A stretch of DNA of 64,000 nt, from assembly GCA_020683205.1 (NCBI GenBank), contig CP085689.1:2294001-2358000 (forward strand), read 5' to 3'. Under the pieces are notes generated by a model. That model was not told the DNA's origin and did no database searches. It saw nothing but the letters and a program-made list of their open reading frames with translations. Positions within the stretch are counted from its first letter, which is position 1. Every line of letters starts with the position of its first letter. Both the position numbers and the translations under genes were made by a program. Below are positions 1 through 64,000 of the stretch, one piece after another. The stretch is from Lentisphaerae bacterium WC36 (GTDB taxonomy: Bacteria; Verrucomicrobiota; Lentisphaeria; Victivallales; SZUA-371).

Positions 1-114
1 ATAATATTTTTATTAATGTTATCTAGTTATTTTAAAAATCATTGTATACTTAAAGATAAATATATAACCAATATCAATATTGTCTAATGTTTTTGACTTT
101 TAAATCATAAAAAA

Positions 115-150
115 ATAAAAAAGAGAGTGATTTATTGCACTCTCTTTTTT
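115..150 (-). terminator. Intrinsic terminator after the sulfatase gene
   Basis: A perfect 9-bp stem (AAGAGAGTG at 121-129, CACTCTCTT at 138-146) has an 8-nt loop and is flanked by an A-run on the left and a T-run on the right. It can therefore act on either strand. It lies just downstream of the minus-strand sulfatase gene. Confidence 0.8.
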
Positions 151-177
151 ATTGTGAAGGTTTCTAAAATTTTAACT

Positions 178-1647
178 TTATTTTTTTTTGCGAATTCCGT
201 AATATTTTTTAAATTGACGCTTTTTGTCAAAATTAGGATTTTCAGTAGGTAATTGTGCCTTTACACTTTTACGCCACTCTTGAAGCTCTTTAAGCATTTC
301 TACAGTTTTTTCAGGATATGCTTTTGAATAATCAAGTGTTTCAAATGGATCATTTTTTAAGTTAAAAAGCATTACCTTTCCATCTTCAAAATATTCAACT
401 AGTCTCCAGTCTCCATTACGAACTGCACCATATGGCAACGTGCGATGGTAGTGCGGGTAATGCCAATACAATGAACGCTTTTTAATAGCAGTAGGTTTAT
501 GGTCATTATTTGCTAACAACAACGGTTTTAAACTAACCCCATCAATATGTTCACTTTTTTTCAATTTAATACCAGCTAAATCAAGCAGTGTTGGGTAAAA
601 ATCCATACCAATTGCAGGTGTTGATTCTACAACTCCTTTTTTAATTCCAGGCCCAGCAATCACAAATGGCTCTCTAGTCCCTCCTTCAAATGAAGTCCCC
701 TTAAGCCCTCGCAATCCTCCAGCATATTCATGCCAATATGGCCCATTATCAGCAGTAAAAACAATAATTGTGTTATCATAAACCCCTGCATCTTTTAACT
801 CTTGAACAACTCGACCAACACTCTCATCCAAACTTTGAACCATCGCAGCGTATTCAGGACGGCGATGCTGATATTTCTTTGGATTAGCAGCTAATTTTGC
901 CTTATATTTTCTGACATACTCTGGTTTTGCTTGAATTGGTGTATGCACAGTATAGTATGAAAAATATAACATGAAAGGATTGGCATCACTTTTATGTTTA
1001 TCAATATAATCTACTGCGTAATCTGTCAAACGGTCTGTTAAATAATCACCTTTTTTGCCACCTTTAACATTCGGCATATCCCAAGGATAAAAATATTTTC
1101 CACGTCCTTTTGGCTGCCCCCACTCACGTCCACCAATATTAATATCAAAACCGTGATCAGTAGGATAATGCTGGTCCACTAATTCTGGTTGTTCAATAGG
1201 CATTAAATGCCATTTGCCAATGAAAGCTGTTGAGTAACCATTTTCTTTTAACGCTTCGGGTAAAGTAATGCGTTCATGCTCCATCTTCATGTTCCAATTT
1301 GGTACTGATAATTTTGCATATGGTCTTTTTTGTCCAGCAATCCAGTCAGTTAAATTTAACCTTGCAGGATATCGACCTGTCAAAATGGCTGCACGACTTG
1401 GTGAACAAACTGTACACGCTGAATAACCATTATTGAAGTAAACGCCATTCTCAAAAAGTGCATCAATATTTGGAGTTTCATGAAAATCACTTCCCGTTTT
1501 CGACAAACCGCTATAACCAAAATCGTCAACTAAGAAAAATACAATATTTGGTTTTTTAGTGTTTTTTTGCTGCTGTTGAGCAGCATTGACATTTAATGCA
1601 CTAGTTACTAATAAACTTCCAAAACCTGCGTAGAAAACTTTCTTCAT
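178..1647 (-). CDS. Secreted type I sulfatase
   Basis: A formylglycine-dependent sulfatase that hydrolyses sulfate esters, probably on sulfated polysaccharides outside the cytoplasm. Residues 1-22 form a signal peptide ending at Asn-Ala. The metal ligands Asp41-Asp42 follow. Cys81 lies in the C-S-P-S-R motif (81-85) that is converted to formylglycine. The expected Gly-Lys-Trp-His-Leu block (144-148, Lys145 and His147), His235, the Asp300-Asn301 metal pair and Lys316 are all present. The length of 489 residues is normal for the family. It is a single gene ending in a strong terminator. No maturase is visible nearby. The substrate cannot be read from the sequence. Confidence 0.95.
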   Translation of the reverse strand: MKKVFYAGFGSLLVTSALNVNAAQQQQKNTKKPNIVFFLVDDFGYSGLSKTGSDFHETPNIDALFENGVYFNNGYSACTVCSPSRAAILTGRYPARLNLTDWIAGQKRPYAKLSVPNWNMKMEHERITLPEALKENGYSTAFIGKWHLMPIEQPELVDQHYPTDHGFDINIGGREWGQPKGRGKYFYPWDMPNVKGGKKGDYLTDRLTDYAVDYIDKHKSDANPFMLYFSYYTVHTPIQAKPEYVRKYKAKLAANPKKYQHRRPEYAAMVQSLDESVGRVVQELKDAGVYDNTIIVFTADNGPYWHEYAGGLRGLKGTSFEGGTREPFVIAGPGIKKGVVESTPAIGMDFYPTLLDLAGIKLKKSEHIDGVSLKPLLLANNDHKPTAIKKRSLYWHYPHYHRTLPYGAVRNGDWRLVEYFEDGKVMLFNLKNDPFETLDYSKAYPEKTVEMLKELQEWRKSVKAQLPTENPNFDKKRQFKKYYGIRKKK

Positions 1648-1803
1648 AAACCTTTCCTTTCTTTATATTCTCTGTAAATAATAACAACTATAATATTCAA
1701 CCAAATTCGTTGCCAAAGACTCTTTTTTCTTAAATTACCTTTATTAATACATTTTTACTAACAATAACGAATAAAAAAATCAAATATTTTATACCTTTAA
1801 TAC

Positions 1804-1837
1804 AAAAAACGATTTTGTTTAAAATTAAACAAAATCG
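1804..1837 (-). terminator. Intrinsic terminator after the PilO-like gene
   Basis: A perfect 11-bp stem (CGATTTTGTTT at 1810-1820, AAACAAAATCG at 1827-1837) has a 6-nt loop. On the minus strand it is followed by a six-T run (1804-1809). It lies 30 bases past the stop of the upstream minus-strand gene. Confidence 0.8.
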
Positions 1838-1866
1838 CTTCATAACTATTGAATAAAATATGCTAA

Positions 1867-2841
1867 TTAAAACACTAATTGAGTTGAACGGTATGGGAAA
1901 CTTAAAAGTAATTTCACATCCAAAACATTTTTAGCACGATTTTCACGACTAGAAGATTGATCAATAGTCACACCACAAGTCAATAAAAGGTATTTTTCAT
2001 AATTATTCAACTTATTGACAAAATCCAAAATATTATCATATTTTGCCGAAAATTCCAAAACAATCATTTCTTGATTTAACAATTTCGCATCGTTCGATTC
2101 AATACTTAAAGATTTAAAATCACGAATTCCTGAATCCTTAATTAAATATGCAACTAAGTTTACAATTTTTGTTTTCATTTTTTTGTATTCTACTTTCGCA
2201 TCAGCTTCCAAATTCTTTAGATATTCACCTTTTCTCAGATCATAGATAAAATCACGATTTCTAGTAATTTGCTCCCATATTTTACGACGACCTTCCAAAT
2301 CTTCAGGCAAATTTAATTTCAAATTTGGCTCATTCAAACGAATTTTAATTTGATATGGTCTATTTAGTGTCAAGCCCATAATTTTAGTACTGCTAGTAAC
2401 ATCATCTGTTCTTAGCTGAGATAAATACTTTGTCTCAAAAGATTTTCTGTCCATATTTGATGAAAAAGTCCCAAGAATATACTTAGTATCATATGGTCGT
2501 AAAATATTCAAATTACTTGCACCAAACTTATATGCTGGCTTTAAAAAACGAGTACCGCTAGTTGCTGGCATCACATTTAATAAAGAAATATCAGAATAAC
2601 TTCTAACTCCATTTAAGAATGTAACCCAAAAGTTATTTATTCCCAATGGCACTTTCACAAGCTTTTCTACTCGAATATCTATCTCTTCTTGTGCAGGAGC
2701 AATTGTCACAGCAGCCGTAGCTTTCTTTGCGGCTGGATTAGCTGCAAATGTTGCATTTGCAGTAAGAATACTCAAAACTAATAATAAGAATAGGCTCGAT
2801 TTTTCTTTTAAATTTTCTAGAAGCATCAAAATTATCTCCAA
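1867..2841 (-). CDS. Secreted or membrane-anchored protein, PilO-like
   Basis: A 324-residue protein with one hydrophobic N-terminal segment (about residues 16-34) that could be a signal peptide or an anchor. An Ala/Lys/Pro-rich stretch and a mixed alpha/beta body follow. The segment from about 235 to 324 has the pattern seen in PilO-type pilus assembly proteins: a strand, 'FSAKYDNILDFVNKL', then strands after a short helix. This is a pattern match, not a firm homology call. No other pilus gene lies nearby. It is a monocistronic unit with its own terminator. An internal Met at residue 6 is an alternative start. Confidence 0.6.
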   Translation of the reverse strand: MEIILMLLENLKEKSSLFLLLVLSILTANATFAANPAAKKATAAVTIAPAQEEIDIRVEKLVKVPLGINNFWVTFLNGVRSYSDISLLNVMPATSGTRFLKPAYKFGASNLNILRPYDTKYILGTFSSNMDRKSFETKYLSQLRTDDVTSSTKIMGLTLNRPYQIKIRLNEPNLKLNLPEDLEGRRKIWEQITRNRDFIYDLRKGEYLKNLEADAKVEYKKMKTKIVNLVAYLIKDSGIRDFKSLSIESNDAKLLNQEMIVLEFSAKYDNILDFVNKLNNYEKYLLLTCGVTIDQSSSRENRAKNVLDVKLLLSFPYRSTQLVF

Positions 2842-3004
2842 TATTAAATTAACCGTTTCAAAACTTCAACAAATATTTTCAGTTAAAAACATATACTTTT
2901 ACAAATAACACACCTTTTATTCATGAAAAACTTGCAAAATGCGCTTTCTTAATAGTACACTCCGAAAATATTTGTTGCAATATTTTATCTATAAATTTCT
3001 CAGT

Positions 3005-3051
3005 TTAAAGTTATTAAAAATCTTATTTTTTATTATTTAATAACTTTTTTT
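3005..3051. terminator. Hairpin with T-run between hisG and its downstream neighbour
   Basis: A perfect 10-bp stem (AGTTATTAAA at 3009-3018, TTTAATAACT at 3036-3045) is followed on the plus strand by seven T. On the minus strand, the direction of hisG, the tail is weaker (TTTAAA). It probably ends the hisE-hisG transcript. Confidence 0.4.
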
Positions 3052-3090
3052 ACCTTATTTATTATGTTTTATGGCAAAAACACAACTAAA

Positions 3091-3939
3091 TTAAATACGA
3101 CAAGATTTAATTTCAGTAATAATAATTGCCTTTGCACCAATTGCTTTTAATTCATCCATGACAATATTTGCATCTTTGCTTTTTATCATTGACTTAACTG
3201 CGCACCAATTTACATCACTTAACGGCGAAACAGTAGGCGACTCGATACCTGGTGTCAACTTGCATGCAGCATCCAAATTAGCTTTTTCAATATCATATTC
3301 TACAATTACATATTCACGAGCAACCAACACTCCACGGATACGCTCAATTAATTTTTTAACATCATCATTTTCTAAAGCGTCTTCGCTTCGAGCAAAAATA
3401 GCAGCCTCAGATGTCATAATTGGCTCACCAATCACTTTAAGCCCAGCTTCTTTAAGCGTCTTACCAGATTCAACCACGTCAGCAATTGCATCAGCAACAC
3501 CTAACTGAATTGAAATTTCAACTGCACCATCAAGCTTTACAACACTTGCATCAACGCCATTTTTTTCTAAATCATAAAGAACAATATTCGGGTATGACGT
3601 CGCAATTTTCTTACCTGCAAAATCTTTTACAGTCCAATTGTGTTCTTTTGGCACAGCATAGAAAAAGCGCGAATTTCCAATATTTAATGGCTGCAACATT
3701 GCAATATCACTTTTGCTATCAAAAGCCAAATCAAGTCCAGTAATACCTAAATCTAAAGTACCATTTCCAACATAAACTGCAATATCTCTAGGTCTTAAAT
3801 AGATAAATTCAACATTATTTTTTTCATCGATCACGCTTAATTCACGGCCACTACGCTTACATTTATAGCCAGCTGATTTTAATAAATTCACTGCCCCGTC
3901 AGACAATGCTCCTTTATTAGGAACGGCAATCTTTAACAT
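3091..3939 (-). CDS. hisG: ATP phosphoribosyltransferase, long form
   Basis: Catalyses the first step of histidine synthesis, ATP plus PRPP to phosphoribosyl-ATP. At 282 residues it is the long HisG form, with the catalytic bilobal part (about 1-205) and a C-terminal ACT-like regulatory domain (about 206-282) that binds histidine. It therefore should not need HisZ. The family signature is at about 141-162 (Glu141, Asp154, Ser158-Gly159-Lys160-Thr161). The opening 'MLKIAVPNKGAL' and the ending '...ITEIKSCRI' closely match the mycobacterial enzyme as I remember it. It lies 25 bases downstream of hisE, so they are co-transcribed. The other his genes except hisH are outside this window. Confidence 0.95.
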   Translation of the reverse strand: MLKIAVPNKGALSDGAVNLLKSAGYKCKRSGRELSVIDEKNNVEFIYLRPRDIAVYVGNGTLDLGITGLDLAFDSKSDIAMLQPLNIGNSRFFYAVPKEHNWTVKDFAGKKIATSYPNIVLYDLEKNGVDASVVKLDGAVEISIQLGVADAIADVVESGKTLKEAGLKVIGEPIMTSEAAIFARSEDALENDDVKKLIERIRGVLVAREYVIVEYDIEKANLDAACKLTPGIESPTVSPLSDVNWCAVKSMIKSKDANIVMDELKAIGAKAIIITEIKSCRI

Positions 3940-3964
3940 TTTTATACTCCAGTTATACTATATT

Positions 3965-4228
3965 TTATAAATATTTATAAACATCTTCAAGTTCAAGATC
4001 ATTTGCAATCATCATCACTTGTAAGTGATATAAAAGTTGAGAAATTTCCTCAGCTGTTTTTTCTTTACCTTCGTACTCTGCAGCAATCCAAACTTCTCCA
4101 GCCTCTTCATTGATTTTTTTACCAATAAAGTGTTTACCTTTAGCAAACTCTTTCACAGTACCACTATTTGGATCGTTTGTAGCAATCTTTTCTTTAAGCT
4201 CAACAAAAAGCTCTTCAAAACGTTTCAT
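3965..4228 (-). CDS. hisE: Phosphoribosyl-ATP pyrophosphatase
   Basis: Second step of histidine synthesis: hydrolysis of phosphoribosyl-ATP to phosphoribosyl-AMP plus pyrophosphate. The 87-residue all-alpha MazG-like protein has the metal-binding Glu41-Glu42-x-x-Glu45 cluster and the helix 'EEISQLLYH' (60-68). Most HisE proteins have Asp where Gln64 stands, but mycobacterial HisE has the same 'EEISQLLY' string, so I read this as a subtype rather than a defect. It is a free-standing gene, not fused to hisI, and precedes hisG with a 25-base gap. Confidence 0.93.
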
Positions 4229-4329
4229 TTTTAAATGTACCTATTTTTATCTTTAATTCTATTAATTTTGTCTTAAGCTATATAAAATACTTTACATTAT
4301 ACAATTTTACAATTTTTTTATAGCAAAAA

Positions 4330-6264
4330 TCAGTTTGTTTTACCACTATGTTTAATTGAAGCGTTATTTATTGCCAAATACACCTTAGGAATTAAATACT
4401 TTAACACTGAGGCAAAAGGAACTGCAAAAATCATTCCTGATAAACCTGCAAAATAGCCGCCAAGCAAAACTACAACAATTGTTTCAAGCGTAGTCAATCC
4501 CAATGCATTTCCAACTAATGTTGGATATAAAATCAACTGCTCAATCACCCCATTCATCACAATATAAGTTGCTAAAACCATCATTAAAGTATTAACACCA
4601 GCAACCTCACTGCCTCCTGCTAAACAAACCAATAGTGTTAATGTAGCACTGCTAACAGGACCAATATAAGGCAGTAATATTGTGAAACCAGCTATTAAGC
4701 CTACAATTGGAGCATAAGGTACGCCAATTAAAAAAAATATTGTTATATATAGCACACTTTCGATAAAAATAATCAAACAATAACTTTTCACCCAAGTTTT
4801 TAACTTGAAAGCAATATTATCCATGATTTCTATCACGCTCGCCTTCACATTACTATTTGTTTTTGGCAACCAGCCACTATTAAGCATGCTGTCGACAATA
4901 TAAGTTGTTGTTGAAATATGTTTATGATTACTTGCTACGGCCAATTTATTTAAAATTAAAGAAAAGAAAAATATTGTCATCAAAATATTAAATAACCACA
5001 TGGCTATATTTGAACCAATCATAACAACAACATTAACAACTCCTTTAGTTTTAGGCAAAATTTTCTTCAAAATTTGCAATTGATTCTCAGGGTTATTTAT
5101 AAATATTTTAGTCTCATCAATAACACTTTTTATCGCAGGGTATTTAATAAATTTTTCTTTATATTCCTCTAATTTTTTACTAATAACTGCAAAAAATGCT
5201 CGTGACGAATCTTTGACACTATTTGATACAGCCTTATCTTCATTTTTATTATCAACACTTAGTGAATTATTAGCATTAACTGCGTTTTCAGTTACATCTT
5301 TACTATTATTTTCACTTTTTTTCCTATCATCTTCAATTAATGTATTAGCATGATGCTCAACAACTTGCCTTTCAACTTTTTTAAATTCAGTTCTAAAACC
5401 ATCCATATATTGATAAGTTGCAACTCCAAAGGAGACAATAAAAACAATAAAGAAAATAACCGTCAAACTAACCGTGGTCATGGTTGCTTTAGCAATTAGT
5501 TTTTGCTGTTTTTTTTCTGCAATTTCTTCAGGAGTTAACTCTCGCTTATTTTTGCGTAAATGAAGAATTTCAGTAATATATTTTGAAACGTGCCTAAAAG
5601 GAGAAAACAGCACTGCGGAAGTCGAGAAAAACCACTTTATAAAAGTACTATTATCTAATGCGTATTCTAATTTCTTTTCAAGAGGCAAAAATAATATTGC
5701 TAATAAAAAACCAAACAATAGTGGCTTTAAATACATTGCACAAATTATAAAAAGAAAAATAACAACAAAAGCAACAGCAATGCCAGTAGCAGAATTAATA
5801 ACCTTACTACGTTTAGCAATTTTATCCTCAGCGTCTTGCTGAATATTCAAAACTTCTTCTTTGCTCACACCCAAATTGTCAGCAATTTGCTTTACTAGAA
5901 AACTTTCTTCGTCATTACAGTCACTATTTGCTACAGCAACATCATAAAGGTGACGAATTATTTCAATTTTCTGATGATCATCTGCAGATGCATTCAGCAG
6001 CTTGCATGCATCACGAATCTCTTTAGCAGTAATTTTTGGTGCATTATTAATAATTTGTCCACTATCAATATTAGGACAAAGCTCCTGAAAAATACTTTTC
6101 AGTTCATTTACCTCATGAATATCCATAAATCCATCACGTTGTGCAACAGCTATATTCAAAACAATGATTGCTTCGACAAACTTACTATCCTGCAATCCAT
6201 TATCAACTAAATTGTTGAAAAACTTGCGATACAATCTTCTTTTTTGAGGTAATTTTATTTTCAC
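4330..6264 (-). CDS. TerB-like domain fused to AI-2E family membrane protein
   Basis: A 644-residue fusion. Residues about 5-130 are a helical TerB-like domain ('AVAQRDGFMDIHEVNELKSI', acidic metal-site pattern). The rest is an AI-2E/PerM-type membrane protein. Hydrophobic segments lie near 155-195 and 255-280, and there is a long charged soluble insert at about 285-390. A C-terminal block of transmembrane helices (about 405-635) follows, including the typical 'PYIGPVSS' and 'GLTTLETIVVVLLGGYFAGL' regions. Members are transporters or exporters of unsettled substrate; some are Na+/H+ antiporters. It is a single gene between hisE and purM. Confidence 0.85.
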   Translation of the reverse strand: MKIKLPQKRRLYRKFFNNLVDNGLQDSKFVEAIIVLNIAVAQRDGFMDIHEVNELKSIFQELCPNIDSGQIINNAPKITAKEIRDACKLLNASADDHQKIEIIRHLYDVAVANSDCNDEESFLVKQIADNLGVSKEEVLNIQQDAEDKIAKRSKVINSATGIAVAFVVIFLFIICAMYLKPLLFGFLLAILFLPLEKKLEYALDNSTFIKWFFSTSAVLFSPFRHVSKYITEILHLRKNKRELTPEEIAEKKQQKLIAKATMTTVSLTVIFFIVFIVSFGVATYQYMDGFRTEFKKVERQVVEHHANTLIEDDRKKSENNSKDVTENAVNANNSLSVDNKNEDKAVSNSVKDSSRAFFAVISKKLEEYKEKFIKYPAIKSVIDETKIFINNPENQLQILKKILPKTKGVVNVVVMIGSNIAMWLFNILMTIFFFSLILNKLAVASNHKHISTTTYIVDSMLNSGWLPKTNSNVKASVIEIMDNIAFKLKTWVKSYCLIIFIESVLYITIFFLIGVPYAPIVGLIAGFTILLPYIGPVSSATLTLLVCLAGGSEVAGVNTLMMVLATYIVMNGVIEQLILYPTLVGNALGLTTLETIVVVLLGGYFAGLSGMIFAVPFASVLKYLIPKVYLAINNASIKHSGKTN

Positions 6265-6330
6265 TTGTAGCTACTCCATTTTTAATAAAAACTCAAAACT
6301 ACAGTTTTTGTCACCATTTTGTGGTAATAT

Positions 6331-6364
6331 AAAAAAAGAACTCCTATTTTTTTTAGGAGCTCTT
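6331..6364 (-). terminator. Intrinsic terminator after purM
   Basis: The stem is CTCCTA (6341-6346) with TAGGAG (6354-6359), extended by four outer pairs past one mismatch. On the minus strand it is followed by a seven-T run (6331-6337). It begins 13 bases after the purM stop. Confidence 0.75.
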
Positions 6365-6376
6365 AAACTAAATTCA

Positions 6377-7414
6377 TTATTCAACGATAACTTTTTTGCT
6401 ACCCTCAACAACCTTACCACAAACTGCGGCAGTAAAGCCATTTCGCTCACAAATTGCTAAAGTTTTATCAACATCAGTAGCTGGTACAAATAATACCATA
6501 CCGATACCCATATTAAAAACACGATACGCTTCTTCTTTAGCAATATCACCAGACTCAACAATCAATTTAAAGATTGGAGGAATTGGTAACGCTGTAGAAT
6601 CAAAAACTACATCAACATTTTCAGGCAAAATTCTTGGTGTATTATCATATAAACCACCACCCGTAATATGCGCAATCCCATCAAGAGCGACCCCTTTATC
6701 CATTGCTTCTTTAATTGCGTTCCAGTAGCAAATATGTGGTTTCAGCAGCGCTTCTCCAACGCTTTCACCATTTAATTCTTCTAATTTATCATTAACATCA
6801 TACTGCATTTTTTCAAAAAGAATGTTACGCGCTAAACTATAACCATTTGTATGCAGACCATTAGAAGCTAATCCAATCGCTACGTGACCATCCGCAATTT
6901 TTTCACCAGTAATTAATTCATCTTTTTCAACAATACCGTTAATAACTCCTACTAAGTCAAAATCATCTCCATACATACCAGGCATTTCAGCAGTTTCACC
7001 ACCAAGAACAGCACAACCAGCATTTTTACAAGCTTTTGCAATACCATTTAAAACATCTTCATATAATGGACTTCTTAATTTACCAATACCTAGATAATCC
7101 AAAAAATAAACTGGTTCAGCTCCCTGCACTGCAATATCATTGATACAATGATTTACAATATCATGACCAACAGTGTCATATTTTTCCATCATCATTGCAA
7201 TCATCAATTTTGTACCAACACCATCAATACTTGAAACCATTACTGGATTTTTGTATTTACTCAAGTCAATTTGAAATAAACCACCAAATCCACCAATTGG
7301 AGATAACATTTCTTTACGTTTTGTTGAAGCAATATTTGCTTTAACTTTACCCAATAAATCGTGTGCTAAATCAATATCAACACCAGCTGCTTTATACGAA
7401 TCACTTTTCGCCAT
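6377..7414 (-). CDS. purM: Phosphoribosylformylglycinamidine cyclo-ligase (AIR synthetase)
   Basis: Makes aminoimidazole ribonucleotide from FGAM and ATP, the fifth step of purine synthesis, in the cytoplasm. The 345 residues are the usual length. The ATP-site motif D-G-V-G-T-K lies at 64-69. The block 'VNHCINDIAVQGAEPVYF' follows at about 87-104, then the 'GGETAEMPG' loop near 138-147 and the C-terminal 'HITGGGLYDN' segment near 249-258. All are diagnostic for PurM. No other pur gene is adjacent. The start is preceded by a purine-rich region and the gene ends at a good terminator. Confidence 0.97.
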   Translation of the reverse strand: MAKSDSYKAAGVDIDLAHDLLGKVKANIASTKRKEMLSPIGGFGGLFQIDLSKYKNPVMVSSIDGVGTKLMIAMMMEKYDTVGHDIVNHCINDIAVQGAEPVYFLDYLGIGKLRSPLYEDVLNGIAKACKNAGCAVLGGETAEMPGMYGDDFDLVGVINGIVEKDELITGEKIADGHVAIGLASNGLHTNGYSLARNILFEKMQYDVNDKLEELNGESVGEALLKPHICYWNAIKEAMDKGVALDGIAHITGGGLYDNTPRILPENVDVVFDSTALPIPPIFKLIVESGDIAKEEAYRVFNMGIGMVLFVPATDVDKTLAICERNGFTAAVCGKVVEGSKKVIVE

Positions 7415-7476
7415 TGTTTTTTAATCCTACTTATTTTATAATTATTTTTTATCTTTAATTTGATTAGTTCTCAATC

Positions 7477-8151
7477 TTAATCTTCTTTTGAACAACTATC
7501 TACAGTAATATCTAACAAAGCTTGACGTACAATTTCTTGATATTTATCAAGCTGTTCGTCACTTAAATTTTTTGGAATTTCAATCGGCTTTCCTAAAACC
7601 ATTTTCACTCTGCAGAACGGTTTAGGTATCTGAAATTTATCCCAACTCTTAAGCTCCCAATATTTTGAGTAATTAATTGAAATTGGCAATATTTTAGTTC
7701 CAGTTTGACTTGCTAAATAAATTGGCCCCTTACTCATTTTGTATTTAGGACCTCGTGGTCCGTCTGGCGTAAAACTAACATTATTTTCATTTTTAATTGC
7801 CTTAAAAGCTCCTGCCAAAGCCCGAGCACCCTTACGAGATGACGACCCACGTGTAGCACGTAAATTAAACTGACTAATTAAATCAGCAATGTATTGTCCA
7901 TCACGTGACGCACTAATTACCGCTACAGTTTGCTTACGAATCCACTTAGGAAACATCATTGGAAAAAAAAGTAATCTATTATGCCATGTTACTGTGACAA
8001 AAGTTTTGCCAACGTCCATCGCATTGCCACGATCTTCAATGGAGATAAAAGTTGACCACTTATAAAAGCGCAAAAACATCGCGGGGAAAAAATAAAGCCA
8101 TGTCGGAATTTTTTTCACTTGGCGAAAATTATGCTTTAACTTTTTTTTCAT
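7477..8151 (-). CDS. DUF374-type lysophospholipid acyltransferase-like protein
   Basis: A 224-residue protein of the PlsC/LpxL-related DUF374 family, thought to acylate a lipid or lipid A precursor at the inner membrane. A hydrophobic N-terminal helix lies at about 15-30. Trp56-His57-Asn58 is the remnant of the H-x4-D acyltransferase motif. 'RGSSSRKG' (101-108) and 'TPDGPRGPKY' (128-137) are the conserved blocks of this family. There is no lipid gene next to it, so the acceptor is unknown. Confidence 0.85.
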   Translation of the reverse strand: MKKKLKHNFRQVKKIPTWLYFFPAMFLRFYKWSTFISIEDRGNAMDVGKTFVTVTWHNRLLFFPMMFPKWIRKQTVAVISASRDGQYIADLISQFNLRATRGSSSRKGARALAGAFKAIKNENNVSFTPDGPRGPKYKMSKGPIYLASQTGTKILPISINYSKYWELKSWDKFQIPKPFCRVKMVLGKPIEIPKNLSDEQLDKYQEIVRQALLDITVDSCSKED

Positions 8152-8343
8152 AATAATATCTCTTTATTTAAATATCTAGATAAACTGTAAAATTTAAAAT
8201 TTTGTAATGCTTTACTAAACAAAAAATTTAACACTAATTTCAAAGAATTACAAACACAACGAATTTGTTTTAAAACAAATTTCTCATAAAACAGAAGATT
8301 TACCGCAAAACCTTACTATTTAAGTAATAATTTTTGTAAAAAA

Positions 8344-9000
8344 TCAGCAGTTATTTTTCAGATTTAATTCACACTTTTTATTCAAAACACACTGCTCACA
8401 TTTTGGCTTTCTAGCAACACACACTAAACGTCCATGATTTATTAATAAATGTGAAAAATTTACCCATCGTGCTTCATCTACAACTTCAATCACAAACTGT
8501 TCAATCTTAACTGCATTATCAGTTTTCACTAAACCAATTAAATTCAACAACCTAGTAACGTGAGTATCAACAGGAAAACCAGGTACATCAAAAGCATCCC
8601 CTAAAATAACATTAGCAGTTTTCCTACCTATCCCTGGAAGCTTTACCAAATCTGTTAAATTATTCGGTAATTCACCGCCATAACTCTGATCAATAACTTG
8701 ACATGCCCCAATAATCGACTTAGCTTTATTACGAAAAAAACCAGCCGAACGAATATCATCTTCAAGCTCTTCTTGATTAGCAATTGCATAATCATGTGCA
8801 GTAGGATATTTTTTAAATAATGCTGGAGTTATCTTATTTACCCTTGCATCAGTACATTGAGCCGATAAAATTGTAGCAACCATCAACTCAAGTGGGTTTG
8901 AATGATCAAGAGAGCAACTTAATTTACCGTATTGACTAAATAGTAAATCATAAATTGCGTCTAAAAATTCATGACGTTTCTTTTTACTTAGTTTTTTCAT
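8344..9000 (-). CDS. nth: Endonuclease III
   Basis: A bifunctional DNA glycosylase/AP lyase for oxidised pyrimidines (base excision repair). I start it at the Met at 9000 ('MKKLSKKKRHEFLD'), giving 218 residues, close to the usual 211. A longer frame to 9093 only adds unrelated residues inside hisH. The helix-hairpin-helix 'LPGIGRKTANVI' carries the catalytic Lys, and 'PVDTHVTRL' carries the catalytic Asp. The C-terminus has the 4Fe-4S ligands in C-x6-C-x2-C-x5-C spacing. It overlaps the 3' end of hisH by 17 bases, so the two are probably translated from one mRNA. Confidence 0.95.
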   Translation of the reverse strand: MKKLSKKKRHEFLDAIYDLLFSQYGKLSCSLDHSNPLELMVATILSAQCTDARVNKITPALFKKYPTAHDYAIANQEELEDDIRSAGFFRNKAKSIIGACQVIDQSYGGELPNNLTDLVKLPGIGRKTANVILGDAFDVPGFPVDTHVTRLLNLIGLVKTDNAVKIEQFVIEVVDEARWVNFSHLLINHGRLVCVARKPKCEQCVLNKKCELNLKNNC

Positions 9001-9604
9001 TGACCTTTTTAACAAAATTCTCCAAAATCTGAATTCCACAATCTTGACTTTTTTCAGGATGGCATTGCATTGCAAAAATATTACCACGTCCAATAATTGC
9101 AGGAAACTCTAAAATATAATTACAACGCCCAATCATTTCATCACTATTGTCTAACTGAGCATAATATGAGTGAACAAAATAAAAGAAACTACCATCAGCA
9201 ACATTCTTCAACAAATCGTTCTCTTGAGTATAACAGACATTATTCCATCCCATATGAGGAACTTTTTCCTCATATTTAGGAAAATGTACCACCTTACCTT
9301 TTATTATTCCTAAACCAGCAACATTTGGTGCTTCCTCACTAGCTTCTAAAAGCATTTGCATCCCCAAACAAATTCCTAAAAAAGGTTTATTTTGCGCAAC
9401 TACTTCTTTAATTGCATCAACTAAATTCAATTCATTTAAATGCTTCATACCATCGCCAAAGTTGCCAACTCCCGGCAAAATCACCGCATCTGCAGTTAGA
9501 ATGTCCTCTGGAGTAGTAACAATTTTCACATCGCCACCTGCAAATTCTACTGCTTTTTGAACATTCATTAAATTTCCCATTCCATAATCAATTAAAGCAA
9601 TCAT
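8984..9604 (-). CDS. hisH: Imidazole glycerol phosphate synthase, glutaminase subunit
   Basis: The class I glutamine amidotransferase subunit that feeds ammonia to HisF in histidine synthesis. The 206 residues are a normal length. The catalytic triad is visible: Cys79 in 'GICLGMQ', and His182 and Glu184 in 'QCHPEKSQ'. The oxyanion strand 'LPGVGNFGDGM' lies at 43-53. hisF is not next to it and the gene is followed by nth instead. It lies far from hisE-hisG, so the his genes are dispersed in this genome. Confidence 0.96.
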   Translation of the reverse strand: MIALIDYGMGNLMNVQKAVEFAGGDVKIVTTPEDILTADAVILPGVGNFGDGMKHLNELNLVDAIKEVVAQNKPFLGICLGMQMLLEASEEAPNVAGLGIIKGKVVHFPKYEEKVPHMGWNNVCYTQENDLLKNVADGSFFYFVHSYYAQLDNSDEMIGRCNYILEFPAIIGRGNIFAMQCHPEKSQDCGIQILENFVKKVNEKTK

Positions 9605-9732
9605 TCTTATTTTTAACCTTACTTATTTATTTGCTTTCTACTTTTATAGGGTTTTACCCCTAAAAATATTTTCTATAATTTACCGTTAAGACAATTCTAA
9701 CGGCAAATTAGTATTCTTTAATATAAATTTTA

Positions 9733-10695
9733 TTAGCGCAATTTAGAAACAGGCTTTTTCTTGTTATCTAAAACTTCCAAACTCATCATTGCTCCTGGGC
9801 GATACTTTGTATCAATATAGCGCCAAACAACCTTTTTATCACGAGTAATTTCCATTAAAGCTGCTCCATTTTTTTGATCTTGAACAATTTTATAGATACC
9901 AAATGCGACATTACCATTTGGCATCGCATTAATACCACAAATCATACCAACTTTAACTTCTGGAGTATCCTTTTTAGGATCATAACTCCACACAACTTTA
10001 CCCTTTTTATCATATTCAACAATGCCTGTAACTTGACCTGTTAAATAATTACCATTAGGCAATTTTACAATAGAAAATGCTAAAGGGCCATCAACTTTCT
10101 TTTCCCAAAGAACGTTCCCCTTGGCATCATATTCGCGATATATTTTATTTTTAGTCATTGCCACTAAATATGTACCATCAGCAGTTTTTCTAACCATACG
10201 CATATTATGATGACTGCCTTTTTTATAAGGCTTAACGCCAAAAGACATAACTACATTACCTTTTGGATCAACTTCAGTTACTTTACCAGTGCCATTTTCA
10301 CCAACAACAGTATTACCATTTTTTAAACGTTGACACGCAAAAGCTCCTCCTCCTTTAGTATATTTAGGAGTATATCGCCACACAACTTTATTTGTCTTTG
10401 GGTTAACTTCCTTTACGCTACCATCAGCGAATAAGACATTGCCATTATCTAACATCCATACATCATGGTTATTACCTGCCTTAAAAGACCAGACAATTTT
10501 ACCATTCTTATCAATAAGAACGGTAGCTCCCTTGCCTGTTGCTAAAATATAACCATCAAAGTCACCATAAATATTTTTAACTTTCTGTTTTGGTTTAACT
10601 TGTATTTGTTTATTATCTTTTTTTTCTTCAGCTACAAGATTCATTACTCCGACAAAACTTGATAAAACCAAAGTTGCTAACAATAATTTCTTCAT
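9733..10695 (-). CDS. Secreted PQQ-like beta-propeller protein
   Basis: 320 residues with a signal peptide (about 1-22). The body is built from repeated blades of the form 'xxDxxGKxVWSF': 'GKIVWSFK', 'NKVVWRYTP', 'GNVVMSFG', 'GNVLWEKK', 'GKVVWSYDP' and 'KKVVWRYID'. This is the pattern of PQQ-binding-like or arylsulfotransferase-like beta-propellers, about six blades. I see no clear cofactor ligands and would not assign an enzyme activity. It is probably a periplasmic or surface binding protein. Confidence 0.8.
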   Translation of the reverse strand: MKKLLLATLVLSSFVGVMNLVAEEKKDNKQIQVKPKQKVKNIYGDFDGYILATGKGATVLIDKNGKIVWSFKAGNNHDVWMLDNGNVLFADGSVKEVNPKTNKVVWRYTPKYTKGGGAFACQRLKNGNTVVGENGTGKVTEVDPKGNVVMSFGVKPYKKGSHHNMRMVRKTADGTYLVAMTKNKIYREYDAKGNVLWEKKVDGPLAFSIVKLPNGNYLTGQVTGIVEYDKKGKVVWSYDPKKDTPEVKVGMICGINAMPNGNVAFGIYKIVQDQKNGAALMEITRDKKVVWRYIDTKYRPGAMMSLEVLDNKKKPVSKLR

Positions 10696-10810
10696 CTTCT
10701 TCTACAACATCCTCTTTTTTTTACGTTACATTAAAAATAGTTCAAGCTGATAAAGCTCAATAACCCCTCCTGACAAAAATTAGAAAACTTCATCAGTATC
10801 ACTAAATTAA

Positions 10811-10848
10811 AAAAGCCCTTAATCTAAGTATTAGAACTAAGGACTTTT
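10811..10848. terminator. Bidirectional terminator hairpin
   Basis: AAAAG (10811-10815) pairs with CTTTT (10844-10848), and after one mismatch CCTTA with TAAGG, around a loop region of about 16 bases. A-runs and T-runs on each side make it usable in both directions. It sits just past the stop of the minus-strand gene at 10874. Confidence 0.65.
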
Positions 10849-10873
10849 TATAAATAAATATCAAAATAATTGA

Positions 10874-11437
10874 TTATTTTGCACTATCAAAAACGCTTGA
10901 GTCAAAATCATCGTCTTTTAAATCATAGCAAACTAAACCAGTAATAAAGTCCGCAAACTCAACTGGATGGAAACCAACATGAGCGCCAACGCCCAATGCT
11001 AAATCAGCACCGATTTCCCAATAATCACGAGCACCAGTTTGTGGCTCATAAATATTCATCCCTGGCCATACTAAACCAGTATAACTTTCAGCATAATCAA
11101 TAACACTACGAGTTGAATCAACACGAGTTCTTGACTCATCAGCAAGGTTTGTGAAGTTCATGTTATAACCACTTTCAAAACCAATACCGTATTGTCTGTT
11201 ATATTCTTTAATTAATCTTGCACTTGGACCGATACCCGCACCATAATCTAAAAATCTAGTAGCACGAACTTCAGCGCGAGCTTCAAGACCAACACCTAAA
11301 CTAATTGAAACTATGTCAAGCGCGTCCATAAATCTATGTGGAACGTACAGTAATAATTTTTCTGCGACATCAGCTTTAGCCACCGGCGAAACAATTGCAG
11401 AAGCTGCAACAGTTAATAAAAGGATAAATTTCTTCAT
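10874..11437 (-). CDS. Secreted protein of unknown function
   Basis: 187 residues with a signal peptide ending near Ala22. The core has alternating small and hydrophobic residues ('DIVSISLGVGLEARAEVRAT', then 'LALGVGAHVGFHPVEFADFI') and could form a small outer-membrane beta-barrel or sandwich. I recall similar 'LDLLDIxxxxVGVG' secreted proteins in Planctomycetes and relatives, but their role is unknown. The tail is acidic (Asp-rich). It has its own terminator. Confidence 0.65.
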   Translation of the reverse strand: MKKFILLLTVAASAIVSPVAKADVAEKLLLYVPHRFMDALDIVSISLGVGLEARAEVRATRFLDYGAGIGPSARLIKEYNRQYGIGFESGYNMNFTNLADESRTRVDSTRSVIDYAESYTGLVWPGMNIYEPQTGARDYWEIGADLALGVGAHVGFHPVEFADFITGLVCYDLKDDDFDSSVFDSAK

Positions 11438-11557
11438 AGTTTTAAATACCTTTCTCTTTTAAAATTTTAGATCTTTATTTATTATTTTGCAGGATACTTC
11501 CAATTTTGATAATTTATAATTAAAGCAAGCATTCCTAATCTACATTCGTCGTAAAAT

Positions 11558-11586
11558 TTGACAATACTACATAATTTAACAATAAT
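11558..11586 (+). promoter_or_regulatory. Possible sigma-70 promoter upstream of tRNA-Arg
   Basis: A TTGACA box (11558-11563) and AATAAT (11581-11586) are 17 bases apart. It is the best promoter-like pair in the 312-base gap 11438-11749, which otherwise shows no gene. The distance to the tRNA (about 160 bases) is long, so the assignment is tentative. Confidence 0.35.
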
Positions 11587-11749
11587 GTTGTATAGTTAAT
11601 TATTCAAATAAGAAGTCAAAAAAAATTACGTCTTTTATGAAAAGTTTAAAAAAATTTCAAAAATAAATTGCATTTTCAACGAATTCCTTTATTTTTATAT
11701 ATTTGATTTATGACAAAAAGTATTTTTTTGTTAAATGCTCAAAACTCCT

Positions 11750-11826
11750 GTACCTGTAGCTCAGTTGGATAGAGCGTCTGCCTCCGGAGCAGAAGGTCGT
11801 GGGTTCGATTCCCGCCAGGTATACCA
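11750..11826 (+). tRNA. tRNA-Arg (anticodon CCG)
   Basis: A complete cloverleaf: acceptor GTACCTG with CAGGTAT, U8-A9, D-stem GCTC/GAGC, anticodon stem TCTGC/GCAGA around loop CTCCGGA (anticodon CCG, reading CGG), and T-stem GTGGG/CCCGC with loop TTCGATT. The CCA end is encoded (11824-11826). The phage integrase starts 142 bases downstream, so the 3' half of this gene is the likely attachment site (attL side). Confidence 0.95.
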
Positions 11827-11872
11827 TTTTTTTATATCAATTTAACCTCAAAATTTAACTTTCACTTGCAAA

Positions 11873-11950
11873 TGTCTTATATTGTCTTATATTGTCTATA
11901 TAGCCAAAAGGTATACAAATGGTATACAAAAGGTCTACAAATGGTATACA
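11873..11950 (+). repeat. Two phased direct-repeat arrays upstream of the integrase
   Basis: Three copies of a 10-base unit (TGTCTTATAT at 11873 and 11883, then TGTCTATATA at 11893) are followed by four copies of GGTATACA (11910, 11921, 11932 as GGTCTACA, 11943) exactly 11 bases apart. The helical phasing suggests integrase arm sites or Xis/repressor operator sites. They end 17 bases before the integrase start codon. Confidence 0.7.
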
Positions 11951-11967
11951 TATTTTCGAGGTGAATA

Positions 11968-13212
11968 ATGGCAAGAAAAAAAGGACAAGGTTCGATTTTT
12001 TTACGGGGACAAACGTATTATTTGAAATATCGAGTTAATGGCAAAAGCAAAACTATTAGCTTAAAAACTACAAATCAAGAAAAAGCTGAAGAAGAAGCAA
12101 ATAAATATTTTTTGATAACTCAAGCACAAAATATTGAAGAAATAGCCCTCTTTACAGGACGAGCTAAAAAAATTATTAATGAAATTAATAAAATTGAATT
12201 GAAAGACACTTTCAAACAATTCAAAAATAGCACATTACGTCCCGAGTGTAGTGAAAAAACTTTAAATCAACATCATTTGCATTTAAAAACGTTGCTCAAA
12301 TGGCTAGAAACAAAGCCACAAATTAAAGGCTTTGCAGATTTAGATCGAAATATTTTAGAGCAATTTTTTGCAGATTTAAACAGTAAAAATAATGCAATTA
12401 AATACAACCGTATTCTCAAAAGTTTAAAATTAATTTATCGAATTATTGAACCAGAGAAAGTAAATCCATTTAAATCTTTTAAAAAATTAATTGAAGAAAA
12501 CCACGAACGCAAAGAATTTACTCAAACCCAAATTAAAAACATTTTTGCAGTTTTTGACAATAAAAAATTTCATCTCATGCATAAAAAAGAGATGAAAATT
12601 TTATTTAAATTGGCGGTTTATACCGGAATGCGTTTGAAAAATTGTGCATTAATAGAGTGGAATGATATTGATTTGGAGCGCAATTTGATTAGTTGTATCC
12701 CTTTTAAAGGGCGTAGATTTTCAAAAAAACCGCTCTTAATTCCAATCCATAGCAACTTAAAAAAATCTTTATTTAAATTAAATCAAAAGAAAAAAGGTTC
12801 ATATGTTTTGACCGAAGTTGCTAGAAGATACGAATATAACCCCACTGGGGTACAAAAAGATTGCACAAAAGTTATAGATTTTTCATTTTTTGACCCTATA
12901 AAAGATGAGAAAATAACTCGCAATAAAGATTATAGTTTTCATTCGTTTCGTCATTCTTTCGTGTCATTTTGTGCCAATGCAAAAGTACCGCTTCATGTAG
13001 TCCAAGAAATTGTTGGTCATAGCTCACCTGCAATGACTCGTCATTATACACACGTTAATAATGAGGCAATGCAAGAAGTTGTTAAGGCTCTTGATTTTGA
13101 TAAAAATACCATTTCAGAAACTGAAAAATTAGCACAAATTGCTAAAGTTATTAGCGATAAAAAACGCAAAAGCGCTAGTGACAAACAAATTTTAGAAATT
13201 TTAAAGAAATAA
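11968..13212 (+). CDS. int: Phage tyrosine integrase
   Basis: A 414-residue tyrosine recombinase for site-specific integration at the adjacent tRNA-Arg. An N-terminal arm-binding region (1-60, 'GSIFLRGQTYYLKYRVNGK') precedes a SAM-like core-binding domain (about 75-175) and the catalytic domain. Catalytic residues are visible: Arg222 ('TGMRLKN'), His325 and Arg328 ('SFHSFRHSF'), His351 ('VGHSS') and Tyr360 ('RHYTHV'). The start is preceded by GAGGTG. It is the only plus-strand gene in the left 20 kb of the prophage and is convergent with the late genes. It looks intact. Confidence 0.95.
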   Translation: MARKKGQGSIFLRGQTYYLKYRVNGKSKTISLKTTNQEKAEEEANKYFLITQAQNIEEIALFTGRAKKIINEINKIELKDTFKQFKNSTLRPECSEKTLNQHHLHLKTLLKWLETKPQIKGFADLDRNILEQFFADLNSKNNAIKYNRILKSLKLIYRIIEPEKVNPFKSFKKLIEENHERKEFTQTQIKNIFAVFDNKKFHLMHKKEMKILFKLAVYTGMRLKNCALIEWNDIDLERNLISCIPFKGRRFSKKPLLIPIHSNLKKSLFKLNQKKKGSYVLTEVARRYEYNPTGVQKDCTKVIDFSFFDPIKDEKITRNKDYSFHSFRHSFVSFCANAKVPLHVVQEIVGHSSPAMTRHYTHVNNEAMQEVVKALDFDKNTISETEKLAQIAKVISDKKRKSASDKQILEILKK

Positions 13213-13218
13213 AAAAGT

Positions 13219-13239
13219 GGCTGGATTTGTGGTCCAGTC
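13219..13239. terminator. Weak hairpin between convergent int and DUF1353 genes
   Basis: CTGGA (13221-13225) pairs with TCCAG (13233-13237), plus two outer pairs, between two convergent stops. No good T-run follows on either strand, so it is only a weak candidate terminator. Confidence 0.3.
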
Positions 13240-13272
13240 TTAAGGAAGAAATAAGAAGTATTTTATTTGTTT

Positions 13273-13755
13273 TTAAAGTTTTTCGATTTTGATAAATTGT
13301 CTTGCTTCGGTGATTGATTCTTGGGTGTGGTTTTTCCAAACTTTACCGCCGCCAATTCTAACGGCTAAATACATTTTATTTCTCGTGTAAATATCTACTT
13401 TATAAAATTTAAGTAACAGACGGAATATTTGATCTGCTTCTTTGCGTGCTAATGATTCACTTGCGTAGAGTGCGTCATGAATTAAAGCAGCGATTAAAAA
13501 GCGAAAATCAAACGGACTACCAGTTGTACTCCAAAAAAATTGTGGAATGCTTGCGCCATCAAAAAGAAAGCCTCTTAAAATCGTAATTTTGTAGCCGTTA
13601 AAGATAAAAATAATATCTTTTTGGACTCTCATTTTGTGCAAGTCATTTAGGCAATTATTTTCATAAACGGCGCAATTTACACAAATTGGCTCGTAGCACA
13701 AAAGGGGCTTTAAAATTAACCGCCCCTCAATTGAAATATTTTTAATATCATTCAT
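13273..13755 (-). CDS. DUF1353 family phage protein
   Basis: 160 residues. The motif 'FLFDGASIPQFFW' (about 62-74), followed by 'IAALIHDALYAS' with a His-Asp pair, is characteristic of DUF1353. These are small phage proteins found at the end of the late region near lysis genes, and I know of no proven activity. A Cys cluster (C-x2-C-x5-C) lies near 25-35. It overlaps the upstream lipoprotein gene by 8 bases. Confidence 0.75.
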   Translation of the reverse strand: MNDIKNISIEGRLILKPLLCYEPICVNCAVYENNCLNDLHKMRVQKDIIFIFNGYKITILRGFLFDGASIPQFFWSTTGSPFDFRFLIAALIHDALYASESLARKEADQIFRLLLKFYKVDIYTRNKMYLAVRIGGGKVWKNHTQESITEARQFIKIEKL

Positions 13756-14161
13756 TTTGCACCTTATTATTTGCTGTTTGCGTTGGTTGTGAGCTTAATT
13801 TTTTATTTATTGCATCAATGGCGGTTTTAATGATTTCTTGATTGGTTGTGCCGATTATCAGCGTGGTTTTGCTACTCTTTGAATCGCTGTTAAATATTGA
13901 ACTGTCTGAACGTTGAAAAAAGGCAATAACATCTTTGCTGTGCTCGCCGTTGTGGATTGTTGCAGCGGTAACTTCACCGACCACGTTTAAAACTTGCGGT
14001 GCAGGTGTTCCTGTCGTTGGATCAAAAGCGGTAGTGATTTTTGAAACTCCGCCGTAACCGTTATAAACGTTGGATTTTTCGGCTAACCCTTTTGACACTG
14101 AGCAACCTGTAATTGTTAAAAAAGCGATTGAGATTAGAATTAGGGTAAATAATTTTTTCAT
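13748..14161 (-). CDS. Phage-encoded lipoprotein
   Basis: 137 residues beginning with a lipoprotein signal (lipobox I-T-G-C, Cys20), then a soluble domain and a Gln/Asn/Thr-rich tail. It sits between the holin-like gene and the DUF1353 gene. A lysis role (outer-membrane spanin-like) or surface exclusion is possible, but neither is shown. The start is preceded by an AAGGAA ribosome site that is duplicated 150 bases upstream. Confidence 0.7.
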   Translation of the reverse strand: MKKLFTLILISIAFLTITGCSVSKGLAEKSNVYNGYGGVSKITTAFDPTTGTPAPQVLNVVGEVTAATIHNGEHSKDVIAFFQRSDSSIFNSDSKSSKTTLIIGTTNQEIIKTAIDAINKKLSSQPTQTANNKVQNE

Positions 14162-14191
14162 GGTTAATTTTTCCTTGTTTGGGTTATTTTT

Positions 14192-14263
14192 TTAGGTCAT
14201 TTGAAGTACTGCGGCTAAAAGCGCACCAATTGCGATGATTGAAGTAATTGCATGATTCCCCAT
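14192..14263 (-). CDS. Possible 23-residue membrane peptide
   Basis: An open frame 'MGNHAITSIIAIGALLAAVLQMT' minus its last residues would encode one transmembrane helix of about 16 residues. No strong ribosome site precedes it. The same segment is entered by a second frame that starts with the duplicated ribosome site at about 14304-14326. It may be a relic of a holin-type gene. Confidence 0.3.
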   Translation of the reverse strand: MGNHAITSIIAIGALLAAVLQMT

Positions 14264-14312
14264 CTTTGATGTTTTATTTGACGATTAAAATAAACTAAAT
14301 ATTTTTTCATGG

Positions 14313-14567
14313 TTAATTTTTCCTTTTGAGTTCTTTGATATCTTCTTTGACGTGTTTGATTTCAGTGTAGCACGGGCAATCTTTTTGCCGTTTTTCGCAT
14401 ACTGAATGGCTTACTTTGTGTGATTCAAGGCTGCCAATCGCTTCAATTAATTTAATGTGGCGATTATTTGCTTCTTTTTGTGCATTGCCAGTAACTCTCA
14501 CAATTGCAATAACAACGCTCACAACGGTAACTAAAGTACTTAAAATCGTTCCGACATAATCTTCCAT
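14313..14567 (-). CDS. Small holin-like membrane protein
   Basis: 84 residues: a short N-terminus, one transmembrane helix (about 8-24, 'ILSTLVTVVSVVIAIV'), then a charged helical tail containing C-x5-C-x-C. Position after the tail fibre and chaperone genes and before a lipoprotein suggests a lysis function, either holin or antiholin. No endolysin was recognised nearby. A small membrane adaptor is the alternative. Confidence 0.55.
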   Translation of the reverse strand: MEDYVGTILSTLVTVVSVVIAIVRVTGNAQKEANNRHIKLIEAIGSLESHKVSHSVCEKRQKDCPCYTEIKHVKEDIKELKRKN

Positions 14568-14578
14568 TTACTGCTCCT

Positions 14579-14956
14579 TTAATTTGTTATTTGATTAATA
14601 ATATTTTCAATCGTGACTCCGTTATCAGCGTTATTGATAATTTCCAACGCTTGTGCCGTGATTGGGTCATTAAGGTCGATTTCATTAGCGTCCGCCCAAT
14701 CTTTGGCAAATTCGGTATTGCTTGCTAACAATTCATCAAGCACGCTTTCTTTATTCAAAGTTCGGAATGCTCGCCTAATTTCTAACTTGGTAAAAACTGT
14801 TTGCGATGGTATTTCCTCAATTGGTGGCTCAAGAGCGCTATTGCCTTCTGCAACCCACAATTGGAATTTTTGATAATCGCTGTTATCTTCACAAATTGGA
14901 ATAATTGCGTTATCTTCTAAGCGTAAAATTTGATGGTCATTTAAATTTTGATACAT
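14579..14956 (-). CDS. Tail fibre assembly-like protein
   Basis: 125 residues. The N-terminal 'YQKFQLWVAEGNSAL' string and the C-terminal helical part 'IRRAFRTLNKESVLDELL' followed by 'FAKDWADANEIDLNDP' are seen in phage tail fibre chaperones and XkdW-type proteins. It directly follows the collagen-like fibre gene (14-base gap), as expected for a dedicated fibre chaperone. Confidence 0.55.
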   Translation of the reverse strand: MYQNLNDHQILRLEDNAIIPICEDNSDYQKFQLWVAEGNSALEPPIEEIPSQTVFTKLEIRRAFRTLNKESVLDELLASNTEFAKDWADANEIDLNDPITAQALEIINNADNGVTIENIINQITN

Positions 14957-14970
14957 ATCTTGCTCCTTTT

Positions 14971-16839
14971 TTAAATTTCAGAATTGAGGTAAATTTTGCC
15001 CGTCCATGTTGCGGTATCGCTCCAAGTATCTCGTTTTTTTAAATTAATCATACCAGTTTTGTCATAATTAATAATTGGCAAACCTCCCGAAGTCCCATAG
15101 CTGTTATGCGAATCTATAATTATGGTTGGGTCGACCCTTTTAACAGCACATCGCAACATAATATTTTCGGAATTTTCATTTAAAAAGATTTGGAAAGTTT
15201 CGCCAATTTCTTCGTAATATCTTTGGCACTTTGCTAATTCTAAAGCTAAATCATTTGGCTTATATCCTGTGTGTTTGTCACCAATTTCAAGCTTAAAATT
15301 AGTAATAACCGCAGTCTGATAAGCAGTGAAACGCACGACAAAAGTTTTAAAATTGCTATCAAATTCTGGAATGTTGAAAGTTACTGAATTATCGGTATTA
15401 ACAGTGCCATCAATAATTGTTTCAACATTTGAATTATTAACCAAAACAATATTAATCGTGCAATCAATATCGCATTGGATATGTGCGGTAACTTGACCGC
15501 TAAAAAGTGAACGCATATCTTGAGCATCAAATTTTTGCTCTAAACTCCATAAATATGGACCACCTGGATCAATGGTGCGCGCGCCAGTATCAAGGTTATT
15601 GTTAACAGAGCCCTCATCTTCAAATGTCCAATAATGACGATCAATAAAATATCCTGAAGAGAGCGCAAAATATCTTTTATTGCTGCCGTTGTTTTTCGAC
15701 AAATAATGATTAATCCGACCCTCGCTATTAATTAGTAAATTTTCGTTAAAAACTTTTTCGCTAGAGCCTCCACCAGTGCTGGTTTCAACTGTTACCCATT
15801 CACCGTTTTGGTTGTAAAATTTAGTTTGGTCGCCACTTTCTGAAGCTCCTAACGCTAAATCAACGTTTGTTTTAGTTACTTCGGCATCTGAACCGCTGGA
15901 ACCTTTTAAGCTTTCGAGTTGTTCTGCGGTGAAATCTTCATAAACGAACGCATCGCCTTTATCGCCTTTTAAAGTTGCTTTTTGTTCATCTGTTAGGTCG
16001 GCAAATGTCATTGTACCATCGGCACCTTTTAAGCTCGCTAGCCATTCACTCTCAGAACCAACAAAACCATTATCAACGGCAATTTGAAATGCACTATCGC
16101 CATCGTTTCCATCTTGACCGTCAATTCCATTTGTGCCATTTTCTCCAGGCGCACCATCTGTACCGTTTGTCCCATTTAAACCGTCGTTGCCATCTGCACC
16201 CCGCAATAACTTAATCGCCTCGCTCCATTCGCCATTAATTGTTTGGCTATTTTTGAACCTAAAAAAACAATCATCATCAGTTTGTACATCATGATAATCA
16301 TTAACCCCGTCAACGCTGAATTGCACAGCAAAACCAGCATTAAGCAACGCATCAACTTGCGCAGCATTATAATTACCGTCATCAACACTTGTTGGTGTAC
16401 CCGTTCCTGCACTACTACGGCGATTTTGAATAATAATATCAAAATTATTCACAAATGCTGGCGTGGTTTCACCATTAACAAATGCCACTAACTCGCCACC
16501 AATTTTTTTCTCACTGCTATTGCCTAAAAAAGAGCCTAATTCTACGGTATTGGTATTGTCAATAGGAATAACAACCGTATTTTCTGTTGCAGAAATATTG
16601 TTGTTAATCCTAATTTGAGGCGGTGTTGTAAGTGAATAATCATCAGCTAACACAAAATCAAAACTACTGTATTCGGTCATAGTCAATGGTTCTTGGTTGC
16701 TATCAAAAAAGTGCAATATTACTAGACACTTTACTCCCCTGGTTAAACTTGGTAAAATTCGCACTTCATTTAAAGTAGTGTCTAATTGACGGCTTTTAGT
16801 GCCGTTCATCTGTAGATATAAATTGATAGTTTGGCTCAT
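14971..16839 (-). CDS. Tail fibre/baseplate protein with BppU-like start and collagen-like repeats
   Basis: 622 residues. The N-terminus (about 1-150) resembles the BppU/DUF2479 baseplate domain ('LYLQMNGTKSRQLDTTLNE'). A collagen-like G-x-y stretch rich in Gly, Asp, Asn and Thr runs at about 211-243. It is followed by 'SAFQIAVDNGFVGSESEWLA', the short linker typical of phage fibres, repeated more loosely further on. The C-terminal about 250 residues look like a beta-rich receptor-binding domain. Likely the host-recognition fibre. Confidence 0.75.
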   Translation of the reverse strand: MSQTINLYLQMNGTKSRQLDTTLNEVRILPSLTRGVKCLVILHFFDSNQEPLTMTEYSSFDFVLADDYSLTTPPQIRINNNISATENTVVIPIDNTNTVELGSFLGNSSEKKIGGELVAFVNGETTPAFVNNFDIIIQNRRSSAGTGTPTSVDDGNYNAAQVDALLNAGFAVQFSVDGVNDYHDVQTDDDCFFRFKNSQTINGEWSEAIKLLRGADGNDGLNGTNGTDGAPGENGTNGIDGQDGNDGDSAFQIAVDNGFVGSESEWLASLKGADGTMTFADLTDEQKATLKGDKGDAFVYEDFTAEQLESLKGSSGSDAEVTKTNVDLALGASESGDQTKFYNQNGEWVTVETSTGGGSSEKVFNENLLINSEGRINHYLSKNNGSNKRYFALSSGYFIDRHYWTFEDEGSVNNNLDTGARTIDPGGPYLWSLEQKFDAQDMRSLFSGQVTAHIQCDIDCTINIVLVNNSNVETIIDGTVNTDNSVTFNIPEFDSNFKTFVVRFTAYQTAVITNFKLEIGDKHTGYKPNDLALELAKCQRYYEEIGETFQIFLNENSENIMLRCAVKRVDPTIIIDSHNSYGTSGGLPIINYDKTGMINLKKRDTWSDTATWTGKIYLNSEI

Positions 16840-16847
16840 AGCGTTAT

Positions 16848-17915
16848 TTATTCCTCAAAGTTATAGGTTATATTCGGATCATAAAATTTTAAATCATTAT
16901 CAAATTCAAATGCTGCCTCAATACGAAAAATTTCATAACCCGCAATAATGGCAGGGATTTGGGTTGTGGTTGATTGGGTAATACTCTGGTCAAGAGAATT
17001 AAACCCAATCTCAATACAATTGTCAATTGCTGCGCTTTGATAGGAAAATTGCTGGTGGTCATGCTCAATATTACTATATAAAAATTGGTGAGCTCCATAG
17101 CTATATGTATAAAATGGCGCACTAAAATAAAACAACATAAATTTACTTGGTTTGATATTATAAAATGGTTTTTCTGCCAAAAAATTAACCGTAAATCTGC
17201 GAGAATCTCGCCTAATTTTATAAATTTCATTATCTCTTTTTATGGTGTAATTTCGTAAGTTAAAGCTAGTCATTGAATCCTCAAGGGTGCCAAAAGGTAT
17301 ATAATTGCTTTCTTGCCAGTCACTGTCAATTTTATTCATACCTGATTCAGCTGTTCGCCGCTCAATATTGATAATACTTTGGTGAGTGTAATTATAATAA
17401 TAACCAAAATTGTAAAAATAACGTACGACTCGCAAAGAGTTTAAAATTTGCATCGTTTTTTTAATAAAAATATTGTAAAGAATAACACTACTATTTACTG
17501 GCGGTAAACAGTAATTTGTAAAATCACTCATTTTGTAGTACAGCAAACTATTATTTATCTCAATATGATGTTCTGAATCGGGACATGGTGCAACAAAGTT
17601 TAAACGCTCATCGGTTAATGCAGTTAAGTTGACAAATGCTCTAAATTGCAATAACTCATTGATTAAAGAGAATATCGCAACAAAATAATTATGAGTAAGA
17701 GTACCACCAACATTGAGTCTGAATAACTCTAAATAATTTTTGAGTTTTAAAATTTTTTCTCCATCATAAAAGGTACTATTTAGCATATTTATTTTTTCGA
17801 TAATTGCGCCACGAATTGCGTAATGATAATTAATATTTAATACATCAACATCCTCCCAGTTGAGGTTTGAATCATACCAACTTTGCGGCTCTATAAAAGT
17901 ATTATTTAATTGCAT
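16848..17915 (-). CDS. Tail tip protein of unknown function
   Basis: 355 residues, not recognised. It is rich in Asn, Tyr and Phe with short strands, as in distal tail or baseplate proteins, and has no membrane segment. It overlaps the upstream gene by 10 bases and precedes the fibre gene by 8, so it belongs to the tail module by position only. Confidence 0.6.
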   Translation of the reverse strand: MQLNNTFIEPQSWYDSNLNWEDVDVLNINYHYAIRGAIIEKINMLNSTFYDGEKILKLKNYLELFRLNVGGTLTHNYFVAIFSLINELLQFRAFVNLTALTDERLNFVAPCPDSEHHIEINNSLLYYKMSDFTNYCLPPVNSSVILYNIFIKKTMQILNSLRVVRYFYNFGYYYNYTHQSIINIERRTAESGMNKIDSDWQESNYIPFGTLEDSMTSFNLRNYTIKRDNEIYKIRRDSRRFTVNFLAEKPFYNIKPSKFMLFYFSAPFYTYSYGAHQFLYSNIEHDHQQFSYQSAAIDNCIEIGFNSLDQSITQSTTTQIPAIIAGYEIFRIEAAFEFDNDLKFYDPNITYNFEE

Positions 17916-18805
17916 AGTACTGGTACCTCCGCAACCAAACAGAAAACCTCTTCATTACTTGAAGTATAATCATCGAATTTTATAAAATAACTAGGTTGTA
18001 GCTCGCTAGTGTAATTAGGAAGGTGAGTAAATTTAAACTCGACAACTTCTGTTAAACTTGGTTTACTACCCTCCCACCAACCTAAAGGAGAATTGTATTC
18101 ACCGATGATATATTTATTGAGAAATGGTTCAAAATATAAATATTTACTATACATAACATTTATAACAATAGAATTATTAACACTCTGCAAATAAATTTTT
18201 TCATTAAATGAATCAAGGTCTGAAGTAAAATTAATATTACGTGCAATAGTAAATTTTTTCACTCCCACAATTATTTTTTTAGCGTTAGTTGCTGAACTAT
18301 AAACTCCATAAAGTTTATCATCTTCGTTTTGTAAACAGTCATTAAATTCAACACTAAGTGTAATTATTTCATTGCCATAATAACTCTTTAAGTTAGTTGC
18401 AAAATAATCGCTTGTTCCAAGATATAACCATGCGTTTTCTACTGCTGAACTGCTATTTACATAACGTGGACGTGGCGCAATATTAAATGGCTCTTGTGTT
18501 AAAATATAACATTCAAAATCAACGCTATAATAGTAAAAATAGTTATTATCGGTAAATGCCAAATAATTATTTACTAAGTAGTAGCACTCCTGTAAAAAAT
18601 AATTACTAGAATTATAGCTAAACTGAACTTGTAAAAAGTTTTTACTTGTCGTCAAATAATATTTTTTTATACCACTTTCTGCATTTGTTAAGCAACGGTA
18701 TAGACCATTTTTTAATAATTCACTATATGGTTTTTTGCTCCAATAATAATCGTGAGTTTGATATTCACAGTGCATTAGGGTGTCGTTTAAATTATCAAAA
18801 TACAT
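17906..18805 (-). CDS. Tail tip protein of unknown function
   Basis: 299 residues, very rich in Tyr, Asn and Ser, without recognised domains. Composition resembles that of the following gene, and the two may be adjacent parts of the same baseplate or fibre layer. Its start overlaps the upstream stop by one base, indicating translational coupling. Confidence 0.6.
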   Translation of the reverse strand: MYFDNLNDTLMHCEYQTHDYYWSKKPYSELLKNGLYRCLTNAESGIKKYYLTTSKNFLQVQFSYNSSNYFLQECYYLVNNYLAFTDNNYFYYYSVDFECYILTQEPFNIAPRPRYVNSSSAVENAWLYLGTSDYFATNLKSYYGNEIITLSVEFNDCLQNEDDKLYGVYSSATNAKKIIVGVKKFTIARNINFTSDLDSFNEKIYLQSVNNSIVINVMYSKYLYFEPFLNKYIIGEYNSPLGWWEGSKPSLTEVVEFKFTHLPNYTSELQPSYFIKFDDYTSSNEEVFCLVAEVPVLCN

Positions 18806-19554
18806 TATTGCTCCTCACTAGAATTTAATTCAATAATATTTTCGACTTTTATTAAACTTCGATGCGCTAGGATTTTTTGGCCAGCGCTTAATTTATAACC
18901 ACGATTAGCCGTTGGTAGAATTAATAATTCAACTGCACTAATTTCATTATCATAGCCATTTTCATAAACATTGACTTTATAAGAAAATTCACTTTCTTCA
19001 GCAACAATTTCACATAATACAGTTGAGCTCGCTACTTTATTATTGATAATACAGTAACTTTGCGAACTATTGTCTGAATTTATAATTGAAAATTTCAACT
19101 GGTCATTCTTTGTAAAGCTGCTGTAATCACTATTTATTTTTGAAATTCCAGCGATACAAACTTGTGACGAAAGTTTTTCTTTGGTAACTGTTTCTTGTAA
19201 CACGCCAATAATTGTTCTACTATCTCGTAAATCATCAATTGTTGCTCGACGCACATACACTTTCGAAGGGACAAGATCTTGACTTGTATCTTCTCCGTAA
19301 TAACCTAATGCTTTATTAACTATCGCTACTAGGCTATATTCAAAACAAACATTGTTTTGATCGAGTGTGGTAAATTGATAGTAACAGTCAATAATATTGT
19401 TATTGTTTGCGTTGATTTCATCGTCAACTTCTTCTACTAGCAGTAAATTATGTTTATTATTTCGATGAATTTCGGCAACTTCAAGTAATAAATTCCATGT
19501 TTCTGCATCAATAGTAAAATTATCACCATTATTTTGAGGTTGAAATATACTCAT
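18805..19554 (-). CDS. Tail protein of unknown function
   Basis: 249 residues, not recognised. A helical N-terminus (about 1-50) is followed by a strand-rich part ('YYQFTTLDQNNVCFEYSLVA' region). Overlaps by 4 bases with the upstream tail gene and by 1 base with the downstream one. Placed after the tape measure and its adjacent tail protein, it probably forms part of the tail tip. Confidence 0.6.
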   Translation of the reverse strand: MSIFQPQNNGDNFTIDAETWNLLLEVAEIHRNNKHNLLLVEEVDDEINANNNNIIDCYYQFTTLDQNNVCFEYSLVAIVNKALGYYGEDTSQDLVPSKVYVRRATIDDLRDSRTIIGVLQETVTKEKLSSQVCIAGISKINSDYSSFTKNDQLKFSIINSDNSSQSYCIINNKVASSTVLCEIVAEESEFSYKVNVYENGYDNEISAVELLILPTANRGYKLSAGQKILAHRSLIKVENIIELNSSEEQ

Positions 19555-20435
19555 ACGACCCCCAACATATTTAAGTCTTCATCATTATAAATACGCTCTA
19601 AATGCGCTCTAGCTACAGCTTCATGCTCAACACCATCAGCTGTTACTATTTTTTTATATTCATACCATAAAAAATCATGACCATATTTGCGTAAAATATG
19701 TATGTTTTGTTGCTGATTATCTTCTGTAATTGCCGGAATTAATAAGTTTGCTTGATTTGGCGAATAAACGAAACTAAAATTAATGCGCCACGGTGCTTTG
19801 CTACTGTCATGAGTCCGAGTGCCATTTACTCCAGTAAATAAAATTTCGCCCCGCTCATAGCCTAAAAATGGTTTGTTATTTATGCAAAAATAACAAGTTG
19901 CGAGCTTTTTAATATAATTTTCATCAACAAAACTATCAGAAAAATAACACGTTTTATTAATAGAAAGTTTACCTGTTTGCATCTCAATACCGCTAGCTTT
20001 GCCATTTTTAATATTTATCAAGCCGCCATAAGGATCATGTTTTTGAAAGTTGGAAAACTCTTTTTCGCTAAGTAGTTTTTCGCTTGGGCTAAATGTACCA
20101 AGATGTTTAAGGCTTTTTTTCATAACCACTCGTTGTCCTACCACAGTAAAAGTATCTTCGCTTTTTGGTAAATTATTATCATCTAAATTACTATTTATTT
20201 TATCGTAATCATAATTTGCATCAATTTCCCACGCTGAATCATTGACTCTTTTGACAATTTCAATATCTGATAAATATAAATTCTGATGTGTTTTTGATAC
20301 GGTCTGATAGGCAAAATTTAATGCATTTTCCTCGCTACTTGCATCGCTAACTAAATAAGAGATACTCACGCCATTAAGATCTCCATCACTATTTATACTA
20401 CCATTATTTGCTTTATAAAATGGTTCTATTTTCAT
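19551..20435 (-). CDS. Conserved tail protein downstream of the tape measure
   Basis: 294 residues. The blocks 'LKHLGTFSPSE', 'YGGLINIKNGKASGIEM', 'FLGYERGEILFTGVNGTR' and 'WRINFSFVYSPN' match the layout of a tail protein that I know from planctomycete prophages ('...AAGEVLFLGASG...'). Its function is unknown, but it always follows the tape measure gene in that setting. The gene follows the tape measure stop by 2 bases. Confidence 0.65.
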   Translation of the reverse strand: MKIEPFYKANNGSINSDGDLNGVSISYLVSDASSEENALNFAYQTVSKTHQNLYLSDIEIVKRVNDSAWEIDANYDYDKINSNLDDNNLPKSEDTFTVVGQRVVMKKSLKHLGTFSPSEKLLSEKEFSNFQKHDPYGGLINIKNGKASGIEMQTGKLSINKTCYFSDSFVDENYIKKLATCYFCINNKPFLGYERGEILFTGVNGTRTHDSSKAPWRINFSFVYSPNQANLLIPAITEDNQQQNIHILRKYGHDFLWYEYKKIVTADGVEHEAVARAHLERIYNDEDLNMLGVV

Positions 20436-20437
20436 TT

Positions 20438-23400
20438 TTATTTGCCTCCAAACTTAAGTGCATTTTTACGATTTTGCTGTAATATTTTCTTCGTATTGTT
20501 TGCAATCTCACTATTTGTATCAGCTATTTTTTTTTGTAAATTACTTCCAGCACCTGCGGCAAGAATTTTTAATTGTGCCACGCTAGTACTACCTGCTGGG
20601 GCAACGACATCTTGTACTTTCTTTTGAGTTTGCTGCATTAATGATGCAAGGGTGCGTTTTAAATAATCTTTCTTACTGTTGCTTTGATAATATTCTGCTT
20701 TTGCCTTATCTATTTTTTTTTGATCATCAGTTGCACCGCTATTATCTTTAACAGCCTTTTGCCAGGCTTTATCTAATTGAGCAGTTTTTTTTGTAACACT
20801 TTGAAGTAATTTATTTATCATGTCACGAGCGCTAGTTAATTTGCCATTATCAACAAAAAGCTTTATTTTAGCATTTAATTGTTCTCGATATTGATTTTCT
20901 TGACGATTTTTTTCCATCAAATTATAATCATTTTGCGCCTGCTCAACAATAGAGCGTTTACGCTCTTTTTCCATAGCGGTTAACTTGCGTTGTTCTTCTG
21001 CGGTTTTTTGTAGTTTCTTTTGATATTCAGTTTCGGCTTTTTGTTTATTTTTTACATAAAGCGCAGCATGACTAGTTTGTAAATTTTTAGCATTAATTAA
21101 TTCTTTATTTGCCGCATGGTAACTATTAAAATCTTGCTTTTTAGCGGCTAAATTCATCTTTTGTTGTGCTAAAGAAACTGATTTTTTAATAATTTCTTGC
21201 TCTTTACGGTACAACTTAGTAAGATCATCAATTCTTTTTTGATGTTCTGAAAGCTGCGCTCTACGCATATTTTCAACTATTTTAGCTTTCTCTTTAGCGT
21301 GTTTTTTTACCTCTTCATTTGCTTTACGTAACGTTTCTTGCTCTTCAGCGAATAACTGTTCATTGCTTTTAGCATCTTGACCAGCTATTAATGCCTTTTT
21401 TTTGCCTAGATCAGCACCATTATTGCTATTTAATATTTTTTGTTCTTTTTGTAATTTTTGTAATTTACTGCTGACCTCATTAACTTTGCCTTGTAGTTCT
21501 TTCAATCGCGCCATGTCATCAGCAGAAATTTTATCATAAATTCCAAATCCTAAATTTTGTCGCAACCAACTACCTTTAGAAATTGCTTTGATTTCATCAT
21601 GTGCTTGAGAATATTGTATTTTTAATTCTTCTATAGCTTTATTATTGGCGTGTTTTGCCATTGCTAACTGTTTATTAACAAAAATATTTTCACTGCCATT
21701 GCGGACCGTAAATTTCTTGGTTGTTTGGTCAAAAGCGATACCAATATCACCATATTTTTGTTGTAGTTCATCAAGAGCTTTTGCCGTTTCTTTGATGGTT
21801 TTTGAATCAAAAACATTACCATTGCTTGCAACTTGCAATACTCTCTGATACTTAAAACTATCATCTTTGCGGTCATTTTGTGCTTTTTCATGAAGTTTTT
21901 GCATATGATCATTAAATTCAGTCGCTTCAATATTTAATTGTCCCATTTTATAAGCTAATAACCCAATAACCGCTGTTACAGCTACAAATGTTGCCGCAAT
22001 CGGATGCGCGCAAACAGCACTAAATGCACCACTAACTGCTAAGGTACTAACTGCTAAAGATTTTTGTGCTAAATTTAATGTTAGCGTTGCCCCGCTACTT
22101 GCTGCTGTTGCCACGGTATGACGAACTGTTGCTAAAGAAAGAGCATTCTTTAAAGTTATACCAAAGGTGGCTAATCTATTACTTGTTGCTGTTGCTAAAT
22201 TTGCAAGCTTTGCTTTGACCATCGCTGTATTTTGCGCCAATGAAAAGCTTTTAGTCGAATTTAAAAGCTTGCGCTGATTATTATCTAGCAGTAACATTTT
22301 TAAAGCCCATTGATTAACCTTACTATTTGGCGCTAAATGCCATAACTTTAAATATTGTTCAGTTATTTTTGTCAATCTTTTTTGCGCTAAAATATTGCTT
22401 TTTATAATTTTTTGCTTTTTTGCAAAACCACCAATTCCTGAAAAATTGCCACCAGGTATTTTTTGAGCAGCTTTTAAATCTGCTAAACGTTTAATATTAT
22501 CAATAAGAGTACTATAATTACTGCTCATTGCTTGCAAAAATTTACTATTTACTGCAAATTTATTAGTAACTAAAGAAATATTTTTACTAGCAATTTGCAA
22601 AGTAGTACTTAAAACATTAATAACTCCATGTGTGATTTTCACCGCTCCGCCAGTCGATAGTGCCACTGCCCCAAAAAGTGCAAAAGCAGCGGCTCCTTGT
22701 GTAAGAACAGCAACTAGATGTTGATTATTATTAATAAATTCAGTTGCTGCCGTTAAACTATTTTTAATCGAATCTATAAACTCACTACCGCTGTAATTGC
22801 TAACTATTTCGCTAAATTTATTACCAAATCCTTCTAAAGCACTGTATGCTAAACGTAAACTACCACCAATACCAGCATCCATATTTTTTGCTGTGCGCTC
22901 GGCTTCACCATTAATAGTTCGTAACTTTTTGAAAAAGTTTTCTAACTGTTCATTATTCTCCGCCAATGTTAAACCTGCTAATGAGCCACGTACATCAAAA
23001 ATATCTTCAGCAAACGAAATTTTTTCAGCTGTTTTCATATTGCTCATTGCGTGTGATAAATCGCGGAAAATATCAGCCATTTTGCGTAAATTTTTATTAC
23101 TGTCAAGCGTCTCAACGCCAATTGTGCGCAACTTCTTTTGAATTGAAACTTTAGCAAAATTCATATAAGCTTTACGTAATGCGGTACCTGCGATGCTTCC
23201 TTTAATACCAAAATTAGCCAATGTCCCAATTGCCGCCGCAACATCCCGAATATTTTCACCTGCGGCGCTGGCTTGTGGTCCAGCCATCTTTAAACTTTCA
23301 AAAAGATCGGTTAAAGTTTGACTTGAGCCATTTGCCGTCACCGTTAAAATATCGGTAACTTTGCTCATATCTTGAGCTTCAATTTTAAAAATACGCATAC

Positions 23401-23854
23401 TATTTGCGGCAATATCACTTGCTTCAGCTAAATCTGTACCTGTTGCACGTGCTAAATTTAACACGTGCTCAATACTATTAGTAATCTCGTCGCCACTAAA
23501 ACCCATTCGTCCAAGCGCAACCATCGCCGCTGCGACCTGTTGAGCTGTAAAACTAGTCGTACGTCCTAAAACTTTGGCTCTTCTACTTAATTTTTCAAAC
23601 TCTGCTCCAGTAGCCTTGGTCACGGCTTGCACTAAGCGCATATTATCATCAAAGTTAGCAAAATGCTTGGTCGCCAACACAAATGGAGTCCCAACCATTG
23701 CCCCAAAAATTAACATCTCACGACCAATACTTTGCACACTAGCCGCAAAATTACGCAATTTTGCTTGAGCATTGCGTAAATCTTTACTCAATTTGCTATC
23801 ATTGGCGGCAATTTCAACATAGGCACGCCCTGCTCTGATATTACTAGCACTCAT
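20438..23854 (-). CDS. Tail tape measure protein (TP901 core family)
   Basis: At 1138 residues it is the longest phage gene here. Residues about 60-300 match the TP901 tape measure core ('LGRMGFSGDEITNSIEHVLNL' region). Hydrophobic stretches lie near 375-405 and 605-630 and long Lys/Gln/Glu-rich coiled coils in the C-terminal half (about 700-1050). It sets tail length and passes through the membrane at injection. Preceded by the chaperone pair, as in other siphophages. Confidence 0.9.
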   Translation of the reverse strand: MSASNIRAGRAYVEIAANDSKLSKDLRNAQAKLRNFAASVQSIGREMLIFGAMVGTPFVLATKHFANFDDNMRLVQAVTKATGAEFEKLSRRAKVLGRTTSFTAQQVAAAMVALGRMGFSGDEITNSIEHVLNLARATGTDLAEASDIAANSMRIFKIEAQDMSKVTDILTVTANGSSQTLTDLFESLKMAGPQASAAGENIRDVAAAIGTLANFGIKGSIAGTALRKAYMNFAKVSIQKKLRTIGVETLDSNKNLRKMADIFRDLSHAMSNMKTAEKISFAEDIFDVRGSLAGLTLAENNEQLENFFKKLRTINGEAERTAKNMDAGIGGSLRLAYSALEGFGNKFSEIVSNYSGSEFIDSIKNSLTAATEFINNNQHLVAVLTQGAAAFALFGAVALSTGGAVKITHGVINVLSTTLQIASKNISLVTNKFAVNSKFLQAMSSNYSTLIDNIKRLADLKAAQKIPGGNFSGIGGFAKKQKIIKSNILAQKRLTKITEQYLKLWHLAPNSKVNQWALKMLLLDNNQRKLLNSTKSFSLAQNTAMVKAKLANLATATSNRLATFGITLKNALSLATVRHTVATAASSGATLTLNLAQKSLAVSTLAVSGAFSAVCAHPIAATFVAVTAVIGLLAYKMGQLNIEATEFNDHMQKLHEKAQNDRKDDSFKYQRVLQVASNGNVFDSKTIKETAKALDELQQKYGDIGIAFDQTTKKFTVRNGSENIFVNKQLAMAKHANNKAIEELKIQYSQAHDEIKAISKGSWLRQNLGFGIYDKISADDMARLKELQGKVNEVSSKLQKLQKEQKILNSNNGADLGKKKALIAGQDAKSNEQLFAEEQETLRKANEEVKKHAKEKAKIVENMRRAQLSEHQKRIDDLTKLYRKEQEIIKKSVSLAQQKMNLAAKKQDFNSYHAANKELINAKNLQTSHAALYVKNKQKAETEYQKKLQKTAEEQRKLTAMEKERKRSIVEQAQNDYNLMEKNRQENQYREQLNAKIKLFVDNGKLTSARDMINKLLQSVTKKTAQLDKAWQKAVKDNSGATDDQKKIDKAKAEYYQSNSKKDYLKRTLASLMQQTQKKVQDVVAPAGSTSVAQLKILAAGAGSNLQKKIADTNSEIANNTKKILQQNRKNALKFGGK

Positions 23855-23876
23855 ATTTTAGTTTATTTTCCTTTTG

Positions 23877-24320
23877 TTAATCAATAAAAAAGCTTGCAAA
23901 TGTACTTGCATCGACATACTCAACTTCTTCACTACTTGCCAATGATTTTCTTGCTCGGTTGCTATATGGATTAAATGCGTCAAAATCAATGGCTTTATTA
24001 TTAGAACTGTCGCCACTAAATCCAAGCAACGCATTGTGCATAAATGCCAAAATTGCACTGCTTTGGCTCCAGTCATGATTTTGTTTGGCATATGCCATAT
24101 TATGGAGTTGACGAAAAGTTAAGCTTGCTACTTCAACGACTCCTATAATTCCAGACAGTTGCGAAATTATTTCTTCAAACTCTCGGTATTCGTTGATTTG
24201 GAATCGACCGGATTCGTTAGTGTCATTGCCGTATTCATGCTCTTTTGAAACTCCGTTGACTCCATCATCTTTTGAACCTCTTGTTGAGCAGTGCGACTTG
24301 CTTGAATCACCGTCTTGCAA
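23877..24320 (-). CDS. Tail assembly chaperone, downstream frame (T-type)
   Basis: An open frame of up to 147 codons with no ATG at its start (only TTG at 24320). It overlaps the upstream chaperone gene by 154 bases in the minus-one frame and ends 23 bases before the tape measure start. This is the arrangement of lambda G/GT, where the second frame is reached by a -1 ribosomal frameshift. No perfect X-XXY-YYZ heptamer is obvious in the overlap; TTTGAAG near the end of the first frame is the nearest. Protein content: 'REFEEIISQLSGIIGVVEVA' region helical, then 'LTFRQLHNMAYAKQNHDW'. Confidence 0.6.
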   Translation of the reverse strand: MQDGDSSKSHCSTRGSKDDGVNGVSKEHEYGNDTNESGRFQINEYREFEEIISQLSGIIGVVEVASLTFRQLHNMAYAKQNHDWSQSSAILAFMHNALLGFSGDSSNNKAIDFDAFNPYSNRARKSLASSEEVEYVDASTFASFFID

Positions 24321-24715
24321 TACACTGCCTTGGTCTTTGGGAAAAAGTCAATTAATTCATCAATAAGAGCATGGAATGCCGTATCAATAATTTTCCCATC
24401 TAAACGGTTAGCAAATTCTTCAGCAGTTACACTATTTTCTGCTGCTTGTTGAGAACAAAGCACATAAAGCGTATCAACTAGCAAAATAATATCGTTACTT
24501 AGTTGCGTTAAAACATCCTCATTTAAGCTTTTTTGTAATTGCTCAATGCTTAAATTTGTAATATTTTCATCGTCAAGAGCATTGGTAATGTTTTCTTGTG
24601 GCGGTGCCATTAAGTTATTTAGATCTAAATTGCATTTATCACGCACGGCACGCAAAGTGCCGATTGTGATTGAAATTTGCCATTCAGTATTTTTTTTATC
24701 TTTAAAAGTGCGCAT
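24167..24715 (-). CDS. Tail assembly chaperone, upstream frame (G-type)
   Basis: 182 residues. The N-terminus 'MRTFKDKKNTEWQISITIGT' followed by 'LRAVRDKCNLDLNNL' is typical of the G-type tail assembly chaperones in planctomycete-like prophages. The C-terminal part is helical. It lies between the tail tube and tape measure genes, the canonical position. Its last 154 bases overlap a -1 frame that would give a longer GT product. Confidence 0.65.
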   Translation of the reverse strand: MRTFKDKKNTEWQISITIGTLRAVRDKCNLDLNNLMAPPQENITNALDDENITNLSIEQLQKSLNEDVLTQLSNDIILLVDTLYVLCSQQAAENSVTAEEFANRLDGKIIDTAFHALIDELIDFFPKTKAVYCKTVIQASRTAQQEVQKMMESTEFQKSMNTAMTLTNPVDSKSTNTESLKK

Positions 24716-24724
24716 AATTTATTT

Positions 24725-25144
24725 TTATCCTTGAGCATAAACTTGTACTGGAGGTCGGCTTGGCGATGGCTTTAAACTTGTATCATAGCTAATTTTGCCG
24801 TCAAGATCTTGGCTCTCGTCCATCTTTTCAACATACCAATCACCATCAACACCATTACCATCACCATCGTCAGCAAATGCAGCAATTGCCGTTCCTGCTT
24901 CATAGGCATTTTGCACCTTTTTAAAATTTTCATCACTCAAATCTTTCAGTAAAGAAAAATCCATGCTACAATCTTTTAGCCCTGGGATATAAGTTTTACT
25001 GCCATTATTACCACGAGTTGTTACATCAAGCATTTCACGACTTGAATTTACTTTTACTTCAGTAACGCTCGCAATTCCGTCACCTGTTGGCTTTGTGCCA
25101 GCATCTCCAATACGAAGTTGACATTTAAATGCTTTGGTTGCCAT
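24725..25144 (-). CDS. Major tail tube protein
   Basis: 139 residues with the tail-tube pattern of TP901-1-like phages: 'VTEVKVNSSREMLDVTTRG', then 'KTYIPGLKDCSMDFSLL', then 'AIAAFADDGDG' in the middle. Short strands of this type form the stacked hexameric tube. It directly precedes the chaperone pair. Confidence 0.8.
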   Translation of the reverse strand: MATKAFKCQLRIGDAGTKPTGDGIASVTEVKVNSSREMLDVTTRGNNGSKTYIPGLKDCSMDFSLLKDLSDENFKKVQNAYEAGTAIAAFADDGDGNGVDGDWYVEKMDESQDLDGKISYDTSLKPSPSRPPVQVYAQG

Positions 25145-25195
25145 TGTTCATTTTCTCCAATCTAATTAGGGTTAATATTATTTTTTAATTTTTTT

Positions 25196-25772
25196 TTAAC
25201 GACACGCTTGAGCCCAAATTTGCGCAATTTTCGGCACGCTTTTATATAAACCTGTACTCATAAAAGGACGGCGTGGATAATGTGCCGTTTTGCGTTGAGC
25301 ATTTACCACATATTTTTGATGCAAATTATTTGCTTTAGCGGCTTGCCTTATTGTTAATATTTTTGTATAAACTAATTTGTCATTTTCGTAGCGAATTGGA
25401 CCAGTGCTTCCAACTTTGAATTTTTTTTTAGCAAGCATTTCACGATAACTATTTTTATGGCGAATGCCGCCAAATTCATGTAAAGCGCCAATATCACTAA
25501 TTAAATTAGCTGCTGGACCAATTACCACACTATCATTACTTACAGCAAAAAGAATGCTATTTTTTAAAGCTTTTGTGTGCGAGTATGGCGCCTGTCCGGG
25601 TAACGATTTTTTACGATATTTTTTCTTGGTGCGTGGTACTTTTATTAAATTTCGTACAACTCTTCGTAAATAAGCTCCACTACTGCGAAAAAAAGCGTTT
25701 TTCAGCACGTTTGATATGTTTTTTGACATTCATATCATTAAAATTTACTCGTACTTGATAGCTTGTTTTCAT
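25196..25772 (-). CDS. HK97 gp10-like tail completion protein, frameshifted at its start
   Basis: The long frame (25196-25729, 177 codons) contains 'PGQAPYSHTKALKNSILFAV' and 'IGALHEFGG', the pattern of gp10-like head-tail joining proteins. Its own first codons look wrong. An ATG at 25772, with GGAG 14 bases before it, opens another frame that reads a plausible Lys/Arg-rich start ('MKTSYQVRVNFNDMNVKK') and hits a stop right after a seven-T run. With six T the two join into one 191-residue protein. So either the run is miscounted, or the gene is damaged, or ribosomes slip there. Confidence 0.65.
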
Positions 25773-25783
25773 CGTAAAAATTA

Positions 25784-26242
25784 TTACTCCATGTCTTCGT
25801 AAAATTCAATTTTTAAATTTAAAGCACTAACAAACACTAAATCGGTACGCAAATCCTCAGTTGAATAACGTGGCGAATGCTCAACAGCTGTTACTGTTGC
25901 AAAATTTAACTCACTAGTTAATTGTCTATCTAGCAACAACTCTTTTAGGCTATCAATTGATGTTAAAATTTCTGTTACTTTGTTATGATTTGCTAACTCT
26001 TCTTTACGATTGCGATAATATTTTCCTAAGCTTTGACCAAAGCCAATGCTAATATTATGGGTGCAATGCTTTGAGTTACGCGTTATTTTTTGCTCTTCGA
26101 CATTGCTTGGCAAAACTAATATTTGCAATGAATTTAACGACTGAAAATCAAACTTAGGCGCATACTCAATTTTGGCACCTTCAAAGCCATTATCATGCAA
26201 AATTGCAATAATTTGTGCTGATACTTGCTCAATGCTAATCAT
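25784..26242 (-). CDS. Probable tail terminator protein
   Basis: 152 residues. The layout 'EYAPKFDFQSLNSLQILVLP', a helical middle with 'EEQKITRNSKHCTHNISIGF', and the ending 'YSTEDLRTDLVFVSALNLKI' agree with the minor tail/terminator protein found at this position in planctomycete-type prophages. It overlaps the upstream gene by 8 bases. Confidence 0.6.
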   Translation of the reverse strand: MISIEQVSAQIIAILHDNGFEGAKIEYAPKFDFQSLNSLQILVLPSNVEEQKITRNSKHCTHNISIGFGQSLGKYYRNRKEELANHNKVTEILTSIDSLKELLLDRQLTSELNFATVTAVEHSPRYSTEDLRTDLVFVSALNLKIEFYEDME

Positions 26243-26597
26243 TGGCGTTGCCCCCTCGTTTGGTGTGAACTCGTAAAATTAATTCACTATTGTCGCTATA
26301 ACGAAAACATGGCTCTTGATTAAATGAACTCACCTCAAAAAGTGTATTATCTTTTTTTATTGCATCGCCAATCTTTGGCAAACGAGCCAAACTAGCTGTT
26401 GCGATTAAAAAGTCTACACTGTTACTGTAGCGAGCAAAGTTACTGTAACTTTCATTATTAGTAAAAGTGCTTTTACCTCTGCGTGCCGTCACAATGCAGT
26501 TTGCCGTATTATCACAAAAAAGATACTCAACGCTTTCACCGCATAGCTCATTCATTTGGTCATTCAATATTTGCATATTTTCGCTAAAAATATTCAT
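26235..26597 (-). CDS. Probable head closure (head-tail connector) protein
   Basis: 120 residues, beta-rich. The middle 'SNSVDFLIATASLARLPKIG' followed by 'DAIKKDNTLFEVSS' and the ending 'SELILRVHTKR' match the small head-tail joining protein that stands between the decoration and terminator genes in related prophages. Assigned by pattern and position. Confidence 0.6.
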   Translation of the reverse strand: MNIFSENMQILNDQMNELCGESVEYLFCDNTANCIVTARRGKSTFTNNESYSNFARYSNSVDFLIATASLARLPKIGDAIKKDNTLFEVSSFNQEPCFRYSDNSELILRVHTKRGGNAND

Positions 26598-26615
26598 AAA
26601 TATTACCTCGGGTGC

Positions 26616-26957
26616 TTATTGCTTTAGCCACGCACGAACAACCTCTTCACCAACATCACTATCAGCTATAGCAAAGCCAAAGAAAATATTTTCACTAGCA
26701 TCGGTTGTTAGTTGATTTGCAGTTGCATCATAATAAAGTTTATCGCCAGTCGTTACGGCAATTGCCGTATCTTTGGTAACATCCCACACCCTGTTTGTTG
26801 CAAGTGCACCAAAATGATTTACTTTGATTGTGCCATCACTCACGCCAAGCATACTGCCTACTACTACGATTGAACCACAAATAACATCTTCATTAGTGCT
26901 ATTTAAGTAGTCAATTTTGCCGTCTTCATGCACAAATGTTGCAATTATATTACTCAT
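26616..26957 (-). CDS. DUF2190-type capsid decoration protein
   Basis: 113 residues. The pattern 'ICGSIVVVGSMLGVSDGTIK' followed by 'TAIAVTTGDKLYYDATANQL' and 'FFGFAIADS' is that of DUF2190, a trimeric capsid-decorating protein. It follows the capsid gene, separated by a strong hairpin. Confidence 0.75.
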   Translation of the reverse strand: MSNIIATFVHEDGKIDYLNSTNEDVICGSIVVVGSMLGVSDGTIKVNHFGALATNRVWDVTKDTAIAVTTGDKLYYDATANQLTTDASENIFFGFAIADSDVGEEVVRAWLKQ

Positions 26958-26979
26958 AATTTTTTATCCTCAAAAGTTA

Positions 26980-27014
26980 TTTTTAGCAGCAAAGAACTAC
27001 TTTGCTGCTAAAAA
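26980..27014. other. Strong 14-bp hairpin downstream of the capsid gene
   Basis: TTTTTAGCAGCAAA (26980-26993) pairs perfectly with its complement at 27001-27014 around a 7-base loop. It starts 15 bases after the capsid gene stop and ends 23 bases before the decoration gene start. The T-run lies inside the stem rather than after it, so it may stabilise or attenuate the late mRNA rather than terminate it. Confidence 0.6.
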
Positions 27015-27028
27015 GAGTTTATTTAATT

Positions 27029-29287
27029 TTACACTAATGTACCTTTAGCAATACCACGAGTTTCGGTAACGTTGCACGCTACGTCAAATACAACATTCCA
27101 CGCTAAACCAAGTTCATCATGCGCTACTTCTGACGGCATTAAAATTGGTTTATCGTTACCATGTAAATAATCAAGCTTTAAGCCTTCCATTAAATCTGGA
27201 TTACTAAATCCAAAAATGTCCTTATTGTTGTATTTTGGGAAAACTTCATCACTCAACCAGCTTGAGCCAACAATGTCGATATTGTGTCCTGCAAGCTTAT
27301 TGCCATCTGGAATTGTCACATTATCGCCACCACCTGCAATCACAATACCTGTTGAAGTAAATAAGGTTTTTGCAGTGTCAACGTGCTCGGTTGGCACTAA
27401 CAGCGTTTTCATAGCGTTATTAACTGGAACTTGAAGTTTGCCACGTTTTACTTTTTGGCTACGGAAAAGATTGATTAATTGTAACATGCTTTCCGCATCC
27501 CATTTCAAGTCTGTTGCAATATTTTTATGTGCAGCACTGAAGTTTTTGTTATTGTCAACATCAGCATTATTTGCTAATAACTTGTTGAAGAATAATTCTT
27601 CTTCAAGAATTGCCGCATCGACCCCAAAGGAGTTAATCAATGTTTTTAATGCATCCAAATCATCGTTAATAATCATTTTGCGCCCTAAAACCAAGCGTTG
27701 AGCATAAGATTCTAACTCACGACTTGAGCTTGTTTCATCAAAGTTGGTATGCTTGATTTTACCATTATCAGCCATTTTTTGAAAACCACTGCCTTTATGC
27801 AAACGCACACTAGTTGCTTTTTTGAAGTCGTTTAGCGTACCTTTTTTACAAAGTTTGCGAGCTACTCCAGTTTGAACTTCAAATGCTTTTTGCAACATTT
27901 TATTTGCTACATTGCTTAAAATTACTGGAATATGACCTGTTGAATTTGCAGCTCTAATGGTTTGATCTGTAAAGCCAATACCATGATAATCAGCTTGCGC
28001 TGCTAGAATATGGTAAATACCTTGCAGTCCAAGTTGACCAAATTTATTACTAGCTTCGACTGTAACTTCGCCATAATCTTTAACTAATGCTTCACTGTTT
28101 AATAAGCCGCTTGATGCTAAGACATTGACTTCAAGAGCAGCTTTAATATCAACATCATCAGTAACTGAACCATTTTGAATATGAAAATTGCCGCTAGTAC
28201 CACGATTAGTGCGTATTGCCGCTAAAATTTCACCATTTACTTTGTTTAAATCCCAGCCTTCAGCAATAGCGCTTGCTTCAATAGTTGGATATTCACCATC
28301 GCAAGCATCTTTGATTGCTTTAATGCGTTGGCGTTCAGCAGCGACCACATCTTTACTGATTGTTTCAATATCAATTTCAGTTGTTTTACTAGCTGTTACA
28401 TTTGGTAAATTTGCCAAATCCTGAGTTAGCGCACTTGCTGTCACATTTTTATTTGTTTTTACACTGTTTTCAGTAACTCCAGCACTAGTATCAGTTTCGG
28501 TTGTTTGTGAATTTTCACTTGCTTTGATTAACACATCAACTTCACTTAAAGTTAAATTGTGTTCACCTAAAGCCGCTTCAATAACTTCATCACTACTATT
28601 TTTATCTAAAGAAAATTTAGCAATAATAAAGTTTTTCTGTTTTTTGGTAAATTTCATGGTTTGGTTGCCTCCGAAATTTGGGTTTAATTGGTTATTTTTA
28701 TTGTTATTAAGCTCTAAATTTGCAGTAATTGACACACTTGTGTCATTATCAGCACCAAGCGCCACAATTGACACTTCAAAAAGTTCTGATTCGGTAACCA
28801 ACAATGCGGGACCTGTGAATGTTTGACCGTTGGCGGTAATCTTTTCACCTTCGGCAATTTCGCGCCCTTTAAGAGGTCGTGCGCCAATGCTCAATTCCCA
28901 ATTTGCCCCATTTTGCGCTTGCGAAACAATATTTTTGCTGTTGGCGTTGTTTGCAGTAATTACACCGTTTATCAAAATTTTATTATCGGCTTTGCTAGCA
29001 ATGATTTCACCAAGCTTAGCTTCTGGGCTATTATGATGATTTTGTAATAGTGGGAATTGACCATTTGAAATCTTTATTCCCGTTATATCGACAATTAATG
29101 GCTTATTGCTCCACGCTTGACGAATTGTCCCGCCGCTGTATGCAACCCCGGCAACTTGTGGTAAAGTTTTGCCATTAACTGCTTTTGCGGTAATTAAACA
29201 AGAGCTATTTTCTTTAATCATAATTTGCGAAAAATCAATGGCACCACTTGCTAAAATATTGTGAGGAAATAGTTTTTTAATAGTCAT
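27029..29287 (-). CDS. Prohead protease fused to major capsid protein
   Basis: 752 residues in one frame. Residues about 1-190 are a prohead protease: 'FPLLQNHHNSPEAKLGEI' supplies the His (84/85), 'GANWELSIGA' the Ser (133), and 'ESELFEVSIVALGAD' the family end block. A linker with a Met at about residue 211 follows. Residues about 310-752 are an HK97-fold capsid subunit of the kind found in Mu-like and planctomycete prophages. The capsid part contains a helical delta-like region. Self-cleavage would free the capsid subunit. An internal start could also give scaffold or capsid products. Confidence 0.85.
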   Translation of the reverse strand: MTIKKLFPHNILASGAIDFSQIMIKENSSCLITAKAVNGKTLPQVAGVAYSGGTIRQAWSNKPLIVDITGIKISNGQFPLLQNHHNSPEAKLGEIIASKADNKILINGVITANNANSKNIVSQAQNGANWELSIGARPLKGREIAEGEKITANGQTFTGPALLVTESELFEVSIVALGADNDTSVSITANLELNNNKNNQLNPNFGGNQTMKFTKKQKNFIIAKFSLDKNSSDEVIEAALGEHNLTLSEVDVLIKASENSQTTETDTSAGVTENSVKTNKNVTASALTQDLANLPNVTASKTTEIDIETISKDVVAAERQRIKAIKDACDGEYPTIEASAIAEGWDLNKVNGEILAAIRTNRGTSGNFHIQNGSVTDDVDIKAALEVNVLASSGLLNSEALVKDYGEVTVEASNKFGQLGLQGIYHILAAQADYHGIGFTDQTIRAANSTGHIPVILSNVANKMLQKAFEVQTGVARKLCKKGTLNDFKKATSVRLHKGSGFQKMADNGKIKHTNFDETSSSRELESYAQRLVLGRKMIINDDLDALKTLINSFGVDAAILEEELFFNKLLANNADVDNNKNFSAAHKNIATDLKWDAESMLQLINLFRSQKVKRGKLQVPVNNAMKTLLVPTEHVDTAKTLFTSTGIVIAGGGDNVTIPDGNKLAGHNIDIVGSSWLSDEVFPKYNNKDIFGFSNPDLMEGLKLDYLHGNDKPILMPSEVAHDELGLAWNVVFDVACNVTETRGIAKGTLV

Positions 29288-29293
29288 AATTAT

Positions 29294-30718
29294 TTATCCT
29301 TGGCGTTTTTTTTCGCTCGTTAATTTTTTATTAATATCTTCTTTGGTAATGCCTAATTTTTTCATCAATGCTTGTTCTTTGGCTATTTGTAGCATTTCAA
29401 CCTCATAGTCTTTGCCCTCTTTGGCAAATTCAGCGGCGTAAGTGGTAGTTTTACTCTCAAGACGTCTACTTTGTGCATTTGCTTCTTTGAGTGGGTCGAC
29501 GTGTTCAAAACCGTCCCAAAACCAACTAATATCAGCAATTTGTAAAGTTAATTGTTTAGTCGCGACTTTATACTCTTCTAGCCATGCATAAAAAATGCGA
29601 TCGAGAGCATTTATCTCTAAATAATTGCGACAAACTCTAATGCTTTTATGATACGTTTGATGATCAAGACGACCGCTCGCATAGTTATAGCTACTTGAGT
29701 CACCAGCAGCAATATTATATGGCATTGAAATTGGTCGAGCCATCGCGGTAATAATTTCTCGCTTAAATGCTGGAAAGGTGGTTTGTGGATGTTTTGAGTC
29801 AAGTTGACTAATTTTATGGTTTGGTGGTACGACTAATAAATTATTACGCTCCATTTGAAACATATCGCCAGTATCTAATGCGAGACTTTCTTCTTCCTCA
29901 ACTTCTGAACCATCTTTATAAATAATTCCGCTGTAACTAGCGGCGAATTCAGCAGCATCAAGCGTGCTATTCATAAAACGGCGCAAATGGCTAAATGTTG
30001 GCAATGCAGAGGTAATTTCGCACACGCCACGATGTTGCTCAGTTCTTTTTGCACGAAATAAATGAATCATATATTTAGCATCAATCGTTTCAAATTCACC
30101 AGTTAATTTGCTGGCTGGTAACCAACTAGCGGTACTTCCTGGATGTTCTTTGAGAACTTTGTAAGCAATTACTTTGTTATTATCGGGATCAAAGATTAAA
30201 CCTTCACGCTCATTTGCCTTATTAATTGAATTATAATCACTTGTCACGCGGTCGGTTTCAATAAGTTGTAAATCTAATTTTACAATATGATCTAACTTGC
30301 TATCTGTAGTTAATCTAGTAAAATTTTCGCCATCAGTTAACATCGCTTTACGCACTAAACGCAATTTTTCAGCCCAATCTATCTTGCGAGTCCATTTGCG
30401 AAAACTCTGCTCAATTTCTAGTGCTTGCTTGCTATTTAAATCATTAATTTGCAGTCGTGGACCAGTACCAATGGTGTCATTTGCTAATGTTTCACGAATT
30501 CCGTCGGCATATTCATTATTGTCAATTTCATAGCGAGCACGAGTGCGGATAATTTGACGTGTAGTGCTGTTTAATATGCTATCCGCATCAAAATTATTTG
30601 CATATTGCCAATGTTTAACATTATGACGATTAGTACGCGCTACATCATAATGACTTGTGTTGCTCGCCTTAATCGTTTTTTTAGGTGCTTTTGAAATTTT
30701 CCAGCCAAGAATTTTCAT
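29294..30718 (-). CDS. Phage portal protein, lambda gpB family
   Basis: 474 residues. Diagnostic strings are 'ARYEIDNNEYADGIRETLAN' (about 66-85), 'GTGPRLQI', 'WAEKLRLVRKAMLTDGENF' and 'MIHLFRAKRTEQHRGVCEIT'. Together these mark the lambda-type portal that forms the DNA-gating dodecamer. It follows the small connector gene by 6 bases and precedes the protease-capsid gene by 6. Confidence 0.9.
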   Translation of the reverse strand: MKILGWKISKAPKKTIKASNTSHYDVARTNRHNVKHWQYANNFDADSILNSTTRQIIRTRARYEIDNNEYADGIRETLANDTIGTGPRLQINDLNSKQALEIEQSFRKWTRKIDWAEKLRLVRKAMLTDGENFTRLTTDSKLDHIVKLDLQLIETDRVTSDYNSINKANEREGLIFDPDNNKVIAYKVLKEHPGSTASWLPASKLTGEFETIDAKYMIHLFRAKRTEQHRGVCEITSALPTFSHLRRFMNSTLDAAEFAASYSGIIYKDGSEVEEEESLALDTGDMFQMERNNLLVVPPNHKISQLDSKHPQTTFPAFKREIITAMARPISMPYNIAAGDSSSYNYASGRLDHQTYHKSIRVCRNYLEINALDRIFYAWLEEYKVATKQLTLQIADISWFWDGFEHVDPLKEANAQSRRLESKTTTYAAEFAKEGKDYEVEMLQIAKEQALMKKLGITKEDINKKLTSEKKRQG

Positions 30719-30724
30719 GTTTAT

Positions 30725-30913
30725 TTAAGATGCTCCAGGTGAAGAAATTTTAAATGAACGAACACCAAACACATTGCGCTTAGCGTTGCGTTTAGCAGTT
30801 AAGTGATTATCAAGAGCGATTTGATCTTTGAGTGAATGATTTTCAATTTCTTCACCATCTTTTATAATCTTTTTGGGTTGTAGCATTCTGCGTTCGAGAT
30901 CATTGTTTGACAT
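30725..30913 (-). CDS. Small head-tail joining-like protein
   Basis: 62 residues. The phrases 'DGEEIENHSLKDQIALDNHL' and 'FKISSPGAS' match a short protein that normally stands between terminase and portal in planctomycete-type prophages (gpW-like position). Here 4.5 kb of unrelated genes separate it from the terminase. Confidence 0.65.
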   Translation of the reverse strand: MSNNDLERRMLQPKKIIKDGEEIENHSLKDQIALDNHLTAKRNAKRNVFGVRSFKISSPGAS

Positions 30914-30950
30914 AAAAAAATCAACTCCATATTTAGCTGTTTATAAGCAC

Positions 30951-31001
30951 AAAAAAAGAATACGACCAGTGAAAGAGGTGAAGGCTCCTTCACAGCCGTA
31001 T
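30951..31001 (-). terminator. Intrinsic terminator upstream of the structural operon
   Basis: The inner stem GTGAAG/CTTCAC (30978-30983 with 30988-30993) lies inside an outer ATACG/CGTAT pair. On the minus strand a seven-T run follows (30951-30957). It lies just 5' of the portal operon, so it ends the cassette transcripts or acts as an attenuator. Confidence 0.65.
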
Positions 31002-31072
31002 CCTTTAAATAAATTATAAAAAAATTGTCTTTACATTATTAAACTTAACAAACTACTACACAAATTCAAGGA

Positions 31073-31104
31073 CAAAAAAAATGATTATTCCATATATGGA
31101 ATAA
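31073..31104 (-). terminator. Intrinsic terminator after the membrane/coiled-coil gene
   Basis: The perfect 20-base palindrome TTATTCCATATATGGAATAA (31085-31104) is followed on the minus strand by an eight-T run (31073-31080). It closes the accessory cassette, which is therefore transcribed apart from the structural operon. Confidence 0.75.
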
Positions 31105-31132
31105 CCACCTCAAAAAAACTAATAAAAAAGTT

Positions 31133-32287
31133 TTAGAGATTTATTAAATATTCAGCTAACATCTCTCTTATTTTTACATAATCATCAATATATTCCTCAT
31201 ATTCATCTATAAAATTATTCACTTGATCCACCATTTTAGGAATTAATGCCAATGGGTATTTTTGATAGTATAAATTTAAATAATCCCAATTTTCTTTAAT
31301 TGTAACGTGTAGAATCCTTGAAGCAAAAACATCGTTTAGTAAAGGATGACTTTTTCTCTGACACCTTTTTAAAGTTTTTTCAACTTGTTTAGCTGTCAAT
31401 TTAAATGGATTTTTTTCCTTTTCTGATTGTGCTAATTTCTTTGCTAATTTAGTTTGTTGAACTTTTACAGAAGATTGCAATTTTTCTAGTTTTACAATAC
31501 TATTGTCAAGGTCAGCTTGAGATTGCTCAATAGGTAAAATTCGTTTTTGAATATTTTTTATTTTTTCTAAATCATTAAATAATTTATTAATTTCGCTATT
31601 TTTAGTTACCAATTCCTCATTTTTCTTAATTAAAAGTTCTTTTTTATCTTTTATAAAATCGTTAAAATATTCATCCAAGCTATCAACCTCGTCTTTTTTC
31701 TTACAAACTTTTAAAATCCCTTCCAAGCTTGCTTGATGTGGTTCAGCTTTTTCTTTTAAATTATCCAATGCCTGCTGATAGTTTTCAAGTTCAGTTGTAA
31801 TACTAGATTTTATTGAGTTACTTTTTTCAACAAAATGAGTAATGTCAGTTTGCAGTTTATCTTTCATGTTATCATATCTTGATTGCAAGGCGTTGAAATG
31901 ATCTTCTGAATGTTTTTTGATTTCATTACTAGTCGAATTCCATTCTTTGGAATATTTCGCTCCATAATTTTTATAAATACAAAAAATAATTGCTGAAACA
32001 CCTAACGGAATTACAAAAAAATCTAACGCATGAACAATAAAGTGACCTAGACCAAAACCATAAAGATTTGGCATATAATTTTTTATCCTTGAATATTGCG
32101 AAATTAACCCCATTTTTTCATAAACAGACAACGAGCTAAATACGACTAATAAAACTTGAAAATTCCATGTCGTCCAACAGATCACAAATGAGGTAAAAAA
32201 AGGATTGCTAAACCTTTGACCAAAAGCTTTAATCAAGCCTAAAGTTTCATTTTTTACATCTTTGGTATAATCACTTTCATTACTCAT
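31133..32287 (-). CDS. Membrane protein with long cytoplasmic coiled coil
   Basis: 384 residues. After a short N-terminus with 'RFSNPFFTSFVICWTTWNFQ' there are two transmembrane segments (about 28-52 and 88-116). A long Lys/Glu-rich coiled coil (about 120-300) and a helical C-terminus follow. I have seen this membrane opening in bacterial accessory proteins of unknown function. It is last in a cassette containing a KAP-type NTPase relic and a PLD-like membrane protein. An accessory or defence role is plausible but not shown. Confidence 0.65.
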   Translation of the reverse strand: MSNESDYTKDVKNETLGLIKAFGQRFSNPFFTSFVICWTTWNFQVLLVVFSSLSVYEKMGLISQYSRIKNYMPNLYGFGLGHFIVHALDFFVIPLGVSAIIFCIYKNYGAKYSKEWNSTSNEIKKHSEDHFNALQSRYDNMKDKLQTDITHFVEKSNSIKSSITTELENYQQALDNLKEKAEPHQASLEGILKVCKKKDEVDSLDEYFNDFIKDKKELLIKKNEELVTKNSEINKLFNDLEKIKNIQKRILPIEQSQADLDNSIVKLEKLQSSVKVQQTKLAKKLAQSEKEKNPFKLTAKQVEKTLKRCQRKSHPLLNDVFASRILHVTIKENWDYLNLYYQKYPLALIPKMVDQVNNFIDEYEEYIDDYVKIREMLAEYLINL

Positions 32288-32309
32288 AAAAAAAGTTCTC
32301 CTTAAAAAA

Positions 32310-33420
32310 TTAAATATCTATGAAAGCGAGTTCGTTGATATGTTTTATTGCGGATTGTATAAACTCAACAGATTCGTATTCAAGGCTTTTATTATTTACA
32401 GTTTTAGTTATAAATAAATATTCAAAACTGTATTTTCTATGAAAAGAATCGTAATTTGAAAAATAATCGTTAAACTCTCCTTCCAATCTGCTAAATTGTT
32501 CTCTCTTCAATAAATTATTAGGTTCCGCAGCGATAAAATCATATAATTCATGATTTTTTATTTTTAGCACATAAATAAATGCACAAGTATCTAAGAAATC
32601 TTTACTATAATTTGGATTTTTACTTTTAATTAAAGACATTAAAAAACAAATTTGCTTTATTTCGCGTAAATTAAGCTCATGATATCGAATTAATCCATTC
32701 CATAATTTTAAGTGAAAGTCAATATTATGTTGCTCTAAATAATGTTTAACAAAAGTTAATTCTTGACGTTGATTACAGTCAAAGTCAATATTTTTAGGTA
32801 CAGTAAAATCCCAATGAAAAAACTTTTCTAATTTTATTTAAACCTCTATGCAAATCGTTGTGTTGCTCGTACCAATTCAGTAAATCATCGCTAGGATTAC
32901 TCTCTTTTAACTCCTCTTTTGTTTCAGAAATAACTTCAATTGCACCTTTGCTAATTTTATTACTGTCAGCTAATTTTTTTAATATTGAGCTGATAATTCC
33001 TTCACAAATCTCAAATAAATCTTTACTTTTTGAACCTTTTTTATTTAAATCTTCCTTAAATGTTGGGTTTTCGCATAATTTACGTAAAATTTCATAAGCG
33101 ATTGCCGTGAACGGTTCATCAATAAAATCATGTTTGAACGCATTCAAAACAATAATTGGATCATTAAATTTTTTCTCGTCGCTATCATGCGGTTCAATAA
33201 TATCTAAAATACGCTTACTATCTGCCTCTTCGCCTGTAATTTTATTTATTAATTCTTTTATCAAAATTTTTTCAATTAAAAAACTTTTGCCACTTCCCCA
33301 GCCACCTTCAAACGAATAAACACCCGAATCAACAGTATGCAGAAAACTTGCTAATTTTTGGGCAAATTCTGTACGATTTAATAAATCTACAGTCGGTTCA
33401 TTTAAAAAACACTGATTCAT
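32310..33420 (-). pseudogene. KAP-family P-loop NTPase, broken
   Basis: The intact start (32794-33420) has the KAP Walker A 'GGWGSGKS' and 'DPIIVLNAFKHDFIDEPFTA'. After Lys-Val the frame shifts at a six-T run (about 32816) and stops. The next frame continues without a break from there to 32310 ('KNIDFDCNQRQELTFVKHYL' onward), including 'LNLREIKQICFLMSLIKS', the usual C-terminal KAP element. With five T the two parts join. The joined protein still lacks the expected Walker B region ('IDELDR' type), so an internal deletion is also likely. KAP NTPases, including PifA of plasmid F, work at membranes and some block phage growth. Confidence 0.65.
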
Positions 33421-33435
33421 ATTATAAAACTCTCC

Positions 33436-34269
33436 TTAAATTGTAACTATATTTTTCCGTTTTTCTTTAAGATTCAAAAAATCTGCATAAAAATGACAAT
33501 ATTCATTTTTTTTATTTTGTTTTTTAATTTCACATTCCTCGCAATTCACACATTTATTATTAGCTGGTTTTCTATAAATATATGTAGGAAATCGATCTTG
33601 AGTTTTTGAACTTAAACTAAAATGTTGAACTACAGCCAATTTATCTGTTATAAAAAGAGAGTAATGTGTAAAATTTGGTTGTAAGTAAATTTTAATTTGA
33701 TTTTTATCTCCAATTTGCCTTAAATCAGTAATTGAATTTTTGAGGTGTTTCTTAAAATGAGAGTTATCATTTGAATGCCCAAATCTACTCAACATAACTT
33801 CATTCAAACTTTTATTGTTTAAATAATCAATAAAAACAAACTCTGTTTTTAAATTATTTTCTTTTCTATTTTTTAAATTTTTTTGATATTGAGTTATCCA
33901 TTTTTTTCCATTATTCAATACAATATATAAAACTTCACTTTCTTCAATTAATTGTTCCATTTCAGTTATAAAAACACTTGGACTAGAGTAAACTCTTTCT
34001 AATCCTAATAATTGAAAATTTTTTTCATTATCTAATTCCTCTTTAACAGCATTTTTGGTTGCAGTTGAAATATCATCTTTCAAAAAAATATTAAATATAG
34101 TTCCTGCAGTACATGACACAATAACAGCATATGATGTATTTATAACAAGCATTCCCAACAAAGAATCTTGCAACTCTTTCAAATATATTATTAAAGGACA
34201 CACAAGAAAAAATAAAAACAAGAGAACGCTCCAAATCCAATATTTTTTATTATTTTTAATAAAATTCAT
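33436..34269 (-). CDS. Membrane-anchored PLD-like protein
   Basis: 277 residues: two transmembrane helices (about 11-29 and 37-62), then a soluble domain. The pattern 'LGLERVYSSPSVFITEMEQL' then 'VLYIVLNNGKKW' and 'HYSLFITDKLAVVQHF' resembles PLD-like domains of membrane-tethered proteins. The full H-x-K-x4-D motif is not present; only the His is clear. The C-terminus has a Cys cluster (C-x2-C-x2-C then a later C). Adjacent to the KAP relic and co-oriented. Confidence 0.5.
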   Translation of the reverse strand: MNFIKNNKKYWIWSVLLFLFFLVCPLIIYLKELQDSLLGMLVINTSYAVIVSCTAGTIFNIFLKDDISTATKNAVKEELDNEKNFQLLGLERVYSSPSVFITEMEQLIEESEVLYIVLNNGKKWITQYQKNLKNRKENNLKTEFVFIDYLNNKSLNEVMLSRFGHSNDNSHFKKHLKNSITDLRQIGDKNQIKIYLQPNFTHYSLFITDKLAVVQHFSLSSKTQDRFPTYIYRKPANNKCVNCEECEIKKQNKKNEYCHFYADFLNLKEKRKNIVTI

Positions 34270-34285
34270 ATAAATTATCCTTAAA

Positions 34286-34744
34286 TTATTTTACTGTGTC
34301 AATTGCATTTATAAAGAAGCTAAAACTATTGTAAATTCCGTAACCAAAACATAAAAAAGATAATAACCCATAACTAAAAATTCCTTGTCCTGACAATTTT
34401 GTTATAATATGATTTGGTTTTGAATAAATTTGCAATATGAAACGAGCCCAAAGAAAAAAGCCAATTACTGCTAAAGCTACACCTATAGCAAAACTTAAAA
34501 GTGAATAAATTAAACTTGAACAATCAATTATTTTTTCTTTGCTAAAAATAACGCCAACAAAAGCCATTAAAGCGACTGCCGATGTACCATTTAAAAGTAA
34601 TAAAGAGTTTAAAAAGACTTTATATACATCTCTCATTGCATCAAAAGCGACAAATATTTCTTTGCCGTCATATTTAACAAATCCATCTTTATTTAAAAAT
34701 TCGCTATTATTGACTTCTTTTTTTTTATTTTCTTCTTTATTCAC
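34286..34744 (-). CDS. Small multi-pass membrane protein
   Basis: 152 residues with a charged N-terminus and three transmembrane helices (about 44-66, 80-103 and 124-146). Not recognised. First gene of the membrane/KAP cassette, 16 bases ahead of the PLD-like gene. Confidence 0.6.
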   Translation of the reverse strand: MNKEENKKKEVNNSEFLNKDGFVKYDGKEIFVAFDAMRDVYKVFLNSLLLLNGTSAVALMAFVGVIFSKEKIIDCSSLIYSLLSFAIGVALAVIGFFLWARFILQIYSKPNHIITKLSGQGIFSYGLLSFLCFGYGIYNSFSFFINAIDTVK

Positions 34745-34893
34745 AACATCACCTTTATTTTTACTATTTATTAAAACCTAATAAAATAAAGCTAAAAATT
34801 ATATTATACAAATATTTCCACACAAATTTTAAGTAATTATTATTTCATGATATATTATATTAATATCTTACAAAAAAACAGAGGAGTTTTAAA

Positions 34894-35283
34894 ATGGCTA
34901 AAAAAGAAAAATATTCAATTTGGGGAAAAGAAGTTGCTCCAATAAATAGAATGGCAGGTCAAGGGGTTAGTAATAATCATGCTAATAGTGAATTAACTAA
35001 AAGAGAAAAACAATTACAAAACGCTTCTGCTGGATATGTTCAATATCAAAATAGCCACCCTATAATAAGAAAGTGTTCTTTGTGTAAACTCTATTATGAA
35101 AATAATAATAAACATACTTGTTGCCCTGAGCTAGTAAAAAAATACAAAAAGCGTAATAATTATAAAAAAAGTAACAATAATTTTAACAAAAAAACAATAA
35201 TAGCAAAAAAACAAAATAATAATTTTGGAATTTTTGCTAATAAAGAGGAATATGAAAATATTAAAAATATTACCAGCAATTAA
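34894..35283 (+). CDS. Small basic protein with Cys cluster
   Basis: 129 residues, preceded by GAGGAG. C-x2-C at about 61-64 and a Cys-Cys pair at about 76-77 could bind zinc. The tail is Lys/Asn-rich. It is one of few plus-strand genes in the prophage and is divergent from the membrane cassette, so the 149-base gap 34745-34893 may hold a two-way promoter. Function unknown. Confidence 0.6.
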   Translation: MAKKEKYSIWGKEVAPINRMAGQGVSNNHANSELTKREKQLQNASAGYVQYQNSHPIIRKCSLCKLYYENNNKHTCCPELVKKYKKRNNYKKSNNNFNKKTIIAKKQNNNFGIFANKEEYENIKNITSN

Positions 35284-35288
35284 TATTT

Positions 35289-35486
35289 CTACACAAATTT
35301 TTCAAAAGTTTCAAAGGTATTCCCACAACTACATTGACGGCGGCGGTAAATACCGTTTTTTTCATGCTTGGTGTAGACCACTTTTAAATTTTTTTTGCCA
35401 CATTCTTTGCATTGCCATATTTCCCCATATTTTGGTACTGAACGTTTTTTTAAGCGCTGGCGTTTAGTTTTTACATTTTGGGTCAT
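35289..35486 (-). CDS. Zinc-ribbon protein
   Basis: 65 residues. C-x2-C ('CKEC') and C-x-C ('CSCG') with 'YRRRQCSCGNTFETFEKF' give an NrdR/Ogr-like zinc ribbon. Ogr-type proteins activate late phage promoters, which fits a position beside the terminase, but this is inference. Confidence 0.6.
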   Translation of the reverse strand: MTQNVKTKRQRLKKRSVPKYGEIWQCKECGKKNLKVVYTKHEKNGIYRRRQCSCGNTFETFEKFV

Positions 35487-35502
35487 AGTTTATTATTTCT
35501 CC

Positions 35503-37824
35503 TTATTTACGGTTATTTTTTATTAACTCGCTCATTTTTACCGTCTTACGTTTTTTGGTTGTTTTCTTAAAATTTTGCTCAATTAACGACACATTGTGAC
35601 TATTAGCACTCATCATGCAACCAGTTAAGCAGTCCAGCCAGTGGTTATCAACGCAATTTGGTCGTAATTTCCATTCATTGACACTACGTCCCCTGCCCGA
35701 TGTTTTAACATAATATTCACTTGTTAAATGTTCGGCAAATTGGCGGTGCTCGGTAATGCTTGAGCCATAGAGCATCAAACAGCCTTTGTCGCCAGCAGTA
35801 ACCGCCAAACGATGATGTGCAAAACTTTTGTAATAGTTGGTATCATAAATATAATGACGCAATACTCGCTTTCCGTTAGTATTGGTAATGCGCCAATTAT
35901 TGCCAACTTTATCACCGCGCTGCTTACGGTATTCGCTAAATGGCTTTGCTGAAGCCGTCACTCCGCGTCCATGACTTGGCATTAAAATATTTTTGTATTT
36001 ACTTTCGCGACAAAATTGATAAATTGTATCGCTCGTTTGTCCCCAGTTAGCATCAATAGTGCAGCAATTTAAACTTAAACTAACCTCATCTTCACGCAGG
36101 TATTCACGAGCGCAAATTTGCTCGATTAATTCACTTAAACCTTGATAAATTGCGCCCTCAACTCCTGCATTTTCAAACAGATCGCCTAACTTTACAGGTG
36201 CATTACGCAAAGTAAAATAACGGCTTGGCTGTTCGGGATAAGTGCCGTAATCAATCACACTACTTGTATAATCTTCGGCAAAAGCGACCACACAATAAAA
36301 AAGTAAATCTTTATGAATATCAATAAAAGCGGTCAAAACATTAGCATATAATGGCACGGTGTAGCGGTCTAAATTATTGATTTTTGTGCTGATAAAATCA
36401 ACTGAAAGCATCTCTTCAGCACCATCATCATTTTTCAACGGCTCGTTTTGATATTCACTAAAAAATGATTTTTCATCACGTATTTTTAGATTCATTGCGT
36501 GTTGCAGTGCACTAATTTCTTTTTCTGCATCAAAACGCTCTTTCCAACCACAACGGCTACCCTCGTCCATTTTTTCACGGTTTTTAGCATAAAATTCGGT
36601 TGCTAAGCTAAAATTACCATGCATAATCATACTATCTTTGTAAATTTCTGCATACTTTTCCCAAAGTTCAATATTAGTTGGAAATTCATAAACCATTTTA
36701 CAGCGTTCACCATTCCAACTAGGATGCAGTTCTTTATTTAAAATTTGATCTGCCATATCTTCTTGCTCAATAACCGTACACGGCATCACGCCACTTATTG
36801 ATTCACCAGGACCTGCTAAACCCAATATTGCTTGATTTAAAGTATCAATACGCTTTTTGCTTTGTTCACGACTTTTAGCACTTTCTTCTGTTTGTGGGTC
36901 ATCAATTAAAACTAAACTTGGTCGAATATTTTTATTGGTTGACGGTTTTTTGTATTTCATGCCACGAATTCGACCAGTAATACCTGCTACATCAATAACA
37001 GAACCACTCGCCATACTACCTTTAATCGTTGGTAAAATTAAACGGCGCATCGTTAATTGCATTTGAGTGCGTTCACCGTGATAAAGTTGACCACCACAAC
37101 GATTTTTAATACCTTCAATACAATTTATAGGATAACAAACTTCTGGGAAATCAGCCATTAACAGATCATTGCTGTCAAAATCAGTTAAAATCGACCGTAA
37201 AATATCTTGTGCTGCTGTTTCAGTTGCGCCAATAATCACAATATATTCATGATGTCCATATAAAACAGCCCACTTTGCAGCGGCTTCTGAGAGAGTGGTT
37301 TTACCACTTCCACGAGCCATCGCTAACGCAAATAACCCTTTTTCTAAAACAGCAGTTTCAAGCTTATTAATAACCTTTAAATGGTCATCACTCCATGCTT
37401 TGTTAAAATCCAATGGAAAATAGGTCTCACAAAATAGCTTTAAATCATATTTACAGCTTTCCTTACGCTCAGAATCTTCAATAGCAGGTAACTCGCCAAT
37501 ATCTCGTCCCGCTTGCGCTGCGGCAGCATTACGAGCACGTTCACGCTCTTTTTTCTGCTCGTATTTACTTTTCTTCTTTTGCTCAAGATAATATTTATCA
37601 ATCTTGTTACGTCTTTTTTTAGCATCAAGCAAATAAGCAAGAAAAGCAACTAAATTAATATTATTTTTACCGTTAGCACTTTTAATGTGTGGTGCAACAT
37701 TTAAATATTTATAAATTTCATTATTTTTTATAACTTCCCCGTTATCTGTTGAATTTAAAACCCTTGTTGCTTCAACAGCTGACACATTTTCAAGGTCAAT
37801 ATCAGCATATTTTTTTACTCTCAT
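35503..37824 (-). CDS. Terminase large subunit
   Basis: 773 residues. Walker A 'ARGSGKTT' (170-177) and Walker B 'SLVLIDDPQ' (Asp308-Asp309) mark the packaging ATPase. C-terminal to about 480, 'VLTAFIDIHKDLLFYCVVAF' and 'CTIDANWGQTSDTIY' supply the acidic residues of the nuclease. A Lys-rich N-terminal coiled coil (about 65-105) precedes the ATPase. The start overlaps the upstream 53-residue gene (ATGA). Confidence 0.92.
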   Translation of the reverse strand: MRVKKYADIDLENVSAVEATRVLNSTDNGEVIKNNEIYKYLNVAPHIKSANGKNNINLVAFLAYLLDAKKRRNKIDKYYLEQKKKSKYEQKKERERARNAAAAQAGRDIGELPAIEDSERKESCKYDLKLFCETYFPLDFNKAWSDDHLKVINKLETAVLEKGLFALAMARGSGKTTLSEAAAKWAVLYGHHEYIVIIGATETAAQDILRSILTDFDSNDLLMADFPEVCYPINCIEGIKNRCGGQLYHGERTQMQLTMRRLILPTIKGSMASGSVIDVAGITGRIRGMKYKKPSTNKNIRPSLVLIDDPQTEESAKSREQSKKRIDTLNQAILGLAGPGESISGVMPCTVIEQEDMADQILNKELHPSWNGERCKMVYEFPTNIELWEKYAEIYKDSMIMHGNFSLATEFYAKNREKMDEGSRCGWKERFDAEKEISALQHAMNLKIRDEKSFFSEYQNEPLKNDDGAEEMLSVDFISTKINNLDRYTVPLYANVLTAFIDIHKDLLFYCVVAFAEDYTSSVIDYGTYPEQPSRYFTLRNAPVKLGDLFENAGVEGAIYQGLSELIEQICAREYLREDEVSLSLNCCTIDANWGQTSDTIYQFCRESKYKNILMPSHGRGVTASAKPFSEYRKQRGDKVGNNWRITNTNGKRVLRHYIYDTNYYKSFAHHRLAVTAGDKGCLMLYGSSITEHRQFAEHLTSEYYVKTSGRGRSVNEWKLRPNCVDNHWLDCLTGCMMSANSHNVSLIEQNFKKTTKKRKTVKMSELIKNNRK

Positions 37825-37982
37825 TTAATGCGCTCCTGTAATAGTTTAGCAATAAAGTCAACTATATCAACATTATGGTCAACAATTGGCACGTCATACT
37901 CTTCAAGTAGCCTTTTTAGCTCGCTTTGATTCAACTTGAGATTATTATTTTGCAACACCTTCAGTAACTGCCGCTTTTTCAT
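37821..37982 (-). CDS. Small protein coupled to the terminase gene
   Basis: 53 residues ('MKKRQLLKVLQNNNLKLNQS' start), predicted helical with a possible helix-turn-helix-like pattern. AAAGGA lies about 13 bases before the ATG. Its TGA overlaps the terminase ATG. It could be a short terminase small subunit or DNA-recognition factor; I do not recognise a family. Confidence 0.55.
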   Translation of the reverse strand: MKKRQLLKVLQNNNLKLNQSELKRLLEEYDVPIVDHNVDIVDFIAKLLQERIK

Positions 37983-37988
37983 ATCATG

Positions 37989-38192
37989 TTATCCTTTTTT
38001 AACGTAACGTGGTTTTTTATTATCTATAAAATCAAGTAAATGCTGTCCTTGAAAAAAATAATTTCTACTCTCTTTGCGACCGCCTATTAACTTTTTTTCA
38101 TAATATTTTTTCAATGTTGTTTGATGAAGATTTAATAAAATTGCTGCTTTTTTTAAGTTATAACATTCAGTTGCTTCAATTTTTCCAGCCAT
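37989..38192 (-). CDS. Helix-turn-helix (excisionase/MerR-type) protein
   Basis: 67 residues. 'NLKKAAILLNLHQTTLKKYY' followed by 'KLIGGRKESRNYFF' is a MerR/excisionase-type winged helix. Located between recombinase and terminase genes, it may serve the adjacent recombinase as a directionality factor or be a terminase small-subunit-like DNA-binding protein. Confidence 0.6.
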   Translation of the reverse strand: MAGKIEATECYNLKKAAILLNLHQTTLKKYYEKKLIGGRKESRNYFFQGQHLLDFIDNKKPRYVKKG

Positions 38193-38230
38193 ATTTTTAT
38201 AGTTCCTTTGGTTAAATTATTTTTTTTATA

Positions 38231-38854
38231 TTAAAAGCAAAATATTTCATCGAATGAGCAAACAGCTTCGCTCAAATCGTTAAGTAAAAAATCTAAATAG
38301 TTAAGAGTAGTTTCAAGCTTTGCGTGTCCTAATGCTCGCTGGGTTTGAATTAATGGCTGCAATGGATCATGCGGATTTAATGCTCGATAATACAAATAAA
38401 TCTTTTTTGCAAAGGTCTTGCGCATTCCATGAGTGCCATGTGCAGTAGCTATTTGCAATTTTTGATAAGTAGCACGAAACTTACGGTAAATTTGATCATA
38501 ACAAACAACGTCATTTTTTACTGTAAAGAGAAAATCTTCATCAAACGCAAAACCGTTTTTTTCCATTACTTGCAGATGAATAAATAATGCTTGTTTGTTC
38601 TTTTTTGAGAGTGGAATAATGCGAAAATCATTCTCTTTGCGAGTTTTTAACTTTGGCAATTTAACGCTGTTTTTAATTTGACAATTTTTATCAAGTACAT
38701 CTGAGCGTTTAAGGTTGATAAGTTCACTAATTCTCGCACCAGTACTGCACCCAGTAATAAACAAACAGTTCCACATCGAACCATTATAAATATTTTCAAA
38801 GTATTCACTAATTCGAATAATATTTTTATCACTGTACGGCAACATTCCACTCAT
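38231..38854 (-). CDS. Second, short tyrosine recombinase
   Basis: 207 residues, essentially the catalytic domain only. Arg41 ('TGARISE'), His142-x-x-Arg145 ('THGMRKT'), His177 ('LGHAK') and Tyr186 ('NYLDF') are all present, so it should be active. There is no arm-binding domain. Transcribed with the early genes rather than next to the attachment site, it may resolve dimers or invert a segment rather than integrate the phage. Confidence 0.8.
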   Translation of the reverse strand: MSGMLPYSDKNIIRISEYFENIYNGSMWNCLFITGCSTGARISELINLKRSDVLDKNCQIKNSVKLPKLKTRKENDFRIIPLSKKNKQALFIHLQVMEKNGFAFDEDFLFTVKNDVVCYDQIYRKFRATYQKLQIATAHGTHGMRKTFAKKIYLYYRALNPHDPLQPLIQTQRALGHAKLETTLNYLDFLLNDLSEAVCSFDEIFCF

Positions 38855-38860
38855 AATTAT

Positions 38861-39061
38861 TTATCCCACCTCTGATTTAATAATTTGGGTTGCTTGTCTA
38901 TTTAAATTATTATCATTGCAAAGATCAATTAATTTAAAGATGACTCGATCTCGTTGTAATACTATCTCTTTAATATCGTCAAGCTCTTGTTGTGCTTGCT
39001 CAATAATTTTAGTTGCTTTTCTCAAATCGCTATCTTTTGTTAATCTGTATCCAAACATCAC
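38861..39061 (-). CDS. Small helical phage protein
   Basis: 66 residues, predicted coiled coil ('ATKIIEQAQQELDDIKEIVL'). Its start overlaps the upstream stop by 4 bases. Unknown function. Confidence 0.5.
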   Translation of the reverse strand: MMFGYRLTKDSDLRKATKIIEQAQQELDDIKEIVLQRDRVIFKLIDLCNDNNLNRQATQIIKSEVG

Positions 39062-39405
39062 TCCGCCACCTCTTTTTGAACTCTGATTGGAATTAAATCC
39101 AAATCAATACGAACGCTTTCACTGCGCCCTAAAATTAAGCACTCGGCTGTGCGACTTTCAGGATTTACTTTCCTAACTTTAACTCTAAAATTGCCAAGTC
39201 TCGGAGAATACGAAACCATCTCATAAACTTTTGGACTCAAAATTTTTTCGCAGTAAACAGGGTCAAGAATTATAATTTTCCCTTCCAATAGTTTTTGAAT
39301 ATTGAATTTATTGAAATAGCCTCCTACACAGATAAAATTCAGTTCAAGTTGTTCAAACCATTCGAAACATTCTGCTAAACCAGATAAAATATCTTCAACG
39401 CTCAC
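39058..39405 (-). CDS. Phage protein of unknown function
   Basis: 115 residues, GTG start overlapping the upstream TGA (GTGA). Starts 'MSVEDILSGLAECFEWFEQL' and has a strand-rich C-terminus. Part of a chain of tightly overlapping early genes. Not recognised. Confidence 0.55.
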   Translation of the reverse strand: MSVEDILSGLAECFEWFEQLELNFICVGGYFNKFNIQKLLEGKIIILDPVYCEKILSPKVYEMVSYSPRLGNFRVKVRKVNPESRTAECLILGRSESVRIDLDLIPIRVQKEVAE

Positions 39406-39818
39406 TTTTCCACCTCCTGTTTTAAGTGTGAAATTAAATCAGCAGGCAATGAGTTAAAAAAATAATCTAATTCTTTTTTAGAGCGCTGTTTTAATAGTTC
39501 AATTACTTCATTTAAAAGCTTCTTTTCAGTTTGTGTTTTGTTAAAAATCACTGTTGTTTTTCCATTAATAAATTCGCTAATTCTAATTAAATTTTTATTT
39601 AAGTCATAATAATAAGTAATTGTGATTAAATTATTTTTTTCGTTAATTGTTTCTTTAAAAAGAATTTCACAAACAATTTCATTTTCTTTCTTTTTGGTAA
39701 TAATTTGAATATATTCTTTGTCGAAAATAGCCCCTACTAATTGTTCAAGCTGAATCCCTTTACTCATTCTAAGATTTATTAATTTTTGAATTTTTTCTTT
39801 TATCTTTTCTAAACTCAT
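39402..39818 (-). CDS. Phage protein of unknown function
   Basis: 138 residues, acidic/basic alternating, with helical ends and a beta centre ('VCEILFKETINEKNNLITIT'). Overlaps both neighbours by 4 bases, so translation is coupled. Not recognised. Confidence 0.55.
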   Translation of the reverse strand: MSLEKIKEKIQKLINLRMSKGIQLEQLVGAIFDKEYIQIITKKKENEIVCEILFKETINEKNNLITITYYYDLNKNLIRISEFINGKTTVIFNKTQTEKKLLNEVIELLKQRSKKELDYFFNSLPADLISHLKQEVEK

Positions 39819-40387
39819 TCCGCCACCTCTTTTTTTTCTTTCTCTGCTAATCTTCGTCCGATTTCTTCAAATGCGTCAAAAATCATTAAAAGCCAAGTTT
39901 CTATTTTTTGTTCTGGTTGAAATTCGTCAAATTCTAAATCAGAATTATATAATTCTACTTCTAATTCCTGTTGTGAACCATTTTTACACGCATCAAAAAG
40001 CGGGGTAAATTGCTCTTTTATTTCTTCAATTTCGTCTTCATTTGTAATATCCTCAAGGAGTTCTTTTTCCCATTTTGCTAATTCTATTATTTGAGAGTTC
40101 GCATCAAATTCAAAAACTTTTTGAGTACTATAAGTTGTTAATTTTTCACAAAAATAATAATCACTAATTATATTATTTGCGGTCGGGATAAATTCACGAC
40201 AAGCGATATAATTTCCTAAATCACCAGTGATTGTGCAATTTCCGTCAAAGTTGGTAATTTTGACTTCTAAATTATGGCTGTCTCTTTGTTTAAAATGATG
40301 AATAGTTAATTTTTTGCCGTCAATGTCGAACTCTTTAACGATTAGTTCATGTTTTGAAAAATCAGCCTGTGTTCTTTTATCACTCAT
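39815..40387 (-). CDS. Acidic phage protein of unknown function
   Basis: 190 residues, strongly acidic C-terminal half. The N-terminal part ('KELIV...FDIDGKKLTIHHFKQRD' type strands) and 'ITGDLGNYIACREFIPTAN' resemble phage proteins seen beside SSB and recombination genes, but I cannot name the family. ATGA overlaps on both sides. Confidence 0.55.
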   Translation of the reverse strand: MSDKRTQADFSKHELIVKEFDIDGKKLTIHHFKQRDSHNLEVKITNFDGNCTITGDLGNYIACREFIPTANNIISDYYFCEKLTTYSTQKVFEFDANSQIIELAKWEKELLEDITNEDEIEEIKEQFTPLFDACKNGSQQELEVELYNSDLEFDEFQPEQKIETWLLMIFDAFEEIGRRLAEKEKKEVAE

Positions 40388-40800
40388 TTTACCACCTCGT
40401 TTTTTATTAAATTTTGCTCTTTTAGAATTTTGACGTTTTTGTGATATTCTGCGATGATTTCATCTAATTTTAAAATTATTTTTTGATAATCTTCACTATT
40501 TGTTGCTTTTAATTCTTGAATATCGCCGCCCGCAAAATTATAACTCAAATAAACCTCAACTTCTGGGAAAAATTCCCCAGTAACATAAATATCTAGCGAA
40601 ATAAGAGCTGAAATTGGATAAAACAACTCTGAAAATTCTGAAAACACATGAATATTTAAGTGGCTAAATTCATCATCATTGGTAATATCGCAGTAATTTC
40701 CGCCATCCTCATTGTAGTAATCAAAAGACTCATCTTTTATAATTTCAATCGCCTTTACTTTTGTTATAATTTCCTGCACAACTTCATTATAAGTTTTCAT
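40384..40800 (-). CDS. Phage protein of unknown function
   Basis: 138 residues, mixed alpha/beta, with Tyr/Asp/Glu-rich N-terminus. Coupled by 4-base overlaps to the genes on each side. No motif recognised. Confidence 0.55.
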   Translation of the reverse strand: MKTYNEVVQEIITKVKAIEIIKDESFDYYNEDGGNYCDITNDDEFSHLNIHVFSEFSELFYPISALISLDIYVTGEFFPEVEVYLSYNFAGGDIQELKATNSEDYQKIILKLDEIIAEYHKNVKILKEQNLIKNEVVK

Positions 40801-40997
40801 TTTACCACCTCGCTAAAACTTACATTTTTTGAATCGTCCCTGAACCCCGGATCACAAAAAGGTAATTCATCAGCTAACATAAAACATTTAGCATCTTCTC
40901 TAAATAAACATCTACTACAATTTAAATCTTCAACAACTTTAAATGTTTTTTCATCAATTTTAAAAGTTTTCCCAATTGCTAAATTAAAATCAATCAT
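40797..40997 (-). CDS. Small Cys-rich phage protein
   Basis: 66 residues. Strands ('TFKIDEKTFKVVED') lead into C-x2-C-x7-C-x9-C, a probable zinc or metal site. The same Cys layout occurs in the protein encoded at 41179-41352. ATGA overlaps with both neighbours. Confidence 0.6.
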   Translation of the reverse strand: MIDFNLAIGKTFKIDEKTFKVVEDLNCSRCLFREDAKCFMLADELPFCDPGFRDDSKNVSFSEVVK

Positions 40998-41182
40998 CGT
41001 TCCACCTCGCTATTTTTCATGCGTTTTAAGATTTCTTTTTCGGCTGCGTTTAATCTGTTTATGTATGGTCTTCTTTTGAATTCTGTTTCGCTCATCATTC
41101 CGAAACCAACTGTACAATCTAATTTTAAATACTCGTTTAATAATTCCTTATTTTTCATATTCTGAACTTTTTTCAACCTCAT
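40994..41182 (-). CDS. Small phage protein
   Basis: 62 residues, basic at both ends, with 'YLKLDCTVGFGMMSETEFKR' in the centre. Overlaps the upstream Cys-rich gene by 4 bases. Unknown function. Confidence 0.5.
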   Translation of the reverse strand: MRLKKVQNMKNKELLNEYLKLDCTVGFGMMSETEFKRRPYINRLNAAEKEILKRMKNSEVER

Positions 41183-41352
41183 TTTTTCACCTCAATAAAT
41201 ATTTGTTTGTCTTTACACTTTGGAATTTCTCCTAATTTTTGTAAAATTTGACAATCGTCAGTTAAAAAATCACACCCAGCGCATGAAAAATCAGTATTTT
41301 CAATTGCAATATATTCAACTCGACCACGTTCGAAAGTTTCGCCATTTTCCAT
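41179..41352 (-). CDS. Small Cys-rich phage protein, relative of 40797-40997
   Basis: 57 residues beginning 'MENGETFERGRVEYIAIENT', then C-x2-C-x6-C-x11-C. The fold (short strands plus four Cys) looks like that of the protein two genes downstream. Its TGA overlaps the next ATG, and GAGGTG precedes its own start. Confidence 0.6.
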   Translation of the reverse strand: MENGETFERGRVEYIAIENTDFSCAGCDFLTDDCQILQKLGEIPKCKDKQIFIEVKK

Positions 41353-41361
41353 AAATACACC

Positions 41362-41535
41362 TCAATAAAATAATCTTTTGATTTTGGTTAATTTTTGCTT
41401 ATTCGGTAACTTTGAGTCTAAAATTTCAGCTATTTTTTGGCATTTATCGCAATCATGAAGTCTATTTGAAAAATTTTGTGCTAATTCTTCATTCTGTTTT
41501 TGCTGTTCAGCTTTTTGTTGTTTGTTGTAATACAT
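41362..41535 (-). CDS. Small Gln/Lys-rich phage protein
   Basis: 57 residues, Gln-rich start ('MYYNKQQKAEQQKQNEELAQ') and one C-x2-C pair at 29-32. AAGGAG lies about 8 bases before the ATG. Its stop is followed after 9 bases by the next start. Unknown function. Confidence 0.5.
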   Translation of the reverse strand: MYYNKQQKAEQQKQNEELAQNFSNRLHDCDKCQKIAEILDSKLPNKQKLTKIKRLFY

Positions 41536-41620
41536 TCTCAATACTCCTTATTTTTAGTTGTTCATTCGTCGCAAATTCACACTCAACCTTATATTTATTA
41601 CTGTCTAAATTTTCCATCAT
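41507..41620 (-). CDS. Possible 37-residue protein
   Basis: An open frame whose ATG overlaps the TGA of the ASCH gene (ATGA) after a GGTGG ribosome site. It overlaps the next gene by 29 bases, more than is usual here, so it is uncertain. Confidence 0.35.
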   Translation of the reverse strand: MMENLDSNKYKVECEFATNEQLKIRSIENVLQQTTKS

Positions 41621-41925
41621 TCCACCTCGATATTTATAATTATTGCTTTTGGTTCATTCTCTCCGTAACATTCGACCCAACCTGGTAAGCTGTTTGGCTT
41701 GTGGCAAATTTCAACACTTTTAATTATCCCGCTTAAACGTTCCTTGGTGTATCCTTTTGCTAAGGTGACTTTGCGCCCTATTTTGCACGTTTTAAGGTTA
41801 AAATTATTACTAATTTTGCGATATTCAGCAGTTTTTTCGCCACTTTTAAACGCTTCAAAAAATTGCTTTTTCAACGGCACAAACAGCGGTTTCATACCTG
41901 CAATTTCTTGACACTCTTCACACAA
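41617..41925 (-). CDS. ASCH-domain protein
   Basis: 102 codons from a TTG; an internal Met at residue 11 ('MKPLFVPLKKQF') is the better start for the domain itself. 'FKSGEKTAEYRKI' and 'VTLAKGYTKERLSGIIKSVE' give the PUA-like ASCH fold, a nucleic acid or modified-base binding module common in phages. The same frame stays open upstream for about 35 codons with a C-x2-C...C-x2-C zinc-knuckle but no ATG. It probably once continued from the gene at 42024 (see findings). Confidence 0.7.
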   Translation of the reverse strand: MCEECQEIAGMKPLFVPLKKQFFEAFKSGEKTAEYRKISNNFNLKTCKIGRKVTLAKGYTKERLSGIIKSVEICHKPNSLPGWVECYGENEPKAIIINIEVE

Positions 41926-42023
41926 GGTAGGTTCTTTATATTCTGAAATTTCATCATTAGTAACATAATTATTACAGCAACTGTCACATAGAAACCGCCA
42001 CCCGTGTTTTTCAAATAAAGTTT

Positions 42024-42236
42024 TTAAACTTGGTTACCGTCAATATTTGCGTATTGATCATATTCTTTTGCTCTATCACATAAAACAAATTCAAATTCAT
42101 CGCCTAAAAATTCAGCACCTAAACGCCGTGCTTGTAATCCATGATTACAAAAAATAACGTAACTTTTTTCATTGTCACTATCACTTACAAGCCAAGCTTT
42201 TGTCGCTCCGTCTATTTTACAAAAAGGGTTACTCAT
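42024..42236 (-). CDS. Phage protein, probably cut short by a frameshift
   Basis: 70 residues. 'SYVIFCNHGLQARRLGAEFL' and 'CDRAKEYDQYAN' resemble small enterophage-type proteins that go on with a 'GW.F.C..C' zinc finger. That continuation is present just downstream in another frame ('KTLFEKHGWRFLCDSC'). One base appears to be missing near 42026. Confidence 0.6.
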   Translation of the reverse strand: MSNPFCKIDGATKAWLVSDSDNEKSYVIFCNHGLQARRLGAEFLGDEFEFVLCDRAKEYDQYANIDGNQV

Positions 42237-42289
42237 TTTCCTATCTCCTTATTTTATTTTTAATTGTTTGAATTTTAATTCCCCACCCC

Positions 42290-43207
42290 CTAAAAGTTGA
42301 ATTGCAACTGGCTTTCGTTGCTAAATTTTGGTTGTTTCTGATTGTATTCATGCCACGGAACACTTTTAAAAATTGCTTTATGATTTACCCAACGGGCAAA
42401 ATCTTTTTGTAATTGATTTGGGGCAATATTATTTTCAAAATCTCGAAACGGTTGAGCAAATGGATTAACATTTAATTTGCGTAAAAACTCAACTCTTTTT
42501 AACGCATCAGCAATATTTTTTACAAGAACATAAACAAAGATTTGCACATTGTTTTTGTATTTTCTCAAGAGTTTTACCGCCTTTTCAACAGCTGGCATTT
42601 GAGCCACGGTGTCGCACGCTAAACGAATGTAACGAATCCACTTGCAAGCCGCTAAAAGTTTTGCGATTGAGTCGTCAATTAATCGAGCGTCTAAGCCTTG
42701 ATTGAAGTCAATTTTAATAGGCATTGTTGCGATTTTTTCAATCTGTTTGATGCCAAATTCACTGGCTAAAACATTATTGTCTAGCAAAACAACCTGCTTA
42801 AAATCTCCTGCAATGCGTTCAATTTCCGCTACTTCGTGAACATCTCCCTCTTTCTTTGGAACTACACACCAAGAACATTTATTCGGGCAACCTCTTGTCA
42901 AAAAGCCAATCGCATAATCTGAATGATCATAAATCGAATAATCTGGAGTCATACTCTCAATTATTGGCGGTAATTTTTTACTAAAATCATAGCCAGTTCC
43001 GCCCTTGACGATTTCACAATCTGCAACATAATCAACGTCTTTTGTGAAAGTAAAAACTTTGCTTTGATAAATTTTTGACGGCTTATCAAATAACGGCTCA
43101 AACCATTTAACTGTATTCCCTTTTAGTTTATGAAAAGCACTAATTTTCATCAACGCTAAATTTGGGATCTTACTATCAACATCAACTAAACAAATTAATC
43201 CACTCAT
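42290..43207 (-). CDS. Radical SAM protein
   Basis: 305 residues. Cys107-x3-Cys111-x2-Cys114 ('RGCPNKCSWC') binds the 4Fe-4S cluster that cleaves S-adenosylmethionine. A TIM-barrel-like body follows ('KIDFNQGLDARLIDD'). The N-terminus looks like a reduced cobalamin-binding-type region ('MSGLICLVDVDSKIPNLALM'). The C-terminal tail ends QLQFNF. The substrate is unknown; the neighbouring PAPS-reductase-like gene suggests a shared modification role. Confidence 0.8.
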   Translation of the reverse strand: MSGLICLVDVDSKIPNLALMKISAFHKLKGNTVKWFEPLFDKPSKIYQSKVFTFTKDVDYVADCEIVKGGTGYDFSKKLPPIIESMTPDYSIYDHSDYAIGFLTRGCPNKCSWCVVPKKEGDVHEVAEIERIAGDFKQVVLLDNNVLASEFGIKQIEKIATMPIKIDFNQGLDARLIDDSIAKLLAACKWIRYIRLACDTVAQMPAVEKAVKLLRKYKNNVQIFVYVLVKNIADALKRVEFLRKLNVNPFAQPFRDFENNIAPNQLQKDFARWVNHKAIFKSVPWHEYNQKQPKFSNESQLQFNF

Positions 43208-43217
43208 TCTGCACCCC

Positions 43218-43385
43218 TTAAAAGTTGAATTGTTGCTGATGTTTATTTTCTTGAATATCTTTTTGCTTTTCGGCTTGCCGTTTTACCGCATAAAGAATAT
43301 TAAAGCGTTGCGATTTCGTTAAATTAGTTTTTGCTAAATAGTGTCCTAGCTGGCATAATTCTCTATTTCTTTTTATACTTCTCAT
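43218..43385 (-). CDS. Small basic phage protein
   Basis: 55 residues, ending QQQFNF like the radical SAM protein downstream. Starts at an ATG after GAGGGTG. It fills the gap between the radical SAM and PAPS-reductase-like genes. Unknown function. Confidence 0.55.
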   Translation of the reverse strand: MRSIKRNRELCQLGHYLAKTNLTKSQRFNILYAVKRQAEKQKDIQENKHQQQFNF

Positions 43386-43396
43386 AATTCACCCTC

Positions 43397-44119
43397 CTAA
43401 TCAAAGATAAATTCTTGTTGTTGTTCATGCTTGAATTTGCAACCTTTGACCGTTTTTTTAATCCACCAATCAAACATATTGTCGCCATCACTCCAACGGT
43501 CAACGCTCTTTTTGCCCTCAGCTTTTTTCTTTGCGTACATTTTACGAAATGCGATGCGATATGCTTTTTCGTATTGAGGGAACTGTTCAAGCTCTTTATT
43601 TGCGTTTGTACTCATAGGACAACCCAAACAACCGACCCGTTTCCAGCCTTGATCGTAAAGCTCGCAGTATGGCACATTATACATTTTGATGAATTCCCAT
43701 ACGTCCGCTTCTGTCCAATCAATAATTGGGTGAAGATATTTTTTTGTGTTGTCGAACATACAAACTTCGGTCATTTTTCGCCGTGCTCTGCGGGTGCTTT
43801 CTGCGTGTCTAACTCCAGTAATTACCAATCGACCAGTACCGCCACGCTCTTTTAATTCAGCACAACACCAGCGTTTTTGGCGCATTGGAAAACCTTTTTT
43901 AACTAATAATTTAAAAAATCCCTCTTTTGGGTAATGAATTTTTGTTTCAAGGTGATGTTTTTTTCCGAATTTAATTAAAGGCGGTGGATCTATCGTTGTT
44001 AAATTGTGGTGAGCATCAAATTTAACTCCGCTCATAATTAATAGTTGACGCACTACAGTTGAATCTTTTCCAAACGAATTTGCAAAATAATAACCCTCTG
44101 GTGGTTCAAATTCTTGCAA
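43397..44119 (-). CDS. PAPS reductase/DndC-like protein
   Basis: 240 codons from a TTG. 'GYYFANSFGKDSTVVRQLL' is the PP-loop (S-x-G-K-D-S), and 'RRARRKMTEVC' with 'HPIIDWTEADVWEFI' are PAPS reductase-type blocks. Cys residues ('WCCAEL' and 'CLGCP') could bind an iron-sulfur cluster. The start lacks a ribosome site. A frame with a good site starting at 44181 overlaps it, and one extra A there would give a proper N-terminus. Phage members are of unknown role; some relatives transfer sulfur to DNA. Confidence 0.75.
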   Translation of the reverse strand: MQEFEPPEGYYFANSFGKDSTVVRQLLIMSGVKFDAHHNLTTIDPPPLIKFGKKHHLETKIHYPKEGFFKLLVKKGFPMRQKRWCCAELKERGGTGRLVITGVRHAESTRRARRKMTEVCMFDNTKKYLHPIIDWTEADVWEFIKMYNVPYCELYDQGWKRVGCLGCPMSTNANKELEQFPQYEKAYRIAFRKMYAKKKAEGKKSVDRWSDGDNMFDWWIKKTVKGCKFKHEQQQEFIFD

Positions 44120-44181
44120 TCTTTTAATGGCAAAGTAACTTTTGTTTTGCTATAATAAATACAGTTTATACAATATTTCAT
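44053..44181 (-). CDS. Possible 42-residue Cys-rich protein or true 5' end of the PAPS-reductase-like gene
   Basis: Starts 'MKYCINCIYYSKTKV' after AAAGGAG with 10-base spacing, then overlaps the PAPS-reductase-like gene in another frame. It may be a separate small protein or the displaced start of that gene. Confidence 0.35.
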   Translation of the reverse strand: MKYCINCIYYSKTKVTLPLKDCKNLNHQRVIILQIRLEKIQL

Positions 44182-44188
44182 TATTTAA

Positions 44189-44359
44189 TTACTCCTTTAT
44201 TTTTTTGTACAATACTTTCTCAATTTTTACTATTTTAGCCTTGTTGGCTATATTTTGACTCAGTATTAATTTTATTTCTTCACATTTTAAACAGTCCACG
44301 CCTACAAATTCAGTGGACGTATTAATTAAACTCATTAATTCTTGTGGATTTTCTTTCAC
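44189..44359 (-). CDS. Small phage protein, GTG start
   Basis: 56 residues with GTG start and GGGAGG 7 bases before it. Helical, with a C-x2-C pair at 28-31 ('DCLKCEEIKL'). The gene ends 7 bases before the next ATG. Unknown function. Confidence 0.55.
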   Translation of the reverse strand: MKENPQELMSLINTSTEFVGVDCLKCEEIKLILSQNIANKAKIVKIEKVLYKKIKE

Positions 44360-44363
44360 TTTC

Positions 44364-44594
44364 TTACCTCCCGAAAAATATAAAAACTATTGCGATTAAA
44401 ATTAAAACAACATTAAAAGAGTAATCACAAAGCAGTTGCGATTTTCTAAGTTTTACCCTTGACGGTTCTAGCTGACTCTCAAGCTGATTTATTTTGATTT
44501 TAAATAAAATTATATTCGTGTTTAGTTCTTTAATTTTCTTTTTCAAGCTTCTGTTTTCAGCGTCAAAATCATAAATAATTTCATCTTTACTCAT
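44364..44594 (-). CDS. Small coiled-coil membrane protein
   Basis: 76 residues: coiled coil (about 10-45, 'ENRSLKKKIKELNTNIILFK') followed by one C-terminal transmembrane helix (about 57-74). The layout suggests a tail-anchored protein. Unknown function. Confidence 0.6.
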   Translation of the reverse strand: MSKDEIIYDFDAENRSLKKKIKELNTNIILFKIKINQLESQLEPSRVKLRKSQLLCDYSFNVVLILIAIVFIFFGR

Positions 44595-44611
44595 TTTCTC
44601 TACCTCCTGTT

Positions 44612-45427
44612 TTATTCAAAATCCATGTAAATTTTGCAAACTTCTTGTAAACGTCTAATTAATGGTTTTTCTTGAATGTCTAAGCCTAAATCATGATATT
44701 TTTTTTGTAAATTTTTACCGTTGTCGTTTGAAGTGATCCACAATTGCCAGCCTTTTGGTTTTTCGCCAATCCATCGACCTGCTAGGTATTTTCTTTGCTG
44801 TTCACTACGAATGTAACGAGCGTTGATTAATGAAAAAAAGCGTTTCATTTTTGACACGGTTGTATCTTCAGTTCCTAGGTCGTCAATAATTAGTAAATCA
44901 ACCTCAAAAAGCGAATTTAAAAATTTATTTCCTAAGTAAGCACTTTTTGAAAAATAGCCAACAATATCATTCATAAGAATGTCAGCTGGAGCAAAATAAA
45001 CCGTCTTATTTTTAAGCTGTTCAAAAGCAAATTTTTGCAGTAATCGGGTTTTATTTTTACCAGTAATTCCACCAATCCATACTGAATTATTGCAATTTTC
45101 ATTTAAAAATTTAAATAATTTTTCATTAGCATTCTTATGGTTTGGGTCGTAGTCTTCAAGCTCAAACTCTTTCAAGCGGCTAAATTCAAGTCGTTCATTG
45201 TAAAGAGCATCTTGTTTGTGTTGGATATCGTCTTGACTGCGTTTCCTTTTTAATTCTTTAACACGACTATTTTCAATGTTGCTACAATCGTTACAAATCG
45301 CATATTTTAAACGTGTTTCTCGTAAAAAATCAAGAGTAAATTCACCTTGCGATAATTCAATTTTGATGTTTTTTTGACACTTTTTGCAAACAGCGTCTAA
45401 AACTTTAGGTTCATTAACTGTTGACAT
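44612..45427 (-). CDS. DnaC-like helicase loader ATPase
   Basis: 271 residues. An N-terminal Cys4 zinc site (Cys14, Cys17, Cys45, Cys48) precedes an AAA+ domain. The Walker A is unusual, 'GGITGKNKTR' (119-128), with Asn where Gly is usual. Walker B is 'LLIIDDLG' (178-185). The C-terminal 'WITSNDNGKNLQ' is sensor-1 like. It resembles DnaC/IstB loaders that place helicase DnaB at a phage origin. Directly follows the DUF1376 gene. Confidence 0.8.
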   Translation of the reverse strand: MSTVNEPKVLDAVCKKCQKNIKIELSQGEFTLDFLRETRLKYAICNDCSNIENSRVKELKRKRSQDDIQHKQDALYNERLEFSRLKEFELEDYDPNHKNANEKLFKFLNENCNNSVWIGGITGKNKTRLLQKFAFEQLKNKTVYFAPADILMNDIVGYFSKSAYLGNKFLNSLFEVDLLIIDDLGTEDTTVSKMKRFFSLINARYIRSEQQRKYLAGRWIGEKPKGWQLWITSNDNGKNLQKKYHDLGLDIQEKPLIRRLQEVCKIYMDFE

Positions 45428-45431
45428 TTAT

Positions 45432-46157
45432 TCACCCTCCAATTGCCGCCAACGGGCTATTATCGTTAGTAATTTCAACCTCACAACTTTTAGTCGAAAA
45501 ATTATTTTGGTTATTAAAGCCTCTGTTATTCCATGTTGCTAAACGCTTTGCGGTTTCCCATGTTTCATTTTTTTGAAATTTCATCTTGCCATTTTTGTCA
45601 CGCTCCGTCCAGTAATTAATAAAATTAGTTTGCATTTGTTGCGAATATTTATCGCTATGAAAATCAACATCTTTTTGAAATTCATCTAATGTCCATTTTT
45701 TAAAATTGATACTTAATCCACTTACGGTTAGCTTGACTTCTTTAGTTTTTGCTTTTTTGGCGGTAGTAGTTGCCGTTTTTGTTTTGCATTTCTGCTTATT
45801 TTTTCTACGACTCTCACCACTTTTTTTGCCTGCATTTACTCTTTTATTGTGCTTGTCTACAACCTCGTTGTAGATTTCAACTTGATGTTGATTTACTAGA
45901 AATTTGCCGTCCTCTGACGGCTTAAACATTCGATTGACAACAAATTTTTTAATTCGCTTCCATGTCTCATCATCCTCGATGTTGAGAAAATCATAACGCA
46001 ATTTGTTATCATTGTTTGGGAGCATCGCTCCATCTAGCCAAGCTTCTGATAAAAGTTTTAAATAAGCACCAAATTCGTCAAGCTTCATATTTCTAACTTT
46101 GCGACTTGATAAAAGTTTCTCAATTTTTAATGGCATCGTGTGCAAATTATTAGCCAT
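45432..46157 (-). CDS. DUF1376-type replication protein
   Basis: 241 residues. Residues about 8-100 match DUF1376, a winged-helix-type domain ('KLDEFGAYLKLLSEAWLDGA'). A Lys/Thr-rich linker follows, then 'FINYWTERDKNGKMKFQKN', a common C-terminal element of phage replication initiators. Paired with the DnaC-like loader, it is the probable origin-binding protein. Confidence 0.75.
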   Translation of the reverse strand: MANNLHTMPLKIEKLLSSRKVRNMKLDEFGAYLKLLSEAWLDGAMLPNNDNKLRYDFLNIEDDETWKRIKKFVVNRMFKPSEDGKFLVNQHQVEIYNEVVDKHNKRVNAGKKSGESRRKNKQKCKTKTATTTAKKAKTKEVKLTVSGLSINFKKWTLDEFQKDVDFHSDKYSQQMQTNFINYWTERDKNGKMKFQKNETWETAKRLATWNNRGFNNQNNFSTKSCEVEITNDNSPLAAIGG

Positions 46158-46171
46158 TATTTACAACCCTC

Positions 46172-46630
46172 CTAAAATGGGATATCATCTTCGTAATCTT
46201 TAGAATTAAAAACATCTGGATTACTTGGCGGTAAATCATTTCCATACTTATTGCCGTTATAATTATTCTGCTGTTGAGTGTTATTGGTTGTTTGCGTGTT
46301 GCTCTGCTGTTGATTATTATTGGTATTACCACCAGCGTTTAAGCCTTTGATTGTTTCAAGTACAATGCGTGTTTTACTATGCTTAACTCCATTCTTTTCA
46401 TAGTTATTTTGTTGCAATCGTCCTTTAGCTTCAACTAAACTTCCTTTATGTAGATAACTGCTAGCAAAATTGCTTAACGCTCCCCACGCTACGCATCGAC
46501 CCCAGTAAGTTTCTTTTTTCTTACCATATTGCTCATTAACTGCTATGGTAAATTCAGTAACTGAACTATTGCCAACTTGGTTTGTCTCAAGATCAGTCGC
46601 AATGTAGCCAGTCATAATAACACAGTTCAT
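46172..46630 (-). CDS. ssb: Single-stranded DNA-binding protein
   Basis: 152 residues from the ATG at 46630, which has GAGGAG about 10 bases before it; an upstream extension to 46648 lacks one. OB fold with 'TYWGRCVAWGALSNFASSYL' and 'GSLVEAKGRLQQNNYEKNG', an Asn/Gln-rich linker and the acidic tip 'DDIPF' that recruits partner proteins. Confidence 0.92.
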   Translation of the reverse strand: MNCVIMTGYIATDLETNQVGNSSVTEFTIAVNEQYGKKKETYWGRCVAWGALSNFASSYLHKGSLVEAKGRLQQNNYEKNGVKHSKTRIVLETIKGLNAGGNTNNNQQQSNTQTTNNTQQQNNYNGNKYGNDLPPSNPDVFNSKDYEDDIPF

Positions 46631-46634
46631 AACT

Positions 46635-46850
46635 TTAATTCTCCTCAATTACGGTAATTTTGCGATGTTTAGCGGCTTTAAGTTCTATTTTGCCTTTTTT
46701 TTCAAGGGCATTAAGATGCCGTTTAGCTCCCTGTGGAGTTATTCCTTGCATTGCTCCAATCTCTTGAAGTGTTGGAGCGTAGCCGTTTTGCTCAATAAAA
46801 CTTTTAATAAAATCAAAAGCTTCTTGTTGTGGTGGTGTAAGTTCATACAT
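46635..46850 (-). CDS. LexA-type DNA-binding domain protein
   Basis: 71 residues covering only the LexA N-terminal winged helix: 'LTPPQQEAFDFIKSFIEQNG', then 'APTLQEIGAMQGITPQGAKR'. No peptidase part. A small transcription factor of the early operon. GGAGG precedes the start. Confidence 0.75.
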   Translation of the reverse strand: MYELTPPQQEAFDFIKSFIEQNGYAPTLQEIGAMQGITPQGAKRHLNALEKKGKIELKAAKHRKITVIEEN

Positions 46851-46863
46851 TTTAAGATCCTCC

Positions 46864-46971
46864 TTATAAAAAGAAATGTAAGAAAATTATTGCGAAAATA
46901 GCGAATAGAAACATTGTGATGCCCCACCCAAGAACAAACCCTAATATGATAGCACCCTTTCTAGTATTCAT
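46864..46971 (-). CDS. 35-residue membrane peptide
   Basis: Starts 'MNTRKGAIILGFVLGWGITM' and is almost one long transmembrane stretch (7-34). The ATG overlaps the stop of the DUF2800 gene, and the stop is followed by the ribosome site of the next gene. Unknown function; too short to be seen by ordinary gene finders. Confidence 0.5.
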   Translation of the reverse strand: MNTRKGAIILGFVLGWGITMFLFAIFAIIFLHFFL

Positions 46972-48056
46972 TATTTCACCTCAAGTATTGAAACTCGATC
47001 TGCTTTAAATTTTATTAAATCTTCTACCTTGCCGTTAAATTCTGCAATGCCATCTTTTTGAGTTTTATAAGTGCCGTCCTCTTTCTTTTTAACTGCATAT
47101 AATTTCTCAATTTTAGCAACAGAACAACTACATAGCTTTAAAAATTCACCTTGAGTAATAACATCAGCTACAGCGTTATAAAGAGCGGTAATATCTTTAA
47201 TTTCTCGCCCGCCACTAGATTTTTTAAGTATTAAATTTCCGCAAACTTGATTTGACTCACACTCTTTTTTAATGCGATATTCAATTTTCTTTTGAAAGTT
47301 GGCAATAGCTTTGCATTTAGCGTAGATTTTTGCTAAATCATCATTTGAAAGCTCATTAATTTTTTCTTCAATCGTTGGCAATTCTTCGTCAATAAAGACT
47401 TCAACTTCATTTTGAATTGCTTTACAGCTTAAATGATATTGACCACGACAATATTTACACTGACTTTCTCCAGGTACTGCTTCTGCGGCTGGATCATTAC
47501 ATTTTTCAATAATGCTTTCAATATTGGCTAAAATATTTGCTGGCTCACTGAAAGTATAAAAATCGTTCCAACGTCCACAACGAGGTTGCACAATAAAAAC
47601 AGTGCACTCTTTTTTCTTGAATTGTTGCATTGCCATAGTTGCATAAGTTGCCAGCTGAATGTTATCTTTAGCATATTGCACGGGATTACGTCCAAACTTC
47701 CAGTCAATAACAATGAGTTTGTCAGCTCCGTTAATAACCACGTCAGCTGTACCAAAAGTGACAATTTCCCAATCTGAGCCTAATAATTCTAAAGAAACCT
47801 CCTTGTAAACTTCATCTTGAGAAGTTGCTAATTCATCAACAAAATTTAAACAATTTCGTGCCATTTCATACTGTTCGTCAGTTTCGCATAACTCTAGGTT
47901 ATTAGTTGCAACAGCTTCATGTAACATTGTTCCCTCTGCTGCGTATTCGCTTTGGGGTGGCTCTGGTAGTGCTTGTTCGATTTTCATACTTCCAGGACAT
48001 AACTTTCTGCGTTCTAAGCTACTTGGTGAGTTAATATGGTGAATTTCGTTAGGCAT
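46971..48056 (-). CDS. DUF2800 nuclease (PD-(D/E)XK, RecB/Cas4-like)
   Basis: 361 residues from the ATG at 48056, which has AGGT about 10 bases before it; a TTG at 48074 is less likely. 'FGTADVVINGADKLIVIDWK' carries the nuclease Asp and Asp-x-Lys of the PD-(D/E)XK core. 'CKYCRGQYHLSC' is a Cys cluster as in Cas4-like iron-sulfur nucleases. Works as an exonuclease in phage recombination, probably with the annealing-type protein two genes upstream. Confidence 0.8.
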   Translation of the reverse strand: MPNEIHHINSPSSLERRKLCPGSMKIEQALPEPPQSEYAAEGTMLHEAVATNNLELCETDEQYEMARNCLNFVDELATSQDEVYKEVSLELLGSDWEIVTFGTADVVINGADKLIVIDWKFGRNPVQYAKDNIQLATYATMAMQQFKKKECTVFIVQPRCGRWNDFYTFSEPANILANIESIIEKCNDPAAEAVPGESQCKYCRGQYHLSCKAIQNEVEVFIDEELPTIEEKINELSNDDLAKIYAKCKAIANFQKKIEYRIKKECESNQVCGNLILKKSSGGREIKDITALYNAVADVITQGEFLKLCSCSVAKIEKLYAVKKKEDGTYKTQKDGIAEFNGKVEDLIKFKADRVSILEVK

Positions 48057-48058
48057 GA

Positions 48059-48766
48059 TTATTTTACCTCGCAATTATTGAATAGTTGTAAGTAGTGATT
48101 AGCTAAATCTCTATTATTTAGCTCCAGACTTGCAGCATAAAGCATGTAATAAATTAAATGATTTTTGTATCTATCATCTTGAATAACAAGCGGCTTTTCA
48201 TTAGTTCTGAAATCTTGACTTATTTCTTCGAAGACGATAAATTTTCCGCTATCATCAATTAATGTATCTGGGTAACGTCTGCGAACTTCACGCACCGCAC
48301 TATTAGCCCATGCGATAAAACGATTGTCGCCAACAAATAACGGGGCATTTTCTACTTCTGAGCAGAATTGCTTTATTAATTTTTCACACAACTCTCTAAG
48401 GTTGCCATTTTCCAAATAACTTAAGCAAAAACAATAGCAAATATAAGTAACAATTGGCTTTAAAAAATCGCCATTAACAGCAATTAAATCATCTTTGCTA
48501 TAATTATTTTGGATTTCGTGAAAGGGAATATAAATTCCATCATTGCCAGTTCTTGAGTCAAATCTACGCCTGCGAACTTCTCTAATTGCCCCTGTTAAAG
48601 CAGCGACAATTTTTTTGTCAGTAATTGTAAAATTAAATTCTAAATTTTCTTTAGTAATTTTAGCTCTAACTGCATCAATAACATCTTTAATAGTGTGGCG
48701 GATAACCGCCACGTTGAAACTAAATTTATTTTTACATTCTTCAATTAAATTTGAAAGCAATAACAT
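48059..48766 (-). CDS. Protein with internal duplication
   Basis: 235 residues containing two related halves: 'AIREVRRRRFDSRTGNDGIY' with a following helix pair, and 'SAVREVRRRYPDTLIDDSGK' with the same. Each half resembles the small connector proteins of prophage heads (DUF6682-type pattern). It lies in the recombination region, so its role is unclear. Its start overlaps the upstream stop by one base. Confidence 0.6.
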   Translation of the reverse strand: MLLLSNLIEECKNKFSFNVAVIRHTIKDVIDAVRAKITKENLEFNFTITDKKIVAALTGAIREVRRRRFDSRTGNDGIYIPFHEIQNNYSKDDLIAVNGDFLKPIVTYICYCFCLSYLENGNLRELCEKLIKQFCSEVENAPLFVGDNRFIAWANSAVREVRRRYPDTLIDDSGKFIVFEEISQDFRTNEKPLVIQDDRYKNHLIYYMLYAASLELNNRDLANHYLQLFNNCEVK

Positions 48767-49104
48767 TATTCGTCCTCCTCCTTACAAGTATCACTGTTAT
48801 AAATTCCTTGAAAAGGTTCTGCGTATTCTTCTGGAAGATAAAAGTTGCCTGCTATGCCTGTGCGTTCTTGGAACAGGTGATTCCCTAATTTCTTATTTGT
48901 TAACAAGCGAACATCTTCCCCAAATTTCTCCTTGAGCTGTTCTAAAACTTTATGAATGCTTTGGTTAATTTTTTCAACAGTGCAAAATGTTCCATAAGGC
49001 AAATCCACGCTTGCCTCAAAAACTTGCTCCGAATCACATGCAAAAACTTTCAAACTTAATTGTGCAGACATTTCAAATTGTTGAACAGATCCCATCTTAC
49101 TCAC
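48766..49104 (-). CDS. Phage protein of unknown function
   Basis: 112 residues: a beta-rich first half ('QLSLKVFACDSEQVFEASVD') and a helix, with acidic tail. Overlaps the upstream recombination gene by 8 bases and the downstream gene by 1. Not recognised. Confidence 0.55.
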   Translation of the reverse strand: MSKMGSVQQFEMSAQLSLKVFACDSEQVFEASVDLPYGTFCTVEKINQSIHKVLEQLKEKFGEDVRLLTNKKLGNHLFQERTGIAGNFYLPEEYAEPFQGIYNSDTCKEEDE

Positions 49105-50191
49105 CTCCTTGCAATACTAAAAATTCAGTAGTTTTCTGTGTGACAATTTCAATATTTTTGAGCATTTTTGATGGATCGTAAGGCATATTGCTTGCTTCAC
49201 ACATTGCCTTAACATTTTCGAGCGTAATATTTTTAGATTTTAATGCAGTTTCAAGCTCTTCTTCATCATTGCTCGTTTCGGTTACTTGGTGCTCAACTTC
49301 GGCATCTTTCATAGCTTTTTCGGCTTTAGATTGCTTTTTAGTTGACTTCTTTTCTGTTTTTTTGTCTTGAGCAGGTTTTTCTAATAAAGATTTTTCTTGA
49401 GTAGTAGATGTTTCAGTATTATCAAACCAATCTTTAGGTTTACTCATACCATCTTTTAAGCTATTAAAAATATTTCTTAAACTTAAAAATTGTGCTGGTG
49501 TGATTGCATCAAGTTTGCGTTGAATGCGTTCCTCAATTTGTTCTCGTGTTACTCCATAATCTGAAAATTTATCAAGCATCAAGGTAATACTTTCATTAGT
49601 TAAATTAACATTAGCAGCTAAGGTATTTTGACATTGGTTAACTGCCATTTCTGCAACATCGCCAGGAATAACTGCTAAAATACAAGCTCTTACACGTCTT
49701 GCTGATTGATTTGCAATCATTTCGTAAATATCGCGTGGATCTTTAAGCATTGTCAAACCATTTCTTTTTGTGAATCGAGCATGAGGAACTGTAAAAACTG
49801 CGGTGCGTTTAGTGTTAGTTTCTAAATCCCATGCAAACGCTTCAACTACGCTTTCATTGCCTGTATTTTCAATTTCTTTAAAGCCATAATCCATATTACC
49901 CCAGTTCATCGCCATACATTCAGCTAAGCGAATACTTGGACCAGTAATATTTGTTCCACCTCGTGCATATTGATAAGTTGCCGTTTCCGCTAATCCTTTA
50001 CGCATACAGTCATTTAAGATTCTATCAACAGCTTTTGCTGTATCTCGTGGATTTGCCTGTGCTACAACTAATGCCGCTTGAACAGTGGCGATTGCTTTAG
50101 CATTTGCACTACTAGCCATTACGCTATTGTTGCCATTTTGTGCAACTGTTCCAGTCATAACATTTTGTACTTTCTGAATTTCATTACTCAT
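49097..50191 (-). CDS. Conserved phage recombination-type protein
   Basis: 364 residues. 'GGTNITGPSIRLAECMAMNW', 'EAFAWDLETNTKRTAVFTVP' and 'RVRACILAVIPGDVAEMAVN' are hallmark strings of a family common in proteobacterial prophages and plasmids, often listed near RecT/Erf genes. The C-terminal third is a Lys/Glu-rich linker and a helical tail. Position beside SSB and a RecB-like nuclease supports a strand-annealing role, but the exact activity is inferred. Confidence 0.7.
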   Translation of the reverse strand: MSNEIQKVQNVMTGTVAQNGNNSVMASSANAKAIATVQAALVVAQANPRDTAKAVDRILNDCMRKGLAETATYQYARGGTNITGPSIRLAECMAMNWGNMDYGFKEIENTGNESVVEAFAWDLETNTKRTAVFTVPHARFTKRNGLTMLKDPRDIYEMIANQSARRVRACILAVIPGDVAEMAVNQCQNTLAANVNLTNESITLMLDKFSDYGVTREQIEERIQRKLDAITPAQFLSLRNIFNSLKDGMSKPKDWFDNTETSTTQEKSLLEKPAQDKKTEKKSTKKQSKAEKAMKDAEVEHQVTETSNDEEELETALKSKNITLENVKAMCEASNMPYDPSKMLKNIEIVTQKTTEFLVLQGGE

Positions 50192-50195
50192 TTTT

Positions 50196-50621
50196 TTATC
50201 CTTTGTTTAAATTTTTTAATTCTAAATTAATATTTTTTATATCGTTATAAATATCTTCTGTAATTACTTCATTGAAAAGTTTCTCTTGAAGATATGGAGA
50301 AATTGGAATTATATAATTTCCCCAATTATCTAAGATGTATTCTTGACTTTGCAATATTGCTAAATCAATAAAAAATTTTTTTACTTTACTTTTTAACAAT
50401 GATGTAATGTTTTCAAAATTATTAATGTATTCATCAACAATCTCCTCAAAAAAATCACTATTATTACTTTCAAATAAATCTCTTGAAAAATAATCACGAA
50501 ACCAGCCAGGACCCCATTTTTTTACCATTTGTTCTCCAATAGTATTTTTTAATATTTGAGGTTGAAGCGGAATATTTCTCCTAACTTTTTTTTCCCATTC
50601 AGATTTCATAAATATTGCCAT
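50196..50621 (-). CDS. Phage protein of unknown function
   Basis: 141 residues, mostly helical, rich in Asn and Ile. Ribosome site GGAGAAATAA just before the ATG. Follows the excisionase-like gene and precedes the recombination gene by 4 bases. Not recognised. Confidence 0.55.
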   Translation of the reverse strand: MAIFMKSEWEKKVRRNIPLQPQILKNTIGEQMVKKWGPGWFRDYFSRDLFESNNSDFFEEIVDEYINNFENITSLLKSKVKKFFIDLAILQSQEYILDNWGNYIIPISPYLQEKLFNEVITEDIYNDIKNINLELKNLNKG

Positions 50622-50639
50622 TTATTTCTCCATATATTA

Positions 50640-50909
50640 TTATCTAGCATTTGCTAATTTTTTGAGTTCGTAACGGTTGTATTTTGGAGTTTTACCTCCG
50701 TTAGCTGAATACTTTTTTATTAACTTCTTTTTGACATAATTATGGAGCGTTTGACGACGGCATTTTAAAATTTCGCAAGCCTCTTTAGTACTCACTAAAT
50801 TATTTGGCAAATTACCGCAACTTTCAGCGATAAAAGTATCAAGTGAATAGTCTGGAATTGCTTCAATAATGTTTAAAATTGATTTAGTGTGTATGCTAGT
50901 TTTTCTCAT
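50640..50909 (-). CDS. Excisionase-like helix-turn-helix protein
   Basis: 89 residues. 'VSTKEACEILKCRRQTLHNY' and 'KKKLIKKYSANGGKTPKYNR' form a MerR/Xis-type winged helix in the C-terminal half. It may be the directionality factor or an early regulator. It is the first gene of the main early operon after the hairpin-rich region. Confidence 0.65.
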   Translation of the reverse strand: MRKTSIHTKSILNIIEAIPDYSLDTFIAESCGNLPNNLVSTKEACEILKCRRQTLHNYVKKKLIKKYSANGGKTPKYNRYELKKLANAR

Positions 50910-51245
50910 GATTGCGATATTTTTAGGGTAGAAAATGCCCCTGCGTGCCTGTCACGCTCTTTAAAAGTTTTTAGTTTTAAATATTAAGTAAAAAGAAGTT
51001 AAAGCTAATTTTCTAGCTTGAGTTGCCAATATTTTTCTTGTGTAACATTTTAAAAATTCTCCTGCGGGGGTTGATTGTTTTAAATTTTTAAATTCGGCGG
51101 TGTGTGGGTGATCCCAATACTTCACCGCCTAGCGTTTAAAGCCTGCTGTGGCTTATTTTATTCAATTTGCTAATATTTATTGCTAATGCTATATTTAAGC
51201 TCCTACACTAAAATTTATTAATTTAACAACAAGGAAATTAACAAA
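50910..51245. other. Gene-free stretch with a repeat hairpin
   Basis: No open frame of useful length on either strand. It contains GGCGGTG (51096-51102) paired with CACCGCC (51123-51129), a 7-bp stem with a 20-base loop, and the leader of the plus-strand gene at 51246. It belongs to the hairpin family found at 51.6-52.4 kb. Confidence 0.5.
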
Positions 51246-51449
51246 ATGAAAAAAGTGTCAATTATTTTAAAGGACAAAGACTTTCACGAATACCCAGAAG
51301 TTGAAAATATCATCTATAAAGATGGTTATATTGTTTTTGTATTATCCAATAAAGATCAAGCTGTATACCAATCCAATACTTTTGAAACTATCTCTATTGA
51401 AGAAATTCATGAGAATCGAAATACAAGTGGTCCATTTTTTCAAGATTAA
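51246..51449 (+). CDS. Small phage protein
   Basis: 67 residues, AAGGAAAT before the ATG. Strand-rich ('VENIIYKDGYIVFVLSNKDQ') acidic protein. Plus-strand, convergent with the 51446 gene and overlapping it by 4 bases. Unknown function. Confidence 0.55.
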   Translation: MKKVSIILKDKDFHEYPEVENIIYKDGYIVFVLSNKDQAVYQSNTFETISIEEIHENRNTSGPFFQD

Positions 51450-51631
51450 TTAATATTTTTAGACGCTAATTGTTGAAAAAATTTTTCAGCGTCTTCTTTG
51501 CTACATTTTATTTTCATATTTTTATTGCTTAATGAGATATGCAGTTCTCCATTTTTATAAACCGCTGCTTGAAAAGAAGCTTTTCTTAATGCTGCATATT
51601 TGCCAATTCCTAAAATTTCACACATGCTCAT
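51446..51631 (-). CDS. Small phage protein
   Basis: 61 residues, central beta hairpin ('FQAAVYKNGELHISLSNKNM') then a helix. Its 3' end overlaps the opposing gene by 4 bases. Unknown function. Confidence 0.5.
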   Translation of the reverse strand: MSMCEILGIGKYAALRKASFQAAVYKNGELHISLSNKNMKIKCSKEDAEKFFQQLASKNIN

Positions 51632-51670
51632 TTTTCTATTCCTTATTTTTTTTGGTTAATTGTTTAAAGT

Positions 51671-51703
51671 TTGGCGGGGTTTTACACCGCCCACCACAGT
51701 GTG
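51671..51703. repeat. Interleaved-hairpin repeat, degenerate copy
   Basis: The flank TTTAAAGTTTGGCGGGG and the core share a block with the copy at 52350. TGGCGGG pairs with CCCACCA with one mismatch, and ACAC pairs with GTGT. Confidence 0.6.
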
Positions 51704-51717
51704 ATTTATGAATTTTA

Positions 51718-51981
51718 TTAAAGTGTGTTAACCAAATTAAAAACTGCTTGAATCCTGCAATCATCATTTAATTTATTTAAACTTCTTAGTTGCGGAATAA
51801 GCTTTTCATGTCCACGTTTTTTCATTTCATTTTCTAAGCAGTTAAGACAAATTTTATATCCGTCTTTTGTTCCTGCAAATGCTTGTTCGTGGCATTCTTC
51901 GCATTCTACAAATTCCATTTTACTATTAGTAAAAAGTAAAAATAACGTTAACGTATCAAGTTCTTGTAAAGTGTCGTTCAT
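51718..51981 (-). CDS. Small zinc-finger protein
   Basis: 87 residues with C-x2-C ... C-x2-C ('CEECHEQAFAGTKDGYKICL' plus one more Cys), a zinc-ribbon-like module, then a helical tail. Followed and preceded by members of the hairpin repeat family. Unknown function. Confidence 0.6.
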   Translation of the reverse strand: MNDTLQELDTLTLFLLFTNSKMEFVECEECHEQAFAGTKDGYKICLNCLENEMKKRGHEKLIPQLRSLNKLNDDCRIQAVFNLVNTL

Positions 51982-52024
51982 TGTTCATAAATCCTTAATT
52001 TTTAGTTTTAATTTCTTAAACGGT

Positions 52025-52055
52025 TGGCGGATTTTTACACCGACCGCCACGGTGT
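52025..52055. repeat. Interleaved-hairpin repeat, best copy
   Basis: TGGCGG (52025-52030) can pair with CCGCCA (52044-52049) and ACACCG (52037-52042) with CGGTGT (52050-52055). The two 6-bp stems are interleaved, so they must compete, or form a compact pseudoknot. Confidence 0.65.
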
Positions 52056-52167
52056 CAAGGTATGTGCTTTTTCTTCTAGCCGTTGCACGCCCTACTTGAA
52101 AAAACGGGTTTTTTCGACCCTGCCGAGATTAAGAGCGAGAAATAAACGACAGGCTACCTCTTCGCAA

Positions 52168-52197
52168 TGGTATTTTTACACCTATTCCCCACGGTGT
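52168..52197. repeat. Interleaved-hairpin repeat, weak copy
   Basis: ACACC (52078+100, i.e. 52178-52182) pairs with GGTGT (52193-52197). The other stem is reduced to TGG/CCA. Confidence 0.5.
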
Positions 52198-52257
52198 CTG
52201 TTTTACTTCATGACATAAGAAAAAAACAGAGAAAACCTTATGCCGTTAGCGTTTTAA

Positions 52258-52273
52258 CACACCCGCCACGGTG
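52258..52273. repeat. Interleaved-hairpin repeat, weak copy
   Basis: CACC (52260-52263) pairs with GGTG (52270-52273) around CGCCAC, within the same 'CCGCCACGGTG' core as the stronger copies. Confidence 0.45.
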
Positions 52274-52349
52274 GATTATTTTTATTTTTTTGTATAGCAG
52301 AGCTATAAAAATAATCTAAAAAATCACTGCTTAAAAATCTGTTTAAAGT

Positions 52350-52381
52350 TTGGCGGGGTTTTACACCGACCGCCACGGTGT
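52350..52381. repeat. Interleaved-hairpin repeat, strong copy
   Basis: TGGCGG (52351-52356) with CCGCCA (52370-52375), and ACACCG (52363-52368) with CGGTGT (52376-52381), exactly as in the copy at 52025. It lies 18 bases past the stop of the small gene at 52399. Confidence 0.65.
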
Positions 52382-52398
52382 CAAAAAAAGGGTAAATC

Positions 52399-52551
52399 TT
52401 AATTAACTTGCCGTTTTGCGTTTTGGGGTGTGTAATTAATTCCCAAACATTTACATGCTTCTATAAATTCATCTAAAGAAATTGCTTTACATTCTACTAA
52501 ATTTCTCATGTTTGCTAAAATTGCAGCTTGAGATGTTTTCTTGAACTTCAT
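52399..52551 (-). CDS. 50-residue protein at the head of the early operon
   Basis: Starts 'MKFKKTSQAAILANMRNLVE' with AGGAG 6 bases before the ATG, a strong ribosome site. Helical with two Cys. It lies opposite the repressor across a 211-base control region, the place of cro or a similar regulator, but no helix-turn-helix is obvious. Confidence 0.6.
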   Translation of the reverse strand: MKFKKTSQAAILANMRNLVECKAISLDEFIEACKCLGINYTPQNAKRQVN

Positions 52552-52603
52552 TCTAATCTCCTAAGGTTGGTTGTTATCGTTTATATAGATATAATATAAT
52601 AAA

Positions 52604-52632
52604 ATTAGATATTTTATAAAAAATAAGCTCAA
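52604..52632 (-). promoter_or_regulatory. Possible leftward early promoter
   Basis: On the minus strand TTGAGC (52627-52632) and TCTAAT (52604-52609) are 17 bases apart, upstream of the 52551 start. It is a modest match in a very AT-rich region. Confidence 0.35.
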
Positions 52633-52690
52633 AATAAAATATATTTATTCTATATTATCCTATAAAATATAAAAAAATAATAAATAATTA

Positions 52691-52719
52691 TTGACTTTTT
52701 TTATATTTTAGGTTAATAT
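52691..52719 (+). promoter_or_regulatory. Promoter of the XRE repressor gene
   Basis: TTGACT (52691-52696) and TAATAT (52714-52719) have exactly 17 bases between them, 44 bases before the ATG at 52763. A good sigma-70-type match. Operators for the repressor are expected in 52560-52760, but I see no clear palindrome. Confidence 0.7.
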
Positions 52720-52762
52720 ATAGTAAAGTTAAAAAAATAATATAAAATAAAAGGATAGTTTT

Positions 52763-53134
52763 ATGTCAAAATTCGGAACAAAACTAAAGCAAAATATTAA
52801 ATTAGCTGGCTTGACCAATATTGAGTTTGCAGAAAAAACAGGATTGTCTGCAAATTATGTTTCAATTTTAATTAACGATAATACTAGATTGCCAAAGCTT
52901 GACAATTTTAATAAAATGTTAGAAGTTTTAGAACCTAGAATTTCAACTGACGACTTTTTAGACTTATCTCAAATCTATACCGTTGAAAAATTTGGGCTTG
53001 CAAATAATAAATTGATTAACGACCTTTCAGATGAAGAGCAAAATGTTATTAATAGCTTTAAATTATTAACTGACCACCAGCAATTTTTAATTAAAAGCCA
53101 AATTGAAGAGTATAGGCGTTTAAATTTAAAATAA
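52763..53134 (+). CDS. XRE-family repressor-like regulator
   Basis: 123 residues. The N-terminal helix-turn-helix (about 10-50) has 'NIEFAEKTGLSANYVSILIN', then a helical C-terminus without a LexA-like peptidase domain. AAAGGATAG stands before the ATG. It is divergent from the early operon and is the best candidate for the lysogeny repressor, of the non-cleavable type. Confidence 0.8.
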   Translation: MSKFGTKLKQNIKLAGLTNIEFAEKTGLSANYVSILINDNTRLPKLDNFNKMLEVLEPRISTDDFLDLSQIYTVEKFGLANNKLINDLSDEEQNVINSFKLLTDHQQFLIKSQIEEYRRLNLK

Positions 53135-53291
53135 CTCTGTATAACTTGATTGATTGGATCATTAATACAGTTTTGTGTTAGTCGTCTTTTTGGGTGTGTA
53201 AATTGCGACAAAATAGATTTTAAAAAACTCATAGTGTAACTTCCTAATTTAGATAATTAATTGAAATTTTGAGCTTTTTAAAATTATAGAA

Positions 53292-53441
53292 AGTCGGGCG
53301 TTTAGAACCTCTGCACCAAACGATCAGAGTATGCAACTTTTCCACAAGGGTATTGTATAGCTGCATCCACCCGACAAATATAGCAGTCGGCACGCAAAAA
53401 TATTGCGTGTATGTTTGGTTATTTTACGGGTTCTAAACCGC
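53292..53441 (+). ncRNA. Probable C4-type phage antisense RNA element
   Basis: A 150-base structured block. The ends pair: TTTAGAACC (53301-53309) with GGTTCTAAA (53429-53437), extended by GCG/CGC. Inside are CCGAC/GTCGG (53371-53375 with 53386-53390), CACGCAA/TTGCGTG (53391-53397 with 53403-53409) and ATGCA/TGCAT (53331-53335 with 53362-53366). GTCGGG (53293-53298) can also take CCCGAC (53370-53375). The plus strand reads 'CIHPTNIAVGTQKYCVYVWL', which I know from Ash/C4-associated phage sequences. C4 RNA of P1 and CI RNA of P4 act by antisense pairing in immunity. Strand is likely plus but not proven. Confidence 0.65.
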
Positions 53442-53857
53442 ATTTTTTAACTTAACTTATTTTATCAGAATTTCAATTTTTCCAATAAAATTATAATATA
53501 AAAAGCTCGCTTGATTTAAAAACTTTTAAATTTTGCAATTTTTTACATAATTTTCTCCTATTGTTAAATTCCCCCATAATTTAGATTATACTACTTTATT
53601 TAGTATTGCAAATAAAAATTGTAAACTATTGATTGTAAAAAACTTATCAAACTTATAACAGTCTAAAACGTTAAAATATCTAACCATAATTAACAATTTT
53701 ATAATCAAAATATTAGAAAGATAAACTAAAAAATATTAATCTAATCTAACAAATAATTTAAGTTTAATATTATTTAGCATATAAATATTTGCTTTTATAC
53801 TCAATTTAAACTATTTTAGACAATTCATTTAATAAATTAAAACAACAAGAGGTGAAT
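53442..53857. other. Gene-free AT-rich stretch
   Basis: 416 bases between the RNA element and the small membrane genes. I see no open frame, clear repeat or strong promoter pair in it. It may hold the targets of the RNA or the start of the 53858 operon. Confidence 0.4.
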
Positions 53858-53989
53858 ATGAATTTTTTATTACTGATTCCATTTTTAATAATTGAATTAG
53901 CAATTAAAATACCGCTTTTTATATTTTGCGTTATTTTTGGTTTTTTCGAATTTACTATTAAATCTATAATTGATTATAAAAACAAATAA
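53858..53989 (+). CDS. 43-residue membrane protein
   Basis: Starts 'MNFLLLIPFLIIELAIKIPL' and is nearly all one or two transmembrane helices with a charged tail. AGAGGTG stands 4-10 bases before the ATG. First of three short membrane genes on the plus strand in the lysogeny region. Confidence 0.55.
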   Translation: MNFLLLIPFLIIELAIKIPLFIFCVIFGFFEFTIKSIIDYKNK

Positions 53990-54006
53990 TTTTAAAAGGT
54001 GTATGT

Positions 54007-54210
54007 ATGTTTCATTCAACGATTATCGTACTTTTATTTTTATGTACTATTTCCCTTTCTGGGTGCGGTCGTTCATGGGAAGATAAATTTGTTGCTCTAA
54101 TATCAACCATAGCAATGGGATTACTTTTATTTGTGTTTTCTCTCATATGCACGGTAGTTAGCAATGTATTTAATAAAAACAAAGCAAATAATGATACTGA
54201 AAATGAATAA
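54007..54210 (+). CDS. Small lipoprotein with a transmembrane helix
   Basis: 67 residues. Lipobox L-S-G-C (Cys20), then a short linker and one transmembrane helix (about 31-53) with a charged tail. AAAGGTG precedes the ATG. Second of three membrane genes; expressed in the lysogen it could change the cell surface, but that is inference. Confidence 0.6.
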   Translation: MFHSTIIVLLFLCTISLSGCGRSWEDKFVALISTIAMGLLLFVFSLICTVVSNVFNKNKANNDTENE

Positions 54211-54400
54211 AAACTTTTCAAAAAAATCAATCAGTATTATTGTAACAATTTTAATACTCCCTATTGTTGGACTTATAACAAATATTATTCTCCCAGAATC
54301 AACGGATAAAACATTCATTGGTGGCTTAATACTCCCTGTTGTATTTTGGTCTGTTTTTTTCGGTGTTTTTAAAGTTTTAGGTCAATTTATAGACGACTAA
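54203..54400 (+). CDS. Small two-helix membrane protein
   Basis: 65 residues from the ATG at 54203, which overlaps the end of the upstream gene by 8 bases; a frame from 54164 only adds residues inside that gene. Two transmembrane helices (about 9-28 and 37-57). Third of the trio. Confidence 0.55.
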   Translation: MNKNFSKKSISIIVTILILPIVGLITNIILPESTDKTFIGGLILPVVFWSVFFGVFKVLGQFIDD

Positions 54401-54410
54401 AAAAACACCA

Positions 54411-54644
54411 TTGAACAATGTTCGAACATTGTTCAAGATATGTTCGAAAAGTGTTCGAACACCGTGTTAAAACACTTTTATTTTGCAACAACAAAAAAAT
54501 TACTTTTTCACTAAAAACTTACTTCTTTACAAAATTACTCTGTTAATTTTTGAGGTTAATTTAAACTAATTGAACAATGCTCGAAATATGTTTGAACAAT
54601 GTTCGAACAATGCTTGAACAATCAAAGTCAAAGTCAAAGTCAAA
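54411..54644 (+). repeat. Cluster of GTTCGAAC palindromes and a TCAAAG array
   Basis: A perfect 26-base palindrome is centred at 54423/54424 (half-site TTGAACAATGTTC). GTGTTCGAACAC follows at 54451-54462 and near copies at 54570-54620. Then TCAAAG is repeated three and a half times (54622-54644). On the plus strand the right part reads 'TMLEICLNNVRTMLEQSKSK', the style of DUF1376-type replication proteins. So this may be a decayed gene end as well as an iteron- or operator-like block. Confidence 0.6.
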
Positions 54645-54997
54645 TAATATTAAAGAAAATATATATACAAAAGAAAAAAATTAAATCAATCAAAAACGAA
54701 AAAACAAAAACTGTTGCGGTGAAATTATTTTATTGATCCAAAATCTCAAAAAACATCAAAATATCATAAAATTCAAGATTTATGCCGTTTTAGTTATTTT
54801 TTTAAAAAACGTAAATAAAGCGATTTTAAGCCCCTGTTCTCCCTTTTACAATAAAAGTATCATAAAACTTTAAAAACTCTCTCAAATTGGCTAAAATAGA
54901 CATTTAAAGGCATTTTTAATAGTAAACACAATGACAATTTTTAATCACATAAAAACCCATATAGTTTAAATTTAACAACTAAAAGACAATTAAACAC
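54645..54997. other. Gene-free AT-rich stretch
   Basis: 353 bases after the palindrome cluster with no open frame and no repeat that I can see. It leads to the promoter of the 55061 regulator. Confidence 0.4.
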
Positions 54998-55026
54998 TTG
55001 ACTTTTGAGCTTTTTTAAACTATTTT
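54998..55026 (+). promoter_or_regulatory. Promoter of the second XRE regulator
   Basis: TTGACT (54998-55003) and TATTTT (55021-55026), 17 bases apart, 35 bases before the ATG at 55061. The -35 region shares TTGACTTTT with the promoter at 52691. Confidence 0.5.
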
Positions 55027-55060
55027 ATGATTAAAGAAAAATTAAATTATTGGTTGTAAG

Positions 55061-55363
55061 ATGAAATTAAACAAAGAAAAATTTAAGCTTTACCGCTTAC
55101 GTTCTGGCTATACTCAAGAGGAGTTAGCAGCAAAATTCGGTATTTCAAAGCAAGCAGTGCAGCGTTGGGAATCTGGGGCATCAAATCCTAGAAAAAGTTT
55201 ATTGCCAACATTAGCAAATCTTTTTAACTGTCTGCAAAGTGATTTTTGCGATATCGAGAGCGAAGAAGAAGAAGAAACTTTGCGTGCAATTATTACCAAA
55301 GCAAAAAGCTTAAATTTGACAGAGCGAAATCAAGTCTTGCAATATTTAACGAAAAATTACTAA
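55061..55363 (+). CDS. XRE-family regulator
   Basis: 100 residues. 'YRLRSGYTQEELAAKFGISK' and 'QAVQRWESGASNPRKS' make a standard helix-turn-helix; an acidic Glu run and a short helical tail follow. It stands at the far right of the prophage. It may regulate phage genes or an accessory gene next to the attachment site. Confidence 0.8.
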   Translation: MKLNKEKFKLYRLRSGYTQEELAAKFGISKQAVQRWESGASNPRKSLLPTLANLFNCLQSDFCDIESEEEEETLRAIITKAKSLNLTERNQVLQYLTKNY

Positions 55364-55371
55364 AAAGCAAA

Positions 55372-55534
55372 TTTGAGGTTAACTAGCTAATAAATAATGG
55401 GTGTCCACTTTTGTGACCAAAAGACTAAATTGTGTGTCCATGTTTGAGGCTAAAGACCAAAAGAGAAAAACAAGCTAAAAAAACGTCAAAAAATGTCAAT
55501 TTCGAGCTTAAAAAATACTAATATTTGAGGCTAA
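55372..55534 (+). repeat. Three TTTGAGGYTAA repeats near the prophage right end
   Basis: TTTGAGGTTAA (55372-55382) and TTTGAGGCTAA (55443-55453 and 55524-55534). Another direct copy is at 54549-54559 and an inverted one at 11842-11852 beside the attachment tRNA. GTGTCCA also occurs twice (about 55400 and 55435). Integrase arm-type sites are a reasonable guess. Confidence 0.5.
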
Positions 55535-55647
55535 AAAAATAAGGGACTCACTCCTCTTTTTTACTACCCTTTAATATTCTCATATTACTTATACAATCTA
55601 AACAAAAACTAACAGGTCATTAACAGATATATGATTTTTAACTATCA

Positions 55648-56676
55648 TCAAACAAAATCAAATGCTAAAAACTCTTCTATTGACATAATTTTTATATCTG
55701 ACTCAAAAAAGTTTGCTAAAACTTTAAACTTATCAATAAATCTTGAATCATCTGAAATAAAATAATTAGCTTCAAAACCATATATAGCATGAGTTACGTC
55801 ATGCATTCTAGACTTTATTTTGGTCAATTCATTCTTTTTTTTGTCGTATTTAATTTTTTCAGCTTTATAGCCTGCTTCTTCTAAACAATTAAAAAAAATA
55901 GAAAAAACATCACATTTTCTATAATGATTTTTTACATTCTCAATAGATAAATTATCTAAAGTTCCATTAAATCTATCATTAAATAAATTTTTTATATTAT
56001 TATCACTTAGAAGTTCCCAAGGGCTTATATTATTAATAACTTCTGGGAATATGTTATATTTTTTTCTTACTTTATCATGGGTTCTTTCTAGGTAATAATT
56101 ATAATTTGAATCTAAATCTAACATTTTAACCGTTTTTTCAAGAACATTATCATTCTTTCTTCCTAAAATTAAAGTATCGTTATCTTCTGCAAATTGAGTT
56201 TTTGGATACTGCTCTATAACTCTTTTCATACATTCTTTAGGGTGTTCCTGTTTTAGCTGTGTTTTAAAAATATCTTCTCCATGATATTTAATAATAAAAG
56301 GTAAGTCTCTCAGATATTCTTCAAACATTAGTTTTTCTTGGGACGGTAAAAAAGAGTTTGAGTATGTATTATTATTAGCTTCAAAAAGATTGTAAACATC
56401 TTCTTCTCTCATATTTCCTGGCAAAAATTCCCAGTTATCACTAATGTTAGCGATTAACTGCAATTCTTTATCAACAAAAGAAATATTTTTTATTATGTCG
56501 CGTGTAAATCTATCCCTTAATGGGATAGCAATTTCTTCCATGTGGGCAGGAGAATATGGGAATATAAATCCCTGTCCTTTTAAAAATTTTATTTTGTCCA
56601 TTACTTCATTGTGAAATTCTTCTTTTTTCTTCAAGCACAAAAAAATATTCATATCAAGATAAATTGACTTATTCAT
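55648..56676 (-). CDS. PIN-like protein
   Basis: 342 residues. 'YLDMNIF' near the N-terminus gives the first PIN acidic residue (Asp8). 'SRMHDVTHAIYGFEANYFIS' followed by 'DDSRFIDKFK' gives the later acidic cluster. PIN domains are Mg-dependent RNases, often toxins. The rest is helical and not recognised, and no antitoxin gene is next to it. It may be cargo at the prophage edge or a host gene. Confidence 0.65.
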   Translation of the reverse strand: MNKSIYLDMNIFLCLKKKEEFHNEVMDKIKFLKGQGFIFPYSPAHMEEIAIPLRDRFTRDIIKNISFVDKELQLIANISDNWEFLPGNMREEDVYNLFEANNNTYSNSFLPSQEKLMFEEYLRDLPFIIKYHGEDIFKTQLKQEHPKECMKRVIEQYPKTQFAEDNDTLILGRKNDNVLEKTVKMLDLDSNYNYYLERTHDKVRKKYNIFPEVINNISPWELLSDNNIKNLFNDRFNGTLDNLSIENVKNHYRKCDVFSIFFNCLEEAGYKAEKIKYDKKKNELTKIKSRMHDVTHAIYGFEANYFISDDSRFIDKFKVLANFFESDIKIMSIEEFLAFDFV

Positions 56677-56810
56677 TATATAACTCCTATTTTAAATTAC
56701 GAATTCCATAACTACATAAATAACATTTATATTTAAATTATTAACATCCTCATATTACTTGCAAAATTTGTTGCTACACCCTACACTTTTAAGAAACGGA
56801 GAAATGTAAT

Positions 56811-56948
56811 ATGTTGAGAATTTATTTAATTACACTTTTATTGATGCTAACAACAACTTCTTGCTGTTGTTTAGACAAACAAACCCCACAACAAAAAGAA
56901 GAGATGCAACGTGAACTTCGCATTTTCACTCAACAAAACGCATTATAA
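56811..56948 (+). CDS. Small lipoprotein
   Basis: 45 residues. A lipoprotein signal ends in T-T-S-C (Cys18), followed by two further Cys and a short Gln/Glu-rich tail. CGGAG stands 12 bases before the ATG. Convergent with the gene at 56950, one base between stops. Entericidin-like in size but not in sequence. Confidence 0.5.
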   Translation: MLRIYLITLLLMLTTTSCCCLDKQTPQQKEEMQRELRIFTQQNAL

Positions 56949-56949
56949 T

Positions 56950-58683
56950 TTAGTCGCGATATTTAATTTTTGAGTATTTGACTTCAACATTATTAAAACC
57001 ACGCTTAGCGAGTAAATATTCAAGATAATGTTTTATTAAGTCTTTACGGTGAACTTTTGGACCAATGATAATTTTTAATTTCTCTTTATCATTTGATTTA
57101 AAAATTATTGGGTCTGTTTCAATATATAATTGGGGAATTTCGCGTTCGTCGAATTTCACCCTTTTATTATACAGGTCACTATTGTTAGGAATTTGACAAA
57201 TCAATCGCCACTCTTTTTCAGAGCTGTAGCTTTTATTTTTAAAAGTATACATTAAAGGATTTAAAACCGAACGCACTAACCCTTTTAGTTTGTCCTCTTG
57301 CTCTTTACTTAATTTTGCTTTTTTAAATTCATTAGTAATATCTTTAAGAAAGGGATTAAGCCTTTTTATGATTTCCTTTTTTTTATCATCTCCATACTCT
57401 ATTTTATGACAAAGAAAATGCAAATTATCTTTCTATTTTATATTTTCATTTCTATTTTTTTCAAAGTTAATATTGTCTTTTTCATTTGAAGTTTTACAGT
57501 CGATTTGAGTTAGTGTGCTTTTTGTCATTAATGAGTCAAAGTTTGAACATTTAAATTGAACTGGATCAATTTCAAGACAGAAACCGTCGCCATCGTTGCC
57601 ATAAGCTCGCCATAAATTAAGAGAATCTTCATCTTCAGTAAAACTAGCAGTAAAACAATGTAAACTCTCATTCTCTGGGTAACTAAATGTATCAATGCCA
57701 TCTTTATAAAAAGACTCTAAAAGCTCTTGGCACTCGAAATGTTCTTTTTCTGTTTCTTTATCAAATTTTAAATCATTTGATAATAGAGCTCTACCTTCGC
57801 TAGGATCATTCATCCCTATTGAATCGTATAGACGTAATACATTATTTATAAAATTATCATTGTTTTCTTTTGAATTAATAGTACCAACACTAGTTTTAAA
57901 ATCATTCTCAAAAGACTTTTTGTTTAATATGCTTTCAAATGCCACCATTGAACTAAAATGAAAAACTTTTTTCAATGGTTTTGGTTGATTTTCAAAATAG
58001 TCAATTATGTCATATGATAGCTCAAGAATACGTTCAGAGATATTAATCGAATCTTCTGTTAATATTGAAATATCGTCAAATAATATTTCACTAACTCTAG
58101 TAAAAATTGCGCTATGAATATTACTTTTTTCTTTAAATTCTATTTTTAAAAGTTTAATTGCTTCTTTAGAGTTTTTTACCACTCCAATACCTCTATTATA
58201 ACAACATGCTAAATTAAATCTAGCAATTTCATGATCACTATCTGCTGCTTTTTTAAAATACTCAAATGCCTTTTGATGATTGAAATCAGTGCCAATCCCT
58301 TTTTCGTAATAATAACCCACACTATTTAAAGCCATGACATGACCTTGTTCCGCTGCTTTTTTATGATATTCAAATACTTTTCCCTCATTCTTTTCTACAC
58401 CCTCACCTTTATAATAACAAAGACCAGTATTATATTGAGCAAGTGCATCTCCATTGTCTGCTGCTTTTTTATAATACTCAAATGCCTTTACCAAATTTTG
58501 TGAAACTCCTTCACCATTATAAAAACAATGACCAACATTATATTGAGCACCAATATGTCCATTATCAGCCGCTTTTTTCCAGTATTTAAATGCTTTTCCA
58601 AATTCTTCTTCATCGTAATAATCACATGCTTGGTTAAATAAATTCCTTAACTCTTCTTTTGTATATTTTTTCCCATCTGACAT
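56950..58683 (-). pseudogene. Sel1-repeat/DUF2971 gene with an in-frame stop
   Basis: Codons from 58683 encode Sel1-like TPR repeats (about residues 10-190, e.g. 'AADNGHIGAQYNVGHCFYNG'). A DUF2971 domain ('GMNDPSEGRALLSNDL', 'HCFTASFTEDEDSLNLWRAY', 'GDGFCLEIDP') then runs into TAG at 57433-57435. The same frame is open on the other side to 56950 and carries the rest of DUF2971 ('KSYSSEKEWRLICQIP', 'LKIIIGPKVHRKDLIKHYL'). So this is one gene with a nonsense codon: both halves lie in one reading frame. Function unknown. Confidence 0.7.
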
Positions 58684-58789
58684 AATAAGGTAGATCCTTT
58701 AAATTGGCTTATTTTTTATACTTAACGTATTTAAAATACCTTTCGTCACACTTACTAGCAAATAAAATAGCTAATTTACTCTAAAACTA

Positions 58790-58818
58790 TTGAAATATAT
58801 AAAAAATTTTGCTATAAT
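58790..58818 (+). promoter_or_regulatory. Strong sigma-70-type promoter of the MBOAT gene
   Basis: TTGAAA (58790-58795) and TATAAT (58813-58818) are exactly 17 bases apart, 29 bases before the ATG at 58848. AGGTGA precedes the ATG as ribosome site. Confidence 0.75.
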
Positions 58819-58847
58819 TATGCTTATAAATTTTTAGGTGAACGTAC

Positions 58848-60293
58848 ATGCTTTTTAACTCATATTATTATTTAGTTTATTTTTTACCGTTAACAGCAAT
58901 AATCTATTTTTTTCTTAACCAAAAAAAACTTACCATCCTTGCAAAAGTTTGGTTACTGTTTGCGTCACTATTTTTCTATGCATTTTGGGAATTTAGCTAC
59001 CTAATTATTATTTTAGGATCGGTCTTCTTTAACTACATAATAGGGTCAATTTTAAATAAAATCGTCAACAAAAAAATTAAATTAATTGTTTTACTATTTG
59101 CGCTCAGTGCCAATATTTCACTGCTTGGTTATTACAAATATTACAACTTTTTTATTGAAAATATTAATCACTTTTTCTTAGCAAATATTCACATCTCCGA
59201 TATTGTTTTACCTCTGGCAATTTCTTTTTTTACATTTCAACAAATTGCCTATTTAGTTGATAATTTCAGAGGATCAGTTAAAGCAAATTTCTTTGATTAC
59301 TGTCTGTTTGTAACATTTTTTCCACAATTAATCGCCGGGCCGATTGTTCATTACAAGGAAACAATCCCACAATTTAAAAACAAACGAAATAAAATCATTG
59401 ACTGGAAAAATGTTTATTTTGGAATTTGCATATTATGTTTAGGATTGGGGAAAAAAATTCTCATAGCTGACACCCTATCGCCAGTAGTTAAAAATGGTTT
59501 TGAGCATTATCAATTTTTAACATTTTTTGAAAGCTGGCTAACTTCTTTAAGTTACACCTTGCAACTATATTTTGATTTTAGTGGCTATTGTGACATGGCG
59601 ATTGGTTCGGCATTAATTTTTAATATTAAACTACCTGTCAATTTTAATTCACCATACAAAGCAATAAATATTCAGGATTTTTGGCGACGCTGGCACATGA
59701 CATTATCAAGATGGTTGAAAAATTATTTATATATTCCCCTAGGTGGTAACCGTAAAGGAAACTTAATAATGGCAATAAATTTATTGCTTACTTTTTTAAT
59801 TGGTGGATTTTGGCACGGTGCTGGATGGACGTTTATTATTTGGGGCGCATTACATGGCTCAGCAGTAATAATTTTTCGAGTTTGGCAAAAATTTAATGTA
59901 AAACTACCTAAGGCTATTAGCTGGTTAATAACTTTTAATTTTGTTAATTTAGCATGGGTGTTTTTTCGCGCAGAATCGATTCATCAAGCATGGTTTATCG
60001 TCAAAAATATGTTCTCTTTTGAAAAATTATCTACTCGAGTTAGTAATTATACTGTTTCTTTTTTTCAATTAAGCAATATAAAACTTAAAGACAGTAGTTT
60101 ATTTATGGATACAAATGTGGGAGTCATGACATTTATTGTGATAGCTTTAACCTTATCTTTATGCTTTAATAATCTAAATGATAAGTCTGAAAAATTAACA
60201 TCAAAACGTTATTTTTTCTGTTGTGTAATGATTTTTCTCTATATGCTATTATCAATAAATGAAATTTCAGAATTTATCTATTTTAAATTTTAA
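58848..60293 (+). CDS. MBOAT family O-acyltransferase, AlgI-like
   Basis: 481 residues, about ten or more transmembrane helices. 'YFDFSGYCDMAIG' (241-253), 'DFWRRWHMTLSRWLKNYLYI' with His283, and 'GGFWHGAGWTFIIWGALHG' with the catalytic His323 and His336 are the AlgI/DltB hallmarks. It passes acyl groups, usually acetyl, across the inner membrane to an exported polysaccharide or other acceptor. The gene downstream is its probable periplasmic partner. Confidence 0.9.
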   Translation: MLFNSYYYLVYFLPLTAIIYFFLNQKKLTILAKVWLLFASLFFYAFWEFSYLIIILGSVFFNYIIGSILNKIVNKKIKLIVLLFALSANISLLGYYKYYNFFIENINHFFLANIHISDIVLPLAISFFTFQQIAYLVDNFRGSVKANFFDYCLFVTFFPQLIAGPIVHYKETIPQFKNKRNKIIDWKNVYFGICILCLGLGKKILIADTLSPVVKNGFEHYQFLTFFESWLTSLSYTLQLYFDFSGYCDMAIGSALIFNIKLPVNFNSPYKAINIQDFWRRWHMTLSRWLKNYLYIPLGGNRKGNLIMAINLLLTFLIGGFWHGAGWTFIIWGALHGSAVIIFRVWQKFNVKLPKAISWLITFNFVNLAWVFFRAESIHQAWFIVKNMFSFEKLSTRVSNYTVSFFQLSNIKLKDSSLFMDTNVGVMTFIVIALTLSLCFNNLNDKSEKLTSKRYFFCCVMIFLYMLLSINEISEFIYFKF

Positions 60294-60302
60294 AGGACTA
60301 TT

Positions 60303-61414
60303 ATGAATCAAAAATATAAAAATAAAGTATTGCTTTTCCCAATAACAATTTGCGCATTGTTCATAATTCATTGCGTATTAAGCTACGTTCTTGATCCATT
60401 CCAAATTTTCCATAAAAGTTACTTTGGAAATTACTTTCTAAGAGAACAACGTTATCAAAATGTGGGATTAATCAACAATTATCTAACAAATAGTGACTTC
60501 AACTCTATTATTATGGGAACATGTTTAACAGAGCTAATTACTTCAAAGCAAATTAAAAATTATTTTCCCAAATGGAATTCATTAAATTTTTCTATGGAAG
60601 CCAGTCCTGTGTTTGATCAAAATACGGTTTTAAAATTAGCTCTCAAGAAAAAAAAATTGATAATGTGATTTGGGGAATAGGTTCATATTTATTTAAACCT
60701 AAATCTCATTTGGAGAATGAACAATTACCACTTTATCTATATGATAATGACAAACTTAATGATCTGCAAATTTTAACATCACACTCAACCTACAAATTCT
60801 TCATTAAACAACAATTAACTCGTTTTTCACTTGATGAAAGAAATTTTTTCAAAGATATCAATAAACCAAAATTTAAAATTTTTAATCGTGAAGAAAATCT
60901 TCAGAAATTAGCAGACTCTTTAATTGATAAACGAAAAAGTTACTTTAAACATTTATCAAAGGAAAAAAGTTTTAACGCTATCGACCAATATATTTTACCA
61001 ATAATTAAAAGCAACCAAACAACAAATTTTTATATTTTTTTCCCACCAAGGTCATTATATCATAAACTTAGCGAAGATCCCAAATATACCCTGATGCGTA
61101 AAGATTTAGTATTAAAATTATCACCTTATAAAAATGTCAGAATCTATGGATTTGATACCGTAAAAGAAATTACGCATAACCTTAATAATTATTTTGATAG
61201 CAGCCATTATCATCCAAAATTCGATAACTATATTCTCGAGTCAATTGCGAACAATAATCATCAATTAACAGTAAAAAATATTGATGCATATATTAATAAA
61301 ATTATTGAGCAAATTCGTAATTATAAAGTTAACTCTAATGGCAGAGTTTTTAAAGCTATTTCTAAAGAAAAAAAGAGTGGGTCAAACTTTATTGCTAAAG
61401 CCGACCCACAGTAG
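60303..61414 (+). pseudogene. Membrane-anchored partner of the MBOAT protein, frameshifted
   Basis: The first frame (60303-60668) has a transmembrane helix (about 10-28) and 'IIMGTCLTELIT', a GTS-type SGNH-like start. It stops after a nine-A run (60648-60656). The next frame is open through that run and continues '...IDNVIWGIGSYLFKPKSHLE' to 61414. One extra A joins them into about 370 residues. It is AlgJ/AlgX- or DltD-like in context, the protein that completes acyl transfer outside the membrane. The 3' end carries the terminator of the opposing operon. Confidence 0.65.
61370..61409 (-). terminator. Terminator of the amtB-PII operon inside the opposing gene
   Basis: GACCCAC/GTGGGTC (61403-61409 with 61377-61383), a 7-bp GC-rich stem with a 19-base loop. 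On the minus strand it is followed by CTCTTTTTTT. It lies in the last codons of the plus-strand gene. Confidence 0.75.
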
Positions 61415-61467
61415 TCAAGTATAAGTAAATTAATTTTTAATTATAAAATTCTTTTTAAAGGATAACA

Positions 61468-61809
61468 TTAACCAACAGCTTGAGGTCCTTCTTCTCCAGT
61501 CCTAATGCGAATGCATTGTTCTAAATTAGTTACAAAAATTTTACCATCTCCAATGTTTCCTGTACGCGCACCCTTAACAATTGCATCAATACAACTTTGC
61601 GCAAACTCATCGTTGACAACGATTTCTAATTTTATTTTTTCCAGCAAATTTACTTTATAAACTTTGCCACGATATGATTCATTATATCCTTGTTGCTGGC
61701 CACAGCCACGAACTTTGTGAACAGTCATTTTTGAAATATTTGCTTCAAAGAGTTCCTCTTTTACTTTATCTAAAGCATTTGGTTGAATAATTGCTTCAAT
61801 TTTTTTCAT
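61468..61809 (-). CDS. Nitrogen regulatory protein P-II
   Basis: 113 residues. T-loop with Tyr51 ('[11 protein letters not shown]'), the uridylylation site in other bacteria; B-loop 'GDGKIFV' (87-93); C-terminal Arg101 and Arg103. A trimeric sensor of 2-oxoglutarate, ATP/ADP and nitrogen. It is 49 bases downstream of amtB, so it is the GlnK-type PII that plugs AmtB when ammonium is high. Confidence 0.95.
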
Positions 61810-61858
61810 ATCTATAAATTTCCTAATTATTTTTAATTAAAACATTTTTTAGCAATAA

Positions 61859-63151
61859 TTAAATTGCTTCTTCTGGGTATGCCTCAATATTATGAATCGC
61901 ACGATCAGCGCCAATCAATTCATCATGTTCATTTAAACGAATACCAAACACTAATTTTATAATTCCAAATACTGCAAAACCAATTGCTACGGCAAATAAA
62001 ATTGCAAACAATGTCATAAATAACTGCGCCATGAAATTAATGTCTTCTTTGGCTCCAAATAATGCCACATCACCAAAAATACCAGCAGCAATTCCGCCCC
62101 AACTTCCAACAATACCATGCAACGGCCACACTCCTAAAACATCATCAATCTTAAAGCGCTCAGTTTCCACTGTAAACATAAAATAAAAAATCAGTCCGCC
62201 AATAGCTCCAATAATAAAAGCTGCCACTGGATGAACAACCGCACTACCCGCACAAATTGCAATGAGCCCTGCTAATGCGCCATTGTGAGTAAAACCAGCA
62301 TCATTTCGTGATACTAAAACGCTCGCTAATAATCCACCAACCATTGCCATCAAGCTATTAACCGCCACCAATCCTGACGCATCTGAAAACTTAGCGGCAC
62401 TAACTACATTAAAACCAAACCAGCCAATACATAAAATCCAACTGCCCAACGCTAATAGTGGAATATTTGAAACCGCTGGCGCTCCATTGCAATAGCGTTT
62501 CAGGCGCGGTCCTAATAAGATAATAGCTGGCAATGCTAACCAACCTCCAAAAGAATGAACAACCACTGAACCAGCAAAATCAACGAATTGTCCACCAAAC
62601 ATATTTTCGCAAAATTTCTGTAAATAAATTGATTCGCCAGCATGGTTAAACGCATATTTAAACCACGCCAAACCTTCAAATAATGGATAAACGATGCCTG
62701 CTAAAAAAGCATTACATAACACAATTGGCCAAAACTTAGCTCGTTCGGCAATTCCACCACTGATAATCGCAGGAATACACGCTGCAAATGTCAAATAAAA
62801 GAAAAATGTCATTAATTCAACGCCATTGCGTTCATATAATTTTTCAGCGCCAGTCATAAAACTAATTCCATGTGAAATCGGATAGCCAATCAAAAAATAT
62901 AAAACAGTACTAATTCCCCAATCGGTTATGATTTTCTGCAATGCATTAACTTGATTTTTTTTTCTAACAGTACCTAATTCTAAAAATGCAAAACCTGCAT
63001 GCATACTAAAAACCAGCACTGCTCCTAAAAATAAAAAAACAGCATCTTGCGCTAATGGACTTGCCTTGCCTACCACGTTTAGTTCAACTTCACTTGCAAA
63101 AACTCCAATACTTACAAACAATCCCAAGAATATAATTATGTTTTTCCTCAA
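61859..63151 (-). CDS. amtB: Ammonium transporter
   Basis: 430 residues with an N-terminal signal-like segment and eleven transmembrane helices. 'DFAGSVVVHSFGGWLALPAI' (191 on) holds the first pore His (His199) and 'PLHGIVGSWGG' the second (His345). Forms a trimer in the inner membrane for ammonium uptake. The promoter (63204-63218) and the following PII gene suggest nitrogen-limitation control. Confidence 0.95.
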   Translation of the reverse strand: MRKNIIIFLGLFVSIGVFASEVELNVVGKASPLAQDAVFLFLGAVLVFSMHAGFAFLELGTVRKKNQVNALQKIITDWGISTVLYFLIGYPISHGISFMTGAEKLYERNGVELMTFFFYLTFAACIPAIISGGIAERAKFWPIVLCNAFLAGIVYPLFEGLAWFKYAFNHAGESIYLQKFCENMFGGQFVDFAGSVVVHSFGGWLALPAIILLGPRLKRYCNGAPAVSNIPLLALGSWILCIGWFGFNVVSAAKFSDASGLVAVNSLMAMVGGLLASVLVSRNDAGFTHNGALAGLIAICAGSAVVHPVAAFIIGAIGGLIFYFMFTVETERFKIDDVLGVWPLHGIVGSWGGIAAGIFGDVALFGAKEDINFMAQLFMTLFAILFAVAIGFAVFGIIKLVFGIRLNEHDELIGADRAIHNIEAYPEEAI

Positions 63152-63203
63152 AATATTATCTCCATTAAATTTTTATAGCTTTTCTAATGGGTGTATCCTT
63201 AGA

Positions 63204-63218
63204 GCATTTGCAGTGCCA
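63204..63218 (-). promoter_or_regulatory. Sigma-54 promoter upstream of amtB
   Basis: On the minus strand TGGCAC (63213-63218), five bases, then ATGC (63204-63207), against a consensus TGGCAC-N5-TTGC. The -24 GG and -12 GC have the required 10-base spacing. The start of transcription would be about 40 bases before the ATG at 63151. Fits NtrC-type nitrogen control; only one half-site GGTGC (63242-63246) is visible upstream. Confidence 0.75.
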
Positions 63219-63390
63219 ACTTTTCTAAAACAAACTTTCTAGCACCAATCAACAACAACATAACCACTTAATAACAAATAAATTAAAACTTATTTGAAAT
63301 TTAATTATATATTAAAAATGTTAAAATTACATTTTGAAGAATCTTACAATTTTGCATTACAAAAAAGTTTTAAATTACATTTTTGTAATA

Positions 63391-63427
63391 AAAAATAAAG
63401 CTTCTGAATTTTAATTTCAGCAGCTTT
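63391..63427 (-). terminator. Terminator after the truncated gene
   Basis: AAAGCT/AGCTTT and CTGAA/TTCAG with one mismatch between them (63397-63408 with 63416-63427). On the minus strand a five-T run (63391-63395) follows. Confidence 0.6.
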
Positions 63428-63463
63428 AAATGGAAATTATATTAATTTACAAATTAAAATTTA

Positions 63464-63650
63464 TCAATATTCATCAGACCAAATCATACCCCAACCATAA
63501 GTATAACCACGATTCAATAAGTACATTGTCTCATCATCGGCTTCACCTTCACTTTTTAGACTAATTTTGATTTTAGCAACCCCACTAACCGCTTTTTCGT
63601 CATCAACTAATGAAAGAGCTTCTCCACCAAGACTAACCGAACCCGCTATT
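63464..63650 (-). pseudogene. 3' fragment of a gene cut by the IS element
   Basis: An open frame of about 60 codons with no start that ends 'TYGWGMIWSDEY' at 63464. It begins where the IS110-like sequence ends, and has its own terminator. It reads 'GSVSLGGEALSLVDDEKAVS' at the left. The family is not recognised. Confidence 0.5.
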
Positions 63651-64000
63651 AGATGGTGTCTTAAATTTCAAGTGTTTTTTAACGCTTTTTGTGAAATTTT
63701 CACATCATATGGCTGATTATTTATTACCATAGCTCGTAGCATTAGCAGTAACTTACGCATACATGCACAGCGTGCTGTCATTGGTTTCTTACCCTTTGAA
63801 ATTAGTCGATTATAAAAGGAGTTTAGGTGTGGATCTAGCCGCACTGCTTGGGTCGAATTTAGATACAAAATTCGCCTTGCTAACCTTGAACCTTTTTTAC
63901 TTAGACGATATTTTCTAATGCTTGTTCCTGATTCTTTTACGAGTGGGTTTAAGCCTGACATTGCAGATAACTTATTACGAGTTTCGTATTTTTTCAACGA
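63651..64000 (-). mobile_element. IS110-family insertion sequence, partial
   Basis: Right-hand end is outside the window. The left limit is drawn between the truncated gene and the transposase stop. IS110 elements have no or weak terminal repeats, so the boundary is approximate. Confidence 0.6.
63668..64000 (-). CDS. IS110-family transposase, C-terminal part
   Basis: 109+ residues, open at the window edge. 'LSAMSGLNPLVKESGTSIRK' and 'RLSKKGSRLARRILY' are the Transposase_20 C-terminal domain of IS110/IS116/IS902. The N-terminal DEDD domain would be to the right of the window. Confidence 0.85.
   Translation of the reverse strand, partial: SLKKYETRNKLSAMSGLNPLVKESGTSIRKYRLSKKGSRLARRILYLNSTQAVRLDPHLNSFYNRLISKGKKPMTARCACMRKLLLMLRAMVINNQPYDVKISQKALKNT

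Follow-up and report, generated by a model that had tools for sequence, protein, structure and literature searches.

The block at 53292-53441 of the window (the whole stretch of 64,000 nt of the Lentisphaerae bacterium WC36 genome that was analysed) probably encodes a C4-type antisense RNA that is a divergent relative of sRNA-Xcc1 (RF02221) and would confer immunity by a switch in its own leader. This reading draws on folding, covariation between copies and comparison with related loci. The sense strand of the RNA is the minus strand, which corrects the earlier note on this DNA. That note had proposed a C4-type element and, with it, an extension of C4-type control to a distant host; the architecture, the base-pairing logic and the phage-type repressor neighbour all support the first proposal, and the second stands as a type of mechanism in a non-proteobacterial host, but in neither case does membership of the C4 family itself (RF01695) survive. 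The features on which the argument rests are collected in Table 1.

Table 1. Features of the element and its surroundings, in window coordinates
Feature	Position	Strand	Evidence
Phage-type XRE/HTH_3 repressor gene (123 aa) that converges on the RNA	52763..53134	+	Pfam HTH_3, 5.9e-06
Module, five times in the genome, starting at the last codon of differing XRE genes	53129..53786		blastn, 89-94% identity over ~660 bp
Promoter-like site TTTGCA-16-TATAAT, identical in 5/5 copies	53585..53612	-	10/12 consensus; consensus match only
AGGAG-6-ATG-TAA start-stop site in the predicted leader, identical in five modules	53543..53559	-	Sequence directly
a1, leader segment complementary to a'	53429..53441	-	GCGGTTTAGAACC; pairing in 5/5 copies, compensatory changes
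b1, leader segment complementary to b'	53413..53419	-	ACCAAAC; pairing survives changes to ACTAGAT and ACCAAAGA
Hairpin ACACGCAATATTTTTGCGTGC after b1	53390..53410	-	Phage relatives have a hairpin and T-run there
GCCGAC, competitor for the 5' strand of the closing stem	53386..53391	-	Sequence pairing
Predicted Xcc1/C4-like antisense RNA, 83 nt	53293..53375	-	RF02221, 36.5 bits, E 8.1e-05
ATACAATACCC, conserved core of hairpin 1	53348..53358	-	Agrees with RF02221 consensus
b', loop of hairpin 2	53315..53321	-	Fold and pairing
a', between hairpin 2 and closing stem	53298..53309	-	Unpaired in 83-nt fold; pairs with a1
Putative 85-aa ORF where an antirepressor gene usually lies, overlapping the XRE gene in antisense	52975..53232	-	SD AGGAAG 53240-53245

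A structured element that favours the minus strand

The block had been described as closing on its own ends around internal stems, and folding bears this out. The terminal repeats TTTAGAACC (53301-53309) and GGTTCTAAA (53429-53437) are both present, complementary and paired, the internal stems are recovered, and a 161-nt stretch folds far below its dinucleotide shuffles on either strand, with -48.5 kcal/mol on the plus strand (z -4.1; 0 of 200 shuffles as low) and -48.8 kcal/mol on the minus strand (z -3.8). Equally borne out is the rivalry of two G-rich segments, GTCGGG (53293-53298) and GTCGG (53386-53390), for CCCGAC (53370-53375); in the minus-strand reading, the partner of GTCGGG is either GCCGAC upstream or CCCGAC downstream. 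The same arrangement, with a competitor of the GCCGAC type, is visible in loci of Xanthomonas and Rhodanobacter.

The preference for the minus strand emerges from an 83-nt fragment that is 5-10 kcal/mol more stable on this strand than on the plus strand, where the equivalents of its retained wobble pairs are A-C mismatches. On the minus strand the fragment has hairpins 1 and 2 within a closing stem; b' occupies the loop of hairpin 2, and a' is unpaired between this hairpin and the closing stem. Length and fold are the same in all five genomic copies (z -2.3 to -5.2).

Relationship to sRNA-Xcc1 and to C4

The search with the Rfam C4 model that the earlier note had called for was run, and RF01695 had no match in the window, either at the gathering threshold or at E up to 10, whereas P1 scores 68.8 bits. 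Nor did the c4-a1b1 model (RF03163) find one, also at E up to 10. Since RF01695 is without a match, the window RNA does not belong to the C4 family as modelled. The only significant Rfam match of the window is sRNA-Xcc1 (RF02221), on the minus strand (36.5 bits, E 8.1e-05). The five copies score 33.7-43.4 bits (E 6.7e-04 to 3.4e-06; best copy 43.4 bits) and all align over the full length of the model (positions 1-87 of 87), but all five lie below its gathering threshold of 53 bits, and the window RNA is thus a divergent relative of RF02221 and not a curated member.

What RF02221 itself is can be read from the loci in which it occurs. Its consensus was found by blast in temperate phages, and the RNAs of annotated phages score 65-86 bits. 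Directly 3' of them are ant/KilA-N genes in Aaphi23, the Stx phage vB_EcoP_phi296, the Pasteurella phage Pmp3, Rac-SA53 and Acinetobacter phage 4316, and in Moraxella phage Mcat15 the RNA lies upstream of an unnamed gene. These phage leaders are organised as for C4. Aaphi23 is an example: its loop word CTGTTTG finds a match both in ACAAACAG, which lies upstream, and in ACAAACAGGAG, which lies at the Shine-Dalgarno site of ant. P1 is annotated with the same order of elements (a1, b1, C4, a2, b2). A core scan of genomes and viral contigs yielded 240 loci, and the survey set comprised the 147 distinct loci in which a gene begins 75-115 nt past the core. Both a1 and b1 (words of at least 6 nt) are present in 132 of these 147 loci, against 35 with leaders exchanged among loci, and b2 lies within 22 nt before the ATG, at the Shine-Dalgarno site, in 84 of them, against 7 after the exchange. 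Another 49 have a1/b1 without b2, many of them in Xanthomonadaceae, symE cassettes included; in Xanthomonas, symE cassettes keep a1/b1 and a terminator-like hairpin and have no b2 at symE. Proteins encoded downstream carry P22_AR, Rha, KilA-N, AntA, BRO-N or ORF6N domains in the viral contigs, and those in the genomes match many antirepressor PHROGs. Given the ant/KilA-N context and the locus-specific a1, b1 and b2 of the survey, RF02221 is a C4-type antirepressor antisense RNA family.

The canonical form is also found close to the window in taxonomic terms. The genome of the uncultured Lentisphaerae bacterium bin-3387, which belongs to the same GTDB class, has two canonical loci, each with a1/b1 and a2/b2, one of which precedes what we take to be a P22_AR_N-like Ant gene and the other a presumed Rha-like gene (domain names read from the sequences).

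The family has been read differently in the literature, as a virulence regulator or as vesicle cargo (PMC2996969, PMC12444791, PMC12189769), and an open-access literature search returned, among its best matches, no paper that pairs sRNA-Xcc1 with an antirepressor. Other mRNAs could be targets of the window RNA in trans, the role proposed for sRNA-Xcc1 of Xanthomonas and Xylella, with its complementarity to the leader only part of its own folding. This seems improbable: Xanthomonas does transcribe sRNA-Xcc1, with a length of 88 nt (PMC2996969), and homologues were detected in Xylella vesicles (PMC12189769), but the locus-specificity of a1/b1 and the placement of b2 at the next gene start in the survey point to a target in cis, and neither the XRE mRNA nor the single BRO-N gene of the genome, which was tried as a target and rejected, pairs better than shuffles. 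Since the XRE mRNA does no better than chance, the occurrence of TTTAGAACC at 52927-52935, inside the XRE gene, is taken as fortuitous.

Nor is the block likely to belong to the XRE mRNA as a structured 3' end, serving as a plus-strand terminator or stability element, a reading to which we give only a slim chance. The block does lie ~160 nt past the XRE stop codon and its one terminator-like match falls on the plus strand (53390-53410), but the better fold, the wobble pairs that become A-C mismatches on the plus strand and the RF02221 match all favour the minus strand.

The downstream stretch and the search for targets

The gene beside the RNA was described in the earlier note as an XRE repressor, in agreement with its matches to Pfam HTH_3 and to a PHROG transcriptional repressor (4.6e-06). 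The likeness of the plus-strand read-through peptide to Ash-associated sequences found no such backing, the peptide having no match in Pfam, Ash (PF10554) included. On the minus strand, the ATG of the downstream ORF, with its Shine-Dalgarno sequence AGGAAG, lies ~106 nt past the core, where the 5-95% range of the survey is 80-104. The absence of recognised antirepressor genes downstream is confirmed: the ORF has no ant-type or antirepressor match in Pfam or PHROG, its peptide was not found elsewhere in the GTDB class, and Rha and KilA-N are absent from the genome. The variable sites of this ORF fall 5/6/7 by codon position, which gives no sign of protein selection, and a synonymous-codon null yields five P values of 0.025-0.85 (Fisher-combined by hand, ~0.08). 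In view of the equal codon positions and this spread of P values, the downstream product may be an ORF or plain antisense RNA over the repressor gene, and a predicted transcript that would extend into the complement of that gene suggests control of the overlapping ORF or of antisense transcription.

A search of the window for segments complementary to the RNA recovered the known a1/b1 sites and no second target. No a2/b2 pair was found downstream or elsewhere in the window, where a search for a-like followed by b-like words returned the known sites only. A 10-nt complement of b' at 26255-26264 (minus strand), which overlaps the ribosome site ahead of a structural-gene start, was judged a likely chance match.

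Five modules and their covariation

The host genome (3.66 Mb, one contig) carries five copies of the block, each within a module that is conserved across its full length. Each module abuts a different XRE/HTH repressor-like gene, the five repressors being different from one another, and each XRE stop codon lies 98 nt from a conserved ATG on the minus strand (ORF coordinates). At 3,498-3,500 kb, two modules with their XRE genes stand in tandem in one prophage-like island, with differing a/b types.

Variation is concentrated in the RNA, where the mean pairwise mismatch among the five copies is 17-28%, against 0.8-8% in flanks that are 92-99% identical. The start-stop site of the leader is without independent support because these flanks are equally invariant. 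The upstream targets a1 and b1 match a' and b' exactly over 9 and 7 nt and covary with them. Covariation among homologues, which the earlier note had raised, is thus present, with compensatory changes in both long helices (a1:a' and b1:b') as well as in hairpins 1 and 2, and rests on five sequences, all from one genome. The a1:a' variants are TTTAGAACC:GGTTCTAAA, CGGTT(T)CAAACC:GGTTTGAACCG and CGGTT(T)CAAATC:GATTTGAACCG (with one bulged T), and those of b1:b' are ACCAAAC:GTTTGGT, ACTAGAT:ATCTAGT and ACCAAAGA:TCTTTGGT. Because the five copies keep both long helices by compensation while their flanks are nearly constant, the block is more than a product of chance. The helix that the earlier note took for a closing stem does exist, but its identity is that of a target-antisense pairing, a1:a', with b1:b' adjoining; since a1 and b1 are complementary to a' and b' across the copies, the outer helix is best seen as the target bound to its own antisense.

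The same comparison weighs against a relic, that is, a C4-type leader that has lost its target gene and keeps its structure by inertia. Such a history would account for the missing a2/b2, the missing antirepressor gene and the hairpin ACACGCAATATTTTTGCGTGC, after which the minus strand of the window has no T-run, but we consider it very doubtful, as the RNA changes faster than its flanks and yet keeps its pairing in every copy, which speaks for selection. Least probable is a DNA element spread with the modules (an integron attC-like site, a MITE or a recombination hot spot): there are several copies with near-identical flanks, and sRNA-Xcc1 is known from integron cassettes (PMC12444791), but all copies sit at the same place relative to the XRE gene, a constancy that makes integron attC identity unlikely, the core changes by compensation and wobble and has several branches with conserved loops, and copies in unrelated contexts with target-site duplications were not seen in the genome.

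Comparison with known systems

The element shares with RF02221 loci the closing stem, hairpin 1 with ATACAATACCC, hairpin 2, the free a' and the upstream a1/b1; a candidate ATG with a Shine-Dalgarno sequence lies at nearly the distance usual there (about 80-105 nt downstream), and its want of a2/b2 recalls the 49 of 147 surveyed loci without b2. It differs from them in its score below the gathering threshold, in the hairpin after b1 without a T-run and in lying beside a repressor gene instead of an ant or symE gene. C4 of P1/P7 (RF01695, RF03163), which is processed to ~77 nt and keeps the synthesis of antirepressor down, likewise has two hairpins, b' in a loop, a' preceding the closing strand, a1/b1 farther upstream on one transcript (a predicted one in the window) and an immunity context. 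The window element differs in resembling neither the C4 nor the c4-a1b1 model, in having no a2/b2 at an icd/ant ribosome site and in the convergent orientation of its repressor gene. Like the proposed window RNA, the CI RNA of P4 has its target upstream, within its own leader, and needs no ribosome site downstream; P4 immunity additionally has seqC downstream, in a seqA/seqB/seqC arrangement that makes transcription terminate. The OOP RNA of lambda is, like the predicted window RNA, a short transcript convergent with a regulator gene and with a possible antisense effect on its 3' end, but it lacks a C4-like fold and target segments of its own.

Proposed mechanism

A C4-type leader switch would work as follows. 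The leader transcript would begin near 53580, from the promoter-like site at 53612-53585, and would run through its own targets a1 and b1, then the 83-nt RNA, then on toward the 3' end of the convergent XRE gene, the hairpin-2 loop b' and the free strand a' being antisense to the leader's own b1 and a1. In a lysogen, the 83-nt RNA, once processed (closing stem GTCGGG:CCCGAC), would pair with a1/b1 on newly made leaders, whether of the same prophage or of a superinfecting relative, and block productive downstream expression, and a superinfecting or induced copy of another a/b type would escape. When the 83-nt RNA is absent, read-through of the leader would yield the downstream product, either the overlapping ORF or an RNA antisense to the repressor, and this product would serve as antirepressor. 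As the window has no a2/b2, the leader itself would need to be the point of control, by termination, for instance, or by a two-state fold. The leader may well be such a two-state switch, because within one transcript a1:a' and b1:b' pairing excludes target binding and GCCGAC:GTCGGG pairing excludes the closing stem. More tentatively, and on balance unlikely, immunity could be switched without any antirepressor protein, read-through of the leader into the XRE complement itself being the antirepressor and the five modules forming separate immunity groups.

Prophage context and significance

The prophage is largely complete (14-55 kb), with a tRNA and integrase region at 11750-13212 and genes for a tyrosine integrase (11968-13212), tape measure (20438-23854), portal (29294-30718) and terminase (35503-37824); an attR repeat of the tRNA end was not found within the window. 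Tandem 11-nt direct repeats (CAAAWGGTATA) lie at 11905-11959, just 5' of the integrase gene, and TTTTACACCGACCGCCACGGTG-like repeats, possible operators, lie upstream of the XRE gene (52030-52380) and recur near the other modules of the genome. Neither relatives of the XRE protein nor the exact DNA pattern of the window core were found in viral contigs, and comparison of the block with phage records gave weak AT-rich matches only.

Read as a C4-type antisense RNA, the element would place a form of RNA immunity known from proteobacterial phages (P1, P7) in prophages of the Lentisphaerota class, where it would exist both as the divergent version in the window, which lies within the PVC group, and as the canonical version that accompanies Ant/Rha genes. 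At the same time, a family catalogued as a 'virulence sRNA' of plant pathogens, sRNA-Xcc1, would gain a testable function in antirepressor control, and the clustered sXF RNAs of Xylella would then be candidate prophage immunity RNAs.
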